A stretch of 45,941 nucleotides of DNA from Ruminiclostridium sp. (GTDB lineage Bacteria; Bacillota; Clostridia; Oscillospirales; Ruminococcaceae): NCBI GenBank assembly GCA_017941355.1, contig JAGAWN010000157.1, positions 1-45,941 on the forward strand. The letters are read 5' to 3'. Shown here one piece after another: positions 1 to 45,941 of this stretch. A program made the position numbers and the translations under genes. The notes below the pieces were generated by a model. That model was given only the letters and a program-made list of their open reading frames with translations. It did not search any database and was not told the DNA's origin. Numbering within the stretch: the stretch's first letter is position 1; each line of letters opens with the position of its first letter.

Positions 1-110
1 GCTTTATCGGCGACAACGAAAATGACTGTCCCGATCTGTCCGACCACAAGAGCTGCGGACTTGTTATGATCTCGCCTTACGAGGAACTTGCGAAGGAGGC
101 GGGTGAATGA
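1..110 (+). CDS. 3' end of an upstream gene, probably DUF58 family (partial)
   Basis: An open frame enters from the left edge and ends at TGA 108-110; about 35 C-terminal residues are visible, ending in SPYEELAKEAGE. It overlaps the next start as ATGA, so the two genes are translationally coupled. In many bacteria a DUF58 protein with a von Willebrand-like fold lies directly before a membrane transglutaminase of the kind that follows, often after a MoxR ATPase. The DUF58 assignment rests on that context only, because too little sequence is visible to identify a domain. Confidence 0.55.
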   Translation, partial: FIGDNENDCPDLSDHKSCGLVMISPYEELAKEAGE

Positions 111-2305
111 GCATACTGTATGATATAATTAATATCCTGCCCTTTTCACTGCTTGCGGCCATGCTCTTCGGCTCTTATACCGGTATGCCTGAGGACAGCG
201 CCGCAGGCTTTATCATCTGCCTCGCTCTTTCCCTGCTGATAATATCCCTGCGCGGTATGAAGCGGAAAAACAGGCTCCGCGGTATCTGTATCGCAGCAGT
301 ATTCATCATCGTGCTGACGATAGCCGCGGGAGAAGAGAACCGACAGCTTTTCCTGAAGGAATACCTCTGGGTGCTGCACATCATCTTCCTCTCTGCTGCG
401 GCGCTCATAACAGGTATCCTTGCGTTGCGGAATATATGGATAAGGCGAGCCGCCGCAGCAGCCCTGCTGATATACGCCGCCGCGGGTACAGTGCTTTCGT
501 GGGAGATAAGCAAGGAAGCATTCGCTCTGATATGCTTTATCGTCCTCGTACGTATTGCCGAGGAGATACAGCGCGGCTGGGTAAAATCCGGAAGCCCTGA
601 CATAAAAGCACATATAACAGGCATATCCCCGATGCTGATCGCTGTATGCCTTATAACGTATCTTGTTCCTGCCCCTGCCGAGCCTTACGACTGGCAGTTC
701 GCGAAAGATATATACAACAATACATCGTCTTTTCTCAACAGAATATATGGCTATATCACCCATCTTTCCGACGATTACGGCAGTATCGGCTTTTCCGACA
801 GCGGCACATTTCTTGCGGGTCTGCAAGGCAATGACGAGGAAGTACTGCGTATCGAGGTAGGAGATCCGGCAGTAAAAGAAGTCCGGCTCACAGGCTGCAT
901 AAGCGGTGATTTCACCGGTAGGGAATGGGTATTCGACACCGATACGGAAAGCGATAGCAGAATGACAGACACGGCGGAGACTGCCTGCGCTGTCAGAAAA
1001 TATGCCGGAGCCGCACAGTCCGATCTGCTCCGGAACACCAATATGTACTTTAAGTCCTTTATGTACAATACAAAGTACATTTTCTCCCCCGAAAAGATAC
1101 GGCTTGCAAAAACAAAAGAGAAGCTTCCGGGGATAAGCGAAAGAAACGGCAGCATCATCACGGAGCAGAGACTCGGCTATAACGACAGCTATCTGATCTC
1201 ATGCTATGTGCTAAATTACAGTTCTCCCGAACTGCCGGAGCTGCTGGAAAACGCCGAGCCGATCACCGAGGACGAATGGGAGCAGACAGCGAAGGCGGAG
1301 AACATTTCCGATAATGACGGATATTCTTTCGGGGATCATCAGGAATACATCTCCTGCATATACGAAAAATACTGTATCCCGCGCGGCTTGTCGGAGCGGG
1401 CAAAAGCAGTCATCAATGATATAAAAAACAGTTCTGACAGCAGATACGGGAGAGCGAAAATGCTCGAAGCTTATCTGAAAAAGCTGGAGTATTCCACGGA
1501 TACCGGAGCCCTGCCCGATACCGTCACGGACGCGGGGAGCTTCCTCGATCATTTCCTGTTCACATCAAAAAAGGGCTGGTGTATGCACTTTGCCACAGCA
1601 TTCGTGCTTATGGCTGACGAAATGGGCATACCCTGCCGGTATGTGCAGGGCTATACCGCCAAACGCGATATCAGCGGAGATATGATCGTGAAGCAGAGCA
1701 ACGCCCACGCATGGCCGGAAGTATATTTCGACAATGTGGGCTGGGTCGCGTTCGAGCCTACGCCGGGATTCGCTGTTCCCGTCGGCTGGGGCAGATACGA
1801 AAGCACTGCCAACACGGATAACGACACGATCGAGACGGATACCGCCGAAGATGCCGACGAAGAGAGCGACATCTCCGAGGGATCGGCACAGACCGGCATC
1901 GACCCTATGATCTTCATTATTCCCGCAGCCGCAGTCGCCGTATCTCTTCTGATCTTCTATATCATCAGCCGTTTCGGCTCCCGCAGAAGGTACGAACAAA
2001 TGACCCCGCAGGAAAAATTCACATACCTGACTAAGCAGGATATCCGTCTGCTCGGACTACTCGGCTTTTCACTCCAAAACGGCGAGACGCTGTCGGAATA
2101 CTATGACAGAATAATGCGTTCCGAAAGTCAGGACATAAAAGAGCAGATCGGTTTTATCCCACTTTATGAAACGGTACTGTACTCCGACAGAGAGATCACC
2201 GCCGATGACATCGAACCTGTTGAAGCTGCGCACAAAACTCTGCGTGAGCTCGCAAAAAAGAGCAGTCTCAGATCAAGACTGCTGCTGATGATACGGGAGT
2301 ATTGA
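107..2305 (+). CDS. Membrane-anchored transglutaminase-like protein (TgpA-type)
   Basis: 732 residues. About six hydrophobic helices occupy residues 1-205, followed by an extracytoplasmic region, a transglutaminase core, one more membrane helix near 604-625 and a cytoplasmic tail resembling DUF4129. The core shows the expected active-site pattern: GWCMHF with Cys492, NAHAWPEV with His534, and GWVAFEPTPG, where Glu550 sits at the usual Asp position, as is common in clostridial members. The family acts at the cell surface; its physiological substrate is mostly unknown. The ATG overlaps the TGA of the preceding gene (ATGA), indicating an operon with the probable DUF58 gene. Family is confident, exact role is not. 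Confidence 0.85.
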   Translation: MSILYDIINILPFSLLAAMLFGSYTGMPEDSAAGFIICLALSLLIISLRGMKRKNRLRGICIAAVFIIVLTIAAGEENRQLFLKEYLWVLHIIFLSAAALITGILALRNIWIRRAAAAALLIYAAAGTVLSWEISKEAFALICFIVLVRIAEEIQRGWVKSGSPDIKAHITGISPMLIAVCLITYLVPAPAEPYDWQFAKDIYNNTSSFLNRIYGYITHLSDDYGSIGFSDSGTFLAGLQGNDEEVLRIEVGDPAVKEVRLTGCISGDFTGREWVFDTDTESDSRMTDTAETACAVRKYAGAAQSDLLRNTNMYFKSFMYNTKYIFSPEKIRLAKTKEKLPGISERNGSIITEQRLGYNDSYLISCYVLNYSSPELPELLENAEPITEDEWEQTAKAENISDNDGYSFGDHQEYISCIYEKYCIPRGLSERAKAVINDIKNSSDSRYGRAKMLEAYLKKLEYSTDTGALPDTVTDAGSFLDHFLFTSKKGWCMHFATAFVLMADEMGIPCRYVQGYTAKRDISGDMIVKQSNAHAWPEVYFDNVGWVAFEPTPGFAVPVGWGRYESTANTDNDTIETDTAEDADEESDISEGSAQTGIDPMIFIIPAAAVAVSLLIFYIISRFGSRRRYEQMTPQEKFTYLTKQDIRLLGLLGFSLQNGETLSEYYDRIMRSESQDIKEQIGFIPLYETVLYSDREITADDIEPVEAAHKTLRELAKKSSLRSRLLLMIREY

Positions 2306-2369
2306 CCGGTATGCCGCGTGAACGGACGGAAGGAGTCTTTCAGAGATGCCTGAAATAATTAATCTCTCC

Positions 2370-2625
2370 TCAACAAGCCGACGCAAACGGCTTGTCAAAA
2401 AAACATAAAATCCAACGAATGAAAAGTCTCAAAAGCTTGTCAGCATTCATAGCAATAATAGGCGGCGGAATTGATGACTTTGTTGTGTTTTCAAGTTTAA
2501 AGCGGATAATCCCGAGAACGAACTTGTGCTTTGCGAGGCTGAACTTGCGCTCGACTCAGACTTGACGCAATGGACTGCGCACATAGCTTTTTTCTTTCAA
2601 ATAGTTTTTTTATAGGTTCCCTATA
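2370..2625 (-). pseudogene. Decayed IS5/IS1182-like transposase C-terminus with one IS end
   Basis: Minus-strand translation of 2370-2555 gives VERKFSLAKHKF, then LGIIRFKLENTTKSS and a hydrophobic tail. This is the pattern of the C-terminal end of IS5/IS1182-group DDE transposases (VEREFSL..KR.YG......KLE.T). A frameshift/stop at 2556-2558 separates it from MRSPLRQ in the adjacent frame, and everything upstream of that is gone. The right boundary carries an IS-like end reading GGGAACCTATAAAAA on the minus strand (about 2607-2621). Related ends occur at 15370 and 27104. The 375-bp stretch between genes 2305 and 2680 holds nothing else apart from the cotJ terminator. Confidence 0.6.
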
Positions 2626-2636
2626 TTTTTATTCGT

Positions 2637-2673
2637 ATAAAAAAATAGTCAGCGCCCGTTCAGGACGCTGACT
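2637..2673 (-). terminator. Intrinsic terminator of the cotJ operon
   Basis: AGTCAGCG (2647-2654) pairs with CGCTGACT (2666-2673). On the minus strand it is followed by a run of T residues (A run on the plus strand at about 2637-2646), 7 bp after the cotJC stop. Confidence 0.8.
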
Positions 2674-2679
2674 TTTCAA

Positions 2680-3237
2680 TTATTTTATCTTGCTCTGGAG
2701 TTTGTTGAGAAGCTCACCGAAACGCTGGAAATGGACTACCTCGCGTTCGCGCAGATAGCGTATCACGTTGGTAACGTCCGGATCGTCGCTCATTCGGAGA
2801 ATAGCGTCGTAGGTTGCGCGGGCTTTCTGCTCCGCCGCCATATCCTCCATTATATCTGCTATCGGATCTCCCTTGCTCTGGAGATACGCTGCGGTGAACG
2901 GAACGCCTGCCGCGCTTGCCGGATAAACGCCGTTTGCGTGGTCGATATAATAATCCCCGACACCGTATTTGTCGAAGCTGCGCGCTCCCTCACCCTTAGT
3001 GAGCTGCGTTACTATGCTTCCGACCATTTCGAGATGTGAGAGCTCTTCGGTGCCAATGTCGGTGAGCAGTGCTATACCGCTTTTGTCGGTCTGGGCAAAG
3101 CGCTGGGAGAGGTAGCGGAGTGAGGCACCAAGTTCTCCGTCCGGACCGCCGTACTGACTCAGAATATAACTCGCCAGTCTCGGGTTCTTATTGTTTATCT
3201 TAACAGGTATCTGCGTCATTTTAGTGAAAATAAACAT
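2680..3237 (-). CDS. cotJC: Spore coat protein CotJC (manganese-catalase-like)
   Basis: 185 residues, full length for the CotJC/manganese catalase family. Ferritin-like di-metal ligands are visible in EELSHLEM, AEQKAR and EREVVHFQRF. CotJC is an inner spore-coat component in Bacillus and Clostridium, and clostridial homologues have catalase activity. The start is fixed by AGGAGG seven bases before the ATG. It is the last gene of cotJA-cotJB-cotJC and ends at a strong terminator. Probably expressed in the mother cell from the sigma-E-like promoter at 3776-3806. Confidence 0.93.
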   Translation of the reverse strand: MFIFTKMTQIPVKINNKNPRLASYILSQYGGPDGELGASLRYLSQRFAQTDKSGIALLTDIGTEELSHLEMVGSIVTQLTKGEGARSFDKYGVGDYYIDHANGVYPASAAGVPFTAAYLQSKGDPIADIMEDMAAEQKARATYDAILRMSDDPDVTNVIRYLREREVVHFQRFGELLNKLQSKIK

Positions 3238-3249
3238 ACCGTGACCTCC

Positions 3250-3513
3250 TTATGCCATTTTCTGCGACGGCCATACGCCGACGAGCCATTCCCAATCATC
3301 GTCGCAGTCCGATGATGCTGCGACAAGCGGATAGCAGCGTTTCTCGAAAGCGTCAAAGCAGGCTTTCGCGTTTGCGGCGGCTTCCTCGTACATACGCAGA
3401 GCCTTGGTGTCGTCGGGGTGGGTATCGAGGTAGAGGTTGAGGTCGGTCATATAGAACATAGCCTCGCTTACCTTACGCAGAAGCTGTGCGGCAGTCAGTG
3501 TATTACTTGCCAT
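3250..3513 (-). CDS. cotJB: Spore coat protein CotJB
   Basis: 87 residues matching CotJB: an N-terminal helix with LLRKVSEAMFYMTDLNLYLDTHP, then YEEA...CFDAFEKRCYPL and a Trp-rich end (WEWL..VWPSQ). The ATG at 3513 follows an AGAGGGGG ribosome site and overlaps the end of cotJA by 11 bases, so it is translationally coupled. The frame stays open upstream, but a longer protein would run antiparallel to nothing known and would duplicate cotJA sequence. CotJB is needed with CotJA for coat incorporation of CotJC in Bacillus. Confidence 0.92.
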   Translation of the reverse strand: MASNTLTAAQLLRKVSEAMFYMTDLNLYLDTHPDDTKALRMYEEAAANAKACFDAFEKRCYPLVAASSDCDDDWEWLVGVWPSQKMA

Positions 3514-3697
3514 CGTAAAGCCCCCTCTCATATTCTCCGATACCGATATCGAGTTCCGGGAAGATCGTACCCTGCTGTATAGCGCGTTCCGGAGTATAGA
3601 CCCTACCGAGTTTCTGATTCGGCACATACGCATAGCCGACTTTACCGCATGACGTGTCGTAAGCCGATTCAACGCGTGTGCAATCGTTGTTGTACAT
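3503..3697 (-). CDS. cotJA: Spore coat-associated protein CotJA
   Basis: 64 residues with the CotJA hallmarks: a Tyr/Pro-rich stretch (AYVPNQKLGRVYTPERA) followed by QQGTIFPELD. First gene of the cotJABC operon, with AAAGGAA upstream of its ATG. The sigma-E-like promoter lies about 80 bp upstream on the same strand. Confidence 0.92.
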   Translation of the reverse strand: MYNNDCTRVESAYDTSCGKVGYAYVPNQKLGRVYTPERAIQQGTIFPELDIGIGEYERGLYDGK

Positions 3698-3775
3698 ACT
3701 ATCAGTTCCTTTCGTGATTTTTGCCGTTTGGCTGTTTTAGTTTATGCGGCAGGGCAGGGGAGTGACACATAGATC

Positions 3776-3806
3776 TTTGTATGTAAAACTGCATAAAAAA
3801 CATGAG
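3776..3806 (-). promoter_or_regulatory. Sigma-E-like sporulation promoter of cotJABC
   Basis: On the minus strand CTCATGTT, then 15 bases, then CATACAAA. The known sigma-E consensus is approximately GTCATATT-N14/15-CATACAAT. Position, about 79 bp before cotJA, and the sporulation role of the operon agree. Confidence 0.6.
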
Positions 3807-3834
3807 CGGATTTGTGCAACTGTACAAATCTGCT
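3805..3834. repeat. 30-bp imperfect palindrome between divergent cotJ and cell-wall genes
   Basis: Two 15-base halves (3805-3819 and 3820-3834) match 12/15 as inverted repeats around a GATTTGT/ACAAATC core. A T-rich tract follows in the plus direction (3835-3852), so it could be an intrinsic terminator/attenuator in that direction. It could also be a regulator-binding dyad, since it touches the cotJ -35 region. No upstream plus-strand gene needs a terminator here. Confidence 0.45.
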
Positions 3835-3928
3835 TATTTTTTAAATTTTTTTCGGAAAACTTGTCACTAAACCTGTCTCAAAAGCGTTATTATATATGAA
3901 AGTATTCTGTGTGAAAGGAAGTTATAAT

Positions 3929-4675
3929 ATGAAAAAGAAGCTAAAATTGATCGCAGCCGCGCTTGCGGCAATTACCGCGCTTTCCTGCGCGTCTGTGACA
4001 GCTTTCGCGGACAAGCTGAAAACCGTTGACGTAGTTACATACCGTTATTCCGACAGCGGCGAGGCAAAGGGCAAATACACCGGCTGGGCGAAGAAGAAAA
4101 GCGGAGCGAGATACTACTACAAAGACGGCGTAAAGCAGATCGGCTGGCTGATGCTTGACGGAAAGGGCAAATACTACATAGACCCGAAGGATGGTATGCT
4201 TACCGGAATGAACACGATAGACGGCGAGCTGTACTATTTCGGGGTAGACGGAAAGTGGGATATGAAGAATTATGATATCGACAGTAAAACGTTTCCAATC
4301 GACAGCCTGTTTGATAAGCTTAGCGAAAAGCTTGACAAAAGGTGTTACGGCGGACTTATCTATGAGAACGGAAAATATGTTATACTGTCTGTCGGCGGGA
4401 AAGCTGAGGAGCAGGTGAAGGCACTGTTCCCGACCTATAAGAATTTCAACTTCCGCACGGTGAAGTATTCGCTGCACACGCTTGAAAAGGTGCGGACAAA
4501 GCTTGAAAAGGCACTTGCCGGAAAGTGGTACGGTAACGGTATCAACGTGGGTGAGAACAAGATAGTATTTGATGTCGATGAAAAGTATCTCGACGAGGTA
4601 CAGAAGTACATCGCGGATAACGGTTATTCTAAGTATGCGAGAGCCGAAAAGGGCTATCCGATAACACTTTTGTGA
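3929..4675 (+). CDS. Secreted cell-wall-binding repeat protein, paralogue 1
   Basis: 248 residues from ATG 3929, which has AAAGGAA upstream; a longer in-frame start at 3896 lacks a ribosome site. An N-terminal signal peptide ends in SVTAFADKL (signal peptidase I site AFA-D). Residues about 45-110 carry choline-binding-like cell-wall repeats (YTGWAKKKSG.RYYYKDGVKQIGW, KYYIDPKDGMLTG, GELYYFGVDGKWD). The C-terminal half (about 115-248) is unrecognised and differs in each of the four paralogues. First of four tandem genes at 3.9-9.65 kb. Probably surface-retained through the repeats; the effector function of the C-terminus is unknown. Confidence 0.8.
   Translation: MKKKLKLIAAALAAITALSCASVTAFADKLKTVDVVTYRYSDSGEAKGKYTGWAKKKSGARYYYKDGVKQIGWLMLDGKGKYYIDPKDGMLTGMNTIDGELYYFGVDGKWDMKNYDIDSKTFPIDSLFDKLSEKLDKRCYGGLIYENGKYVILSVGGKAEEQVKALFPTYKNFNFRTVKYSLHTLEKVRTKLEKALAGKWYGNGINVGENKIVFDVDEKYLDEVQKYIADNGYSKYARAEKGYPITLL
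3950..4092 (+). repeat. Duplicated coding segment (copy 1; copy 2 at about 4716-4868)
   Basis: The signal-peptide and first-repeat region of paralogue 1 is nearly identical at DNA level to that of paralogue 2, including an uninterrupted match from GCGCTTTCCTGCGCGTCTG through the signal-peptidase site. This indicates recent duplication or gene conversion restricted to the 5' ends. Confidence 0.75.
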
Positions 4676-4694
4676 AGAGAAAGGAATTATTTTT

Positions 4695-5834
4695 ATGAGA
4701 AAGAGTATCAGACTGACAGCAGCCGCGCTCGCGGCAGTTACCGCGCTTTCCTGCGCGTCTGTGACAGCTTTCGCGGACAAGCTCAAAACCGTTGACGGAG
4801 TTACATACCGCTATTCCGACAGCGGCGAAAAGATCGGCAAATACACCGGTTGGGCGAAGAACTCAAAAGGCAGGCTGTATTTTAAAAATGGCAGCAAGTT
4901 AAAGAACAAGTGGCTGAAAACTACGAGCGGAAAGTATTACTATGCCGGCAAGGACGGATATATGCGCACCGGCTGGGCTATGGTAAGGCGGAACGGGAAC
5001 GGGCTTTACAGCTATTTCAACGAAAAGGGCGTCTGGGACGGCAAGACCTACTGGCAGGGTTATCGGGTGCGTGATCTTGCGACACTTGCGAAGGATATTG
5101 ATTTCTTTGCGGGTGATACATTCTATTGGAATCTGAACAATCACGACGAACGCGAAATGCGTGAGTTTGATGATATCTACATTGTGCGTGAGATACTTAT
5201 GCAGGATTTGAACACTCCGCTGTCATGGGCAGAGTTCAACGATGACGAGATAGATCCTCCCGATGATGTCTGGCGCGACGGTACCTCGATAGTTATTCGC
5301 AGCTCGGTGACGAAAAACCTCGACCTTGAGTTTACAAAGGACGACGAAGGACATTCTTACGTATATAACCCGTGGTACGGTTTCGGAATGAGACTTTCGG
5401 ACGATGACGCGTATGATAAGATCGCGGAGACTGTCGGAGCGGACATAGACGGCGTTTTTGAGGACGATGATGATGCTTTTGATGAGCCGGAGCCGCTGGA
5501 GCAGCAGGAGATAAAGACAATGTTCAATGACTTTATAAAGTATAAGTCCGGTAAAGCAGGCTGGAACGGTGTCACCGCTGACGATCTCACGCTGGTAGCT
5601 TATTACGGTACATACAAGAATGGGGAAGTAGTTATAATCTACGGCAAAGATCGGGAGTTTACAGACGATTATTGGGAATATGACATAGGCGGCTATACTG
5701 TTTCCGTGTCAAGCGGCAGTTTTGAACTTCTGCTGCACAATAATGGTACCTTCATAGATATCCGCGAAGCTTACAAACAGGGACTTCTCACAAGAAGCGA
5801 TATCGAAATGATCGCTTACTTCAACTCGCACTGA
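4695..5834 (+). CDS. Secreted cell-wall-binding repeat protein, paralogue 2
   Basis: 379 residues. The signal peptide is almost identical to paralogue 1 (ALSCASVTAFADKLKTVDG), followed by three cell-wall-binding repeat units at about residues 50-115 (GWAKNSKGRLYFKNG, KYYYAGKDGYMRTGW, YSYFNEKGVWDGKTY). The rest is a unique acidic C-terminal domain with a stretch EDDDDAFDEPEPLEQQE near residues 257-275. It starts 19 bp after paralogue 1 and ends 14 bp before paralogue 3, so the first three are probably one transcript. No catalytic motif is recognised. Confidence 0.8.
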   Translation: MRKSIRLTAAALAAVTALSCASVTAFADKLKTVDGVTYRYSDSGEKIGKYTGWAKNSKGRLYFKNGSKLKNKWLKTTSGKYYYAGKDGYMRTGWAMVRRNGNGLYSYFNEKGVWDGKTYWQGYRVRDLATLAKDIDFFAGDTFYWNLNNHDEREMREFDDIYIVREILMQDLNTPLSWAEFNDDEIDPPDDVWRDGTSIVIRSSVTKNLDLEFTKDDEGHSYVYNPWYGFGMRLSDDDAYDKIAETVGADIDGVFEDDDDAFDEPEPLEQQEIKTMFNDFIKYKSGKAGWNGVTADDLTLVAYYGTYKNGEVVIIYGKDREFTDDYWEYDIGGYTVSVSSGSFELLLHNNGTFIDIREAYKQGLLTRSDIEMIAYFNSH

Positions 5835-5848
5835 CAGGGGGATACAAA

Positions 5849-7804
5849 ATGAAAAGGATCAGGCTTATAGCTGCCGCACTCGCGGCTGTTACCGCGCTTT
5901 CCTGCATGGATACTGCTGTATATGCGGAAAAATGGAATATAGAAAATGTAATCTCTGACAATGAGAAAGCCGAATATGAACAGATCTATTCGTCACTGCT
6001 GAAAATCACAGCCGGCAAGGGAACAGACGCTGACTGGAACATTATTGTTTCCGACGGAGACACGCCGGTAGGAGTGCTTTCGGATAAAGAGATCGGGCTT
6101 CTTAATGACGAAAACTCCGTAGTAAGTTTCAAGACCGATCTTTCACTTCTTAAACCCGATCATCTAAATTCACCCGATTTTCACTTGTACGCTTGTTTTA
6201 CACTTTATACATCAGCGTATGAGGCGTATTCCTGTAAAATTGAGATCAAAAAAAAGCAGTCGTTGACTGCCGGAGAGCTTTTTGAACAAGCCGGTGTTCC
6301 GAGCGGTGAGAAGATCACCGCTGTTATGGTCACGCAGGAAAACTCGCGGGACAAGAAATTCACTAAAGGTCAGCCGCAGGATTATAAAATTATCATCTGG
6401 GGTTATGAACCTATCATAACGGGCGTAAGCGTCTCTGCGGCTAAACAGAACGGCTGGTACACCTCAGCCGACGGTTCGCGGTATTACTACAAAAACGGGG
6501 TCAAGGTCAGAAACACCTGGATAAAGAACAAGAAAGGCGAGTACCGCTATCTTGGCAGCGACGGGCGCATGGTCACAGGCTGGTACGACGTGAAGCAAGG
6601 CAAGGAAGGACGTTTCAGCCGGTTCGACGATAACGGAGTATGGGACGAACAGACCTACTACAGCCGTTACAACGAGAATGAAGGCTTCGGGAATACTGTC
6701 ACGATCAAGGTGGCGCGAAATGAGATCATCAGCGAATCAATGTCGCGGTATCTCGACAACGGTCTCGGAAGTGAAAAGAAAGCGAGATCGTATGTTCTCG
6801 ATAATAACGAGTATGAGCTTGAAATTCCGCTGGCAGTCGCCGATCAGCTCACCGTCGGCGACAAGCTTATAGTCTCACCGAATGTCAAGCGCGGCGAAAA
6901 GGCTGACGGCGAATATCAGTACAAGCTTTGCATTCCGACGCTCTATTCTCCCAACAAGGGCGACGAAATGTACATATACAACAAGGACAGCGGCACAATT
7001 CTCAATAGAGTCACCGAAGCGCGCATGGAGCTGTTCAACAAGCTGCTCGTGCTTAAAAGCGGGAAACTGAAACTCGACATGATGTTTAGTGCTTACGGAC
7101 TTGACTGGGATTATCTGGAAAGCGAGGACTTCTATAAGGAACCGTACATTTATACACATATTCGCCGGGATAGTGACGGCAACAGGTATGATGAATATAC
7201 ATACGGCTTATTCGGCGGCAGCAATGAATTTAATGAGAAAACCGGAAAATACGCTTTCCGGAACAACATTTCTGAAAAAACGCTGAAAAAGCTGATGAAG
7301 AACAAGATCGCCGCGCATAAGGAAGAACTGGAACAGCACAAGAATGATGATGTTGACTGGTCAATGTGGGTAAGCAATATGGAACACCTCTGGCTCGATG
7401 TTACCGTCACCGAGATACCGGAGCTTCCCGAACCGTCCGAGCCGGCGGCTCCCGTGGAAGATGTGATAGTTCCCGCTGATGATGAAGTATGGTCAAGTTC
7501 GGACTCGATGAAGACTATCCCGGAGCAGTTCACCGATTACATCGTGCTTAGCGGAATGTACTATGTGAACATCGAAAATGAGCCGTCGTGGCAAAACACT
7601 AAATTTGAGAAGTCGATCAACTCCCCGGGAAAGATAACCGCAAATACAGACTCCCGCGTTGTATCGGAAATACCGTCGTGGCAGTCCGCGGCGAGCGTAC
7701 TTCCGGTAGGTACACAGCTTTGGTGGGCAAAGGGCAGGAACGACATTGTACTCGCAGAACTTGATGGTCGGCTGATACCTTATGTTAAAATGGTAGAGGG
7801 CTGA
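5849..7804 (+). CDS. Secreted cell-wall-binding repeat protein, paralogue 3
   Basis: 651 residues, signal peptide of the same family (LAAVTALSCMDTAVYA). Unlike its neighbours it has a unique ~175-residue domain before the binding repeats, which lie at about residues 201-268 (NGWYTSADGSRYYYKNG, KGEYRYLGSDGRMVTGW, RFSRFDDNGVWDEQTYY). A long C-terminal region follows, with a Pro-rich linker (PELPEPSEPAAPVED) near residue 520 and a final ~115-residue domain. No enzyme motif is recognised. The ATG at 5849 follows AGGGGGA. The shared binding repeats amid different flanking domains suggest module shuffling. Confidence 0.8.
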   Translation: MKRIRLIAAALAAVTALSCMDTAVYAEKWNIENVISDNEKAEYEQIYSSLLKITAGKGTDADWNIIVSDGDTPVGVLSDKEIGLLNDENSVVSFKTDLSLLKPDHLNSPDFHLYACFTLYTSAYEAYSCKIEIKKKQSLTAGELFEQAGVPSGEKITAVMVTQENSRDKKFTKGQPQDYKIIIWGYEPIITGVSVSAAKQNGWYTSADGSRYYYKNGVKVRNTWIKNKKGEYRYLGSDGRMVTGWYDVKQGKEGRFSRFDDNGVWDEQTYYSRYNENEGFGNTVTIKVARNEIISESMSRYLDNGLGSEKKARSYVLDNNEYELEIPLAVADQLTVGDKLIVSPNVKRGEKADGEYQYKLCIPTLYSPNKGDEMYIYNKDSGTILNRVTEARMELFNKLLVLKSGKLKLDMMFSAYGLDWDYLESEDFYKEPYIYTHIRRDSDGNRYDEYTYGLFGGSNEFNEKTGKYAFRNNISEKTLKKLMKNKIAAHKEELEQHKNDDVDWSMWVSNMEHLWLDVTVTEIPELPEPSEPAAPVEDVIVPADDEVWSSSDSMKTIPEQFTDYIVLSGMYYVNIENEPSWQNTKFEKSINSPGKITANTDSRVVSEIPSWQSAASVLPVGTQLWWAKGRNDIVLAELDGRLIPYVKMVEG

Positions 7805-7813
7805 AAAGAGGTA

Positions 7814-7842
7814 TTGAAACTGCACAGCAATTGTGATATAAT
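7814..7842 (+). promoter_or_regulatory. Sigma-A promoter of paralogue 4
   Basis: TTGAAA (7814-7819), 17 bp, TATAAT (7837-7842) just after paralogue 3. The gene at 7863 thus has its own promoter; its ribosome site is the GGGGGG run at 7851-7856. Confidence 0.8.
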
Positions 7843-7862
7843 GAAAAAAAGGGGGGCTGAAA

Positions 7863-9650
7863 ATGAAAAACGGCTTTAAGATAGCGGCAGCCGCACTTGC
7901 GGCAGTTACCGCAATGTCCTGCACATCGGTCACAGCTTTCGCCGATAAGCTGAAAACCGAGAACGGCATTACATATCGGGTATCGGACGACGGTGCCAAA
8001 AAGACGAAATACACCGGCTGGACAACCTCAAAAAACGGAACAAAATACTACTACAGAAACGGCGTAAAGATAAAGAACACTTGGCTGAAAGAGGGCGGAA
8101 AGCGCACCTATTACATGGACGAAAAAGGCAGAATGACTGTAGGTGACGCGGAGATCGGCGGAAAGCAGTATTTCTTCGCAAAGAACGGAAAGCTGGTTTA
8201 CGGCGTTGATGCTTCCGGGAGCAGTATCACCCGCACCGGCATGACGCTCTCGCTGAACGGCGTAGCGCTGGGAAGTGACATTGCGGAAGTGTGGACAGGC
8301 GACGATTACTATATCGAATATCTGACATCTGCCGGAGTATGGAAAAAGCAGCCTGTAGTCAGCAACAATGTTCCTTGGAATGACTCCTTGCTGCCGTTCT
8401 TCAACGAGGGTCGGCTGGTGGAACGCAGCATAGATATCGACTGGACAGATATCTACGGAGAACTGCCCTCGGGAGATTACCGGCTTTGCAAGCAGTATTC
8501 GGTGACTCTGACCCCCGGTTCGCAGCCTGCCGACAAAATGCTGTATGTGCCGTTTACCGTGAAAGTCTATGACGACGCGGAAAGCGCATGGGGTATCACC
8601 ATGAAAGCGGACAATGTGACTACCGATGATCTGACGCTTACCATAAGCCGCAAATCCGGCGAAAAAGGTACTGTAGATTGCACGAAAAAGTATGTGCTCG
8701 AATACTGGGACGGCGGCGGAAACTGGCGGGAGGTCGATAAGACTGCGCGCAATCAGGCAGTTTTCAGCGATCTGTCCGTTATTCTCGGCGGCGGTGACAG
8801 TAATACCGAGCAGATCGAGTTCTATACCGGAACACTGGCTCCCGGTCATTACCGGATAAGGCGGCTGTTCAGCGGCAGCGCGAACGGCATATCCGGCTCG
8901 CTGTACGCGGCGGCTGAGTTCGATATAAACGACGATACTCCGAACGGCTGGGGACTGAGTATGAGTACCGGCAGCGACAGCAGCGAGAGCGGAGTTACTC
9001 TGCGGTACTCGGCGGACAGCGGTAATTCGCGGGAGATCTGGACTACCGCCGCTTATACGGTGGAAAGGTATGAGAACGGCGGCTGGGAAGAGCTTGAACC
9101 CGCAGACGACAACTTCGCGTGGCCTGACAAGGCTAAAAACGTTTCCGGTGAAGTAAAGACCGTGCTTGACTGGGAGAAGATCTACGGACTGCTGCCCGAG
9201 GGAAGATACCGTATAGCAAAGACGTTTTACTCTACCTCCGGTGCGTCACGGAAAAACGTGTCGAGGACAATGTACGCGGAGTTCACCATAAACAAAAACG
9301 GTGTGAATATCGGCAAATACGATATTGCGGTAAGAGTCACCGGCGGCAGCAAAACCTCCCTGCGCCTGAACATGATACGCTCCGGCGAGTACAGGGGAGC
9401 ATTGTACTGGGACGGAGGCTATGATATCCAGCGTAAGACCTCCGGCGGAAAATGGAGTCTCTACAAGGGGCGCTCCGGCATGGAAAAGGGAGATAACGGA
9501 TATCAGACTCTTGAAGATTCCATGACGGTAACGCTGAACATCTCGGACGTTTATCCCGAACTGACTTCCGGCAGCTATCGGGTAAAGCTGAATTTCCGGG
9601 ATCCTTCCGATCACGTCCGCAGCTTCTACGCGGAATTCACGGTTAAATGA
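7863..9650 (+). CDS. Secreted cell-wall-binding protein with four Ig-like modules, paralogue 4
   Basis: 595 residues: signal peptide (ALAAVTAMSCTSVTAFA), cell-wall-binding repeats at about 50-115 (TKYYYRNGVKIKNTW, RTYYMDEKGRMTVG, KQYFFAKNGKLVYG), then four tandem modules of about 110 residues beginning near 126, 243, 363 and 486. Each module opens with a strand such as WGITM or WGLSM and closes with IYG.LP.G.YR followed by Y.EFT. The pattern resembles the bacterial Ig-like domain common in clostridial surface proteins. Such domains usually mediate adhesion or spacing. Own promoter, and a strong terminator after the stop, make it a monocistronic unit. Confidence 0.8.
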   Translation: MKNGFKIAAAALAAVTAMSCTSVTAFADKLKTENGITYRVSDDGAKKTKYTGWTTSKNGTKYYYRNGVKIKNTWLKEGGKRTYYMDEKGRMTVGDAEIGGKQYFFAKNGKLVYGVDASGSSITRTGMTLSLNGVALGSDIAEVWTGDDYYIEYLTSAGVWKKQPVVSNNVPWNDSLLPFFNEGRLVERSIDIDWTDIYGELPSGDYRLCKQYSVTLTPGSQPADKMLYVPFTVKVYDDAESAWGITMKADNVTTDDLTLTISRKSGEKGTVDCTKKYVLEYWDGGGNWREVDKTARNQAVFSDLSVILGGGDSNTEQIEFYTGTLAPGHYRIRRLFSGSANGISGSLYAAAEFDINDDTPNGWGLSMSTGSDSSESGVTLRYSADSGNSREIWTTAAYTVERYENGGWEELEPADDNFAWPDKAKNVSGEVKTVLDWEKIYGLLPEGRYRIAKTFYSTSGASRKNVSRTMYAEFTINKNGVNIGKYDIAVRVTGGSKTSLRLNMIRSGEYRGALYWDGGYDIQRKTSGGKWSLYKGRSGMEKGDNGYQTLEDSMTVTLNISDVYPELTSGSYRVKLNFRDPSDHVRSFYAEFTVK

Positions 9651-9654
9651 CAAA

Positions 9655-9697
9655 AACTCCCTCATGCGAGCGGATCCGTCTGCATGAGGGAGTTTTT
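9655..9697 (+). terminator. Intrinsic terminator after paralogue 4
   Basis: CTCCCTCATGC pairs with GCATGAGGGAG around a short loop and is followed by TTTTTT. Confidence 0.92.
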
Positions 9698-9719
9698 TGT
9701 GCATTTTTTCCGGAAACCC

Positions 9720-9748
9720 TTGAAAACCATGTAAAAGTATGTTATAAT
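9720..9748 (+). promoter_or_regulatory. Sigma-A promoter of the GNAT-smpB operon
   Basis: TTGAAA (9720-9725), 17 bp, TATAAT (9743-9748), 30 bp before the GNAT start codon. A start at ATG 9757 would lie almost at the transcript 5' end with no ribosome site, which supports ATG 9778. Confidence 0.85.
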
Positions 9749-9777
9749 ATTTACAGATGTATAAAGGATGTGATACC

Positions 9778-10221
9778 ATGATAAAAATAAGAGAAGCACA
9801 GGTTACCGATCTTGACGATATTCTGCAGCTCTATTCTCTGCTTTACGGAAAGAATGTCCTTCAGAAAGATGCCGATGTGCAGAGAATATGGAACCGTATC
9901 ATAACCGATCAGTTCTATCATGTGATAGTTGCGGAAGAGGACGGAAAGCTTGTATCCACCTGCGTTTGTGTCATTATACAGAATATACCGTTCGATCACA
10001 AACCGTATGCTATCGTTGACAACATAGTGACCCACGGAGAATACCGTGCGCAGGGGCTTGCTACCGCGTGTCTCCAGGAGGCGCAGCGTATAGCTGAAGA
10101 AAACGAGTGCTACAAGATAATGCTTACAACGCAGTCAAAGCTGGATTCCACACACCGATTCTACGAAAAACTCGGCTATAGCAAGGAAGATTCGACAGCA
10201 TTCACAAAATGGCTGTTCTGA
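9778..10221 (+). CDS. GNAT-family N-acetyltransferase
   Basis: 147 residues. The acetyl-CoA-binding region is clear: DNIVTHGEYRAQGLATACLQEA (motif A, R/Q-x-x-G-x-A-type loop), then a C-terminal H-R/FYEKLGY motif (STHRFYEKLGYSKED). The family transfers an acetyl group to amines of small molecules or proteins; the substrate cannot be inferred. The start at 9778 is preferred because AAAGGA lies 9 bases upstream. First gene of a tight set with smpB (10-bp gap). Confidence 0.85.
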   Translation: MIKIREAQVTDLDDILQLYSLLYGKNVLQKDADVQRIWNRIITDQFYHVIVAEEDGKLVSTCVCVIIQNIPFDHKPYAIVDNIVTHGEYRAQGLATACLQEAQRIAEENECYKIMLTTQSKLDSTHRFYEKLGYSKEDSTAFTKWLF

Positions 10222-10231
10222 GGGATAAACA

Positions 10232-10693
10232 ATGGCTGAAAATCTGAAAACAATATCCGATAACCGGCAGGTGCGGCATGAATACTTCATTCTTGAAAGC
10301 ATAGAAGCCGGTATCGAGCTTACAGGCACCGAGATAAAGTCCATTAGGCAGGGCGGGGTTAATCTGCGTGATTCATGGATAGAGATATCCGACGGACAGG
10401 CATGGGTGAAGCAGATGCACATATCCCCTTACGAAAAGGGCAATATCTTCAACAAAGACCCCCTGCGGGAGCGCAGACTGCTTATGCACAAGCGGGAGAT
10501 AATGCGGCTTTACGGTCAGGTGAAGCAAGGCGGACTTACGCTTGTTCCCGTGTCGCTGTACTTCAAGGGGAGCCGCGTAAAGGTGCAGGTCGGGCTTTGC
10601 AAGGGTAAAAAGCTGTATGACAAGCGCGCGTCAATGGCTGAGCGTGACGCAAAGCGCACCATAGACCGCGCGATAAAGGAGCGCAACAGGTGA
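10232..10693 (+). CDS. smpB: SsrA-binding protein SmpB
   Basis: 153 residues, the normal SmpB length. Conserved blocks are seen: RHEYFILESIEAGIELTGTE, SIRQGGVNLRDSW, and KGKKLYDKRA with a basic C-terminal tail (ERDAKRTIDRAIKERNR). SmpB binds tmRNA and delivers it to stalled ribosomes for trans-translation. No ssrA gene was recognised in the window. The stop overlaps the next gene's GTG start. Confidence 0.96.
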   Translation: MAENLKTISDNRQVRHEYFILESIEAGIELTGTEIKSIRQGGVNLRDSWIEISDGQAWVKQMHISPYEKGNIFNKDPLRERRLLMHKREIMRLYGQVKQGGLTLVPVSLYFKGSRVKVQVGLCKGKKLYDKRASMAERDAKRTIDRAIKERNR

Positions 10694-11349
10694 AGAGGTT
10701 CCTTGCGGTTATCGCCGCAGCCGCGCTTGCGGTGATGTGTCCGGTTTCTGCCGCAGCAGCCGAAAGTTCATATACCCTTACCCCGAATACGATCTCCGAA
10801 TGGGAGGTTCATTCCGGTACAGGCATAACGTATATGCCTGAGCAGAGGATATACTCTGTTTCAGGAAGTATGGAGCTTGAGATCGAAGTATCCGGCGGAG
10901 TATATCTGTACTGCGACATGGGCGGGTTCGGTAATTATGACAACGGCGAGGGAAGCGGTTCAAGCATCGGCTATATCTGTTACAATGAGGCAGGCGCCGT
11001 GACCGAACCGTACTGTGTTGTGCAGTCTGTTCCCTCGGACGGGCAGTTTCACCGTACGCAGATCGGAACAGCCGAAATGCTTGCGGGCATACCGGACGAT
11101 GTTTACTCCATAAGGCTTTCGATAACGGCTGACCAAAACCATTATATCAAGGCTTTATATATCTATTCAAGTGATACGGCAGCGAGGGATATGTCCGCGT
11201 TCGTCTGGAATGACGCGGGCAGCGGCGGAAACATCGAACCGAATGCAAGCCGGACTACATACCTGATAATGGCGGGCGGGGTGCTTGCCGCAGCGCTCAT
11301 CATGTTTGGCATAAGAAAATGGAAAGAACGAATAAGGAAAGGAAAATGA
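10690..11349 (+). CDS. Membrane-anchored secreted protein of unknown function
   Basis: 219 residues from a GTG that overlaps the smpB TGA (GTGA). It has a signal peptide (FLAVIAAAALAVMCPVSAAAA), an extracellular beta-rich domain of about 150 residues (VSGSMELEIEVSGGVYLYCDM), one C-terminal membrane helix (about 190-208, YLIMAGGVLAAALIMFGI) and a basic tail (KWKERIRKGK). This is type I membrane topology. The extracellular domain vaguely recalls a carbohydrate-binding beta-sandwich, but no family is recognised. The stop overlaps the copZ start. Confidence 0.75.
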   Translation: MKRFLAVIAAAALAVMCPVSAAAAESSYTLTPNTISEWEVHSGTGITYMPEQRIYSVSGSMELEIEVSGGVYLYCDMGGFGNYDNGEGSGSSIGYICYNEAGAVTEPYCVVQSVPSDGQFHRTQIGTAEMLAGIPDDVYSIRLSITADQNHYIKALYIYSSDTAARDMSAFVWNDAGSGGNIEPNASRTTYLIMAGGVLAAALIMFGIRKWKERIRKGK

Positions 11350-11555
11350 ATATGGAACTCACAATGAAGATCGAGGGAATGATGTGTCCGCACTGCGAGG
11401 CAGCGGTAAAGAAAGCGCTTGAAGCGATACCGACTGTTGAGTCGGCGGCTGCAAGTCACGAGAAAGGCGAAGCAGTGGTGAAGCTGTCAGCCGAAACACC
11501 GTTCGATACTCTGAAAAAGGCAGTCGAAGAACTGGACTATAAGGTTATCGGCTGA
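11346..11555 (+). CDS. Heavy-metal-associated (HMA) domain protein, CopZ-like
   Basis: 69 residues from ATG 11346, overlapping the previous stop as ATGA and preceded by AAGGAAAGG. It is a single HMA domain with the metal motif GMMCPHCEAAV (CxxC) and the ferredoxin-like ending EELDYKVIG. Such proteins are cytosolic Cu(I) or other soft-metal chaperones that hand metal to P-type ATPases or to a regulator. No copper ATPase or CsoR is in the window, so the metal is not established. Confidence 0.88.
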   Translation: MNMELTMKIEGMMCPHCEAAVKKALEAIPTVESAAASHEKGEAVVKLSAETPFDTLKKAVEELDYKVIG

Positions 11556-11570
11556 TACGGACATAAATCG

Positions 11571-11615
11571 CCCCTCCCTTGTGAAACTAAAGGACGTGGT
11601 AAAGATGGGAGGGGG
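11571..11615 (+). repeat. AGGAC-loop hairpin nested in a CCCCTCCC stem (repeat copy A)
   Basis: The outer stem CCCCTCCC (11571-11578) pairs with GGGAGGGG (11607-11614). Inside lies a degenerate hairpin ACTAA-AGGAC-GTGGT (11586-11600), flanked by GTGAA and AAAG. There is no T run after it. Same architecture as copy B at 11727. Confidence 0.7.
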
Positions 11616-11682
11616 TATGTTCGTCAATAAAGGGTCTATTTATTTTTCACAGATGTTCAAATCTCCGTGTTACGGTATGGGT

Positions 11683-11716
11683 CCAGCGTCACGCTGGCGC
11701 TGTCCGCGTAGGACAT
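11683..11716 (+). repeat. Two small hairpins between repeat copies A and B
   Basis: CCAGCG-TCA-CGCTGG is a perfect 6-bp stem and TGTCC-GCGTA-GGACA a 5-bp stem. They sit in the otherwise gene-free stretch 11556-11783. With copies A and B this makes most of that interval structured RNA, if transcribed. Confidence 0.45.
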
Positions 11717-11726
11717 AGACAGAATG

Positions 11727-11779
11727 CCCCTCCCTTGCGAAACTACAGGACGTAGTAAAAAAAGGGAGGGGTATTTTTT
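11727..11779 (+). terminator. AGGAC-loop hairpin nested in a terminator stem (repeat copy B)
   Basis: CCCCTCCCTT (11727-11736) pairs with AAGGGAGGGG (11762-11771) and is followed by TATTTTTT, so it can act as the plus-strand terminator of the smpB/copZ operon. The loop is itself a hairpin, ACTAC-AGGAC-GTAGT (11742-11756), flanked by GCGAA and AAAA. The inner hairpin recurs at 32063 and, with a compensatory change, at 32134. Confidence 0.75.
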
Positions 11780-11783
11780 GTCG

Positions 11784-12905
11784 TTATTGTATCTCGATCC
11801 CGCCTTGCTGTAAAAGAGCGAAAGCTCCGTCCAGTTTTTCTTTTGCGTCATCGGAAAGTCTGCATTTTTCCGGAGCGCTTATATAGGCAGTTGAACCGGA
11901 ATCCGCACCCAGCAGATAATTCCCGCCTTTGAAAGTTCCGGCGGCGATATCTTCAAGTATCTTACGGTCATTCATGCCCATATTCTTTATTACCGAAGTC
12001 AGCACAACGTTCTTGCTTCCGGCGACACCGTCACGGCTCCTGTCGGTATCGGAACCTATGAGCCAGTCGTCCTGCTTGCTTTCTTTAACCGCGTCCAGAA
12101 CGCCCTTGCCCGAGGCTCCGGCTGCGGCAAACAGTACGTCGCAGTCCTGAGCTATAAGAGTTTCCGCGATCTTCTTTGCGGTGTCCATATCGCTGAACGA
12201 GCCGACATAGTTTCCGCCGATATCTGCGCCGTTTGCGTCCGTGCCGCCGAACGTTTCAAGTTCGGCAGTCTCTGCGTCGGTTCCGTATGTTTTGTTGGAG
12301 TATTCAACGCCGTACTCAAATCCGCGCTGATAGTTTATGTTTGAGGGCAGAGGCATTCCGCATATCACGGCTACCTTTCCCGTTTTTGTGGTGAGTGCAG
12401 CGGCAATGCCCGCAAGAAATCCGCTTTCCTGCTCTTTGAAAACCATTGCATAAATATTATCGGCAGATGTCTCGTTTCCGTTTTCGTCAGTCGGGAAAGA
12501 ATCAACAAGTATGAACTTCTTGTCCGGGTATTCCGCAGCAGTTTTCGTTATGCCGGAAAACTGATATCCCGCGCATATTATAACATCGTAGTCCGCGGCG
12601 ACCCTGTCCGCTTCTTCCAGTGCATACCGGGGTTCTCCGGTCTCCTCGGTTATCATCTCTACCGATGACTGCTTGTGATCGGAGATAAAATCGGAAATAC
12701 CGTTGTAATTGTCAAGCACGAACGAGCCGTCATCTATACCCGTTACCGAGCTTAAAAGCGCTATTTTCAGTCCGGGTTCTGCCGGTTCCTGTGCGGCAGT
12801 CTGCTGTGAAGCAGCGTGCGCGGGATTCTCGCCGCAGCCGGACAGCATACCAGCGGTCAGGATTGCCGCAGCGGCGGTAATAGCGATTTTTTCTTTTATA
12901 CGCAT
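11784..12905 (-). CDS. BMP-family (Med/PnrA-like) lipoprotein, probable nucleoside-binding protein
   Basis: 373 residues with a lipoprotein signal (ILTAGMLSGCGEN; lipobox LSGC). The mature part follows the BMP fold: KIALLSSVTGIDDGSF, YDVIICAGYQFSG, KKFILVDSF, EQESGFLAGIAAALTTKTGKVAVICGMPLP...RGFEYG, DVLFAAAGASGKGVLDA and WLIGSDTDR. Family members bind purine nucleosides and feed a BmpB/C-type ABC importer, but no permease or ATPase gene is adjacent here, so it is an orphan binding protein. Transcribed from the promoter at 12987-13015. Confidence 0.88.
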   Translation of the reverse strand: MRIKEKIAITAAAAILTAGMLSGCGENPAHAASQQTAAQEPAEPGLKIALLSSVTGIDDGSFVLDNYNGISDFISDHKQSSVEMITEETGEPRYALEEADRVAADYDVIICAGYQFSGITKTAAEYPDKKFILVDSFPTDENGNETSADNIYAMVFKEQESGFLAGIAAALTTKTGKVAVICGMPLPSNINYQRGFEYGVEYSNKTYGTDAETAELETFGGTDANGADIGGNYVGSFSDMDTAKKIAETLIAQDCDVLFAAAGASGKGVLDAVKESKQDDWLIGSDTDRSRDGVAGSKNVVLTSVIKNMGMNDRKILEDIAAGTFKGGNYLLGADSGSTAYISAPEKCRLSDDAKEKLDGAFALLQQGGIEIQ

Positions 12906-12986
12906 TTGTTTAAAGCCTTTCGGTGAATTGTCGTTTATTGTGTCAGTATCATTCCGGAGTGTCGGAATAATACAGGCATATAATGT

Positions 12987-13015
12987 ATTATATCATTAAT
13001 GCGTAAAAAAGTAAA
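12987..13015 (-). promoter_or_regulatory. Promoter of the BMP lipoprotein gene
   Basis: On the minus strand TTTACT (13010-13015), 17 bp, TATAAT (12987-12992), about 80 bp before the ATG. The rest of 12906-13160 shows no convincing gene. Confidence 0.65.
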
Positions 13016-13159
13016 GAGTTTTAATGAAAAATACTTCGCAAAAGATATGCTGCTTCCTTTCCGTTTCGGGTGCTGCATCAATACCGTGTTTCTTTGCAAA
13101 TCCGACTGCCTTACCGTCTCCGGCGGATTTCACACAGACAATTAGATCGGTATTTCCAT

Positions 13160-13199
13160 AAAAATGTCCGGAAGCGCTGTTCATCTGCACTTCCGGACT
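13160..13199 (-). terminator. Terminator of the truncated solute-binding protein gene
   Basis: GTCCGGAAG (13166-13174) pairs perfectly with CTTCCGGAC (13190-13198), and on the minus strand a T run follows (plus-strand A run 13160-13164). It lies 5 bp after the stop at 13204. Confidence 0.8.
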
Positions 13200-13203
13200 T
13201 GCG

Positions 13204-14412
13204 TCACTGTATGCTTTCAAGATGTTCGGCAAACTGGCTGCGTATATCGTCCAGCAGTTCGTTCAGTCCGGCGGACTCAAGTTCGGCTTTCATTTTAGGC
13301 ATTATCAAATCCGGATCGGAAGTCCCGGTGCGCAGGTCGGTGGAATAGTTTGACCATATTGCAGTCACAGTGGTCACTATATCCTCTTTTCGCGTGCGGT
13401 CATAAACGAACCCTCCCGATTTGCTGTATATTCCGTATTGCTCGTAACCTTCAAATACTTTCTCCCACTGATCCGGGTCGGACAGGAAATTTTCGCTTAC
13501 CGACTCTACAGACGCGTTTATTACAGAGCCGAAAGGGTAAAGCCTGACGTTGTACCTTTCGATACCGTCCTGTGTTCGCAGAACCGTTCCGTTTTCCAGA
13601 TATCTGTAGTGTTCGCCCTCAATGCCGTATGCAAATATATCGCGGAATTTCCGGTCTGTGTTGAGCAGCTCGATGTAGCGCAGAGCCGCTTTTGCGTGCT
13701 TCTCGTCACACCCCGCGCATATCGCCGTCATTGCGCCCTGTTCTGTATTCTTGGAAATATAGGGACCGTCATATATCGAAGTCTTTACGTTGAATCCCCA
13801 ATCGGCAGGGTTTGAATAACCGCTGTAACCTCTCCATGCGACTCCGGATCGAATCGGTGTGTCGTTCGGCACAGCGGACAGTTCCATTGCGGAGGCGTCG
13901 GGATTGATATAGCCGAGGGAATACCACTTATGCAGCAGTCTCAGCCGATCCATTATCTCCTCGTTTTCCCATATCGGTATTATCTCCGGCGATTCGCGGT
14001 TGTACGGTATCACTATCAGCGAACCTACCACGCTCTCAAGAGAATTGAAAAATCCTGCTATACCGGATTTTGACATTTCTAAGGGATATTTCGCGGGGAA
14101 GTCTTTCTTATATACTTCAAGATAAGGTTCCAAATCCTCGAATTCCATGAATTCCGGTATGGTCATTCCTTTCTCGCCCTCGTAATAGTCGGCGTTGAAA
14201 CGGAACATCATCTCCGAGCCCATGTCTTTCAGCGTCGGAACAGCGTATATCCGTCCGTTCAGCTCCGCCGCGTCCCAGTAATCTCCGACAATGCGGTAAA
14301 GATCGGGCGTTTCTGTTTCAATAATATCCGTTATATCGTAGTACAGCCCTTTCGCGGCATTGACGGCATGAACTTTAAGAAATTGCTGAAAAGCGTCATA
14401 AAGCGGTATCTG
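13204..14412 (-). pseudogene. 5'-truncated ABC solute-binding protein (extracellular, DUF3502-like C-terminus)
   Basis: The frame is open from a TAG at 14413-14415 down to the stop at 13204. Before the first in-frame ATG (14223) it already encodes family-like sequence (GLYYDITDII, ELNGRIYAVPTLKDMG), so the ATG is internal and the true 5' end is lost. The C-terminus has the pattern of clostridial lipoprotein-type sugar/peptide binding proteins (AAIRYIELLNTD-like, YPFGSVINASVESV, WEKVFEGYEQYG). No signal peptide or lipobox remains and no permease genes are present. The break abuts the end of the SRAP gene (24 bp), so a deletion joined the two. Confidence 0.75.
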
Positions 14413-14438
14413 CTATTTGTCCGGAACGAGAAGGACGC

Positions 14439-15068
14439 CTATACTTTTTCAAGCACAAGGTCAGTAACAGCCTTTTGGATTGTCTTTTCCGGATCGCCGT
14501 CCAGTGCTGTCCATTCATCGACAGCCGACTGCGGCAGTATCACGGGCATACGGTCATGTATGCCGCTTACAGCTTCGCCCGGCGGCCTTGTAAGCACGAC
14601 GAACACGGGGTATCTGAACCCGTTCATTTCCTCGAACCGGTACAGTCCGGCGAGCCATGTGATCCCGGAGCCTTTCGGCTGTATCGCGTACTTTTCGCCT
14701 GTTCTTGTCCTGCCGTCCGGAGTCTTGTAATGCTGCCACTCGTAGTACCATGAAGCGGGAATGACACATCTGCGCCGATACCATGAATCCCGGAATGTCG
14801 GCTTCTCGGCGGCAGATTCGATACGCGCGTTTACTATCGGAGTTTTCAGTCCGCTGACCGAAAATCCCCATTGCATAGGAAACACCGCCCGCCGTCCGTT
14901 TCGTGCGGGAGCAACGACTGCCGCGATATCGGTAGGGCGTATCTCGCCGGACATAGTAAGCGGGCGCGACAGGCTTATCATCATCTGCTGTGCGAATGAC
15001 GCCTGCTGCGCTTCATCAATGTATGGTTTAAGTTCTTTGTCTATATCTGCATAGAATCTGGTACACAT
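14439..15068 (-). CDS. yedK: SRAP / YedK-HMCES family DNA-protein crosslink protein
   Basis: 209 residues if begun at ATG 15068, so that the protein starts MCTRF. In this family Cys2 becomes the N-terminal nucleophile that crosslinks to abasic sites in single-stranded DNA. A frame extension upstream to 15152 would bury that Cys and is rejected. Other conserved features: NARIESAAEKPTFRDSW (Asn and Glu of the active site), RRCVIPASWYYEW (substrate Glu/Trp region) and GIHDRMPVILP (active-site His). Its role is protection of abasic sites at replication forks. Transcribed from a perfect TTGACA-17-TATAAT promoter with a leader of about 140 nt. Confidence 0.92.
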   Translation of the reverse strand: MCTRFYADIDKELKPYIDEAQQASFAQQMMISLSRPLTMSGEIRPTDIAAVVAPARNGRRAVFPMQWGFSVSGLKTPIVNARIESAAEKPTFRDSWYRRRCVIPASWYYEWQHYKTPDGRTRTGEKYAIQPKGSGITWLAGLYRFEEMNGFRYPVFVVLTRPPGEAVSGIHDRMPVILPQSAVDEWTALDGDPEKTIQKAVTDLVLEKV

Positions 15069-15216
15069 TTTCCTGATAAGCTCCTTTGCTTTATGAGAGA
15101 TTTTGTTCCTGTAAATAGGCACAGCACCGGGATACTTATACATATCCCGCAAAATGATAATGCCGTATTTTATGTCAGCCTTAAATTAGTATTTTCTGAA
15201 AGTGGATCGTATATCC

Positions 15217-15245
15217 ATTATATCTCATTGAGAGCAAAATGTCAA
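15217..15245 (-). promoter_or_regulatory. Consensus sigma-A promoter of the SRAP gene
   Basis: Minus strand TTGACA (15240-15245), 17 bp, TATAAT (15217-15222): full consensus. No LexA-type box (GAAC-N4-GTTC) was seen next to it. Confidence 0.9.
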
Positions 15246-15319
15246 TAGTAAATATCCGGAACGGAATATTTTGTTCACCGCCGCTGCAGATCAGGGGCGA
15301 TTTGTGAATTATTCCGAGA

Positions 15320-15348
15320 TTGCATTTAGGACGGGATCGTGGTATAAT
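15320..15348 (+). promoter_or_regulatory. Sigma-A promoter of the patatin gene
   Basis: TTGCAT (15320-15325), 17 bp, TATAAT (15343-15348). The leader then runs through the small element at 15370-15420 before the start codon. Confidence 0.8.
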
Positions 15349-15369
15349 AACATTGGTCTATTATATAAA

Positions 15370-15420
15370 GGGAACCTCTAAAAAACCGTTTGATATAAAA
15401 AGCGGTTTTTAGATGTACTC
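15370..15420 (+). mobile_element. 51-bp MITE-like element in the patatin leader
   Basis: Left end GGGAACCTCTAAAAA and right end TTTTTAGATGTACTC match as inverted repeats at 12 of 15 positions, with an inner stem AACCG/CGGTT. The left end resembles the IS end at 2607-2621 and the relic at 27104. Being in the leader, it forms an RNA hairpin ending about 20 nt before the start codon. Confidence 0.55.
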
Positions 15421-15439
15421 TGAAGAGAGGGTATCTGTT

Positions 15440-16345
15440 ATGAGTAAATCGGTCTATAAGGACTTGGACAAGCTGCCGTCCGGCAGGGCGGGAGATAAAA
15501 CATCGGAGGGCTGTCTTGTGCTTGAGGGCGGCGGGTGGAAAGGATTGTACACAGTCGGTGTTCTCGACTGCATGATGCTGAACGACATAAATATATCGTC
15601 GGTAGTCGGAGTTTCCGCCGGAGCGCTCTCCGCGATAGGGTATGTATCCGGTCAGATAGGCTGGGCGGCGCGGATAGATCTCACTTACAGGCACGACAGC
15701 AATTACTGCGGTCTCGGCGCAATGCGGCGTGACGGCGGCATTACCGGATTTACATATCTGTTCAATGATATTCTGGAAGCACTCCCGCTTGACAGGCAGC
15801 GCCTTATGGATCCCGCGCGGAAAATGACTGTAACAGCTACAGATATGACTACCGGGCAGATAACATATTTTGAAAAGGGAAAGTGCGATCTGTTCCGTGC
15901 AATACAAGCCTCCGCGACAGTACCTTATGTATCGCGCCCGGTGATGATAGACGGCGTACCGTATCTTGACGGGGGCTGCGCGGAAAAGATACCGTATTCG
16001 TGGGCGGAGATCTCGGGTGAGAAGAAAGTAGCAGTCGTGAGGACGCGCGAACTGAGTTACCGCAGGAAACCGGGCGCTCCGAAGCTTGCGAAGCTGTGGT
16101 ACGGCAAATATCCCAGGTTTATGGAAAGCCTTGAGACTGCAAACGAAAAGTTCAACAAGACTGCGGATATGCTCGAACAAAAGGCGCGGGAGGGTTCGAT
16201 ATTCCTGATAGCGCCGTCCGAACCCGTTGTTGTGACGAGGTTTGACGGAAATATGGACAGGCTCGGAGATCTTTATTGGCTCGGATACCATGATATGGAG
16301 AAAAAAGTCAACGATCTTAAAAGATATCTGAATTTGACAGCTTAA
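15440..16345 (+). CDS. Patatin-like phospholipase (RssA-type)
   Basis: 301 residues from ATG 15440, which has GAGAGGG upstream; the in-frame ATG at 15413 falls inside the inverted-repeat element. The catalytic features of bacterial patatins are present: oxyanion loop LEGGGWKGLYTVGVLD, nucleophile elbow GVSAGAL (Ser), and DGG (VPYLDGGCAEKIPYSWA) supplying the Asp of the Ser-Asp dyad. Predicted to be a cytoplasmic or membrane-associated lipid acyl hydrolase. Monocistronic with its own promoter and terminator. Confidence 0.92.
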   Translation: MSKSVYKDLDKLPSGRAGDKTSEGCLVLEGGGWKGLYTVGVLDCMMLNDINISSVVGVSAGALSAIGYVSGQIGWAARIDLTYRHDSNYCGLGAMRRDGGITGFTYLFNDILEALPLDRQRLMDPARKMTVTATDMTTGQITYFEKGKCDLFRAIQASATVPYVSRPVMIDGVPYLDGGCAEKIPYSWAEISGEKKVAVVRTRELSYRRKPGAPKLAKLWYGKYPRFMESLETANEKFNKTADMLEQKAREGSIFLIAPSEPVVVTRFDGNMDRLGDLYWLGYHDMEKKVNDLKRYLNLTA

Positions 16346-16371
16346 CTCCCAAACTGTATGAAGTAAGGAAA

Positions 16372-16419
16372 AAAGCCCGCTTACACAGCTTAATGCTGTA
16401 TAAACGGGCTTTCGTTTTT
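16372..16419. terminator. Bidirectional intrinsic terminator
   Basis: AAAGCCCG (16372-16379) pairs with CGGGCTTT (16405-16412), with an inner ACAGC/GCTGT stem and T runs on both sides. It ends the patatin gene (+) and the membrane-protein gene (-). Confidence 0.9.
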
Positions 16420-16442
16420 CAATTTTACCATACTGCCTCAGT

Positions 16443-16940
16443 TTAAAACAGCGAGCATATCCACGCCGCAAGTGCGGAAGCCGCCGGGAAAATGACCAGC
16501 AGTTTCAGAAGCTGGCTTTTTATGTTGTATCCGTACTTCCGGTTCTCATATACCGGCGTGACCTCCGGGGTAAAATACTGGAAGAAACGAAATCTGCACA
16601 GCAGAAAATAATCGAAGAATGTCATATCATAGATCTTGTATATCGTAAATATCAGGACGAATCTCAGGAAAAACTGCAGGAAGCCGAATCCGCTCCTGAA
16701 CCCGTCCCAGATCGAGACAACACCGACTCCGATTATCATCAGAATACTCATGATCATCAGAGTCCAGCCGATCTTCCGCGCTCCGAAGAATTCTTCCTGC
16801 TCTCTTTCTTTCACAAGCTCGAATGCCTCCTTGGGAGCGGAAGAAAACAGCTTCTTCTCCTTGATGAACACCACCGCCGCCAGCAGCATAAGAGTAATCG
16901 CGACGCAAAAAACGATCGCCAAAAAAACAGTCAGAAGCAT
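16443..16940 (-). CDS. Small integral membrane protein of unknown function
   Basis: 165 residues. Hydrophobic helices at about 3-25 (LLTVFLAIVFCVAITLMLLAAVVF), 60-78, 88-100 and 143-163, with a charged loop (KEAFELVKEREQEEFFG) after the first. No family is recognised. It starts 15 bp after the methyltransferase remnant, with GAGAGG upstream, so it was probably co-transcribed with that gene from the operator-controlled promoter at 17187-17215. Confidence 0.75.
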   Translation of the reverse strand: MLLTVFLAIVFCVAITLMLLAAVVFIKEKKLFSSAPKEAFELVKEREQEEFFGARKIGWTLMIMSILMIIGVGVVSIWDGFRSGFGFLQFFLRFVLIFTIYKIYDMTFFDYFLLCRFRFFQYFTPEVTPVYENRKYGYNIKSQLLKLLVIFPAASALAAWICSLF

Positions 16941-16955
16941 ATTGTTTCACCTCTC

Positions 16956-17087
16956 CTACTTCTTTGCCAGAACTGTTATCCACGGCTTTCCCGTGTGATG
17001 ATCTGTCTTTATGCTGCTGAATCCCGCAGCTTTCAGAGCGTCCGATATCTGTTCGGCTGTATAGCACTTCATTGTATGTTCTTGTTT
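16956..17087 (-). pseudogene. 3' remnant of a class I SAM-dependent methyltransferase
   Basis: About 43 codons remain: KQEHTMKCYTAEQISDAL, AAGFSSIK, HHTGKPWITVLAKK, ending at TAG 16956-16958. This is the typical C-terminal end of small clostridial methyltransferases (..G(F)..V....S(K)PWI.V.A.K). An in-frame TGA at 17088-17090 and loss of the SAM-binding motifs show that the 5' part was deleted. The first ATG after the promoter (17100, after AAGGG) is out of frame with the remnant. Confidence 0.65.
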
Positions 17088-17109
17088 TCAAACACATCAT
17101 CCCTTAGCA

Positions 17110-17125
17110 ATTAGCATATACTAAC
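17110..17125. promoter_or_regulatory. Operator-like dyad 2 (TTAG-N6-CTAA)
   Basis: TTAGCATATACTAA with C following. The same half-sites with identical 6-bp spacing occur exactly 60 bp away at 17170-17185, suggesting two sites for one dimeric regulator (TetR/MarR type inferred). Confidence 0.5.
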
Positions 17126-17169
17126 CTGCGCTTGCACCGGTGCCGGATATCATATTTCCGGTACACTGT

Positions 17170-17185
17170 GTTAGCCTACACTAAC
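17170..17185. promoter_or_regulatory. Operator-like dyad 1 (GTTAG-N6-CTAAC)
   Basis: GTTAGCCTACACTAAC is a palindrome with perfect 5-bp half-sites, directly downstream of the minus-strand -10 box at 17187-17192, a classic repressor position. Confidence 0.6.
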
Positions 17186-17186
17186 A

Positions 17187-17215
17187 ATAATACCACAAAT
17201 TAAGCCTGTTGTCAA
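17187..17215 (-). promoter_or_regulatory. Sigma-A promoter before the methyltransferase remnant
   Basis: Minus strand TTGACA (17210-17215), 17 bp, TATTAT (17187-17192), followed immediately by operator dyad 1. It now drives the remnant and the 165-residue membrane protein. Confidence 0.8.
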
Positions 17216-17334
17216 TGTTTTACCGCAATTTTCAGTCGGTAACAGTCCGCGGTTTACCCACAGTGCCGTGAGAGCGGACTTATCATATCACCGGACGGTC
17301 ATGTAAGACCGGCGTGCGTAATAACGAGTATAAC

Positions 17335-17373
17335 AGCCAAAAAAGAACCCGCAGCATTCCGGGAATGCTGCGG
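17335..17373 (-). terminator. Terminator of the SGNH esterase gene
   Basis: CCGCAGCATTCC pairs with GGAATGCTGCGG (17362-17373), and on the minus strand it is followed by GTTCTTTTTT. Confidence 0.9.
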
Positions 17374-17400
17374 TGTTATATTCACAGAGACTGACCGGAT

Positions 17401-18429
17401 CTACGGATTCCGTATCTTCCGGATATGATCCGCGAGTTCCTGCGCCATTTCCTCCTGTTCGGTGATACGCGGGTGACCGTCGGTAGCGAGCCCGGCGCGT
17501 CTGAAATGCAGGCGGGTAACGTCCGGATCCGCGAGTTCCGCGCAGACCTCGTCGAGTATGTATTCCCACTTGCGCTCGTGTTTCAGAACGGTGGTGATTA
17601 TGATGAATTTCGCGGTCTTGTAGCGCGATTTCAGGTCAAGCAGGATCTCCTTGTACTTCGCTTTCCACTTTTCGGTGTAAGCCTTGTCGAAAACCGCTTC
17701 CGGGTTCGGATTAGCGTCATTCTGACCGATCGCGAAGATAACGAAATCCGGGGTATAGCGGGAAAAATCCCACTGCGAAGTACCGCCCGGCGCGTAGGGA
17801 ACATAGCGCAGCTTGTCGTAAGTGCTTTCAAGCCCGGTCAGAGTCTCGACAGCGGGGCCGTAGAAATACCCTGTGTGATCGAGTAGCGCAAGTCCGCCCT
17901 GTGAGTTGTTGCAGAACTCCGCGTTCAGCTTCCTTGCGGCGGAGAAGGTGTAGGCGAAGTAGCTGTTGTCATACTGCCCGCCGTGACCCTCCGGGTCAGC
18001 CATACCCTCGTAATAGACCGCCTCAGTGACTTCACCCGCCGAAACGCTGTCACCGAAGAATTCGAGCTTCATGTCGTAGTGCAGGTCAAGAGGGAAGATA
18101 TCCTCCGCCTCTGCCGAAACGAGGGTGAAGTAGTGCGCAGCCGCCTGTCTCTTGAAGATCATGCAGTTATGCTTACCCTCCGCAAGCCCTTCCGCGAGGG
18201 TGACGGTCTGTACGCCGGTGTCATGTGACAGCTCGTATTTGTGCTGCACCCCGTCGATGACTGCGCCTATCCATATACCGTCCGATGTCATGGGAATGTT
18301 TTCAAGGGTGATCTTCAGCGAAGTCCCGGCGAATCCGAATTTTACGTTGCTGCCCGCGTAGATGAGCGTGCAGCCGTCGGTGCGTCCCATGTACGCGAAT
18401 GCTTTGTTGTCTGCTTTAAATACTGCCAT
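17401..18429 (-). CDS. SGNH hydrolase, CE2-type carbohydrate esterase
   Basis: 342 residues in two parts, as in CE2 acetyl esterases: an N-terminal jelly-roll (about 1-115) and a C-terminal SGNH domain. The SGNH blocks are LEFFGDSVSAGE (Ser nucleophile), the Gly region around NNSQGGLALLDH, IFAIGQNDANP (Asn), and DGHPRITEQEEMAQELADHI (His). Likely removes acetyl groups from plant-polysaccharide oligosaccharides. No signal peptide, so probably intracellular. Monocistronic; promoter at 18459-18487. Confidence 0.85.
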   Translation of the reverse strand: MAVFKADNKAFAYMGRTDGCTLIYAGSNVKFGFAGTSLKITLENIPMTSDGIWIGAVIDGVQHKYELSHDTGVQTVTLAEGLAEGKHNCMIFKRQAAAHYFTLVSAEAEDIFPLDLHYDMKLEFFGDSVSAGEVTEAVYYEGMADPEGHGGQYDNSYFAYTFSAARKLNAEFCNNSQGGLALLDHTGYFYGPAVETLTGLESTYDKLRYVPYAPGGTSQWDFSRYTPDFVIFAIGQNDANPNPEAVFDKAYTEKWKAKYKEILLDLKSRYKTAKFIIITTVLKHERKWEYILDEVCAELADPDVTRLHFRRAGLATDGHPRITEQEEMAQELADHIRKIRNP

Positions 18430-18458
18430 AGTGACTGCCTTTCGGTTTATTTTTATTC

Positions 18459-18487
18459 ATTGTATCATATTTTTATTGTTTTTTCAA
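18459..18487 (-). promoter_or_regulatory. Promoter of the SGNH esterase gene
   Basis: Minus strand TTGAAA (18482-18487), 17 bp, TACAAT (18459-18464). Its -35 overlaps the dyad at 18485-18499. Confidence 0.8.
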
Positions 18488-18499
18488 TACGCTGTATTG
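18485..18499. promoter_or_regulatory. Dyad CAATAC-N3-GTATTG between two divergent promoters
   Basis: A perfect 6-bp inverted repeat overlapping both divergent -35 boxes (18482-18487 minus and 18497-18502 plus). A candidate shared operator. GTATTG recurs at about 18527-18532 and nearby. Confidence 0.5.
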
Positions 18500-18525
18500 A
18501 TTTTTTTGCACAGAAATGATATACT
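18497..18525 (+). promoter_or_regulatory. Promoter of the giant helicase gene
   Basis: TTGATT (18497-18502), 17 bp, TATACT (18520-18525), 37 bp before the ATG at 18562. Confidence 0.7.
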
Positions 18526-18561
18526 TGTATTGATTATTGTATTCCTGAAAGGACATTTGCG

Positions 18562-21500
18562 ATGAACAATGATCTTAAAATAACCGCGCAGGCTGCGGGC
18601 GTTTTCAGTTTTGCCATGCAGCAGAACTATATCCCGCTGATACGCGGTATCCGGCTTGTGAACGAGGGGGAGTCGTCGCTTGAGGGTGTGACCGTCCGCG
18701 CGGCGGCAGACCCGGAGTTTATGAAGCCTTTTGAGCAGACAGTACCTCTTGCCGAGGGTATGCGCACTACCGAGATATCACCGGTGAAGCTCACGCTGTC
18801 GCCGGAATACCTGTTCTCGCTCACCGAAAAGGTGAACGGGAATATCCGCATCACTGCAGCAAAGGACGGCGAAACGCTTGCGGAAGCGGACATACCCGTT
18901 GAGATCCTTGCGTATGACCAGTGGAGCGGGTACGGTATTATGCCGGAGCTTGTCTCCGCGTTCTGCGCACCGAATCACCCGCTGGTGAACGAGGTGGTCT
19001 CCGAAGCCGCGCTGAAAATGCAGGAATGGACGGGTTCCCCCGCGTTTACGGGCTATCAGTCCGAGGATCCGAACGTTGTGAAGCAGCAGGCGGCAGCGAT
19101 ATATGCGGCATTGCAGGCACGCGGGATAGCATATACCGTTCCCCCGGCAAGCTTTGAAAAGAGCGGACAGCGTGTGCGGCTGCCATATACGGTGCTGACC
19201 GAAAAGCACGGCACCTGTCTCGATCTCGCGCTGCTGTACGCCTCCTGCCTTGAGCAGATAGGACTTAATCCGCTGATAATAATTGTGAAAGGTCACGCGT
19301 TCGCGGGATTCTGGCTGGAGGACGAGACTTTTGCCGACTGCGCGGAGGACGACTGCTCTGCGCTGAAAAAGCGTGCGGCTGAGGGGATAGACAAGATCTG
19401 CGCCGTGGAGTGTACCGACTTCGCTGCAGGGGAAAGCACGGATTTCGGCAGAGCCGAGAGCCACGCCCTTTCCCGTCTTGACGAACAGGATAAGTTTATA
19501 TGCGCCGTCGATGTGCGCAGGTGCCGGGGAAGCGGGATCCGCCCCATTCCCGCCCGTGTGGCAGAGAACGGCGAGTACAGGGCTGTGGATTACGGAAAAC
19601 AGGAGATAACCGACGCTCCCCGTGTTATAGACACCTCCCGCCGCGGCGGATTCGCGGAGGGCAGGGAGCTTACAAAGCAGATGATATGGGAGCGAAAGCT
19701 GCTTGATCTCAGCCTGCGCAACAGTCTCCTGAACTTCCGTCCCTCCGCGTCGAACGTGCAGTTCATGACCGCGGATATCGCAAAGCTTGAAGATGTCATG
19801 TCCGGCGGCGAAAGCTTCCGTATCATGCCCGCGCCGTCGGAGAAGTCGTTTACCATGTCCGACAGCAGGATATACGAGATCGAGAACGAAAAAGACCTTA
19901 TTACTTCCATTGCCGAGTCTGAGTTCAGAAACCGCCGTCTGCGCACATTCGTAAGTGAGGCTGAGCTTGAAAAAACGCTGAAAAAGCTGCACCGCGACGC
20001 AAAGGTGAGCCTTGAGGAAAACGGCGCGAACACGCTGTATTTAGCCCTCGGCTTCCTGCGGTGGTATGAAACGGACAAGAGCGCGAAGCCGAAGTACGCG
20101 CCGCTTATCCTCGTTCCCGTTGACATCGTGAAGAAGATACAGGATAAGTCATACTCCCTGCGCATACGCGGCGAGGACACGCAGATGAACATAACGCTGC
20201 TGGAGCTTCTGCGGCAGGATCACGGGCTTAACGTAAACGGGCTTGATCCGCTGCCCACGGACGAGAACGGCGTGGATATCCCGCTGGTGCTGAGTACCAT
20301 GCGGCAGGCGGTGATGTCGAAGAAGCGCTGGGACGTGGAAGAGATCGCGTTCCTCGGGCAGTTCTCGTTCAGCCGCTTCATCATGTGGAATGATATCCGC
20401 AACCGCTCAGATGAGCTTGCGAAGAACAAAGTCGTTGCAAGCTTAATGTCCGGCAAGACCGAGTGGGAAACTGAAGAACTCGATCTGTCGCCCCATGCGC
20501 TTGACGAGCGTGTACTGCCCGCGGATATGGCAGTACCGTTGAGCGCGGATTCCTCCCAGCTTGCGGCGGTGTATGAAGCCTCACTGGGACGCAGTTTCGT
20601 GCTGCACGGTCCTCCCGGAACGGGAAAATCACAGACTATCACAAACATGATCGCAAACGCGCTGTTTCACGGGAAATCGGTGCTGTTCGTAGCGGAAAAA
20701 ATGGCAGCGCTTTCGGTGGTGCAGAAGCGCCTTGCAAAAATAGGACTTGACCCGTTCTGCTTAGAGCTGCACTCAAACAAGGCAACCAAGCGCTCGGTGC
20801 TGACGCAGCTTGAAAGCGCGCTTTCCATGAGCCGCATAAAGTCCCCCGCCGAATATTCACAGACCGCGGAAAAGCTGCACTCACTGCGCAAAGAACTGAA
20901 CGACACAATGTCGGCTCTTTACAAGGAGCGTGCGGCGGGAATGTCGGTGAGCGATGCGATAGCGAATTTCGAGGCTGCACGGGCGTTCGACGGCAGGATA
21001 AGCATAGACCCTGAACTTATCGGAAAGACCGATTCTTTCGGTTACTCTACATGGCTCGAAGCCGCGTCTGATGCGGAAGCCGCGGGAAGGGAACTGGGCG
21101 GTCTGCAAAATTCCCCGCTGAAAAACGTATGCCTGTCGGAATACACTATCGAACTGCGCAGCGCGTTTGCGGAGCTGTCTGAACTTCTGGTGAACAAGGC
21201 GAATGACGCGGCTCAGGCTTATACCGCTCTGTCGGCAGTCCTCGGTGCTGCCCTGCCTTCGGACAAGACCGGCATAGACGGACTTTTCAGACTTCTGAAA
21301 GAGGTCATAGCCCCGGAAATGCTGATAGAACCGATAATCAACGGCGAGAACCCGCAGCTTGTGCGCAGTGAAATGGATAAGCTGACAGACGTGGGAATGA
21401 GATGCGCTTCGATACGCGCTGATATCGGGGAGCGCTTCGAGCAGAGCGTGTGGAGCTATGACCCGGACGCGGCGCTGTTGCAGCTCAAAAAAGCGCAGCA

Positions 21501-24336
21501 GAGCAACTTCATCAGCAAGACGTTCGGCGTGAACAAGCAGGTGAAGGAGTTTGCGCTTTACGCGAAATCACCGGACACGGTGAACAAGGAAAACATCACC
21601 GCCTACCTCGGAACCCTTTCCGAGTACAGGCAGCTTTCCGCGATGATAAACGCGGCAGACCCTATGGTGACAAGGTATTTCGGGGAGCACTGGCGCGGTG
21701 AGAACACCGCCTTTGCTCGGCTGAAATCGGCAATTCCCGCATCGTTTGAACTGCGCACGCTCCTCGGAAGCGTTTCCCCGGAACTGAAAGCCGCGGTGAT
21801 AGCGAAGAAGTCTGAACCCTCTCTGCAAACGGCGCTGTCGGAAGCGGAACTCAGATACTTCGACCTGCTGGGAGTTTGCGACCGCATGAAGAGCGAGTTC
21901 GCTGCGGACATCGTTTCCGTCTGCGGCGGCGCGGATTTCTTCGGTGAGACCGCGCGTGAAGCGCAGGGCTACTGCGGCAGCGCGGAGATACTGCGCGACC
22001 GCGTTGTGCTGGAAAACAGCATACGCAGGCTGAACGGGCTGGGGCTTAAACCGGCTGCCGATGCGTACCGTGACGGGACACTTGACGAGAGCAGCATCAA
22101 AGGCGCGGTATCAGCCGCCGTCTGCAAGAGTGTCATATCCCGCGCGGTGCAGTCGGAATCTCTGCTGAAAGCGTTCCAGGGCGCTGAGTACGAACGTACC
22201 GTAGAGAAGTACCGCAATTTCACCGCCCGTTTCGAGGAACTGACAATTGAGGAACTCGTTTCCCGCCTGTCCGCCCGCGTGCCTGACACTTCCACGGGAA
22301 AGACCGGGGCTTCTTCGGAACTTGCGATACTGCAAAAGGCGATAAAGAGCGGAGGCAGGGGACTGTCGATACGCAAGCTGTTCGACAGCATACCCAATCT
22401 TCTCGGACGGCTGTGTCCGTGTATGCTGATGTCGCCTATCTCGGCTGCGCAGTACATAGACCCCTCTTTCGGAAAGTTCGATCTCGTGATCTTTGACGAG
22501 GCTTCACAGCTTCCCACAAGCGAAGCCGTTGGAGCGATAGCGCGCGGCGAGAACGTTGTCGTCGTGGGTGACCCGAAACAGCTTCCCCCGACATCGTTCT
22601 TCACCGCGAATCAGACCGACGAAGAGAACATCGAAAAGGAAGACCTCGAAAGCGTGCTTGATGACTGCCTAGCTCTGGCAATGCCGCAGAAACACCTGCT
22701 CTGGCACTACCGCTCCCGCCATGAGAGCCTTATCGCCTACAGCAACAGCCGCTTCTACGACAACAGCCTTCGCACGTTCCCGTCACCGGACGATCTTGTT
22801 TCAAAGGTGAACTGGGTACACGTTGACGGCTACTACGACAAGGGCGGCAGCAAGCAGAACCGCGCGGAAGCGGAAGCCGTGACCGCGGAGATAGTGCGCC
22901 GCCTGTCAGACCCGGAACTGCGCAAGGACAGCATAGGTGTCGTCACATTCAACATCATTCAGCAGATACTCATTGACGATATGCTTTCCGAGGAACTCCG
23001 CAGGAACCCGGAGCTTGAGCAATACGCAAACGAGATGTACGAGCCGATACTTGTGAAGAACTTGGAGAACGTGCAGGGCGATGAGCGCGACGTGATACTG
23101 TTCTCTATCGGCTACGCGCCGGATAAGAACGGCGAACTCTCCATGAACTTCGGACCCGTGAACCAGGACGGCGGCTGGCGCAGACTGAATGTTGCGATCT
23201 CCCGCGCACGCAAGGAAATGACGGTGTTCTCGGTCATACGTCCGGAGCAGATAGACCTCGGCAGGACGCGTTCCGAGGGCGTTGCGGGGCTGAAAGGCTT
23301 CCTCGATTTCGCCGCAAAGGGCAGTTCCGCTCTGCCGGTGAGAAAACTTGTCTCAGCGGAAAAGCGGGGTTCAGCCTTTGCCGACCGTGTTGCCCATGAG
23401 ATAGAAACTCTCGGCTACAGCGTGCGCCGCGATATCGGAAGCTCCGACTACAAGATCGACATAGGCGTTATTGACCCCGACGAGACGGGTACATATCTGC
23501 TCGGCATCATGTGCGAGAGCCGCAGCGGCTACGAACTTACCAACGCCCGCGACCGCAACATCGTACAGCCCTCGGTGCTGCGGGGACTTGGCTGGCGCAT
23601 TGTGAATGTCCACGCTCTCGACTGGCTGGACAATGACCGCAAGGTGCTGGAATATCTGCGCGGCGAGATCGAAGCGACGCTTGCCGCAAAGCGTTCCGGA
23701 GAACCCGCTCCGGCACCCGCCGAACCGCAGAAGCGGGAAGTCACCTTTGAAAAAGAGGAGCCTGCCGAAAGCGAAAGCTCTCACATCTACGTCCCGTTCG
23801 TGCCGGAGGTGATCGGAGATCGTGAGTATTTTTTAGATAATAGTTCGACTTCGCAGATAAAGCGTATCATCGAGGCAGCCGTACAATGGGAGGCTCCAAT
23901 AAGCAGGGATGTACTGTATCACTATGTTCTCGCAGCGTTTGGAATGAAGAGCTTTGCAAAGGCAGAAACGAGATTTGATAAGATTTTGAGTGAGTTTGAC
24001 TATAAAAAGACCATTCGTGATAATACTGTATTCCTTTGGAATAAAGATATTGACCCTGCAAATTATAATGACTTCCGCGGTACATCAGAAAATGGAATAA
24101 GGAGAAAGTTTGATGATATTGCTACAGAGGAAATAAGTGCAGCGGTAAGATATATATTGGCTGCTTCTGTTAGTCTTACTCGAACAGATCTTATGAAAGA
24201 GACTGCAAAACTGTTTGGATTTGCAAAATATACAGAGAATGCCTCGGGGGCAATCTCGCAGGGCATAGCGAACGCGGTTCGCAATGGCTATGCTAAGGTA
24301 GATCAGGAAACAGGACGCATAATGTATGCGGGCTGA
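18562..24336 (+). CDS. DUF4011-type giant SF1 helicase with PD-(D/E)xK nuclease and DUF3320 C-terminus
   Basis: 1924 residues. An N-terminal region includes a transglutaminase-like fold (HGTCLDLALLYASCLEQIG, KGHAFAGFWLED) at about 215-255. Next comes a DUF4011 segment (RKLLDLSLRNSLLNFRPS), then a split SF1 (UPF1-like) helicase: Walker A GPPGTGKS at 683-690, Walker B VIFDEAS near 1309-1315, GDPKQLPP near 1336-1343, and C-terminal motifs VQGDERDVILFS and LNVAISRARKEM. A restriction-like nuclease follows at about 1606-1695 (DYKIDIGVIDPDE...GIMCESRSGYE). DUF3320 occupies about 1765-1924. Such proteins are often found in defence or accessory contexts; the function is not proven. Codons for about 1750-1890 are much AT-richer than the rest. 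ATG 18562 follows AAAGGA. Confidence 0.85.
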   Translation: MNNDLKITAQAAGVFSFAMQQNYIPLIRGIRLVNEGESSLEGVTVRAAADPEFMKPFEQTVPLAEGMRTTEISPVKLTLSPEYLFSLTEKVNGNIRITAAKDGETLAEADIPVEILAYDQWSGYGIMPELVSAFCAPNHPLVNEVVSEAALKMQEWTGSPAFTGYQSEDPNVVKQQAAAIYAALQARGIAYTVPPASFEKSGQRVRLPYTVLTEKHGTCLDLALLYASCLEQIGLNPLIIIVKGHAFAGFWLEDETFADCAEDDCSALKKRAAEGIDKICAVECTDFAAGESTDFGRAESHALSRLDEQDKFICAVDVRRCRGSGIRPIPARVAENGEYRAVDYGKQEITDAPRVIDTSRRGGFAEGRELTKQMIWERKLLDLSLRNSLLNFRPSASNVQFMTADIAKLEDVMSGGESFRIMPAPSEKSFTMSDSRIYEIENEKDLITSIAESEFRNRRLRTFVSEAELEKTLKKLHRDAKVSLEENGANTLYLALGFLRWYETDKSAKPKYAPLILVPVDIVKKIQDKSYSLRIRGEDTQMNITLLELLRQDHGLNVNGLDPLPTDENGVDIPLVLSTMRQAVMSKKRWDVEEIAFLGQFSFSRFIMWNDIRNRSDELAKNKVVASLMSGKTEWETEELDLSPHALDERVLPADMAVPLSADSSQLAAVYEASLGRSFVLHGPPGTGKSQTITNMIANALFHGKSVLFVAEKMAALSVVQKRLAKIGLDPFCLELHSNKATKRSVLTQLESALSMSRIKSPAEYSQTAEKLHSLRKELNDTMSALYKERAAGMSVSDAIANFEAARAFDGRISIDPELIGKTDSFGYSTWLEAASDAEAAGRELGGLQNSPLKNVCLSEYTIELRSAFAELSELLVNKANDAAQAYTALSAVLGAALPSDKTGIDGLFRLLKEVIAPEMLIEPIINGENPQLVRSEMDKLTDVGMRCASIRADIGERFEQSVWSYDPDAALLQLKKAQQSNFISKTFGVNKQVKEFALYAKSPDTVNKENITAYLGTLSEYRQLSAMINAADPMVTRYFGEHWRGENTAFARLKSAIPASFELRTLLGSVSPELKAAVIAKKSEPSLQTALSEAELRYFDLLGVCDRMKSEFAADIVSVCGGADFFGETAREAQGYCGSAEILRDRVVLENSIRRLNGLGLKPAADAYRDGTLDESSIKGAVSAAVCKSVISRAVQSESLLKAFQGAEYERTVEKYRNFTARFEELTIEELVSRLSARVPDTSTGKTGASSELAILQKAIKSGGRGLSIRKLFDSIPNLLGRLCPCMLMSPISAAQYIDPSFGKFDLVIFDEASQLPTSEAVGAIARGENVVVVGDPKQLPPTSFFTANQTDEENIEKEDLESVLDDCLALAMPQKHLLWHYRSRHESLIAYSNSRFYDNSLRTFPSPDDLVSKVNWVHVDGYYDKGGSKQNRAEAEAVTAEIVRRLSDPELRKDSIGVVTFNIIQQILIDDMLSEELRRNPELEQYANEMYEPILVKNLENVQGDERDVILFSIGYAPDKNGELSMNFGPVNQDGGWRRLNVAISRARKEMTVFSVIRPEQIDLGRTRSEGVAGLKGFLDFAAKGSSALPVRKLVSAEKRGSAFADRVAHEIETLGYSVRRDIGSSDYKIDIGVIDPDETGTYLLGIMCESRSGYELTNARDRNIVQPSVLRGLGWRIVNVHALDWLDNDRKVLEYLRGEIEATLAAKRSGEPAPAPAEPQKREVTFEKEEPAESESSHIYVPFVPEVIGDREYFLDNSSTSQIKRIIEAAVQWEAPISRDVLYHYVLAAFGMKSFAKAETRFDKILSEFDYKKTIRDNTVFLWNKDIDPANYNDFRGTSENGIRRKFDDIATEEISAAVRYILAASVSLTRTDLMKETAKLFGFAKYTENASGAISQGIANAVRNGYAKVDQETGRIMYAG

Positions 24337-24350
24337 AAGGAGATAAAACA

Positions 24351-24977
24351 ATGAAAGCAATGAAGATATTCTATGACCTCAACGGGTCACTGTATGCGAA
24401 CATCACCAACAAATGCCCCTGCAACTGCACATTCTGCATACGTCACAACGACGAGACTGTAGGGGAGAACGACAGCCTGTGGCTCGAACATGAACCGACA
24501 ATGGACGAGATAAAAGCCGCGTTCGATGAAGTTGATACTTCCAAGTACGGCGAAGTCGTGTTCTGCGGCTACGGCGAGCCTATGGAGCGCCCGGAGGAGG
24601 TAGTTGAGACTGCACGGTACATCAAGGAAAAGACCGGTATGCGTGTGCGAATCAACACGAACGGGCTGGTATCGCTTATGCACCCGACGTTTGACCTTTA
24701 CACCATGCGCGGAGCTATCGACAGCATTTCCATAAGCCTGAACGCCTCCGACCCGCAGAAGTACCTTGACATCACGAAGTCCCGTTTCGGGCTTGCGTCC
24801 TACAATTCCATGCTGAACTTTGCCATACTCGCCCATTCGTTCATACCGGACGTGAAGTTCACAGTGGTTGATGTTATCGGAAAGGACGAGGTGGAGAAGT
24901 GCCGGGAACGCGCCGCAGATGTGGGAGTACCGCTGCGGGTGCGGGAATATATCTCGAACAACAGGGAGTATGACTGA
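24351..24977 (+). CDS. TatD-linked radical SAM protein
   Basis: 208 residues. A radical SAM cluster motif CPCNCTFC (CxxxCxxC) near the N-terminus follows LYANITNKCP, with further features VVFCGYGEPMERPEEV (GxGEP) and RINTNGL. This matches the small radical SAM family usually encoded beside tatD. Its reaction is unknown. No tatD gene is in this window; instead it sits between the helicase gene (14-bp gap) and nrdG (overlap TGATG). AAAGGAG lies 8 bases before the ATG. Confidence 0.85.
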   Translation: MKAMKIFYDLNGSLYANITNKCPCNCTFCIRHNDETVGENDSLWLEHEPTMDEIKAAFDEVDTSKYGEVVFCGYGEPMERPEEVVETARYIKEKTGMRVRINTNGLVSLMHPTFDLYTMRGAIDSISISLNASDPQKYLDITKSRFGLASYNSMLNFAILAHSFIPDVKFTVVDVIGKDEVEKCRERAADVGVPLRVREYISNNREYD

Positions 24978-25480
24978 TGCACATAAGGCTTGCGGGGATA
25001 GTCCCCGAATCGTATGTTGACGGCCCCGGGATACGTTTCACGATCTTCGTGCAGGGCTGTCCCCACCACTGCGAGGGCTGTCACAACCCGGAGACTCACG
25101 ATTTTGCGGCAGGGCGGCTTGCCGACACGGACAGGATATACAACAAGGTGAAGCAGTTCCCGCTGGTGAAAGGCGTGACATTCTCCGGCGGCGAGCCGTT
25201 CTGTCAGCCTGAGCCGCTGGCTGAGCTTGCGGAGAAGCTGCGTGCCGACGGCTATCACATCATGTCCTACTCCGGCTGGACATTTGAACAGCTTATGAAA
25301 AAGGCTGAGAGTGAACCGCAGGTGAAGCGGCTGCTGAACTCGCTGGACGTGCTGGTTGACGGGCGTTTCGTGCTTGCGGAGCGTACTCTGGAACTCAACT
25401 TCCGCGGCAGCCGCAATCAGCGCCTTATCGACGTTCCGGCAAGTCTGAAAGCGGGAAAGGCGGTCACGGTTGAACTGTAG
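24977..25480 (+). CDS. nrdG: Anaerobic ribonucleotide reductase activating protein
   Basis: 167 residues. It has the NrdG pattern: ESYVDGPGIRFTIFVQGCPHHCEGCHNPETHDF (cluster motif CxxxCxxC), FSGGEPFCQ and DVLVDGRF. It generates the glycyl radical on NrdD using SAM and a [4Fe-4S] cluster, supporting an anaerobic lifestyle. nrdD is not adjacent. Overlaps the preceding stop and the following TTG start, so it is tightly coupled. Confidence 0.93.
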   Translation: MHIRLAGIVPESYVDGPGIRFTIFVQGCPHHCEGCHNPETHDFAAGRLADTDRIYNKVKQFPLVKGVTFSGGEPFCQPEPLAELAEKLRADGYHIMSYSGWTFEQLMKKAESEPQVKRLLNSLDVLVDGRFVLAERTLELNFRGSRNQRLIDVPASLKAGKAVTVEL

Positions 25481-27095
25481 GTTTTTACGGGCAGCGGCAG
25501 CTTTTCTTCTTGCGGGAGCGATGCTGTTCACCCTTGCCGGCTGCCGTGAAAGCGAAAGCGGCAATGATCCGAAGAAAGGCTTCAACGGCTACTTCACCTC
25601 GGTGATCTCCGGCAGTCCTGGAACTCTCGACCCGCAGACCTGCACCGGCGACGCGGCATCGCAGGTGATCGCAAACGTGTTCCGCGGTCTGTACCGGACT
25701 GCGGACGGGGGAAAAGCCGTCCCCGCTATGGCGCAGTCGGTGAGCGTCAGCGAAAACGGACTTGTCTGGAACTTCACTCTCACTCCGGGAGTTATGTGGT
25801 ACGGCAGTGACTTCTCCGCCGAATGTACCGCCGATGATTTCGTGTTCGGATTTCAGCGGCTGATGAATCCGGCACTGCGCTCCGAACGGGCAAAAGAGTA
25901 TTACTGCATAAAGAACGCGGAGCAGATAAACACGGGACTTATCAAAGATCTCACCGCTCTCGGAGTCGAGGCGGTTTCGGATTACGAACTGAGGATAACG
26001 CTGAACGAGCCGCGAACCGACTTTGAGCAGCTTCTCGCCGCACCGCCCGCAATGCCCTGCAACCGGGATTTCTGCGAGCATACCGAGGGGCAGTACGGAC
26101 TTGTGGAGGAGTGTGTAGGCTCCAACGGCGCGTTCTACATAAGCAAGTGGCATTACGACAAGTGGGTGAAGGACGGCAACTTCATCGAGATGCGCAGGAA
26201 CGAACTCAACGCGGAGATGCTGAATACCGCGCCGCGGGCAGTGAAGTTGCTGATAAACGCGGACGGTTACGAAAGCTTCCTCAACGGCGTGACGGACGTT
26301 TACCGCACCTCCGTTCCGGACGAGATCTTCCGGCTTTCCGGCAAATACGGCAGCAACGCCTATTCCGACGGGGTGTGGGGAGTGCTGTTCAACTGCGGGG
26401 GAGTGTTTGCGAGCGCCGATCTGCGGATAGCCCTCGGCGGCTTTGTCGGCGCGGATACGGACGGCGGTATCTACAGTCCCGCGGACTGCATAATCCCTGA
26501 CACTGCGCTTATCGGGGAGTTGAACTACCGCGCTGCGGCGGGAATGCCGACGAGGGTGTCGTACAGCGAAGATGAGCTGCCGGAGCGGGGACTTCGCGCA
26601 ATGCGCACGCTTGAGGACGGGGCGCTGTCGGGAATGAGACTGATAGTTCCCGAGGGGACGGCGCTGAAACAGAGCATGGGAAACGTCATTCAGCAGTGGC
26701 AGAAGAATTTCGGAGTATATTGCATGATGACGGAGCTGTCGGCGGGGGATTACGTTTCCGCGCTGCAAAACGGCAGCTTTGAAGCCGCGCTGGTGCGGCT
26801 GGGCGGGAACGGCAGCGCCGTGTCCTACCTCACCTGCTTTGCGTCCTCCTCGTCCCGGAATTACGGCAGGTCGGAAAGCGCTAAGCTGGACGACATACTG
26901 AACGGCGCGCTGACTGCGCAGACCGATACTTCCGCGGCAGGCTCCTGCCTTGAAGCGGAGCAGTTCGTGCTTGACAGCAGCCTGTTTGCGCCGCTGTGCT
27001 TTGAGAAAGAGTATGTGTTCACCGGGGCAGGCATATCGGGCATAGAGTATGACCCGTCCTGCGGGGGATTTATATTCGCGGGTGCCACGGAATGA
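25470..27095 (+). CDS. OppA-type solute-binding lipoprotein (SBP_bac_5 family)
   Basis: 541 residues from a TTG start overlapping nrdG by 11 bases, with AAAGG nine bases upstream. The lipoprotein signal ends in LFTLAGCRES (lipobox LAGC). The family pattern is GSPGTLDPQTCTGDAASQV, FRGLYRT, WNFTLTPGVMWYGSD, TADDFVFGFQRLMNP. Usually binds oligopeptides for an OppBCDF importer, but no transporter genes accompany it here. A long open frame on the opposite strand is a codon-bias shadow. Confidence 0.87.
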   Translation: MNCRFLRAAAAFLLAGAMLFTLAGCRESESGNDPKKGFNGYFTSVISGSPGTLDPQTCTGDAASQVIANVFRGLYRTADGGKAVPAMAQSVSVSENGLVWNFTLTPGVMWYGSDFSAECTADDFVFGFQRLMNPALRSERAKEYYCIKNAEQINTGLIKDLTALGVEAVSDYELRITLNEPRTDFEQLLAAPPAMPCNRDFCEHTEGQYGLVEECVGSNGAFYISKWHYDKWVKDGNFIEMRRNELNAEMLNTAPRAVKLLINADGYESFLNGVTDVYRTSVPDEIFRLSGKYGSNAYSDGVWGVLFNCGGVFASADLRIALGGFVGADTDGGIYSPADCIIPDTALIGELNYRAAAGMPTRVSYSEDELPERGLRAMRTLEDGALSGMRLIVPEGTALKQSMGNVIQQWQKNFGVYCMMTELSAGDYVSALQNGSFEAALVRLGGNGSAVSYLTCFASSSSRNYGRSESAKLDDILNGALTAQTDTSAAGSCLEAEQFVLDSSLFAPLCFEKEYVFTGAGISGIEYDPSCGGFIFAGATE

Positions 27096-27102
27096 CATAG
27101 GG

Positions 27103-27118
27103 AAACCTCTAAAAGCTC
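27103..27118 (+). mobile_element. Solo IS-end relic
   Basis: GGGAAACCTCTAAAA resembles the ends at 2607-2621 and 15370 with one extra A. It can form a small CCTCT/AGAGG stem with 27129-27133. No transposase remains. Confidence 0.35.
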
Positions 27119-27143
27119 ACACATTATCAGAGGAAAATAAATA

Positions 27144-27869
27144 ATGGCAAAGAATTACGAAGTTGAAAATTACTATTTTGTTGATTACGAAAATGTTGCA
27201 TCAGGCGGTCTTGCCGGGGTCGAGTGTCTCGGAAAGAGCGATCGGGTGCGCATTTTCTACGGCAGTACAGCGGGTCATGTTGCGTTTGAACTGCTGGTGA
27301 AGATCGCGGGAAGCGATGCGGAGTTCGAGTTCTGCAAGGTCGAGTTCACGCTGAAAAACGCGCTGGATTTCAGGCTGCTCTTCGATATTGACGATATTTC
27401 CCGCAGTCTGAGCGTAAAAAACTACTACATCGTGTCCAACGACACCGACTATGACGAGCAGATGAAGCTGCTGCGCACGCGCGGTATCAACATCAGCAAG
27501 GTTTCCGACATAGCGGAGAGCCGTTCGGGGAAGAAATCCGGAAAGGCTGCAAAAAACGGCGGTAAAACGGCGGAAAAAGCTGCTGCAGTACCTGAGGAAA
27601 AGACTGAAGGAAAAAACGCGGGAAAAACCGCGCCGAAGAAACAGTCAAAACAGAAGCAGCGTGAAGCGGAGATCCGGGCGCTGGTGAACGGGCAGTTCGG
27701 GGACAAGGATTTCCGCGGCAGAAAAGACGATATAGCTGAGGAACTTATCGCGGTGAAAACGAAAGCCGAACTGAACAACCGGCTGCAAAAGAAGTTTGGG
27801 AACGCGGAAGTGAAAGAGATACTGAGCCGGCTGAAGCCCTACATCAGCGGGAATCTGAAAAAGAGTTGA
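27144..27869 (+). CDS. PIN/NYN-like domain protein with basic linker
   Basis: 241 residues. The N-terminal ~125 residues look like a PIN-like (NYN-type) nuclease domain: YYFVDYENVASGG (acidic first strand), LKNALDFRLLFDI and YYIVSNDTDYDEQ (second acidic cluster). A Lys/Ala-rich linker follows (about 130-180), then a helical C-terminal domain (KAELNNRLQKKFGNAEVKEIL). PIN/NYN proteins are metal-dependent RNases, and the conserved Asp/Asn/Glu residues fit. The RNA target is unknown. AGAGGAAA precedes the ATG. Confidence 0.7.
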   Translation: MAKNYEVENYYFVDYENVASGGLAGVECLGKSDRVRIFYGSTAGHVAFELLVKIAGSDAEFEFCKVEFTLKNALDFRLLFDIDDISRSLSVKNYYIVSNDTDYDEQMKLLRTRGINISKVSDIAESRSGKKSGKAAKNGGKTAEKAAAVPEEKTEGKNAGKTAPKKQSKQKQREAEIRALVNGQFGDKDFRGRKDDIAEELIAVKTKAELNNRLQKKFGNAEVKEILSRLKPYISGNLKKS

Positions 27870-27934
27870 GTGAGCATTTCGCGGCACTTTTACCGCATTT
27901 CGCGTAGATACTTCCAAAAAAACGTTAAAACAGC

Positions 27935-27961
27935 TAAAGTTTTCAAGCTGTCTGCCGATAT
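27935..27961 (+). promoter_or_regulatory. Sigma-D (sigma-28) motility promoter
   Basis: TAAA (27935-27938), exactly 15 bp, GCCGATAT (27954-27961). The established sigma-D/FliA consensus is TAAA-N15-GCCGATAA, so this is a near-perfect match and places the downstream genes in a flagellar-class regulon. Confidence 0.85.
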
Positions 27962-27990
27962 AATAAATGAGGTGTAAGGGAATTATGCCT

Positions 27991-28031
27991 TGATGTGCGT
28001 GCTGCGTGGGCGGAAATGCGGCTGCACATCA
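27991..28031 (+). promoter_or_regulatory. Structured leader hairpin of the sigma-D transcript
   Basis: TGATGTGC (27991-27998) pairs perfectly with GCACATCA (28024-28031), enclosing a GC-rich loop. The stem ends 10 nt before an AGGAGG ribosome site, so it could modulate translation. Confidence 0.55.
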
Positions 28032-28053
28032 CCAAATTCAAGGAGGAATCGGC

Positions 28054-28101
28054 ATGAGAATGACATTTTCACGCCGCGCCTCGGAAAGAAAGGACGGGTA
28101 A
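28054..28101 (+). CDS. 15-residue leader ORF (MRMTFSRRASERKDG)
   Basis: ATG 28054 lies seven bases after a perfect AGGAGG (28041-28046), the strongest ribosome site in the region. The ORF ends at TAA 28099-28101, seven bases before the next ATG, whose own ribosome site is poorly placed. The basic peptide is not recognised. A coupling or regulatory leader peptide is the likeliest reading. Confidence 0.5.
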   Translation: MRMTFSRRASERKDG

Positions 28102-28107
28102 CACACT

Positions 28108-28752
28108 ATGAGCGGAATAAATCCATTATATGACAGTTACAGCAACGCTCCCGTAAATTCCAAGTACAGCAGCAGCAAGGTCAAGGACGCGAAAAACGAC
28201 AAGTCTGCGGAAACAGCCGACAAGAATGCCGAAAAAGCTTCCGAAAAGACCGCAAAGCGCACGGATTCATTTGAGCGCACCGACAGCTCCGTCAAGAACA
28301 ACACCTACACAAAGGGAGTTGCGACTGAGCATACGGGCAAGACTGCTCTCGCTATCAAGAACGAGGGTATGAAAGATATGGTGTCTCAGCTTCTCGGTCA
28401 GGCGACAAATGCCTCCGGCAAGGATAAGCAGGGGCTTACGCTCGAATCCATAATGAAGAGCTATGATCTTGAGTATATCGAGAGTGACGGCTCCGAGGAT
28501 TTCTGGGGTGCGGAAAAGACGGCAAATCGTATTCTCGATTTTGCAAAGAGCCTCGCAGGCAGCGATCCAAAGGCTTTCGAGAAAGTAAAGAACGCTTTTG
28601 AAAAGGGCTTCGGCGAGTGCGAGAAGATCTGGGGCGACAAGCTTCCGGATGTTTGCTACGATACGCTCGACAAGGTTCGCAGCGGATTCGACGAGTGGGA
28701 GAAAGAACTGAACTCCGGCTCGGACGCGGCGGCTCAGGCTGCCGCACAGTGA
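28108..28752 (+). CDS. Sigma-D-controlled protein, DUF5610-like C-terminus
   Basis: 214 residues, no signal peptide or membrane segment. The N-terminal ~85 residues are low-complexity, rich in Lys, Ala, Ser and Thr (disordered). The C-terminal part is helical: GAEKTANRILDFAKSLAG, AFEKVKNAFEKGFGECEKIWG, DTLDKVRSGFDEW. This resembles DUF5610-type domains seen in flagellum-associated proteins, but the match is by eye only. The sigma-D promoter upstream supports a motility-linked role. Confidence 0.6.
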   Translation: MSGINPLYDSYSNAPVNSKYSSSKVKDAKNDKSAETADKNAEKASEKTAKRTDSFERTDSSVKNNTYTKGVATEHTGKTALAIKNEGMKDMVSQLLGQATNASGKDKQGLTLESIMKSYDLEYIESDGSEDFWGAEKTANRILDFAKSLAGSDPKAFEKVKNAFEKGFGECEKIWGDKLPDVCYDTLDKVRSGFDEWEKELNSGSDAAAQAAAQ

Positions 28753-28901
28753 TGTGACCGGGCAGTATGCCCGCAGCATCGTATATGACATCATTTACCC
28801 GCCCGCAAGGGCAAGCTCAAAGCGGGAATTATGCGTGAACCGCCGTATTCCGTCATGCAGCGGTAACATGATTTCCGTGTTTATCGAAGGGAAGTGATAT
28901 T

Positions 28902-29606
28902 ATGAGCGACATGAGTTTATTCTACTCATCGATGAGCAATGTTCTCAATCAGTGGTCAGACTTCCGCGTAGCAAAGCCTCTCTACAAGCACTATTTTGCG
29001 CAGCAGAAAGCTGAAGCGAAATCTACCGCCGAAGAGGCTGCGAGCAAGTACAAAAAGACTGAAACAACGAGCAAGTCCACAGCGTACTCCGCAGCAAGCA
29101 ACGATAAGCTGAAAACGTACTCCGACAACGTAAAGACCGCAGTCACCAACCTTGAATCCGCATTCAAGGAGGACAGCGCAACAGGCGAAGTCGATACGGA
29201 CAAGGCTTTTGCGGCAGCCGAGAAGTTCGTTGACTCTTACAACCAGCTTTACTCATCGACAAAAAGCTCCGGCAACGCGTCCGTTTCGGGTAAGTCACAG
29301 TTTGTTGCCAACATGACCAATGCGTACTCCATCAAGCTTGCAAAGGTTGGTATCTCGGTTGGCACCGACGGCAAACTCTCGATCGACAAGGATACGTTCA
29401 GCAGTGCCACCGACGAAGAGCGCAGTGAGATCTTCGGCAAGAAGAACTCCTACGCAAGCTTCATGTCAGAGCAGGCAAACGCAGTTTCCGCGTATGCTCA
29501 GACTGCCGCGTATCTCGACGCAAACAAGACCTACACAAGTTCGGGAACAGTCGCAAGCAGCAATTCTACTGCACTCAGCGGCGTACTCTACAACCAGTTG
29601 TTCTGA
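28902..29606 (+). CDS. FliD-C-like flagellar-associated protein
   Basis: 234 residues, Ser/Ala/Thr/Lys-rich, no signal peptide. Residues about 100-180 recall the C-terminal region of FliD-type filament caps: FVDSYNQLYSSTKSSG, then LAKVGISVGTDGKLSIDKDTF. It is too short for a full FliD. It lies 149 bp after the DUF5610-like gene and is presumably co-transcribed from the sigma-D promoter. The gap 28753-28901 holds two small GC hairpins (GGGC/GCCC and GCCC-GCAA-GGGC) and no second sigma-D promoter. AAGGGAAG precedes the ATG. Confidence 0.6.
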   Translation: MSDMSLFYSSMSNVLNQWSDFRVAKPLYKHYFAQQKAEAKSTAEEAASKYKKTETTSKSTAYSAASNDKLKTYSDNVKTAVTNLESAFKEDSATGEVDTDKAFAAAEKFVDSYNQLYSSTKSSGNASVSGKSQFVANMTNAYSIKLAKVGISVGTDGKLSIDKDTFSSATDEERSEIFGKKNSYASFMSEQANAVSAYAQTAAYLDANKTYTSSGTVASSNSTALSGVLYNQLF

Positions 29607-29620
29607 TGATGTCATAACGG

Positions 29621-29650
29621 AAGCCCTCTGCTCAGCAGGGGGCTTTTCTG
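29621..29650 (+). terminator. Intrinsic terminator of the sigma-D operon
   Basis: AAGCCC and CTGC pair with GCAG and GGGCTT around TCA, followed by TTTT. Confidence 0.88.
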
Positions 29651-29715
29651 TATATATAGAACCAAATCCCGACAAATCAGCAAAACCAAAAGAATTCATT
29701 TTCACTTCTCACCTA

Positions 29716-29744
29716 TTGAGTTTTTATTAAAAATGTGCTATAAT
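29716..29744 (+). promoter_or_regulatory. Sigma-A promoter of the SpoIIE-type phosphatase gene
   Basis: TTGAGT (29716-29721), 17 bp, TATAAT (29739-29744). Predicted transcription starts at about 29750, which is the first base of the inverted repeat at 29750-29856. Confidence 0.8.
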
Positions 29745-29749
29745 AAAAA

Positions 29750-29856
29750 TTAAGGAACCGCTGATTAAATCGCTTTTACCCAAAAACCGGCACCGCGAAA
29801 GGCATATAATATCAACATTGAGATCTCTGATGTCGATTTAATCAGCGGTTCCTTAA
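29750..29856. mobile_element. 107-bp MITE-like element with perfect 23-bp inverted repeats
   Basis: Bases 29750-29772 and 29834-29856 are perfect inverted repeats beginning TTAAGGAACCGCTG. The 61-bp interior has no ORF. The ends share GGAACC-N-CT with the other IS-end relics here. It fills the leader between promoter and start codon of the phosphatase gene and would fold into a long hairpin in the mRNA. Confidence 0.75.
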
Positions 29857-29887
29857 ATATGTAACAGCCGATACTGAGGTGGTAAAT

Positions 29888-32041
29888 GTGAAAAAAATCC
29901 TGGGTCTTACTTTCGGCGGACTTCATCAGAAAATCCTGAATCTCGTCCTCGTCTTCGCCCTCGCGCTGATAGTGTTCTTCGGACTCTCCGAACTGTACCG
30001 TAATAGTATCCTTTCCGATACCGTCGCAAAAGCCGGTGCCGAACAGCAGGAGGCTATCTCGCAAGTCTCTGAAAACACAATGAGCCAGGTCATTAACGGA
30101 TCCCTCGTTAAAACCAACGCCCTCCAGGCATATATAGCCGAAGAAATGTTCAAAAACCTGAAAAACGATGTTTCAACTCTCCAAACACTTGCAAAAGGTT
30201 TGTTCGAACATCAGGACAGCTTCGCACCCTATCCGTACAGCCTCCCCGATAAAGGCAAGAACGGCGAATACTCCCCACAGGTGCTATACGAAAACGGCGT
30301 GGATTACCGTAATTCCGGATATCTCGGCACTGCCGCCCACATGACGGATACAATGCTCGCAATGTGCGAAAATTCAGAGACGCTGAGCGCAGTTTATATC
30401 GGGCTGTCCGACGGAACATACCTCTGTGTTGACGATTCTTCCGCCGCAAAGTATGACGAGGACGGAAAACTTATCCCGTTCGCAGTCCGCCAAAGACCGT
30501 GGTACACAGGCGCAGTCGAGGCGGGTGATATCCGTTTCTCCGGAGTCTATCCCGATTCCTATACCGGCGAACTCTGCATAACCTGCTCCGCGCCTGTCTA
30601 TGCCGGCGGTGAACTGATAGGTACAGTAGGCGGTGACCTGCACCTGAGTTCCATGTCAGATTATGTCAACGCGTCCATGGGCTCCGGCGGTTTCATCAGT
30701 GTTATAAACAATGAGGGAAAGATCATCTTCGCTCCCGAAAACAACGGCTTGTTCAGCGTTGAAGCCTCCGAAACAGCCGATGATCTCCGCAATTCCGCAA
30801 ACCCCGAGCTTTCCGCGTTCATAACAGACGCGCTCACAGCTTCAACCGGACTTCGCACAGTCACTGTGAATGACCGCCCGTTCTATATGGCAGCAACTCC
30901 CATAGGCTCTGTCGGCTGGGCAGTTGTCTCCGTGGTCGATAAGGAAACTACCGAGGAGCCCACAAGGCTTATGCTCTCCGAGTACGAAAGGATAAACGGG
31001 GAAGCAACGGAAACATTCCGTACAAAAACTTACGAAGCCGATATGGCAGCAATAGTCATTCTTCTGTCCGTAATAATCGTAGGTTCGATCGGAGTTATCC
31101 GTATCGCAGGAAGAATAGTTTACCCGATCGAAAAAATGACCGAAAACATAATAGAAAGCAGCAATACCGGAAAGCTGTTTGAAATGCGTGACCTGTACAA
31201 GACAAATGACGAGATAGAAGTGCTGGCGGAAGCGTTCGATGAACTCTCCCGCAGGACAAAGCAGTATATCGAGGACATAACCGAGATAACAAAGGAAAAA
31301 GAGCGTATAGGCACCGAACTTGAACTCGCGCATAAGATACAGGCGGATATGCTGCCGAATATCTTCCCGCCGTTCCCCGAACGCAATGATTTCGATATCT
31401 TCGCGGCAATGGATCCCGCAAAGGAAGTAGGCGGTGATTTCTACGACTTCTTCCTTACCGACAGCGATCATCTGTGCATGGTAATGGCGGACGTTTCGGG
31501 AAAGGGTGTACCGGCGGCTCTGTTTATGATGATGTCAAAGATATTGATACACAACTTCGCAATGATGAACAACTCCCCCGGAAAAGTGCTTGAACTCACA
31601 AACAATGCGATCTGCCAGAACAATGTCGAGGAAATGTTCGTCACCGTATGGCTCGGTATTCTTGAATTGTCCACAGGAACCATAACCGCCGCCAACGCGG
31701 GACATGAGTTCCCGATAATCCGCAAGCCCGGCGGAGATTATGAACTGCTTGAGGATAAGCACGGCTTCGTAGTCGGCGGATTAAAGAATATGAAGTTCAA
31801 GGAATATGAGATACACCTCGATAAGGGCGGTTCCGTGTTCCTCTACACCGACGGCGTGGCGGAAGCCGTGAACAGCGAGGAGGAGCAGTTCGGCACCGAC
31901 AGGCTCCTTGCCGTGCTTAACAGCAATAAGGACAGCACCCCGCGTGAGCAGCTCGCCAACGTGAGAGCGTCAATAGATGAGTTTGTGGGTGACGCGGACC
32001 AGTTCGACGATCTCACTATGCTATGCGTGACGCTGCAATAA
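29888..32041 (+). CDS. dCache-HAMP-SpoIIE (PP2C) sensor phosphatase
   Basis: 717 residues from GTG 29888, chosen because GAGGTGG lies 5-6 bases upstream (GTG 29879 overlaps that site). It has one N-terminal membrane helix (about 14-32), an extracellular double-Cache sensor (about 35-380, with VRQRPWYTGAVEAGDIRFSG and YTGELCITCSAPVYAGG), a second helix near 385-405, a HAMP region (about 408-460), and a C-terminal SpoIIE/PP2C phosphatase: PAKEVGGDFYDFF, MVMADVSGKGVPAALFM, ANAGHEFP, YTDGVAEA, DDLTML. It dephosphorylates Ser/Thr, typically of anti-sigma antagonists. No RsbV/W pair is adjacent. Confidence 0.92.
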   Translation: MKKILGLTFGGLHQKILNLVLVFALALIVFFGLSELYRNSILSDTVAKAGAEQQEAISQVSENTMSQVINGSLVKTNALQAYIAEEMFKNLKNDVSTLQTLAKGLFEHQDSFAPYPYSLPDKGKNGEYSPQVLYENGVDYRNSGYLGTAAHMTDTMLAMCENSETLSAVYIGLSDGTYLCVDDSSAAKYDEDGKLIPFAVRQRPWYTGAVEAGDIRFSGVYPDSYTGELCITCSAPVYAGGELIGTVGGDLHLSSMSDYVNASMGSGGFISVINNEGKIIFAPENNGLFSVEASETADDLRNSANPELSAFITDALTASTGLRTVTVNDRPFYMAATPIGSVGWAVVSVVDKETTEEPTRLMLSEYERINGEATETFRTKTYEADMAAIVILLSVIIVGSIGVIRIAGRIVYPIEKMTENIIESSNTGKLFEMRDLYKTNDEIEVLAEAFDELSRRTKQYIEDITEITKEKERIGTELELAHKIQADMLPNIFPPFPERNDFDIFAAMDPAKEVGGDFYDFFLTDSDHLCMVMADVSGKGVPAALFMMMSKILIHNFAMMNNSPGKVLELTNNAICQNNVEEMFVTVWLGILELSTGTITAANAGHEFPIIRKPGGDYELLEDKHGFVVGGLKNMKFKEYEIHLDKGGSVFLYTDGVAEAVNSEEEQFGTDRLLAVLNSNKDSTPREQLANVRASIDEFVGDADQFDDLTMLCVTLQ

Positions 32042-32046
32042 AATAA

Positions 32047-32217
32047 CAGCAGGCTCAGCCAAACTACAGGACGTAGTAAAGAAGGTTTCCGGAACGCCGC
32101 ATGGAGGCGGCGTATGCAAAAGGAACCTTCGAAACGACAGGACGTCGTACAGAAGGTTTCCAAGAGCGCGCACGATGCGCGCATAAAAGAAACCTTCCAA
32201 ATGAGTCTGCTGTTTTT
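32047..32217 (+). repeat. Nested multi-hairpin element with two AGGAC-loop hairpins (copies C and D)
   Basis: An outer stem CAGCAGGCTCA (32047-32057) pairs with TGAGTCTGCTG (32202-32212), followed by TTTTT. Inside: hairpin C ACTAC-AGGAC-GTAGT (32063-32077); a stem GAAGGTTTCC/GGAACCTTC enclosing ACGCCGC/GCGGCGT; hairpin D ACGAC-AGGAC-GTCGT (32134-32148); and a stem GAAGGTTTC/GAAACCTTC enclosing GCGCGCA-CGA-TGCGCGC. It fills almost the whole gap between convergent genes, and the outer stem can terminate the phosphatase transcript. Confidence 0.75.
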
Positions 32218-32222
32218 GTTTA

Positions 32223-34448
32223 TTAAAGAGCCGCTTTCAGCTTATCGAGCAGTTCGCCGTATTCCGCTAAAACCTCAGCGTGATGCTCACGGATATAGCT
32301 GTGATTTCCGTCCTTTGCCGCGAATTCGAGAGCCTTTGCGTGGGCGGAGACAGTCTCGGCTCCGATGTTCAGTGAAGTGCTTTTGAGCGCGTGAACGTAA
32401 GTCTCGTAGTTGCTCCAGTTTTCCGTTTCGTAGGCTTCTGCGATGACCTTGCGCTTGTCGCCGTTTATGTAGGTCTGCATCATCTCGATGTAGAATTCCT
32501 CGTCGTCCATGCAGTATGACATACCCATTCGCGTGTTGAGGAACGGGAACCGCTCTCCGAGACTTTCCGCGGGCGGGGCAGGAACAGCCGGTGTTCCCTC
32601 TTTAGGTGCAGCCGTCTGTTCCTGCGCCGTTCCGGGAACGTTGTCCGGCTGTACCGCAGGCTCCGCCGGAAGATCCTTTATCAGTTTCTGCGGCAGATAT
32701 CTGTACAGCATCTCAATTAGGTCATTGCGCAGGACAGGCTTTGAAAGGTAATCGGTGAATCCCTTTTCCAGGTACATCTCCCTCACGCCGACAACAGCGT
32801 TCGCGGTAAGCACGATCACCGGCGTTCCGGCATTGAGATGACAGTTTTCCGATCTCATTCGCTCAAAAGTTTCGATACCGTCCATTTCAGGCATCATGTG
32901 ATCGAGAAAGATAATGTCGTAATGCTTTTCGCGGACTCTTTCGAGACATTCCTCGCCGCTGAGCGCAGTGTCGATATCCGCGCCGGTGCGTTTAAGCATA
33001 CCCCGCACCACCTGAATGTTCATATCCACATCGTCCACTACAAGTATCTTCGCATCGGGAATGTTTATCCGCAGTGCAGTGTTTTTCTTCTGGCTCATTG
33101 CCTCGCCGTATCTGTCGGCAAAGCTGCCCACAGGCTTATCGCTGACTATGCGCTGAGTAAGTTCGGCGGTGAAAACGGAGCCTTTCCCGTATTCGCTCTC
33201 AACGCGGATACTGCCGCCCATAAGCTTCACAAGTTTTTCGGTGAGGGAGAGTCCCAGTCCGGTACCCTCGATATTTCGGTTCTTCTGTTCGTCGAGCCTT
33301 GTGAAGTTCCGGAAAAGCTTATCCTTGTCCTCCTCGCGGATACCCATACCCGTATCAGCCACCGCGAAGCTGAGAGTCACAAAATCGTCCTTTCGTGATA
33401 TCTCGCTCACACGAAGCGATATACTGCCCATTTGGGTGTATTTTACCGCGTTTGATAGGAAGTTGTTGATTATCTGCCGTATATGCACCTCGTCACCGTA
33501 AAGCACGGAGGGGATATTTCCGTCAATGTCGATATCAAAGGAAAGCCCCTTTTCCGCCGCTCTCGAATAGGTCATGTTGTAGCAGTCGTTAAGCACCGAA
33601 AACAGTTCATATTCAACGGGTATAAGCTCCATTTTGCCTGACTCGATCTTCGAGATATCGAGGATATCGTTGACGATAGAGAGCAGAGTGCGGCTGGCGG
33701 AACTGATGTTCACTGCGTACTGCCGCACGTCCCCGATGTTGCCGTCATCGAGTTCGTCCAGCAGCATGGTGTTCATACCCATGATACCGTTGATAGGCGT
33801 GCGTATCTCGTGTGACATATTGGCGAGGAACTGGCTTTTGGCTTCGTTGGCGATGTGAAGCTGCTCGTCCTGTTTGAGAATGGTCATTCTCTGCTTTTCG
33901 TAAACGTAGGACTGATATTTGAAGATGATACCGATGATAGCGGAAACGCACACCATAGTCTGAATGATATCGTCCCGCATGAATCCCTCCGGCATTTCCA
34001 CGAACCATTCGGGGTGTGCCTCGCCTACGAATATGCAGGCGATAAGCGCTGCGAGATCAACCGCATACATGGTATAGCAGAGCCAGCCTTTAAGGGTAAG
34101 CCATGTGAAGATCAGACCGAGAACGAACCATATCGGCATACCGCTTTTCATACCGTTGGAATTGAAGTACATCCATGGGAAGACAACGAGGTTCGCCATA
34201 CCGGTAATGAGGACTGCGGCGGCGGTAGTCTTGTTATGCACCACGGAAAGGTACAGCGATATCAGCACGACAATGAGCAGCACGCCTGTGACAGCGGCAC
34301 TTTCCAATCCTCCGATAACGAGTGTTGCGATAAATGAGCCGATACCGCCGACGAATGCGGCACTGAGTATAAGGTTCAGCAGTCTGTGCTGAATATTGAG
34401 TTCCTCACGGAACAGTAAACCGATAAGCTTTTTTATCATGTCGGACAC
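32223..34448 (-). CDS. Hybrid sensor histidine kinase with REC and Hpt domains
   Basis: 741 residues. About six membrane helices (25-180) form the N-terminal module, with no large extracellular sensor. The HisKA box [14 protein letters not shown] carries His213, followed by HATPase with N, G1 and G2 boxes ([27 protein letters not shown] near 395-401). A receiver domain at 468-585 has D516 ([11 protein letters not shown]) and K570. A Pro-rich linker (595-630) leads to a C-terminal Hpt domain with His686 ([13 protein letters not shown]). This is a complete phosphorelay in one chain. 39 bp after the HD-GYP gene on the same strand, so co-transcribed. Confidence 0.93.
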
Positions 34449-34487
34449 CTCGGGGTCACATTTAGTGCGGGTGATGCACGAAAAGTG

Positions 34488-36413
34488 TTACAGACTGTAC
34501 TTTCCGTAGTTTATGATACCGTAGATCACTTCCTGAGTAACAAGCTTGTTGAGTGGTTTGGTGATGTAATCGTCGATGCCGAGTTCGCGGATCCTGTTGA
34601 GAGTATCGCTGCTCTTGTCGGCGGTCATCATGACCACGGGGATATCGTATTTTCCGCGTATCATGGTGAACAGCTCGAAACCGTCGGTATCAGGCATTCT
34701 GAGATCCAGCAGAATGAGGGAAATATCATTGTTCTCAAGGGCTGCGAATGCTTCTTCGGGGTTGAGTGCGCTGACGACATGAACGGTATTGATATCCTTG
34801 AGTATCCGCTCAACCATTTTGATGTTCATAAGCTCATCGTCAATAACGAGTATATATGTATCCTCCGTGTCTTTCTGGCACATTTTGTACTCCTTGTCCT
34901 CGTCGATCATGGAAAGCATGATATCCGCGATATCGGGATCGAACTGTCTGCCCTTACCGCTGACGATCTCCTGTCTTACAACGTCCTGCGAGAGTGCGTT
35001 TCTGTAGCTGCGGTTGCTTGCCATAGCGTCGTAAGCGTCCGCTACGCCGATAATTCTTGCAATTTCCGGGATATTCTTACCGGTAAGCCCGTTTGGGTAA
35101 CCGGAGCCGTCGTAGCGTTCATGGTGGTACTTTGCGCCGTAGCCGATACGCTCGTCCTTGTTGATATCCCTGAGAATGTGGTAACCGCTGACGGGGTGAA
35201 TCTTGATCTGATCGAATTCATCGTCCGTGAGCTTTCCGGGCTTGTTGATTACAGCTTCGGAAACGCGTATCTTGCCGACATCGTGGAGAAGTCCCGCGAA
35301 GTAGATGATCTCCTGTTCCTCCTCGGTCTTGCCCATACGTTTTGCGATAGCGAGGGAGTATTCCGCAACGCGCTGGGAGTGACCGCGGGTATATCTGTCC
35401 TTTGCGTCGATGGCGTAGGAGAGGGATCTGATGATATTCATATTCATCTGCCGGACCTGTTCGATACTTTCATGTTCTATCTGTTCGGCTTTTTTGATCT
35501 TTCTGACGGAGAATATGCAGAATACGACGATTATCGTGTAAATGAGGACGGAGAGCAGTATTCCGACGAAAAGCTGGGTGCGCAGGTTAGCAAACAGCAG
35601 TTCGTTGTTTGCAACGACAACGATGTACCAGTCGTTTGCGATACGTTCTGAGAAAGCGGTGCAGGCGGCATTGCCGATAACAAGGTCATATTCGCCGGTG
35701 TCGCTGCTGTAAACGGTATCGAGCAGGTCGTTCCAGTTGTTGTTCCCGGAGTAATCCTGACCTATCTCGGACTTGTCGTAGTGTGAGATAACGAGACCGC
35801 CGCTATCGACGATGAAGCCGTAGCCCAAATCGCCCATGCTCATATTCTCGGTAATGCTCTGGACTTCGTTGAGGATAACGTCGAGGGAGATAACGCTTCG
35901 CTTATCGGAGAGCATCTGACTGAACGAAATGACGACTTCGCCGGTCTGAGCGTCAACGTAGGGGTCAGAGATCACCATAGAGCCGTCCGCTTCGATTGCT
36001 TTCTTGTACCAGTCCCGCTCTGTGGGAACGTAATCAACGGGCGGAACCCAGCCGGAGCCGTCGAGGTACTGACCGTTTATGTAACCGTAAAGACCGGTGA
36101 AGTTGGGGTCAAACTGTTTTTGCATCTGTTCTGTGGCATCGGAGAGATAGCGCAGGATCTCGGAGTTATCCGAGGAAATGGAGATCAGGTGTTCCACCGA
36201 CTCTGCTGCGAACCAGAGAACGTTATTGCCTCGGTTGAGGTAGTTTTCAACCATAGCTGCCTGGCTTTTCATATTGCTTAGCCCCAGCTCCTTGATATCG
36301 GCTGCACCGATACGGTAGAACGAGCTGAAAATGACGGCAAGCATCATAGCCTGAAGCAGAAAAATGAGGATAACGGCTATTAAGAAATGTCGGGTAACCG
36401 TAACTTTTTTCAT
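34488..36413 (-). CDS. dCache-HD-GYP-REC protein, probable c-di-GMP phosphodiesterase
   Basis: 641 residues: membrane helix 10-32, an extracellular dCache sensor (about 35-275, with YVPTERDWYKKAI and YVDAQTGEVVISFSQML), helix 283-302, then HD-GYP (about 325-500) with LLHDVGK (H377, D378), HHERYDGSGYPNGL (H430-P440, GYP intact) and GVADAYDAMAS. The C-terminal receiver domain has D526, D570 (LLDLRMPD) and K619. HD-GYP enzymes hydrolyse c-di-GMP. Receivers normally precede HD-GYP, so a C-terminal REC is unusual and may accept phosphate from the adjacent hybrid kinase's Hpt. Full-consensus promoter at 36453-36481. Confidence 0.92.
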   Translation of the reverse strand: MKKVTVTRHFLIAVILIFLLQAMMLAVIFSSFYRIGAADIKELGLSNMKSQAAMVENYLNRGNNVLWFAAESVEHLISISSDNSEILRYLSDATEQMQKQFDPNFTGLYGYINGQYLDGSGWVPPVDYVPTERDWYKKAIEADGSMVISDPYVDAQTGEVVISFSQMLSDKRSVISLDVILNEVQSITENMSMGDLGYGFIVDSGGLVISHYDKSEIGQDYSGNNNWNDLLDTVYSSDTGEYDLVIGNAACTAFSERIANDWYIVVVANNELLFANLRTQLFVGILLSVLIYTIIVVFCIFSVRKIKKAEQIEHESIEQVRQMNMNIIRSLSYAIDAKDRYTRGHSQRVAEYSLAIAKRMGKTEEEQEIIYFAGLLHDVGKIRVSEAVINKPGKLTDDEFDQIKIHPVSGYHILRDINKDERIGYGAKYHHERYDGSGYPNGLTGKNIPEIARIIGVADAYDAMASNRSYRNALSQDVVRQEIVSGKGRQFDPDIADIMLSMIDEDKEYKMCQKDTEDTYILVIDDELMNIKMVERILKDINTVHVVSALNPEEAFAALENNDISLILLDLRMPDTDGFELFTMIRGKYDIPVVMMTADKSSDTLNRIRELGIDDYITKPLNKLVTQEVIYGIINYGKYSL

Positions 36414-36452
36414 ACCGAAGCCTTTCTGTCAGAAGGAAAAAAACACATTATT

Positions 36453-36481
36453 ATTATAACACATTAATTGGCTGATGTCAA
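36453..36481 (-). promoter_or_regulatory. Consensus sigma-A promoter of the HD-GYP/kinase operon
   Basis: Minus strand TTGACA (36476-36481), 17 bp, TATAAT (36453-36458). The rest of 36482-36613 is AT-rich with no gene seen. Confidence 0.9.
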
Positions 36482-36613
36482 TAATGATAATATTTAAGTT
36501 TCCCCAAAAATGTTTCGTGGGTATGCAAAAACAGGACATCAGTTATAAACAGATCATCATTTATGTTCTCTGTTTATTTTTTCTGCCAGATGAGATTTTA
36601 TATATGAAACCTA

Positions 36614-36642
36614 TTGACAAAGCAGTGGATAAATGATATAAT
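36614..36642 (+). promoter_or_regulatory. Consensus sigma-A promoter of the cysM-mec-cysO operon
   Basis: TTGACA (36614-36619), 17 bp, TATAAT (36637-36642), 51 bp before the TTG start. No T-box or S-box motif was seen in the short leader. Confidence 0.92.
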
Positions 36643-36693
36643 ATATACATATTAATCAGATATGAATTATCGGATAAAGAAGGTGATCCCCTC

Positions 36694-37599
36694 TTGGATA
36701 TCTTCGGCGCAGTCGGGAATACTCCCCTGTTCGAGCTGAAAAGCTTCGGCGACGAAAAGCGTGGCATACATATATTAGCCAAGGGCGAGTTCCTGAATAT
36801 AAGCGGCTCGGTCAAGGACAGAGCGGCAAAAGCGATGATACTTGACGGTATAGAGCGCGGACTTCTCACAAAGGATAAGATACTCATTGACTCCACAAGC
36901 GGCAATACCGGTATAGCTTATGCCGCGATTGCAGCCGCACTCGGAATACGCGTAAAGCTATATATGCCGGGAAATGTCACTTTGGAAAGACAAAGGTATA
37001 TGAAAGCTCTCGGCGCAGATGTGATCCTCACAGATATAATGGAGGGTATAGACGGGGCGTACAGCGCCGTACTTCGTGAGGTCGGAAATGATCCCGACAA
37101 ATATTTCTTCCCCGATCAGTACACGAACGAGGCAAACTGGAAAGCCCACTACAACGGCACCGCAAACGAGATAATAACCCAGACCGAGGGCAGGATAACA
37201 CACTTCGCTGCGGGAACGGGCACCTCGGGAACATTCATGGGCTGCACAAAACGACTGAAAGAATATAACCCGGATATACGGTGTTTCAATATGACGCCGG
37301 ACTCGCCGTTTCACGGGATCGAGGGTGTCAAGCACTGTACCTGCCTTACCCGGAACGGCTTCTTCGATGAGAGCATCTCTGACGGCAGGATCGAAGTGAC
37401 CACGGAGACGGCTTACGGGACAGCAAGGCTGCTTGCGCTGCGGGAAGGTCTGTTCACGGGGATAAGTTCGGGCGCCAATGTGGCTGCGGCACAGAAGCTC
37501 GCCGAGACCGCACCCGACGGCTCAGTGATAGTCACGATACTGTGCGACAGCGGTTGCCGCTATATGTCCGGACGGCTGTGGGGTGACACAAATGCTTGA
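36694..37599 (+). CDS. cysM: Cysteine synthase, CysM type (PLP-dependent)
   Basis: 301 residues from TTG 36694, preceded by AAGGTGA. A beta-family PLP fold with Lys41 in SGSVKDRAA (Schiff base), STSGNTG (68-73) for substrate carboxylate and GTGTSGTFMG for PLP phosphate. Near the C-terminal part it has HGIEGVKH, closer to the GLEGLRY of actinobacterial CysM than to the CysK motif. In the CysO pathway CysM joins activated serine to CysO thiocarboxylate, giving a CysO-cysteine adduct. The neighbours are Mec and CysO homologues, which supports that role over a sulfide-using synthase. Overlaps the mec gene by 8 bases. Confidence 0.85.
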   Translation: MDIFGAVGNTPLFELKSFGDEKRGIHILAKGEFLNISGSVKDRAAKAMILDGIERGLLTKDKILIDSTSGNTGIAYAAIAAALGIRVKLYMPGNVTLERQRYMKALGADVILTDIMEGIDGAYSAVLREVGNDPDKYFFPDQYTNEANWKAHYNGTANEIITQTEGRITHFAAGTGTSGTFMGCTKRLKEYNPDIRCFNMTPDSPFHGIEGVKHCTCLTRNGFFDESISDGRIEVTTETAYGTARLLALREGLFTGISSGANVAAAQKLAETAPDGSVIVTILCDSGCRYMSGRLWGDTNA

Positions 37600-38023
37600 G
37601 ATATCGGAAAAGCTGCTCGGCGAGATACGGCTCGAATCAGAGAAGGCATACCCCAACGAATGCTGCGGGTTCATTTTCGGAAAGATGAACGGTACGGACA
37701 AATCGGCGGTCTCTGTACTGCCTAACGAGAACAAGTCAGAGCAAAGCGAGCAGTACCACCGCTTCGTAATAACGGCGGATGACATGATGAGTGCGGAGCT
37801 TTACGCCCGCCGCAAAAAGCTGGATATCGTAGGCATATACCATTCTCACCCCGACTGTCCCGCTATACCTTCGGAGTATGACCGCTCCCACGCCCTCGCG
37901 GTGTACAGCTATATAATAGTTTCGTGCAGGAACGGGAAAGCCGCGGAGCATACGAACCACATACTCGACCCCAAAACAAACTATACAAAATTCATTGCAG
38001 AGGAGATAAAAACATGGCAGTAA
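37592..38023 (+). CDS. mec: JAMM/MPN+ metalloprotease, Mec-like (CysO-cysteine peptidase)
   Basis: 143 residues from ATG 37592; GTG 37583 is an alternative. The zinc JAMM motif is complete: Glu23 (PNECCGF), then HSHPDCPAIPSEYD giving His84, His86, Ser94 and Asp97. In Mycobacterium the homologue Mec hydrolyses CysO-cysteine to release cysteine. In other sulfur-carrier clusters JAMM proteases trim C-terminal extensions to expose the diglycine; here the CysO domain has its diglycine internal, so the protease may do both jobs. The ATG of the next gene overlaps its stop by 10 bases. Confidence 0.87.
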   Translation: MLEISEKLLGEIRLESEKAYPNECCGFIFGKMNGTDKSAVSVLPNENKSEQSEQYHRFVITADDMMSAELYARRKKLDIVGIYHSHPDCPAIPSEYDRSHALAVYSYIIVSCRNGKAAEHTNHILDPKTNYTKFIAEEIKTWQ

Positions 38024-39471
38024 CGGTACTTATCCCGACAACGCTCCGTATGTTCACAGGGCATCAGTCGGAACTGAAGCTTGACGGCGCGACCATAGGT
38101 GAAGTCATAAAGTCGCTCTCGGACGAATATCCGGAGACAAAAAAGGTGCTTTTCGGCGAGGACGGAAAGCTCCGCGATTTCGTGAACGTATTTGTGGGCG
38201 AGAACAATATCCGTGATCTGAACGGCTATGACACGCCCGTGAAGGACGGCGACGAGGTGATGCTGATACCGGCGATTGCCGGCGGTTCACCGATAGAAAG
38301 CGTCCTCGGAGAGAGACTTGGCGACAAGCTGACCAACAATGAGATAAAGCGATATTCCCGTCACCTGCTCTTAAAGGAGATAGGCGTTAAGGGGCAGCGC
38401 CGTCTGAAAGGCGCAAAGGTGCTGATAGTCGGAATGGGCGGACTCGGGACTCCACTTGCGCAGTATCTTGCCGCAGCGGGAGTCGGAACGCTCGGTCTTA
38501 TCGACTTCGATGAGGTTGAAGAATCCAACCTTCAAAGACAGGTAATACACGGCTCCCGCGATATCGGAAGACCAAAGGTTGCAAGTGCGAAGGACAGCAT
38601 AAAACAGATAAACCCGCTCGTGAAGGTAGAAACCTACAACGAACGTCTTACCAAAGACAATGCCCTTGACCTTATCGGGCAGTACGATATCGTCGCGGAC
38701 GCATCGGACAACTACCAGACCCGCTATCTCGTCAATGACGCGTGCGTACTTCTCGGAAAGCCGGACGTTTTCGGCGCTATGTACCAGTTCGAGGGGCAGG
38801 CGGCAGTTTACTATGCGAAAGAAGGCCCCTGCTACCGCTGTATGTATCCTGCTCCGCCGCCTGCCGGACTTGTTCCGTCCTGCGCAATGGGCGGCGTTGT
38901 GGGCGTTCTCCCCGGCATCATTGGCACTGTTCAGGCTAACGAGGTGATAAAGCTCATTGTCGGAGGCGGTGAGCCGCTTGTCGGCAGGCTTGTGCTGTTC
39001 GACGCATGGAAAATGAAATGGAGACAGCTCAACATCTGCAAGGATCCGAAATGTCCGATTTGCGGCGAGAAACCGACTATCACCGATCTCGAAGAATATG
39101 ACTATGAAGATTTCTGCGGCATAAAAGCAAAGGAAGAAGAGGAAGCAGAAGTCGAAGGAATAGAGCCGAAGGAGCTGAAACGCAGGCTCGATGCGGGCGA
39201 GAAGATCACGATAATAGATGTGCGGGAGCCGCATGAACGCGCTATCGCCAAATTCCCCAACGCGATCATCATTCCGATCGGTCAGCTTGACCGCAGACAG
39301 GACGAGCTTGACCCCGACACCGACACCGTGTTCGTCTGCAAGGAAGGAAAGCGCAGCATACTCGCCGTGCGCACCCTTCTCGAAGCGGGATACAAGGGCG
39401 CGGCGTACAACCTCAAAGGCGGTACGAATGCATGGTCGCGTGACGTGGACAGCAGTTTCCCGCAGTATTGA
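38014..39471 (+). CDS. CysO-MoeB/MoeZ-rhodanese fusion (ubiquitin-like sulfur carrier plus its activating enzyme)
   Basis: 485 residues from ATG 38014 (AGAGGAG upstream). Residues 1-91 are a MoaD/ThiS-type ubiquitin fold closely resembling mycobacterial CysO (VTVLIPTTLR, LRDFVNVFVGENNIR, GDEVMLIPAIAGG), with Gly90-Gly91 followed directly by SPIESV. Residues about 105-345 form the adenylyltransferase (ATP loop GMGGLG at 140-145, adenylation region NLQRQVIH, catalytic-type Cys in VPSCAMGG, zinc CYRC and CPIC). Residues about 385-485 form a rhodanese domain (IDVREPHE, active-site loop CKEGKRS). In known systems MoeZ adenylates and thiocarboxylates separate carriers; covalent fusion with an internal diglycine is unusual. 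Confidence 0.88.
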   Translation: MAVTVLIPTTLRMFTGHQSELKLDGATIGEVIKSLSDEYPETKKVLFGEDGKLRDFVNVFVGENNIRDLNGYDTPVKDGDEVMLIPAIAGGSPIESVLGERLGDKLTNNEIKRYSRHLLLKEIGVKGQRRLKGAKVLIVGMGGLGTPLAQYLAAAGVGTLGLIDFDEVEESNLQRQVIHGSRDIGRPKVASAKDSIKQINPLVKVETYNERLTKDNALDLIGQYDIVADASDNYQTRYLVNDACVLLGKPDVFGAMYQFEGQAAVYYAKEGPCYRCMYPAPPPAGLVPSCAMGGVVGVLPGIIGTVQANEVIKLIVGGGEPLVGRLVLFDAWKMKWRQLNICKDPKCPICGEKPTITDLEEYDYEDFCGIKAKEEEEAEVEGIEPKELKRRLDAGEKITIIDVREPHERAIAKFPNAIIIPIGQLDRRQDELDPDTDTVFVCKEGKRSILAVRTLLEAGYKGAAYNLKGGTNAWSRDVDSSFPQY

Positions 39472-39490
39472 AAAAAATACAGAAAAACTA

Positions 39491-39519
39491 TTGCATTTTC
39501 TAAATAATTATGATATAAT
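39491..39519 (+). promoter_or_regulatory. Sigma-A promoter of the encapsulin-desulfurase operon
   Basis: TTGCAT (39491-39496), 17 bp, TATAAT (39514-39519), 17 bp after the fusion gene. The compartment genes can thus be expressed independently of cysM-mec-cysO. Confidence 0.85.
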
Positions 39520-39527
39520 ACGTTCAT

Positions 39528-39557
39528 AACATATTATTTCTATATATTTAATATGTT
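39528..39557. promoter_or_regulatory. Palindrome AACATATTA-N12-TAATATGTT at the encapsulin transcription start
   Basis: A perfect 9-bp inverted repeat just downstream of the -10 box. It may be a repressor site or a 5' mRNA hairpin protecting an abundant shell-protein message. The AGGAGG site follows at 39576-39581. Confidence 0.55.
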
Positions 39558-39588
39558 AATAATCAAAATCATCACAGGAGGCAATAAA

Positions 39589-40545
39589 ATGGCAACCAAA
39601 GACGAAGAAAAAATCATAGCGCTTGGCAAAGACGCGGCGTATAACCTCGCCGACGTCAACAAAACAAAACCGCAGTACGCTGCACTCACTCCCCGCTGGA
39701 TAACAAAGCTCCTTGAATTCAAGGGTCTCGATTCCGGTATCTACCGCGTGAATAAGGTCCAGGAGGGCGATACTCCCCTCGATGTTCTTTGCAGCTCGGA
39801 GAAGAAGTCCAACATTATCCCCCAGGGCTATGTTGAATACGAGGCAAAGCCCCGCGAGTACAGACTTGCGAATATCTCTACGATAATCAATGTACATACC
39901 GCAGTCGAGGACGTTTACAGTTCCCCCTTCGACCAGGCAAGAGAACAGCTTGAACTTGCCATAGAGAGTCTTCGTGAGCGTCAGGAGAGCCAGCTCATCA
40001 ACAACGATGATTACGGTCTTCTCAAGAATATCGCCGACAAGCAGCGCATCCAGCCTGTATCTGCAAGCGGAGCGCCTACTCCCGATGACCTCGATGAGCT
40101 TATCTCGAAGGTGTGGAAGGATCCCTCGTTCTTCCTCGCTCACCCGCGTGCAATTGCAGCATTCGAGCGTGAATGCACCAAGCGCGGTGTTCCGCCCGTA
40201 ACCGCGAACATCGCAGGCGGCACATTCATCCTCTGGCGCGGCATACCGATAATCCCGACAAACAAGCTCCTTGTTGACGGTCTCAAGGAACCCAAGAGCA
40301 AGGGCGGAAAGACCAATATCCTTCTTGTCCGCACAGGTGAAGCAAAGCGCGGCGTTATCGGACTGTATCAGCGTAACCTCAAGAACGAACAGTCCCGCGG
40401 TCTCGCTGTTCGTTTCAGAGGTATCGACGACAAGGGTACCGCTTCATATCTCCTTTCGCTCTACTGCTCGGCTGCAATTCTCGCAGATGACGCAATTGCA
40501 GTTCTGGAGGACGTAGAGGTAGGTGAATACTATGATTACGACTAA
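39589..40545 (+). CDS. Family 2A encapsulin shell protein (SrpI-like)
   Basis: 318 residues from ATG 39589, seven bases after AGGAGG. It follows the family 2A pattern: DAAYNLADVNKTKPQYAALTPRW, LDSGIYRVNKVQEGD, VEYEAKPREYRLANISTI, and the HK97-like E-loop/P-domain region with SKVWKDPSFFLAHPRAIAAFERECTKRGVPP and GTFILWRGIPIIPTNKL. No cyclic-nucleotide domain is inserted, which separates 2A from 2B. Family 2A shells form 60-subunit cages of about 25 nm that package a cysteine desulfurase and are linked to sulfur metabolism. The cargo gene starts inside its 3' end. Confidence 0.93.
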   Translation: MATKDEEKIIALGKDAAYNLADVNKTKPQYAALTPRWITKLLEFKGLDSGIYRVNKVQEGDTPLDVLCSSEKKSNIIPQGYVEYEAKPREYRLANISTIINVHTAVEDVYSSPFDQAREQLELAIESLRERQESQLINNDDYGLLKNIADKQRIQPVSASGAPTPDDLDELISKVWKDPSFFLAHPRAIAAFERECTKRGVPPVTANIAGGTFILWRGIPIIPTNKLLVDGLKEPKSKGGKTNILLVRTGEAKRGVIGLYQRNLKNEQSRGLAVRFRGIDDKGTASYLLSLYCSAAILADDAIAVLEDVEVGEYYDYD

Positions 40546-42145
40546 TTCGTTCACAGGGCTGCCCTCGGAGGGAGAGCTTGAAGCACTGGCGAACTCGCTC
40601 TTCCCGGATCTTGACCCGGTGCGCTGTGCGGAAGGTACAGCGAGGCTCACGGAGACAGGTGACACTTCGGTGATATACGAGGCGGCACAGAAAGCAGAAA
40701 ACTATGCGGGAAGCTACAGCGAATACGCACAGCTTGCGGAAAGCTTCGGAGGAGGGTATTACTCGGAGTACGAGAAGCTTGCCAATGTGCTTTCAGACGG
40801 CTTCGGAAGCTATGAAGCGGCTCCCGCTCAGACAGGATACTCTCCGGCAGTGCTGTCGGAAACACAGGCTGCGAGCTACACTCCCAAGACCGTGCAGCAG
40901 GCGGCTCCCGTTTCGGCAAGCGGCAATGTCGTTGTCGGTACTAAGACGCTGGAGCAGATACGCGCTGATTTTCCGATACTGAAAGAGATCGTCAACGGTC
41001 ACCCGCTTGTATGGCTTGACAACGGCGCCACTACACAGCGCCCACAGGCTGTCATAGACAGGCTTTCATACTACTATACCCACGAGAACTCCAATGTTCA
41101 CCGCGGCGTTCACGAGCTCGCGTCACGCTCTACCGATGCTTATGAAAACGCAAGACAGATAACCGCTGACTTCATCGGCGCACCTTCAAAGGACAACATC
41201 GTGTTCGTGCGTGGTACCACCGAGGGCATAAACCTTGTGGCGAACGCTTATGTTAAACCGCTTTTACAGCCCGGCGACGAGATCATTCTTTCAATTCTTG
41301 AACATCACGCGAACATCGTTCCGTGGCAGCTTGTCTGTGAAGAAACAGGTGCAGTGCTGAAAGTGATACCCTGTGACGAAAGCGGACAGCTGATACTCTC
41401 CGAATATGAGAAGCTGTTCACAAAACGCACAAAGTTCGTGAGTGTGACGCAGGTCTCTAATGTACTCGGCACGGTGACTCCCGTGGAAGAAATCATAGCA
41501 ATGGCTCATGCCCACGGTGTACGCATACTTATCGACGGTGCACAGTCCGTCGCCCATATACCGGTGAATGTCGCAGCACTCGACGCGGATTTCTTCGTGT
41601 TCTCCGGTCACAAGATATTTGCCCCCACGGGTATCGGCGCAGTTTACGGGAAGTCTGAGCTTCTTGAGGCTGCAAGACCGTATCACGGCGGCGGCAACAT
41701 GATAAAGGACGTGACCTTTGAGCGCACGATATACAATCCCGCTCCCAACAAGTTCGAAGCAGGCACAGGCAGTATCGCCGACGCGGTGGGTCTCGGCGCA
41801 GCGCTCGAATACCTGAACGCGATAGGAATGCCCTCGGTAAACAAACATGAGCATGAGCTTCTCGTGTATGCAATGAGCGAGATGAGAAGAATACCGGGGC
41901 TGCACCTTATAGGTACTGCGTCCAACAAGGCGAGCGTACTCTCCTTCATCCTCGACGGATACAGCAACGAGACTGTCGGTGCAAAACTCAACGAACTCGG
42001 TATCGCAGTGCGCACAGGTCATCACTGCGCACAGCCGGTACTCCGGCGCTTCGGTCTCGAAGGAACTGTCCGCCCGACTCTCGCACTCTACAACTCGTTT
42101 GAAGATATCGACGCTCTCATAAAGGGCATAAGGACGCTTGCGTGA
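40532..42145 (+). CDS. Encapsulated cysteine desulfurase (SufS-type) with N-terminal cargo-loading domain
   Basis: 537 residues from ATG 40532 (AGGTG upstream; GTG 40523 is an alternative), overlapping the shell gene by 14 bases. Residues 1-135 are low-complexity: GLPSEGELEALANSLFPDL, two YSEYxxLA units (62-69 and 77-84), then a Pro/Ala/Ser/Gln linker. This is the disordered targeting domain typical of family 2A cargo. The enzyme domain (about 136-537) has EHHANIVPWQ, IDGAQSVAH, SGHKIFAPTGIG with PLP Lys361, and RTGHHCAQPVL with catalytic Cys499. It converts cysteine to alanine, leaving persulfide/sulfane sulfur, probably inside the shell. Confidence 0.93.
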   Translation: MITTNSFTGLPSEGELEALANSLFPDLDPVRCAEGTARLTETGDTSVIYEAAQKAENYAGSYSEYAQLAESFGGGYYSEYEKLANVLSDGFGSYEAAPAQTGYSPAVLSETQAASYTPKTVQQAAPVSASGNVVVGTKTLEQIRADFPILKEIVNGHPLVWLDNGATTQRPQAVIDRLSYYYTHENSNVHRGVHELASRSTDAYENARQITADFIGAPSKDNIVFVRGTTEGINLVANAYVKPLLQPGDEIILSILEHHANIVPWQLVCEETGAVLKVIPCDESGQLILSEYEKLFTKRTKFVSVTQVSNVLGTVTPVEEIIAMAHAHGVRILIDGAQSVAHIPVNVAALDADFFVFSGHKIFAPTGIGAVYGKSELLEAARPYHGGGNMIKDVTFERTIYNPAPNKFEAGTGSIADAVGLGAALEYLNAIGMPSVNKHEHELLVYAMSEMRRIPGLHLIGTASNKASVLSFILDGYSNETVGAKLNELGIAVRTGHHCAQPVLRRFGLEGTVRPTLALYNSFEDIDALIKGIRTLA

Positions 42146-42160
42146 TCGTTGCATAAAGGC

Positions 42161-42204
42161 AATACCCCGTCGTCAGGATCAGTCCTGGCAACGGGGTATT
42201 TTGG
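42161..42204. terminator. Terminator of the encapsulin operon
   Basis: AATACCCCGT (42161-42170) pairs with ACGGGGTATT (42191-42200), with inner CAGGA/TCCTG; TTTT-like tail. Confidence 0.88.
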
Positions 42205-42253
42205 TATCCTGAAAAATCATACACATTTCACAATACAGACATTCAAAGAAATA

Positions 42254-42433
42254 TCATACCGGAACCGGATCCCGACAGTTCCGGTATATACTATATAATC
42301 TATCTTCCGCTATTGTTTCCTTGAACAGATTCTGGATGTCATCCATGCTCTGTACATTTGCCGCTGACAGCAGTTCGCTTATCAGTTCTCTCCGTGCCTG
42401 CTGTTCAGGCGTTCCTCTTTTTCTTCTTGCCAT
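42254..42433 (-). pseudogene. IS256-family transposase N-terminal fragment
   Basis: A 59-codon frame begins MARRKRGTPEQQARRELI and continues SAANVQSMDDIQNLFKETIAE, the usual IS256-family N-terminus, then switches to unrelated residues and stops at TGA 42254-42256. Its AGGAGG site and a TTGTGT-17-TATAAT promoter (about 42462-42490 on the minus strand) are intact, so a short peptide could still be made. The remaining ~90% of the transposase is gone. Confidence 0.8.
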
Positions 42434-42508
42434 TTTAAAACCTCCTAAGTAGTGCTGCTTCTATTATACACTACTTTGGAGGTTTACACAAGATTTGGAA
42501 TAGACTCA
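42434..42508 (-). mobile_element. IS256 end and promoter region
   Basis: Contains an inverted repeat AAGTAGTG (42447-42454)/CACTACTT (42469-42476) and the IS-end-like GTTTACACAAGATTTGGAAT up to about 42507. It forms one retained end of the element whose transposase fragment lies at 42254-42433. Confidence 0.55.
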
Positions 42509-43005
42509 AAACCGCTGTACTTGCTTTGGTACAGCGGGTTTCTTGTGGAGAGATATGTGATTTTTAAGCGGATTTTTAATAAAGATGTTTTCATATTGTT
42601 GATATGGCGGAACGAATGAAGTCCATAGAACGGGAGCTCGTTCTTCTCACAAAACTCTTTCAGCCAGCCATAGGGAGTCTGATTGTTCATTTCAGCTCCG
42701 TTCCACTTGGTGAACAGCCGGTCGGTCTCAATCCACTTGTCACCCAGCCGGAGAGCTTCCTCATCCTGCTCCGCTTTATACTCCTTGATCATATTCATTA
42801 TTGGCTGCGCTATCTTAAGTGTCCGCTGTGAGCGCTTTGTCTTGGTCGTATCTGTGTATATACCGCGCTCTGCTGTGTAGTTCGATGTCCGCTTAATGCT
42901 TATGATGTTATGCTCGAAGTCGATATCCTTCCATTCGAGACCCAGCATCTCGCTCCTGCGGAACCCGCTGTAAGCGATAATGTAGAAAAATACTATATCA
43001 CCATA
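42484..43005 (-). pseudogene. Tyrosine recombinase (phage-type integrase) catalytic-domain fragment
   Basis: The frame runs from TAA 43006-43008 and encodes FYIIAYSGFRRSEMLGLEWKDIDF (box I with catalytic Arg) and, after the central part, FYGLHSFRH (box II start, H-x-x-R). The N-terminal DNA-binding domain is missing. After SFRHINN the sequence is no longer integrase-like and runs into the IS256 end, so the Tyr nucleophile is lost. A hairpin AAACCGCTGTAC/GTACAGCGGGTTT at 42509-42541 lies between integrase and IS. Confidence 0.8.
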
Positions 43006-43029
43006 TTACAGGCAATGCCGCTTTTAGTG

Positions 43030-44199
43030 TTATTCTTTATCGAATTCACTTAAATTCAATGAGTAATACACATATTTATTTTTCACTTTTTTAAGAAGTT
43101 CCGGCTTTATCTCACCCAGCTTTGTTTTAAGTGTTGATAATGAAATGTGTAGATGTTCAATCATATCTTGATACCCTATACCCTTATCCGAGAATAATGA
43201 AGCCTGCAATAAGAGATCATACAAGTCTTTATCAGGGAATGACGATATACATTGATAGTAATCTTTATATAACTGTTGTTTCTCTGTAAGAGTTTCTAAT
43301 AATTGTTTTTCAGCTTCAAGAATAATATTCAGGAATGTTTCAACAAACGGTGATAAGTCTCCCTTACTGTTGAATTTCTCGCATATCTCAAACCCCTTGT
43401 AATATTTGTTGATATTCTCTTTAATAGTATGTGAAAGTCTATAACCTATTAAGGGATTAAGGCATTTCGACAGCATATAACAGCTTATAAAACGACTCGT
43501 TCTCCCATTGCCGTCATAGAATGGGTGAATGTATCCGAACAGAAAATGAAAAGCTGATATTCTGATGAGCATATCATATCTGTCATCATTCAAGAACATT
43601 AATGATTTGGTCATAGCAAGGTTGATAGCTGATTCAGGTTCTAACCCATTATGAATAACTGCACCGTTATCACCTTCGACTATTACGCTCTTTGCCCTGA
43701 ATAATTCTCCGTCCGGTTTATCATTTTCGTCGATCTCTTCGATAAAAATATCATCATATATTTTTCTTATATCGAGACAAGTCTTCAGCAGTATTCCCTC
43801 ACCGGAAGTAAGAGCTTTATATTTGTTTACAAGTCCGACAAAACGCTTCGATTTTTTATTGTAAGGAATAGAGTCAATTATAGTACCTATTTCTTTTCGT
43901 GTGCTTCTTACTCCCTCTATATCGTTGGTTTTAACTATTTCGCCTATAAGACTTTTTACAGTATATTGCTTTACGGCTATATCAGGCAATTCTGATGTAA
44001 GTTTATTAACCTGTTTGTCTATGCGTTCTATCTCAATAATAGCTTTGTATATATCCGATGAAGGATATATAAACGCTTCGCTGCCTTTAATGAGAATATC
44101 AATATGAATAGTATCATCGTTATTAAAGCGATAGTTATATTGTTCTTCATAAGCAGATTTATCACTATGATAAAGTTTATACAATGGCAAATACGGCAT
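43030..44199 (-). CDS. Fic-domain protein (probable AMP-transferase with N-terminal inhibitory motif)
   Basis: 389 residues from ATG 44199, chosen for AAGGTGA upstream; an in-frame ATG at 44223 lacks one. The Fic core HPFYDGNGRTSR matches HPFx(D/E)GNGRxxR completely. An inhibitory motif of the S/TxxxE(G/N) type lies N-terminal to it (KTNDIEGVRSTRKE), making it a class II Fic that self-inhibits. A C-terminal winged-helix-like part (GYQDMIEHLHISLSTLKTKL) is present. Fic proteins transfer AMP or similar groups to hydroxyl residues. Clearly AT-richer than neighbours and flanked by integrase and IS remains, so horizontally acquired. Confidence 0.9.
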   Translation of the reverse strand: MPYLPLYKLYHSDKSAYEEQYNYRFNNDDTIHIDILIKGSEAFIYPSSDIYKAIIEIERIDKQVNKLTSELPDIAVKQYTVKSLIGEIVKTNDIEGVRSTRKEIGTIIDSIPYNKKSKRFVGLVNKYKALTSGEGILLKTCLDIRKIYDDIFIEEIDENDKPDGELFRAKSVIVEGDNGAVIHNGLEPESAINLAMTKSLMFLNDDRYDMLIRISAFHFLFGYIHPFYDGNGRTSRFISCYMLSKCLNPLIGYRLSHTIKENINKYYKGFEICEKFNSKGDLSPFVETFLNIILEAEKQLLETLTEKQQLYKDYYQCISSFPDKDLYDLLLQASLFSDKGIGYQDMIEHLHISLSTLKTKLGEIKPELLKKVKNKYVYYSLNLSEFDKE

Positions 44200-44260
44200 T
44201 ATGTTCACCTTCTCTCGCAACATACAGTTAATAGCAAGCTGTTTTTGGCCGTTTTCTGAT

Positions 44261-44289
44261 ATTATATCATATCATTCAGGTAAAGTCAA
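44261..44289 (-). promoter_or_regulatory. Sigma-A promoter of the Fic gene
   Basis: Minus strand TTGACT (44284-44289), 17 bp, TATAAT (44261-44266), about 60 bp before the ATG. Confidence 0.85.
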
Positions 44290-44361
44290 TAGATTATAAT
44301 GATTTCTCTTTAATAATTTACTGATAGTGGTAACAATGACTATACTATATGCGGGATTTTG

Positions 44362-44826
44362 TCAAGTATGTGAATAATAATCGCGGCTTTGAAAATAGAT
44401 ACTTTGACTGTATGGTGCTGACTTCACAACGCCGTTATTGTATAAGTAAACATTTTCTTTGTCGTAATCATAGTAGATAAGCCCGTCCTCGGCGGCGTAC
44501 ATACTATAGGCTTCAGCTATATATGTCCCGTCAGCGGTGTAGATTGAATTTCCGAGCATATACCAGCAGCCAGCCGGAGATGTGACATACCATTCCATTT
44601 GCGAATCGCTTTCCGAAACACCACCGTCCGCTGCGCTTATTTTCAGCGTCTTGCGGAATTTTGTTCTGTTGTAGTCCGAGTTTTCGTCCTGCACGGCGGC
44701 TATCCTGTCCTCGACGGTCTCAAACTCATATTCCTTTGTATTACCGCTGAAATGGGCGTAGATCGTGTCGTTATATACACCGTAAAGCTGCATATAGCAG
44801 TCGAAGTAGATAGCAGCGATTTTCAC
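44362..44826 (-). CDS. Hypothetical protein, possibly 5'-truncated
   Basis: 154 residues from a GTG at 44826 that has no ribosome site; the frame is open another ~16 codons upstream to a TAA. No signal peptide. The sequence is Tyr/Asp-rich with repeated beta-like units (NSIYTADGTYIAEAYSMYA, GLIYYDYDKENVYLYNNG). It looks like the C-terminal part of a larger secreted protein, but no family is recognised. Confidence 0.5.
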   Translation of the reverse strand: MKIAAIYFDCYMQLYGVYNDTIYAHFSGNTKEYEFETVEDRIAAVQDENSDYNRTKFRKTLKISAADGGVSESDSQMEWYVTSPAGCWYMLGNSIYTADGTYIAEAYSMYAAEDGLIYYDYDKENVYLYNNGVVKSAPYSQSIYFQSRDYYSHT

Positions 44827-44945
44827 AATTTGCGGTCGATTTATTGTGCGTCTTGTCGGTCGGTTTTTATGTGGCTGTTACTGTTGAACTTGACTTTTTT
44901 CGGTATTACTGTTTTGATATTCTGAGTACAGCAAGATTGGACGAA

Positions 44946-44980
44946 AACATCCCCGTACCGCTTTTTCAGCGATACGGGGG
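44946..44980 (-). terminator. Terminator of the gene at 44988
   Basis: CCCCGTA (44951-44957) pairs with TACGGGG (44973-44979), with inner CGC/GCG. On the minus strand it is followed by ATGTTTT. The gap 44827-44945 shows nothing else. Confidence 0.8.
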
Positions 44981-44987
44981 TTCTGTG

Positions 44988-45941
44988 TTAATCTGATGTC
45001 TCGCCGAGAACGATAGTCTGACCGTACAAGGAGACAGATTGGATATTGTCAAGGTCAAGCGGCGCGTCAAACACACCGAACGTGTATTCATAGCTTGAAT
45101 ACTTATCATAATGACCGGTAGAGAGCATCGTATGCGCTTCCTCTCTTCCGTCAGTGAGCACAACAGTGCAGTCTGTGTTCTTCGGGTCAAGGAAGAAGTC
45201 GCTGCCGTCCTTTTCGATCACAAATCCCATAGGTGACAGCGTGATCTCCCACCTGCCGAATTCGTCATTTTCTGTAACAGTCTTTATCGGATCATGTCTC
45301 GGAACGGTAAGCGGTACTTCCACATAGCCTGCTCGGCGTTCGACGTGATCGGTAAGATCGCCGATGTACAGTTTCAGCGTATCGTCCTTGTCGAGTGGAA
45401 CAAAGAAGCTTGTGTATTTTATGACGCTGCCGTTCTCGTCCGAGGTTATTTCGATCTTTCCGCTGCCGCATTCCTTTGTCATTGTGGAATGAGGACTAAG
45501 GAATATGCTGTACGACGGGTCATCTTTGGAATTGTATGACTTATGCTCATAGTATTCGGGGTCTGTCGAGCGCAGCTCCATTTCCGCCTTGCAGACATGA
45601 CCGTCATACTGCACCGAGTTGACAATGCCCTTGCTGCCGTCCGCGAGCGCGAACTCCTTACCGAGCTCCAGCGCTCTTTCGCAGTTATAGATCTCCCAGC
45701 CGTTGACTGTTATCGTAACAACATCGTTTATGTCTATCGGGTCAAGGAACTGATAGAACTTATACGCCTTTCCGTCCGGCATTGCGATTCCCGAAGGCTC
45801 GTCGCCGAGTCCTTGCATTTTCCTTGTGCTGCCGTCCGCGAGGTTTATTGCAACTTCAAAATCCGAGACTGTGCGCGAGTATATCCGTTCTTCTTCGGTG
45901 TTACCGGTCGGTCCGTCTGTCACGATAAAGCTCAGGCTGTA
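44988..45941 (-). CDS. Extracellular beta-rich protein, DUF4179/DUF5643-like (partial, 5' end outside window)
   Basis: The frame runs from the right window edge (YSLSFIVTDG) to TAA at 44988, at least 317 residues. It consists of repeated beta-sandwich-like units: LADGSTRKMQGLGDE, DPIDINDVVTITVNGW, FFVPLDKDDTLKLYIGDL, FGRWEITLSPMGFVIEKDG, FDAPLDLDNIQSVSLYGQTI. Alternating 'L-D-D-I-x-S-V/T-V-x-G' strands are characteristic of the C-terminal extracellular part of clostridial DUF4179/anti-sigma-like membrane proteins. The membrane anchor and any N-terminal zinc-finger would lie outside the window, so the assignment is tentative. Confidence 0.6.
   Translation of the reverse strand, partial: YSLSFIVTDGPTGNTEEERIYSRTVSDFEVAINLADGSTRKMQGLGDEPSGIAMPDGKAYKFYQFLDPIDINDVVTITVNGWEIYNCERALELGKEFALADGSKGIVNSVQYDGHVCKAEMELRSTDPEYYEHKSYNSKDDPSYSIFLSPHSTMTKECGSGKIEITSDENGSVIKYTSFFVPLDKDDTLKLYIGDLTDHVERRAGYVEVPLTVPRHDPIKTVTENDEFGRWEITLSPMGFVIEKDGSDFFLDPKNTDCTVVLTDGREEAHTMLSTGHYDKYSSYEYTFGVFDAPLDLDNIQSVSLYGQTIVLGETSD

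Follow-up and report, generated by a model that had tools for sequence, protein, structure and literature searches.

A family 2A encapsulin locus linked to a CysO-type carrier module, and a possible outlet for caged sulfur

Results

Organization of the locus

The stretch of DNA analysed here, referred to as the window, is a 45,941-nucleotide contig of Ruminiclostridium sp. (JAGAWN010000157.1). ORF calls and profile matches place five genes on one strand, encoding a CysM-like synthase, a JAMM protease, a CysO-E1-rhodanese fusion, an encapsulin shell and a cysteine desulfurase, in agreement with the earlier note on this DNA (Table 1). The first three genes overlap by a few bases and the shell and desulfurase genes by 14 bases. 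Since the two gene sets are separated by 117 bases, within which a promoter-like site was read by eye, the earlier proposal of two abutting transcription units is plausible. This site is missing from the promoter scan list because its first hexamer matches at only 3 of 6 positions; the region as a whole has 15 promoter-like sites, compared to 5.8 in shuffles. Where the inverted repeat follows the desulfurase gene, the stem scan listed only smaller stems overlapping it, and no riboswitch or T-box control was found within the window as an Rfam match at gathering scores.

Table 1. Features of the cage and carrier genes, in window coordinates
Feature	Position	Strand	Basis
Sigma-70-type promoter, TTGACA-17-TATAAT, TG before -10	36614..36642	+	12/12 consensus matches
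CysM-like cysteine synthase (PLP, PF00291), TTG start	36694..37599	+	PF00291 206.7 bits
JAMM/Mec-like metalloprotease	37592..38023	+	Prok-JAB 83.2 bits; alternative in-frame start, GTG, at 37583
CysO(ThiS)-E1(ThiF/MoeB)-rhodanese fusion, 485 aa, single ORF	38014..39471	+	each domain over Pfam cut-off
Internal Gly90-Gly91 codons; cut predicted between Gly91 and Ser92	38281..38286	+	conservation
Rhodanese active-site Cys442 (CKEGKR loop)	39337..39339	+	invariant in 77/77 fusions
Promoter-like site TTGCAT-17-TATAAT, extended -10, before shell gene	39491..39519	+	read by eye
Family 2A encapsulin shell protein, 318 aa; AGGAGG at 39576-39581	39589..40545	+	PF19307 308.9 bits; NF041162 471.5 bits
SufS-like cysteine desulfurase of 537 aa, predicted cargo; codon of the active-site Cys at 42026-42028	40532..42145	+	RxGHHCxQP pattern
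N-terminal motif GLPSEGELEALANSLFPD of cargo extension	40556..40609	+	relaxed motif in relatives
Terminator-like inverted repeat (aataccccgt ... acggggtatt) after desulfurase	42161..42200	+	read by eye

The shell and its predicted cargo

The assignment of the shell to family 2A held up: it exceeds the NF041162 cut-off of 380 bits, PF19307 was the only domain found, and the protein is SrpI-like, without a cNMP domain, with 8t6r and 6x8m as PDB matches. The desulfurase has, as had been described, an N-terminal domain, in the form of a 138-residue extension preceding a SufS-like core that is over the TIGR01979 cut-off; against the cargo model NF041166 it scores 788.6 bits, the cut-off being 800. 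A relaxed cargo motif, fitted after the sequences had been seen (a stricter first version hit 33 of the 118), occurs in 98 of 118 cargo proteins, or 92 of 112 distinct ones, compared to a mean of 1.24 and a maximum of 5 in shuffled sequences. It is absent from the other 20, including those of S. elongatus and Aliarcobacter, while the active-site pattern RxGHHCxQP was found in 112 of the 118. The desulfurase is a predicted cargo of this shell.

The carrier fusion, the synthase and the protease

The AlphaFold model of the fusion has a mean pLDDT of 83.8 and a pTM of 0.69. Its carrier domain best matches the PDB chains 4n6e_B (62 bits) and 3dwg_C (61 bits), with E. coli MoaD at 15 bits. We take both of the former to be CysO-type carriers, 3dwg_C presumably being that of the CysM:CysO complex. 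The earlier note, which read the carrier as CysO, had missed that the Gly-Gly pair, though invariant, is internal and not C-terminal. Gly90 and Gly91 are conserved in all 77 fusions (73 distinct) and also in 49 rows of set A1; residues 88-93 have a pLDDT below 50 in the model, and two split carriers end in GGCL and GGI. With the Gly-Gly pair internal, a cut seems to be needed before any thiocarboxylate can form, a need that should follow from known carrier chemistry, and the cutter would probably be the JAMM protease.

The 77 fusions comprise the window and 76 loci, distinctness being judged by the last 300 residues, the automatic choice of a three-domain ORF having succeeded in 76 of the 85 loci. 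Of the other nine, L003 is a split fusion form (the same gene as L135), L004 has no three-domain ORF, L017 and L042 start inside or after the fusion gene, L024 has a run of N and L039 an in-frame stop, while the fusions of L016, L029 and L086 are open where read, though skipped by the automatic picking.

The label MoeZ, used earlier for the E1-rhodanese part, proved loose. The fusion scores 464.1 bits against NF005902, below the cut-off of 647, and its E1 has both CXXC pairs (C273, C276 and C347 in 77/77, C350 in 75/77), which the passages cited from PMC3227635 give as a mark of MoeBR, MoeZ being without them. As for the label CysM, the protein is a PLP enzyme of PF00291 with cysteine synthase B (2bht) as best PDB match, but it does not reach the cut-off of any of the cysteine-synthase models listed, including the CysM equivalog TIGR01138, the best among the listed families (302.2 bits, cut-off 394.2). 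The JAMM protease is complete, as claimed, with Prok-JAB over cut-off, the motif HSHPDCPAIPSEYD read in the sequence and the HxH...SxxD metal ligands intact; its best PDB match is 2kcq. All 48 adjacent JAMMs have these ligands, 39 of them picked up by a strict pattern and 9 by reading the sequence; the glutamate motif was matched by pattern in only 38.

Linkage across shell relatives

Of 354 relatives of the shell, the 80 nearest were used to count linkage; their record titles span four phyla, and the counts therefore describe one shell clade. They are of domains found by tblastn, not of intact ORFs, and the 5 loci short of upstream DNA and the 2 short of downstream DNA were excluded from the respective denominators. 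Immediately before the shell gene, 75/75 informative loci have carrier, E1 and rhodanese domains, and a desulfurase lies downstream in 78/78, so that the linkage in relatives by which the earlier note proposed to judge itself is found in every informative locus. The linkage counts put the arrangement beyond chance. An adjacent JAMM was found in 47/73 loci and a dedicated CysM in 13/70, and in 11 loci no JAMM was found in the locus DNA. Thus, of the set proposed to accompany the cage, the fusion, shell and desulfurase are constant, but the full set is a minority, and these counts rule out a universal CysM-JAMM-CysO set.

After dereplication of the shells, carrier and E1 are upstream in 42/42, by title 35 Bacillota, 3 Spirochaetota, 3 Fibrobacterota and 1 Pseudomonadota. 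The named Fibrobacterota and Pseudomonadota loci are bins by title, while no such title is attached to Treponema zioleckii, Selenomonas ruminantium GACV-9 or the strains of Ruminococcus flavefaciens; because the same gene order is seen on a 2.34-Mb contig (L188), the linkage is more than a matter of mixed bins. In a shell tree built quickly from 77 rows, with the two short shells L192 and L193 left out, Fibrobacter and Treponema rows lie inside a Bacillota-rich clade, as an 8-row set starred at 95; by the tree table, 2 changes suffice for Bacillota, though transfer is not proven thereby.

Among 394 genomes of the order, carrier-E1-rhodanese was found at E <= 1e-60 in 5, once as a split gene, and all 5 are among the 6 shell genomes; the contigs of some are identical to contigs of named loci. 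Just outside the clade, the genomes of the sister shells L132 and L134 had no fusion match at E <= 1e-40. Conversely, ten genomes with carrier-E1 fusions are not among the shell genomes; therefore the module does not need the cage, and it is ruled out that the fusion marks cages alone. In a deeper clade of nine genomes, from the same phylum as a Fibrobacter genome, the shell has no fusion immediately before it: a full-length fusion is found elsewhere in 5/9 genomes, a partial one in 1, E1 alone in 1 and none in 2, and the five full-length fusions are downstream of the shell (G921), about 10 kb upstream (G902) or on other contigs (3).

Other sulfur and cofactor genes

Anywhere in the locus DNA of the 80 loci, we found serine acetyltransferase in 54, MetY-like genes in 46, TusA in 47 and a second ThiF in 50, the families being checked on examples. 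L027 has a CysK over the TIGR01139 cut-off, and just downstream in L011 there is a SUF-like set of an ABC ATPase, two SufBD-core proteins and an aminotransferase V. In the window's genome the serine acetyltransferase is on another contig, and the EpsC model is over cut-off in two relatives. On a contig other than the window (G000:C133), this genome has MetY-, SiR-, TusA-, ThiS-, ThiF2- and JAMM2-like genes, a second carrier module that escaped the earlier note. MoaE was found in 0/10 genomes, compared to 11/14 controls, on which ground a molybdenum-cofactor carrier of the MoaD/MoeB kind is rejected. ThiG is full-length in 5/10 genomes; in the window's genome there is one partial match (positions 122-206 of 247; 22.9 bits, or 23.9 with neighbours, at a cut-off of 23). 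A thiamine role for the carrier there is unlikely.

Discussion

Comparison with known systems

The closest cage in kind is SrpI/CyD of S. elongatus, whose shell belongs to the same family (51.2 percent identical, with 92 percent of the query covered) and which has a desulfurase cargo with an N-terminal extension. Its genes are flanked by SAT, CysK and a rhodanese, just as those of the window are near a cysteine-synthesis gene and a rhodanese, and according to PMC8346489 SAT and rhodanese rank as the most enriched neighbours. However, the S. elongatus rhodanese is small and separate rather than fused, the synthase is CysK rather than CysM-like, the 14 annotated features around the cage include no carrier, E1 or JAMM, and the relaxed cargo motif was not found in the first 70 residues of the cargo.

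On the carrier side, the activities are those of the actinobacterial CysM-CysO-Mec-MoeZ pathway, and the carrier domain matches 3dwg_C, but in the window the carrier is fused to E1-rhodanese, its Gly-Gly is internal, an encapsulin is linked, and the E1 has the two CXXC pairs that the cited portion of PMC3227635 assigns to MoeBR. The window's four activities also correspond to operon class 4c (carrier, E1-rhodanese, JAB and cysteine synthase) as outlined in the excerpted text of PMC1779556, with fusion of the carrier as a variation; the idea that a fused carrier might be freed by JAB is put forward there already, and within that text no encapsulin or desulfurase is named for the class. Operon class 4e of the same paper (carrier, JAB, E1, SirA, sulfate assimilation and O-acetylhomoserine sulfhydrylase) matches the second module, e.g. 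G000:C133 and L027, which is separate from the cage locus and on another contig in the window's genome. A precedent for a carrier fused through Gly-Gly is MoaX, a fused MoaD-MoaE that must be cut, at Gly/Ser, to become active, although its partner domain and pathway are different and no protease was identified for it (PMC4326299). Each part is known, and the combination of cage and carrier module, which the earlier note did not know to have been described, was not found in the literature searched.

A proposed relay and its alternatives

We propose, as a reading about evenly poised between right and wrong, that the desulfurase cage and the CysO-type module form one relay from caged sulfur through rhodanese, CysO and CysM to cysteine. 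The shell-held desulfurase would desulfurate cysteine, and the sulfane sulfur may be kept in the shell, as desulfurase cages are named as involved in sulfur storage in the part of PMC12407261 cited here. The rhodanese of the fusion would accept this sulfur as a persulfide on Cys442. JAMM would cut after the internal Gly-Gly to give free CysO, whose new C-terminus would be adenylated by the E1 and converted by the rhodanese to the thiocarboxylate. CysM would then combine activated serine with CysO-thiocarboxylate to give CysO-cysteine, from which JAMM would release cysteine. Caged storage together with a carrier relay would therefore let the cell bank sulfur and redraw cysteine without free sulfide. 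Genes, linkage and conserved catalytic residues are observed, whereas cargo loading, sulfur storage and transfer, and the role of JAMM as the protease are inferred. As a flux from cysteine to cysteine is net futile, such a scheme is sensible only if storage and withdrawal alternate in time.

The cage and the carrier pathway could instead merely travel together under sulfur limitation, the rhodanese taking its sulfur from thiosulfate, polysulfide or another desulfurase. The many loci with further sulfur genes, the carrier-E1 fusions beside JAMM without shells, and the promoter-like site that the shell-desulfurase pair has to itself all point this way; yet those further genes vary in presence and order, while adjacency is fixed in all informative loci of the clade only for fusion, shell and desulfurase, and we regard mere co-travel as rather unlikely. 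A relay whose thiocarboxylated carrier or rhodanese served an end other than cysteine (Fe-S clusters, tRNA thiolation, thiamine or homocysteine) would fit the 57/70 loci without a dedicated CysM, the SUF-like set in L011 and the full-length ThiG genes. It is nevertheless improbable, considering that the carrier is CysO-like by sequence, that CysM is present in the window and 13 named loci and CysK in others, e.g. L027, and that serine acetyltransferase is common nearby and MoaE absent.

The remaining readings carry much less weight. E1, ubiquitin-like protein and JAMM do resemble conjugation sets of the kind discussed in the cited section of PMC1779556, and the carrier might then be a modifier tagging shell or cargo instead of carrying sulfur, but a rhodanese accompanies the E1 in 75/75 loci, its active-site Cys is invariant and cysteine-synthesis genes lie nearby, which makes tagging very improbable. 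That a molybdenum-cofactor carrier system is near the cage by chance is hardly credible at all: the E1 is of the MoeB/ThiF kind, but the linkage is conserved and MoaE is missing from all ten genomes.

If the relay from caged desulfurase to CysO does operate, two questions may be joined. We know of no account of how sulfur leaves desulfurase encapsulins, and the sulfur source for CysO charging is stated as unknown in the passage taken from PMC3227635; the fixed adjacency in the clade proposes that the two answer each other, the caged desulfurase being a candidate to donate sulfur to the CysO pathway. The internal Gly-Gly, for its part, bears on what the JAMM protease is for. The core pairing of cage and carrier in related gut bacteria of several phyla suggests where the carrier gets its sulfur. 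More tentatively still, a protein cage may serve as a dedicated sulfur bank for a ubiquitin-like carrier that is made fused to its own E1 and rhodanese, that JAMM would set free when needed and that shell-stored sulfur would charge, so that cysteine would be banked as sulfane sulfur and rebuilt later without free sulfide, the whole set having spread between gut-bacterial phyla.

Gene arrangement of the locus

The CysM-like, JAMM and CysO-E1-rhodanese genes overlap one another by a few bases and the shell and desulfurase genes by 14 bases, and the gap of 117 bases between the three-gene set and this pair holds a promoter-like site and an AGGAGG. A 12/12 consensus promoter stands 5' of the first gene, and an inverted repeat can be read in the sequence 3' of the desulfurase gene. 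The shell scores above the cut-off of the family 2A model, the cargo desulfurase lies 11 bits under that of the cargo model, and G000, a genome of 4.52 Mb spread over 300 contigs (99 percent complete, 4 percent contaminated), carries a single shell of family 2A type. Because the near relative L008 has different genes at the position of the integrase-like and Fic genes, the region 3' of the window locus may be an insertion edge.

Features of the window locus and of related loci
Feature	Location	Strand	Family or content
Five genes in a row	window 36694-42145	+	
CysM-like gene	first of five	+	PALP
JAMM gene	second of five	+	Prok-JAB
CysO-E1-rhodanese gene	third of five	+	ThiS, ThiF, rhodanese domains
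Shell gene	fourth of five	+	SrpI-like shell
Desulfurase gene	fifth of five	+	aminotransferase V
Second 12/12 consensus promoter	window 36453-36481	-	points away from locus to HD-domain/response-regulator gene
Short phage-integrase-like ORF, just beyond locus	window 42484-42948	-	
Fic-domain protein, also just beyond locus	window 43030-44223	-	
Metallo-beta-lactamase-rhodanese protein	L004:2591-3667	-	
SUF-like set directly 3' of cargo gene	L011:12693-16869		ABC ATPase, two SufBD-core proteins, second aminotransferase-V desulfurase
Second carrier module of G000 (L139)	G000:C133:26000-45900		MetY-like, sulfite-reductase-like, TusA-like, thioredoxin-like ORF, ThiS-like, ThiF, JAMM
Locus of an Aliarcobacter cibarius plasmid	L198:2010-11336		cysteine synthase, M67 peptidase, MoaD/ThiS protein, rhodanese, shell, desulfurase, cysE

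Linkage of the carrier fusion to the cage

A shell scan of the genome collection gave 354 relatives, the best 80 of which were kept for locus counts; their titles include Ruminococcus, Ruminiclostridium, Lachnospiraceae, Selenomonas, Treponema, Fibrobacter and Succinivibrionaceae, and many are ruminant-gut. Among these best 80 of 354, carrier, E1 and rhodanese domains lie on the same strand directly upstream of the shell in 75/75 loci whose upstream DNA reaches 1650 bases or more, and a desulfurase lies downstream in 78/78 loci with 1500 bases there. The earlier note had joined the shell to a CysO-ThiF-type fusion, a JAMM protease and a CysM; in the same 80 the fusion part stands in every informative locus, the JAMM part only in part (adjacent in 47/73 loci with 2300 bases upstream), and a dedicated CysM is present in 13/70 loci with 3000 bases. 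JAMM lies elsewhere in the locus DNA in 15 of the 26 loci without an adjacent one, and was not found there in the other 11. After dereplication of the shells at 96.5 percent, carrier and E1 were kept in 42/42 informative loci. Fusions of the more distant loci are 43-62 percent identical to that of the window (49-row fusion alignment), whereas their shells, selected for likeness, are still about 80 percent identical.

Among 394 genomes of the same order, the shell occurs in six and the carrier-E1-rhodanese protein at E <= 1e-60 in five (one split), all five among the six shell genomes. The sixth is G242, where a metallo-beta-lactamase-rhodanese protein takes the fusion's position ahead of the shell (L004, with the same placement in L134). 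The named-locus and G-genome samples overlap, some contigs being present in both.

The linkage has limits. Of 398 genomes of the same phylum, seven have the shell, and the fusion is found only in G000 and G728 of these. Among the matches listed, carrier-E1 fusions, with matches beginning at residue 1-12, occur in ten more genomes (G520, G701, G554, G696, G600, G486, G401, G575, G448 and G758), none among the seven shell genomes of the phylum sample, and the carrier module is therefore independent of the cage. Ten neighbourhoods, eight from these ten genomes, hold JAMM-like genes in 8/10, CysK-like genes in 5/10 and a rhodanese match in 8/10. A further 20 loci came from the phylum to which a Fibrobacter genome belongs, and a deeper clade among them differs in having CysM and JAMM after the shell (L170, L173, L180, L181). 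Across the nine genomes of this clade searched, the fusion was full-length in five, partial in G868, represented by E1 alone in G930 and not found in G850 or G925; the absent pieces may be assembly gaps. Nine Pseudomonadota-side loci have shell and desulfurase, an acetyltransferase in 8/9 and the fusion in none.

A second desulfurase match downstream, as in L011, is also seen in L010, L013, L014 and L016. The second carrier module of G000 resembles the Wolinella homocysteine pathway. It also resembles class 4e of PMC1779556. The plasmid of L198 is typed mobilizable, and because IS elements (annotated IS110 and IS5 transposases) lie close by, amid the carrier-side genes, this set may be decaying.

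Probable maturation of the carrier

Carriers of the CysO/ThiS fold are established to act through a free C-terminal Gly-Gly (PMC4326299 and PMC3227635). In the window fusion a linker and then the E1 come after Gly90-Gly91; both glycines are invariant across 77 fusions, with linkers differing in length and sequence, and are also kept in nine shell-free fusions compared. In the AlphaFold model of this fusion pLDDT drops below 50 in just two stretches, one at residues 88-93 and the other at 372-377 in the linker between E1 and rhodanese, as would be expected of exposed tails or linkers. A separate carrier gene is found in two loci, ending GGCL in L135 and GGI in L198, and the second carrier of these islands, in the cases read, has extra residues after the glycines (C, Q, AV, AF and one longer tail). 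No carrier form read would be translated with a bare Gly-Gly end, since every one of them has residues beyond the glycines, and the sequences thus point to the JAMM protease as the probable maturing enzyme. The 11 loci without JAMM in their locus DNA count against this. JAB maturation of fused carriers was already proposed in PMC1779556, and cleavage of MoaX between Gly82 and Ser83 is described as required in PMC4326299.

A proposed sulfur route

Shell, cargo and class 4c carrier are each of a known kind, and their combination is probably new. Within 5.39 million open-licence papers, outside which supplements and most subscription papers fall, no paper has 'encapsulin' together with 'ThiF', 'MoaD' or 'CysO', and the combination was not found among the top-ranked papers of broader literature searches, whose scope stops short of the neighbour table of PMC8049743. 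The sulfur source of the CysO pathway is described as unknown in PMC3227635, where the substrate of mycobacterial CysM is O-phosphoserine. A serine acetyltransferase is present in G000, pointing to O-acetylserine as co-substrate of the CysM step, and relatives pass the EpsC model. Here the rhodanese is joined in one protein with the carrier-charging enzyme. Beyond gene content and residue conservation, we infer a route in which the caged desulfurase would make and hold sulfane sulfur, rhodanese Cys442 would pick it up, the freed CysO would be adenylated by E1, its thiocarboxylate would be passed to CysM, and cysteine would be released by JAMM.
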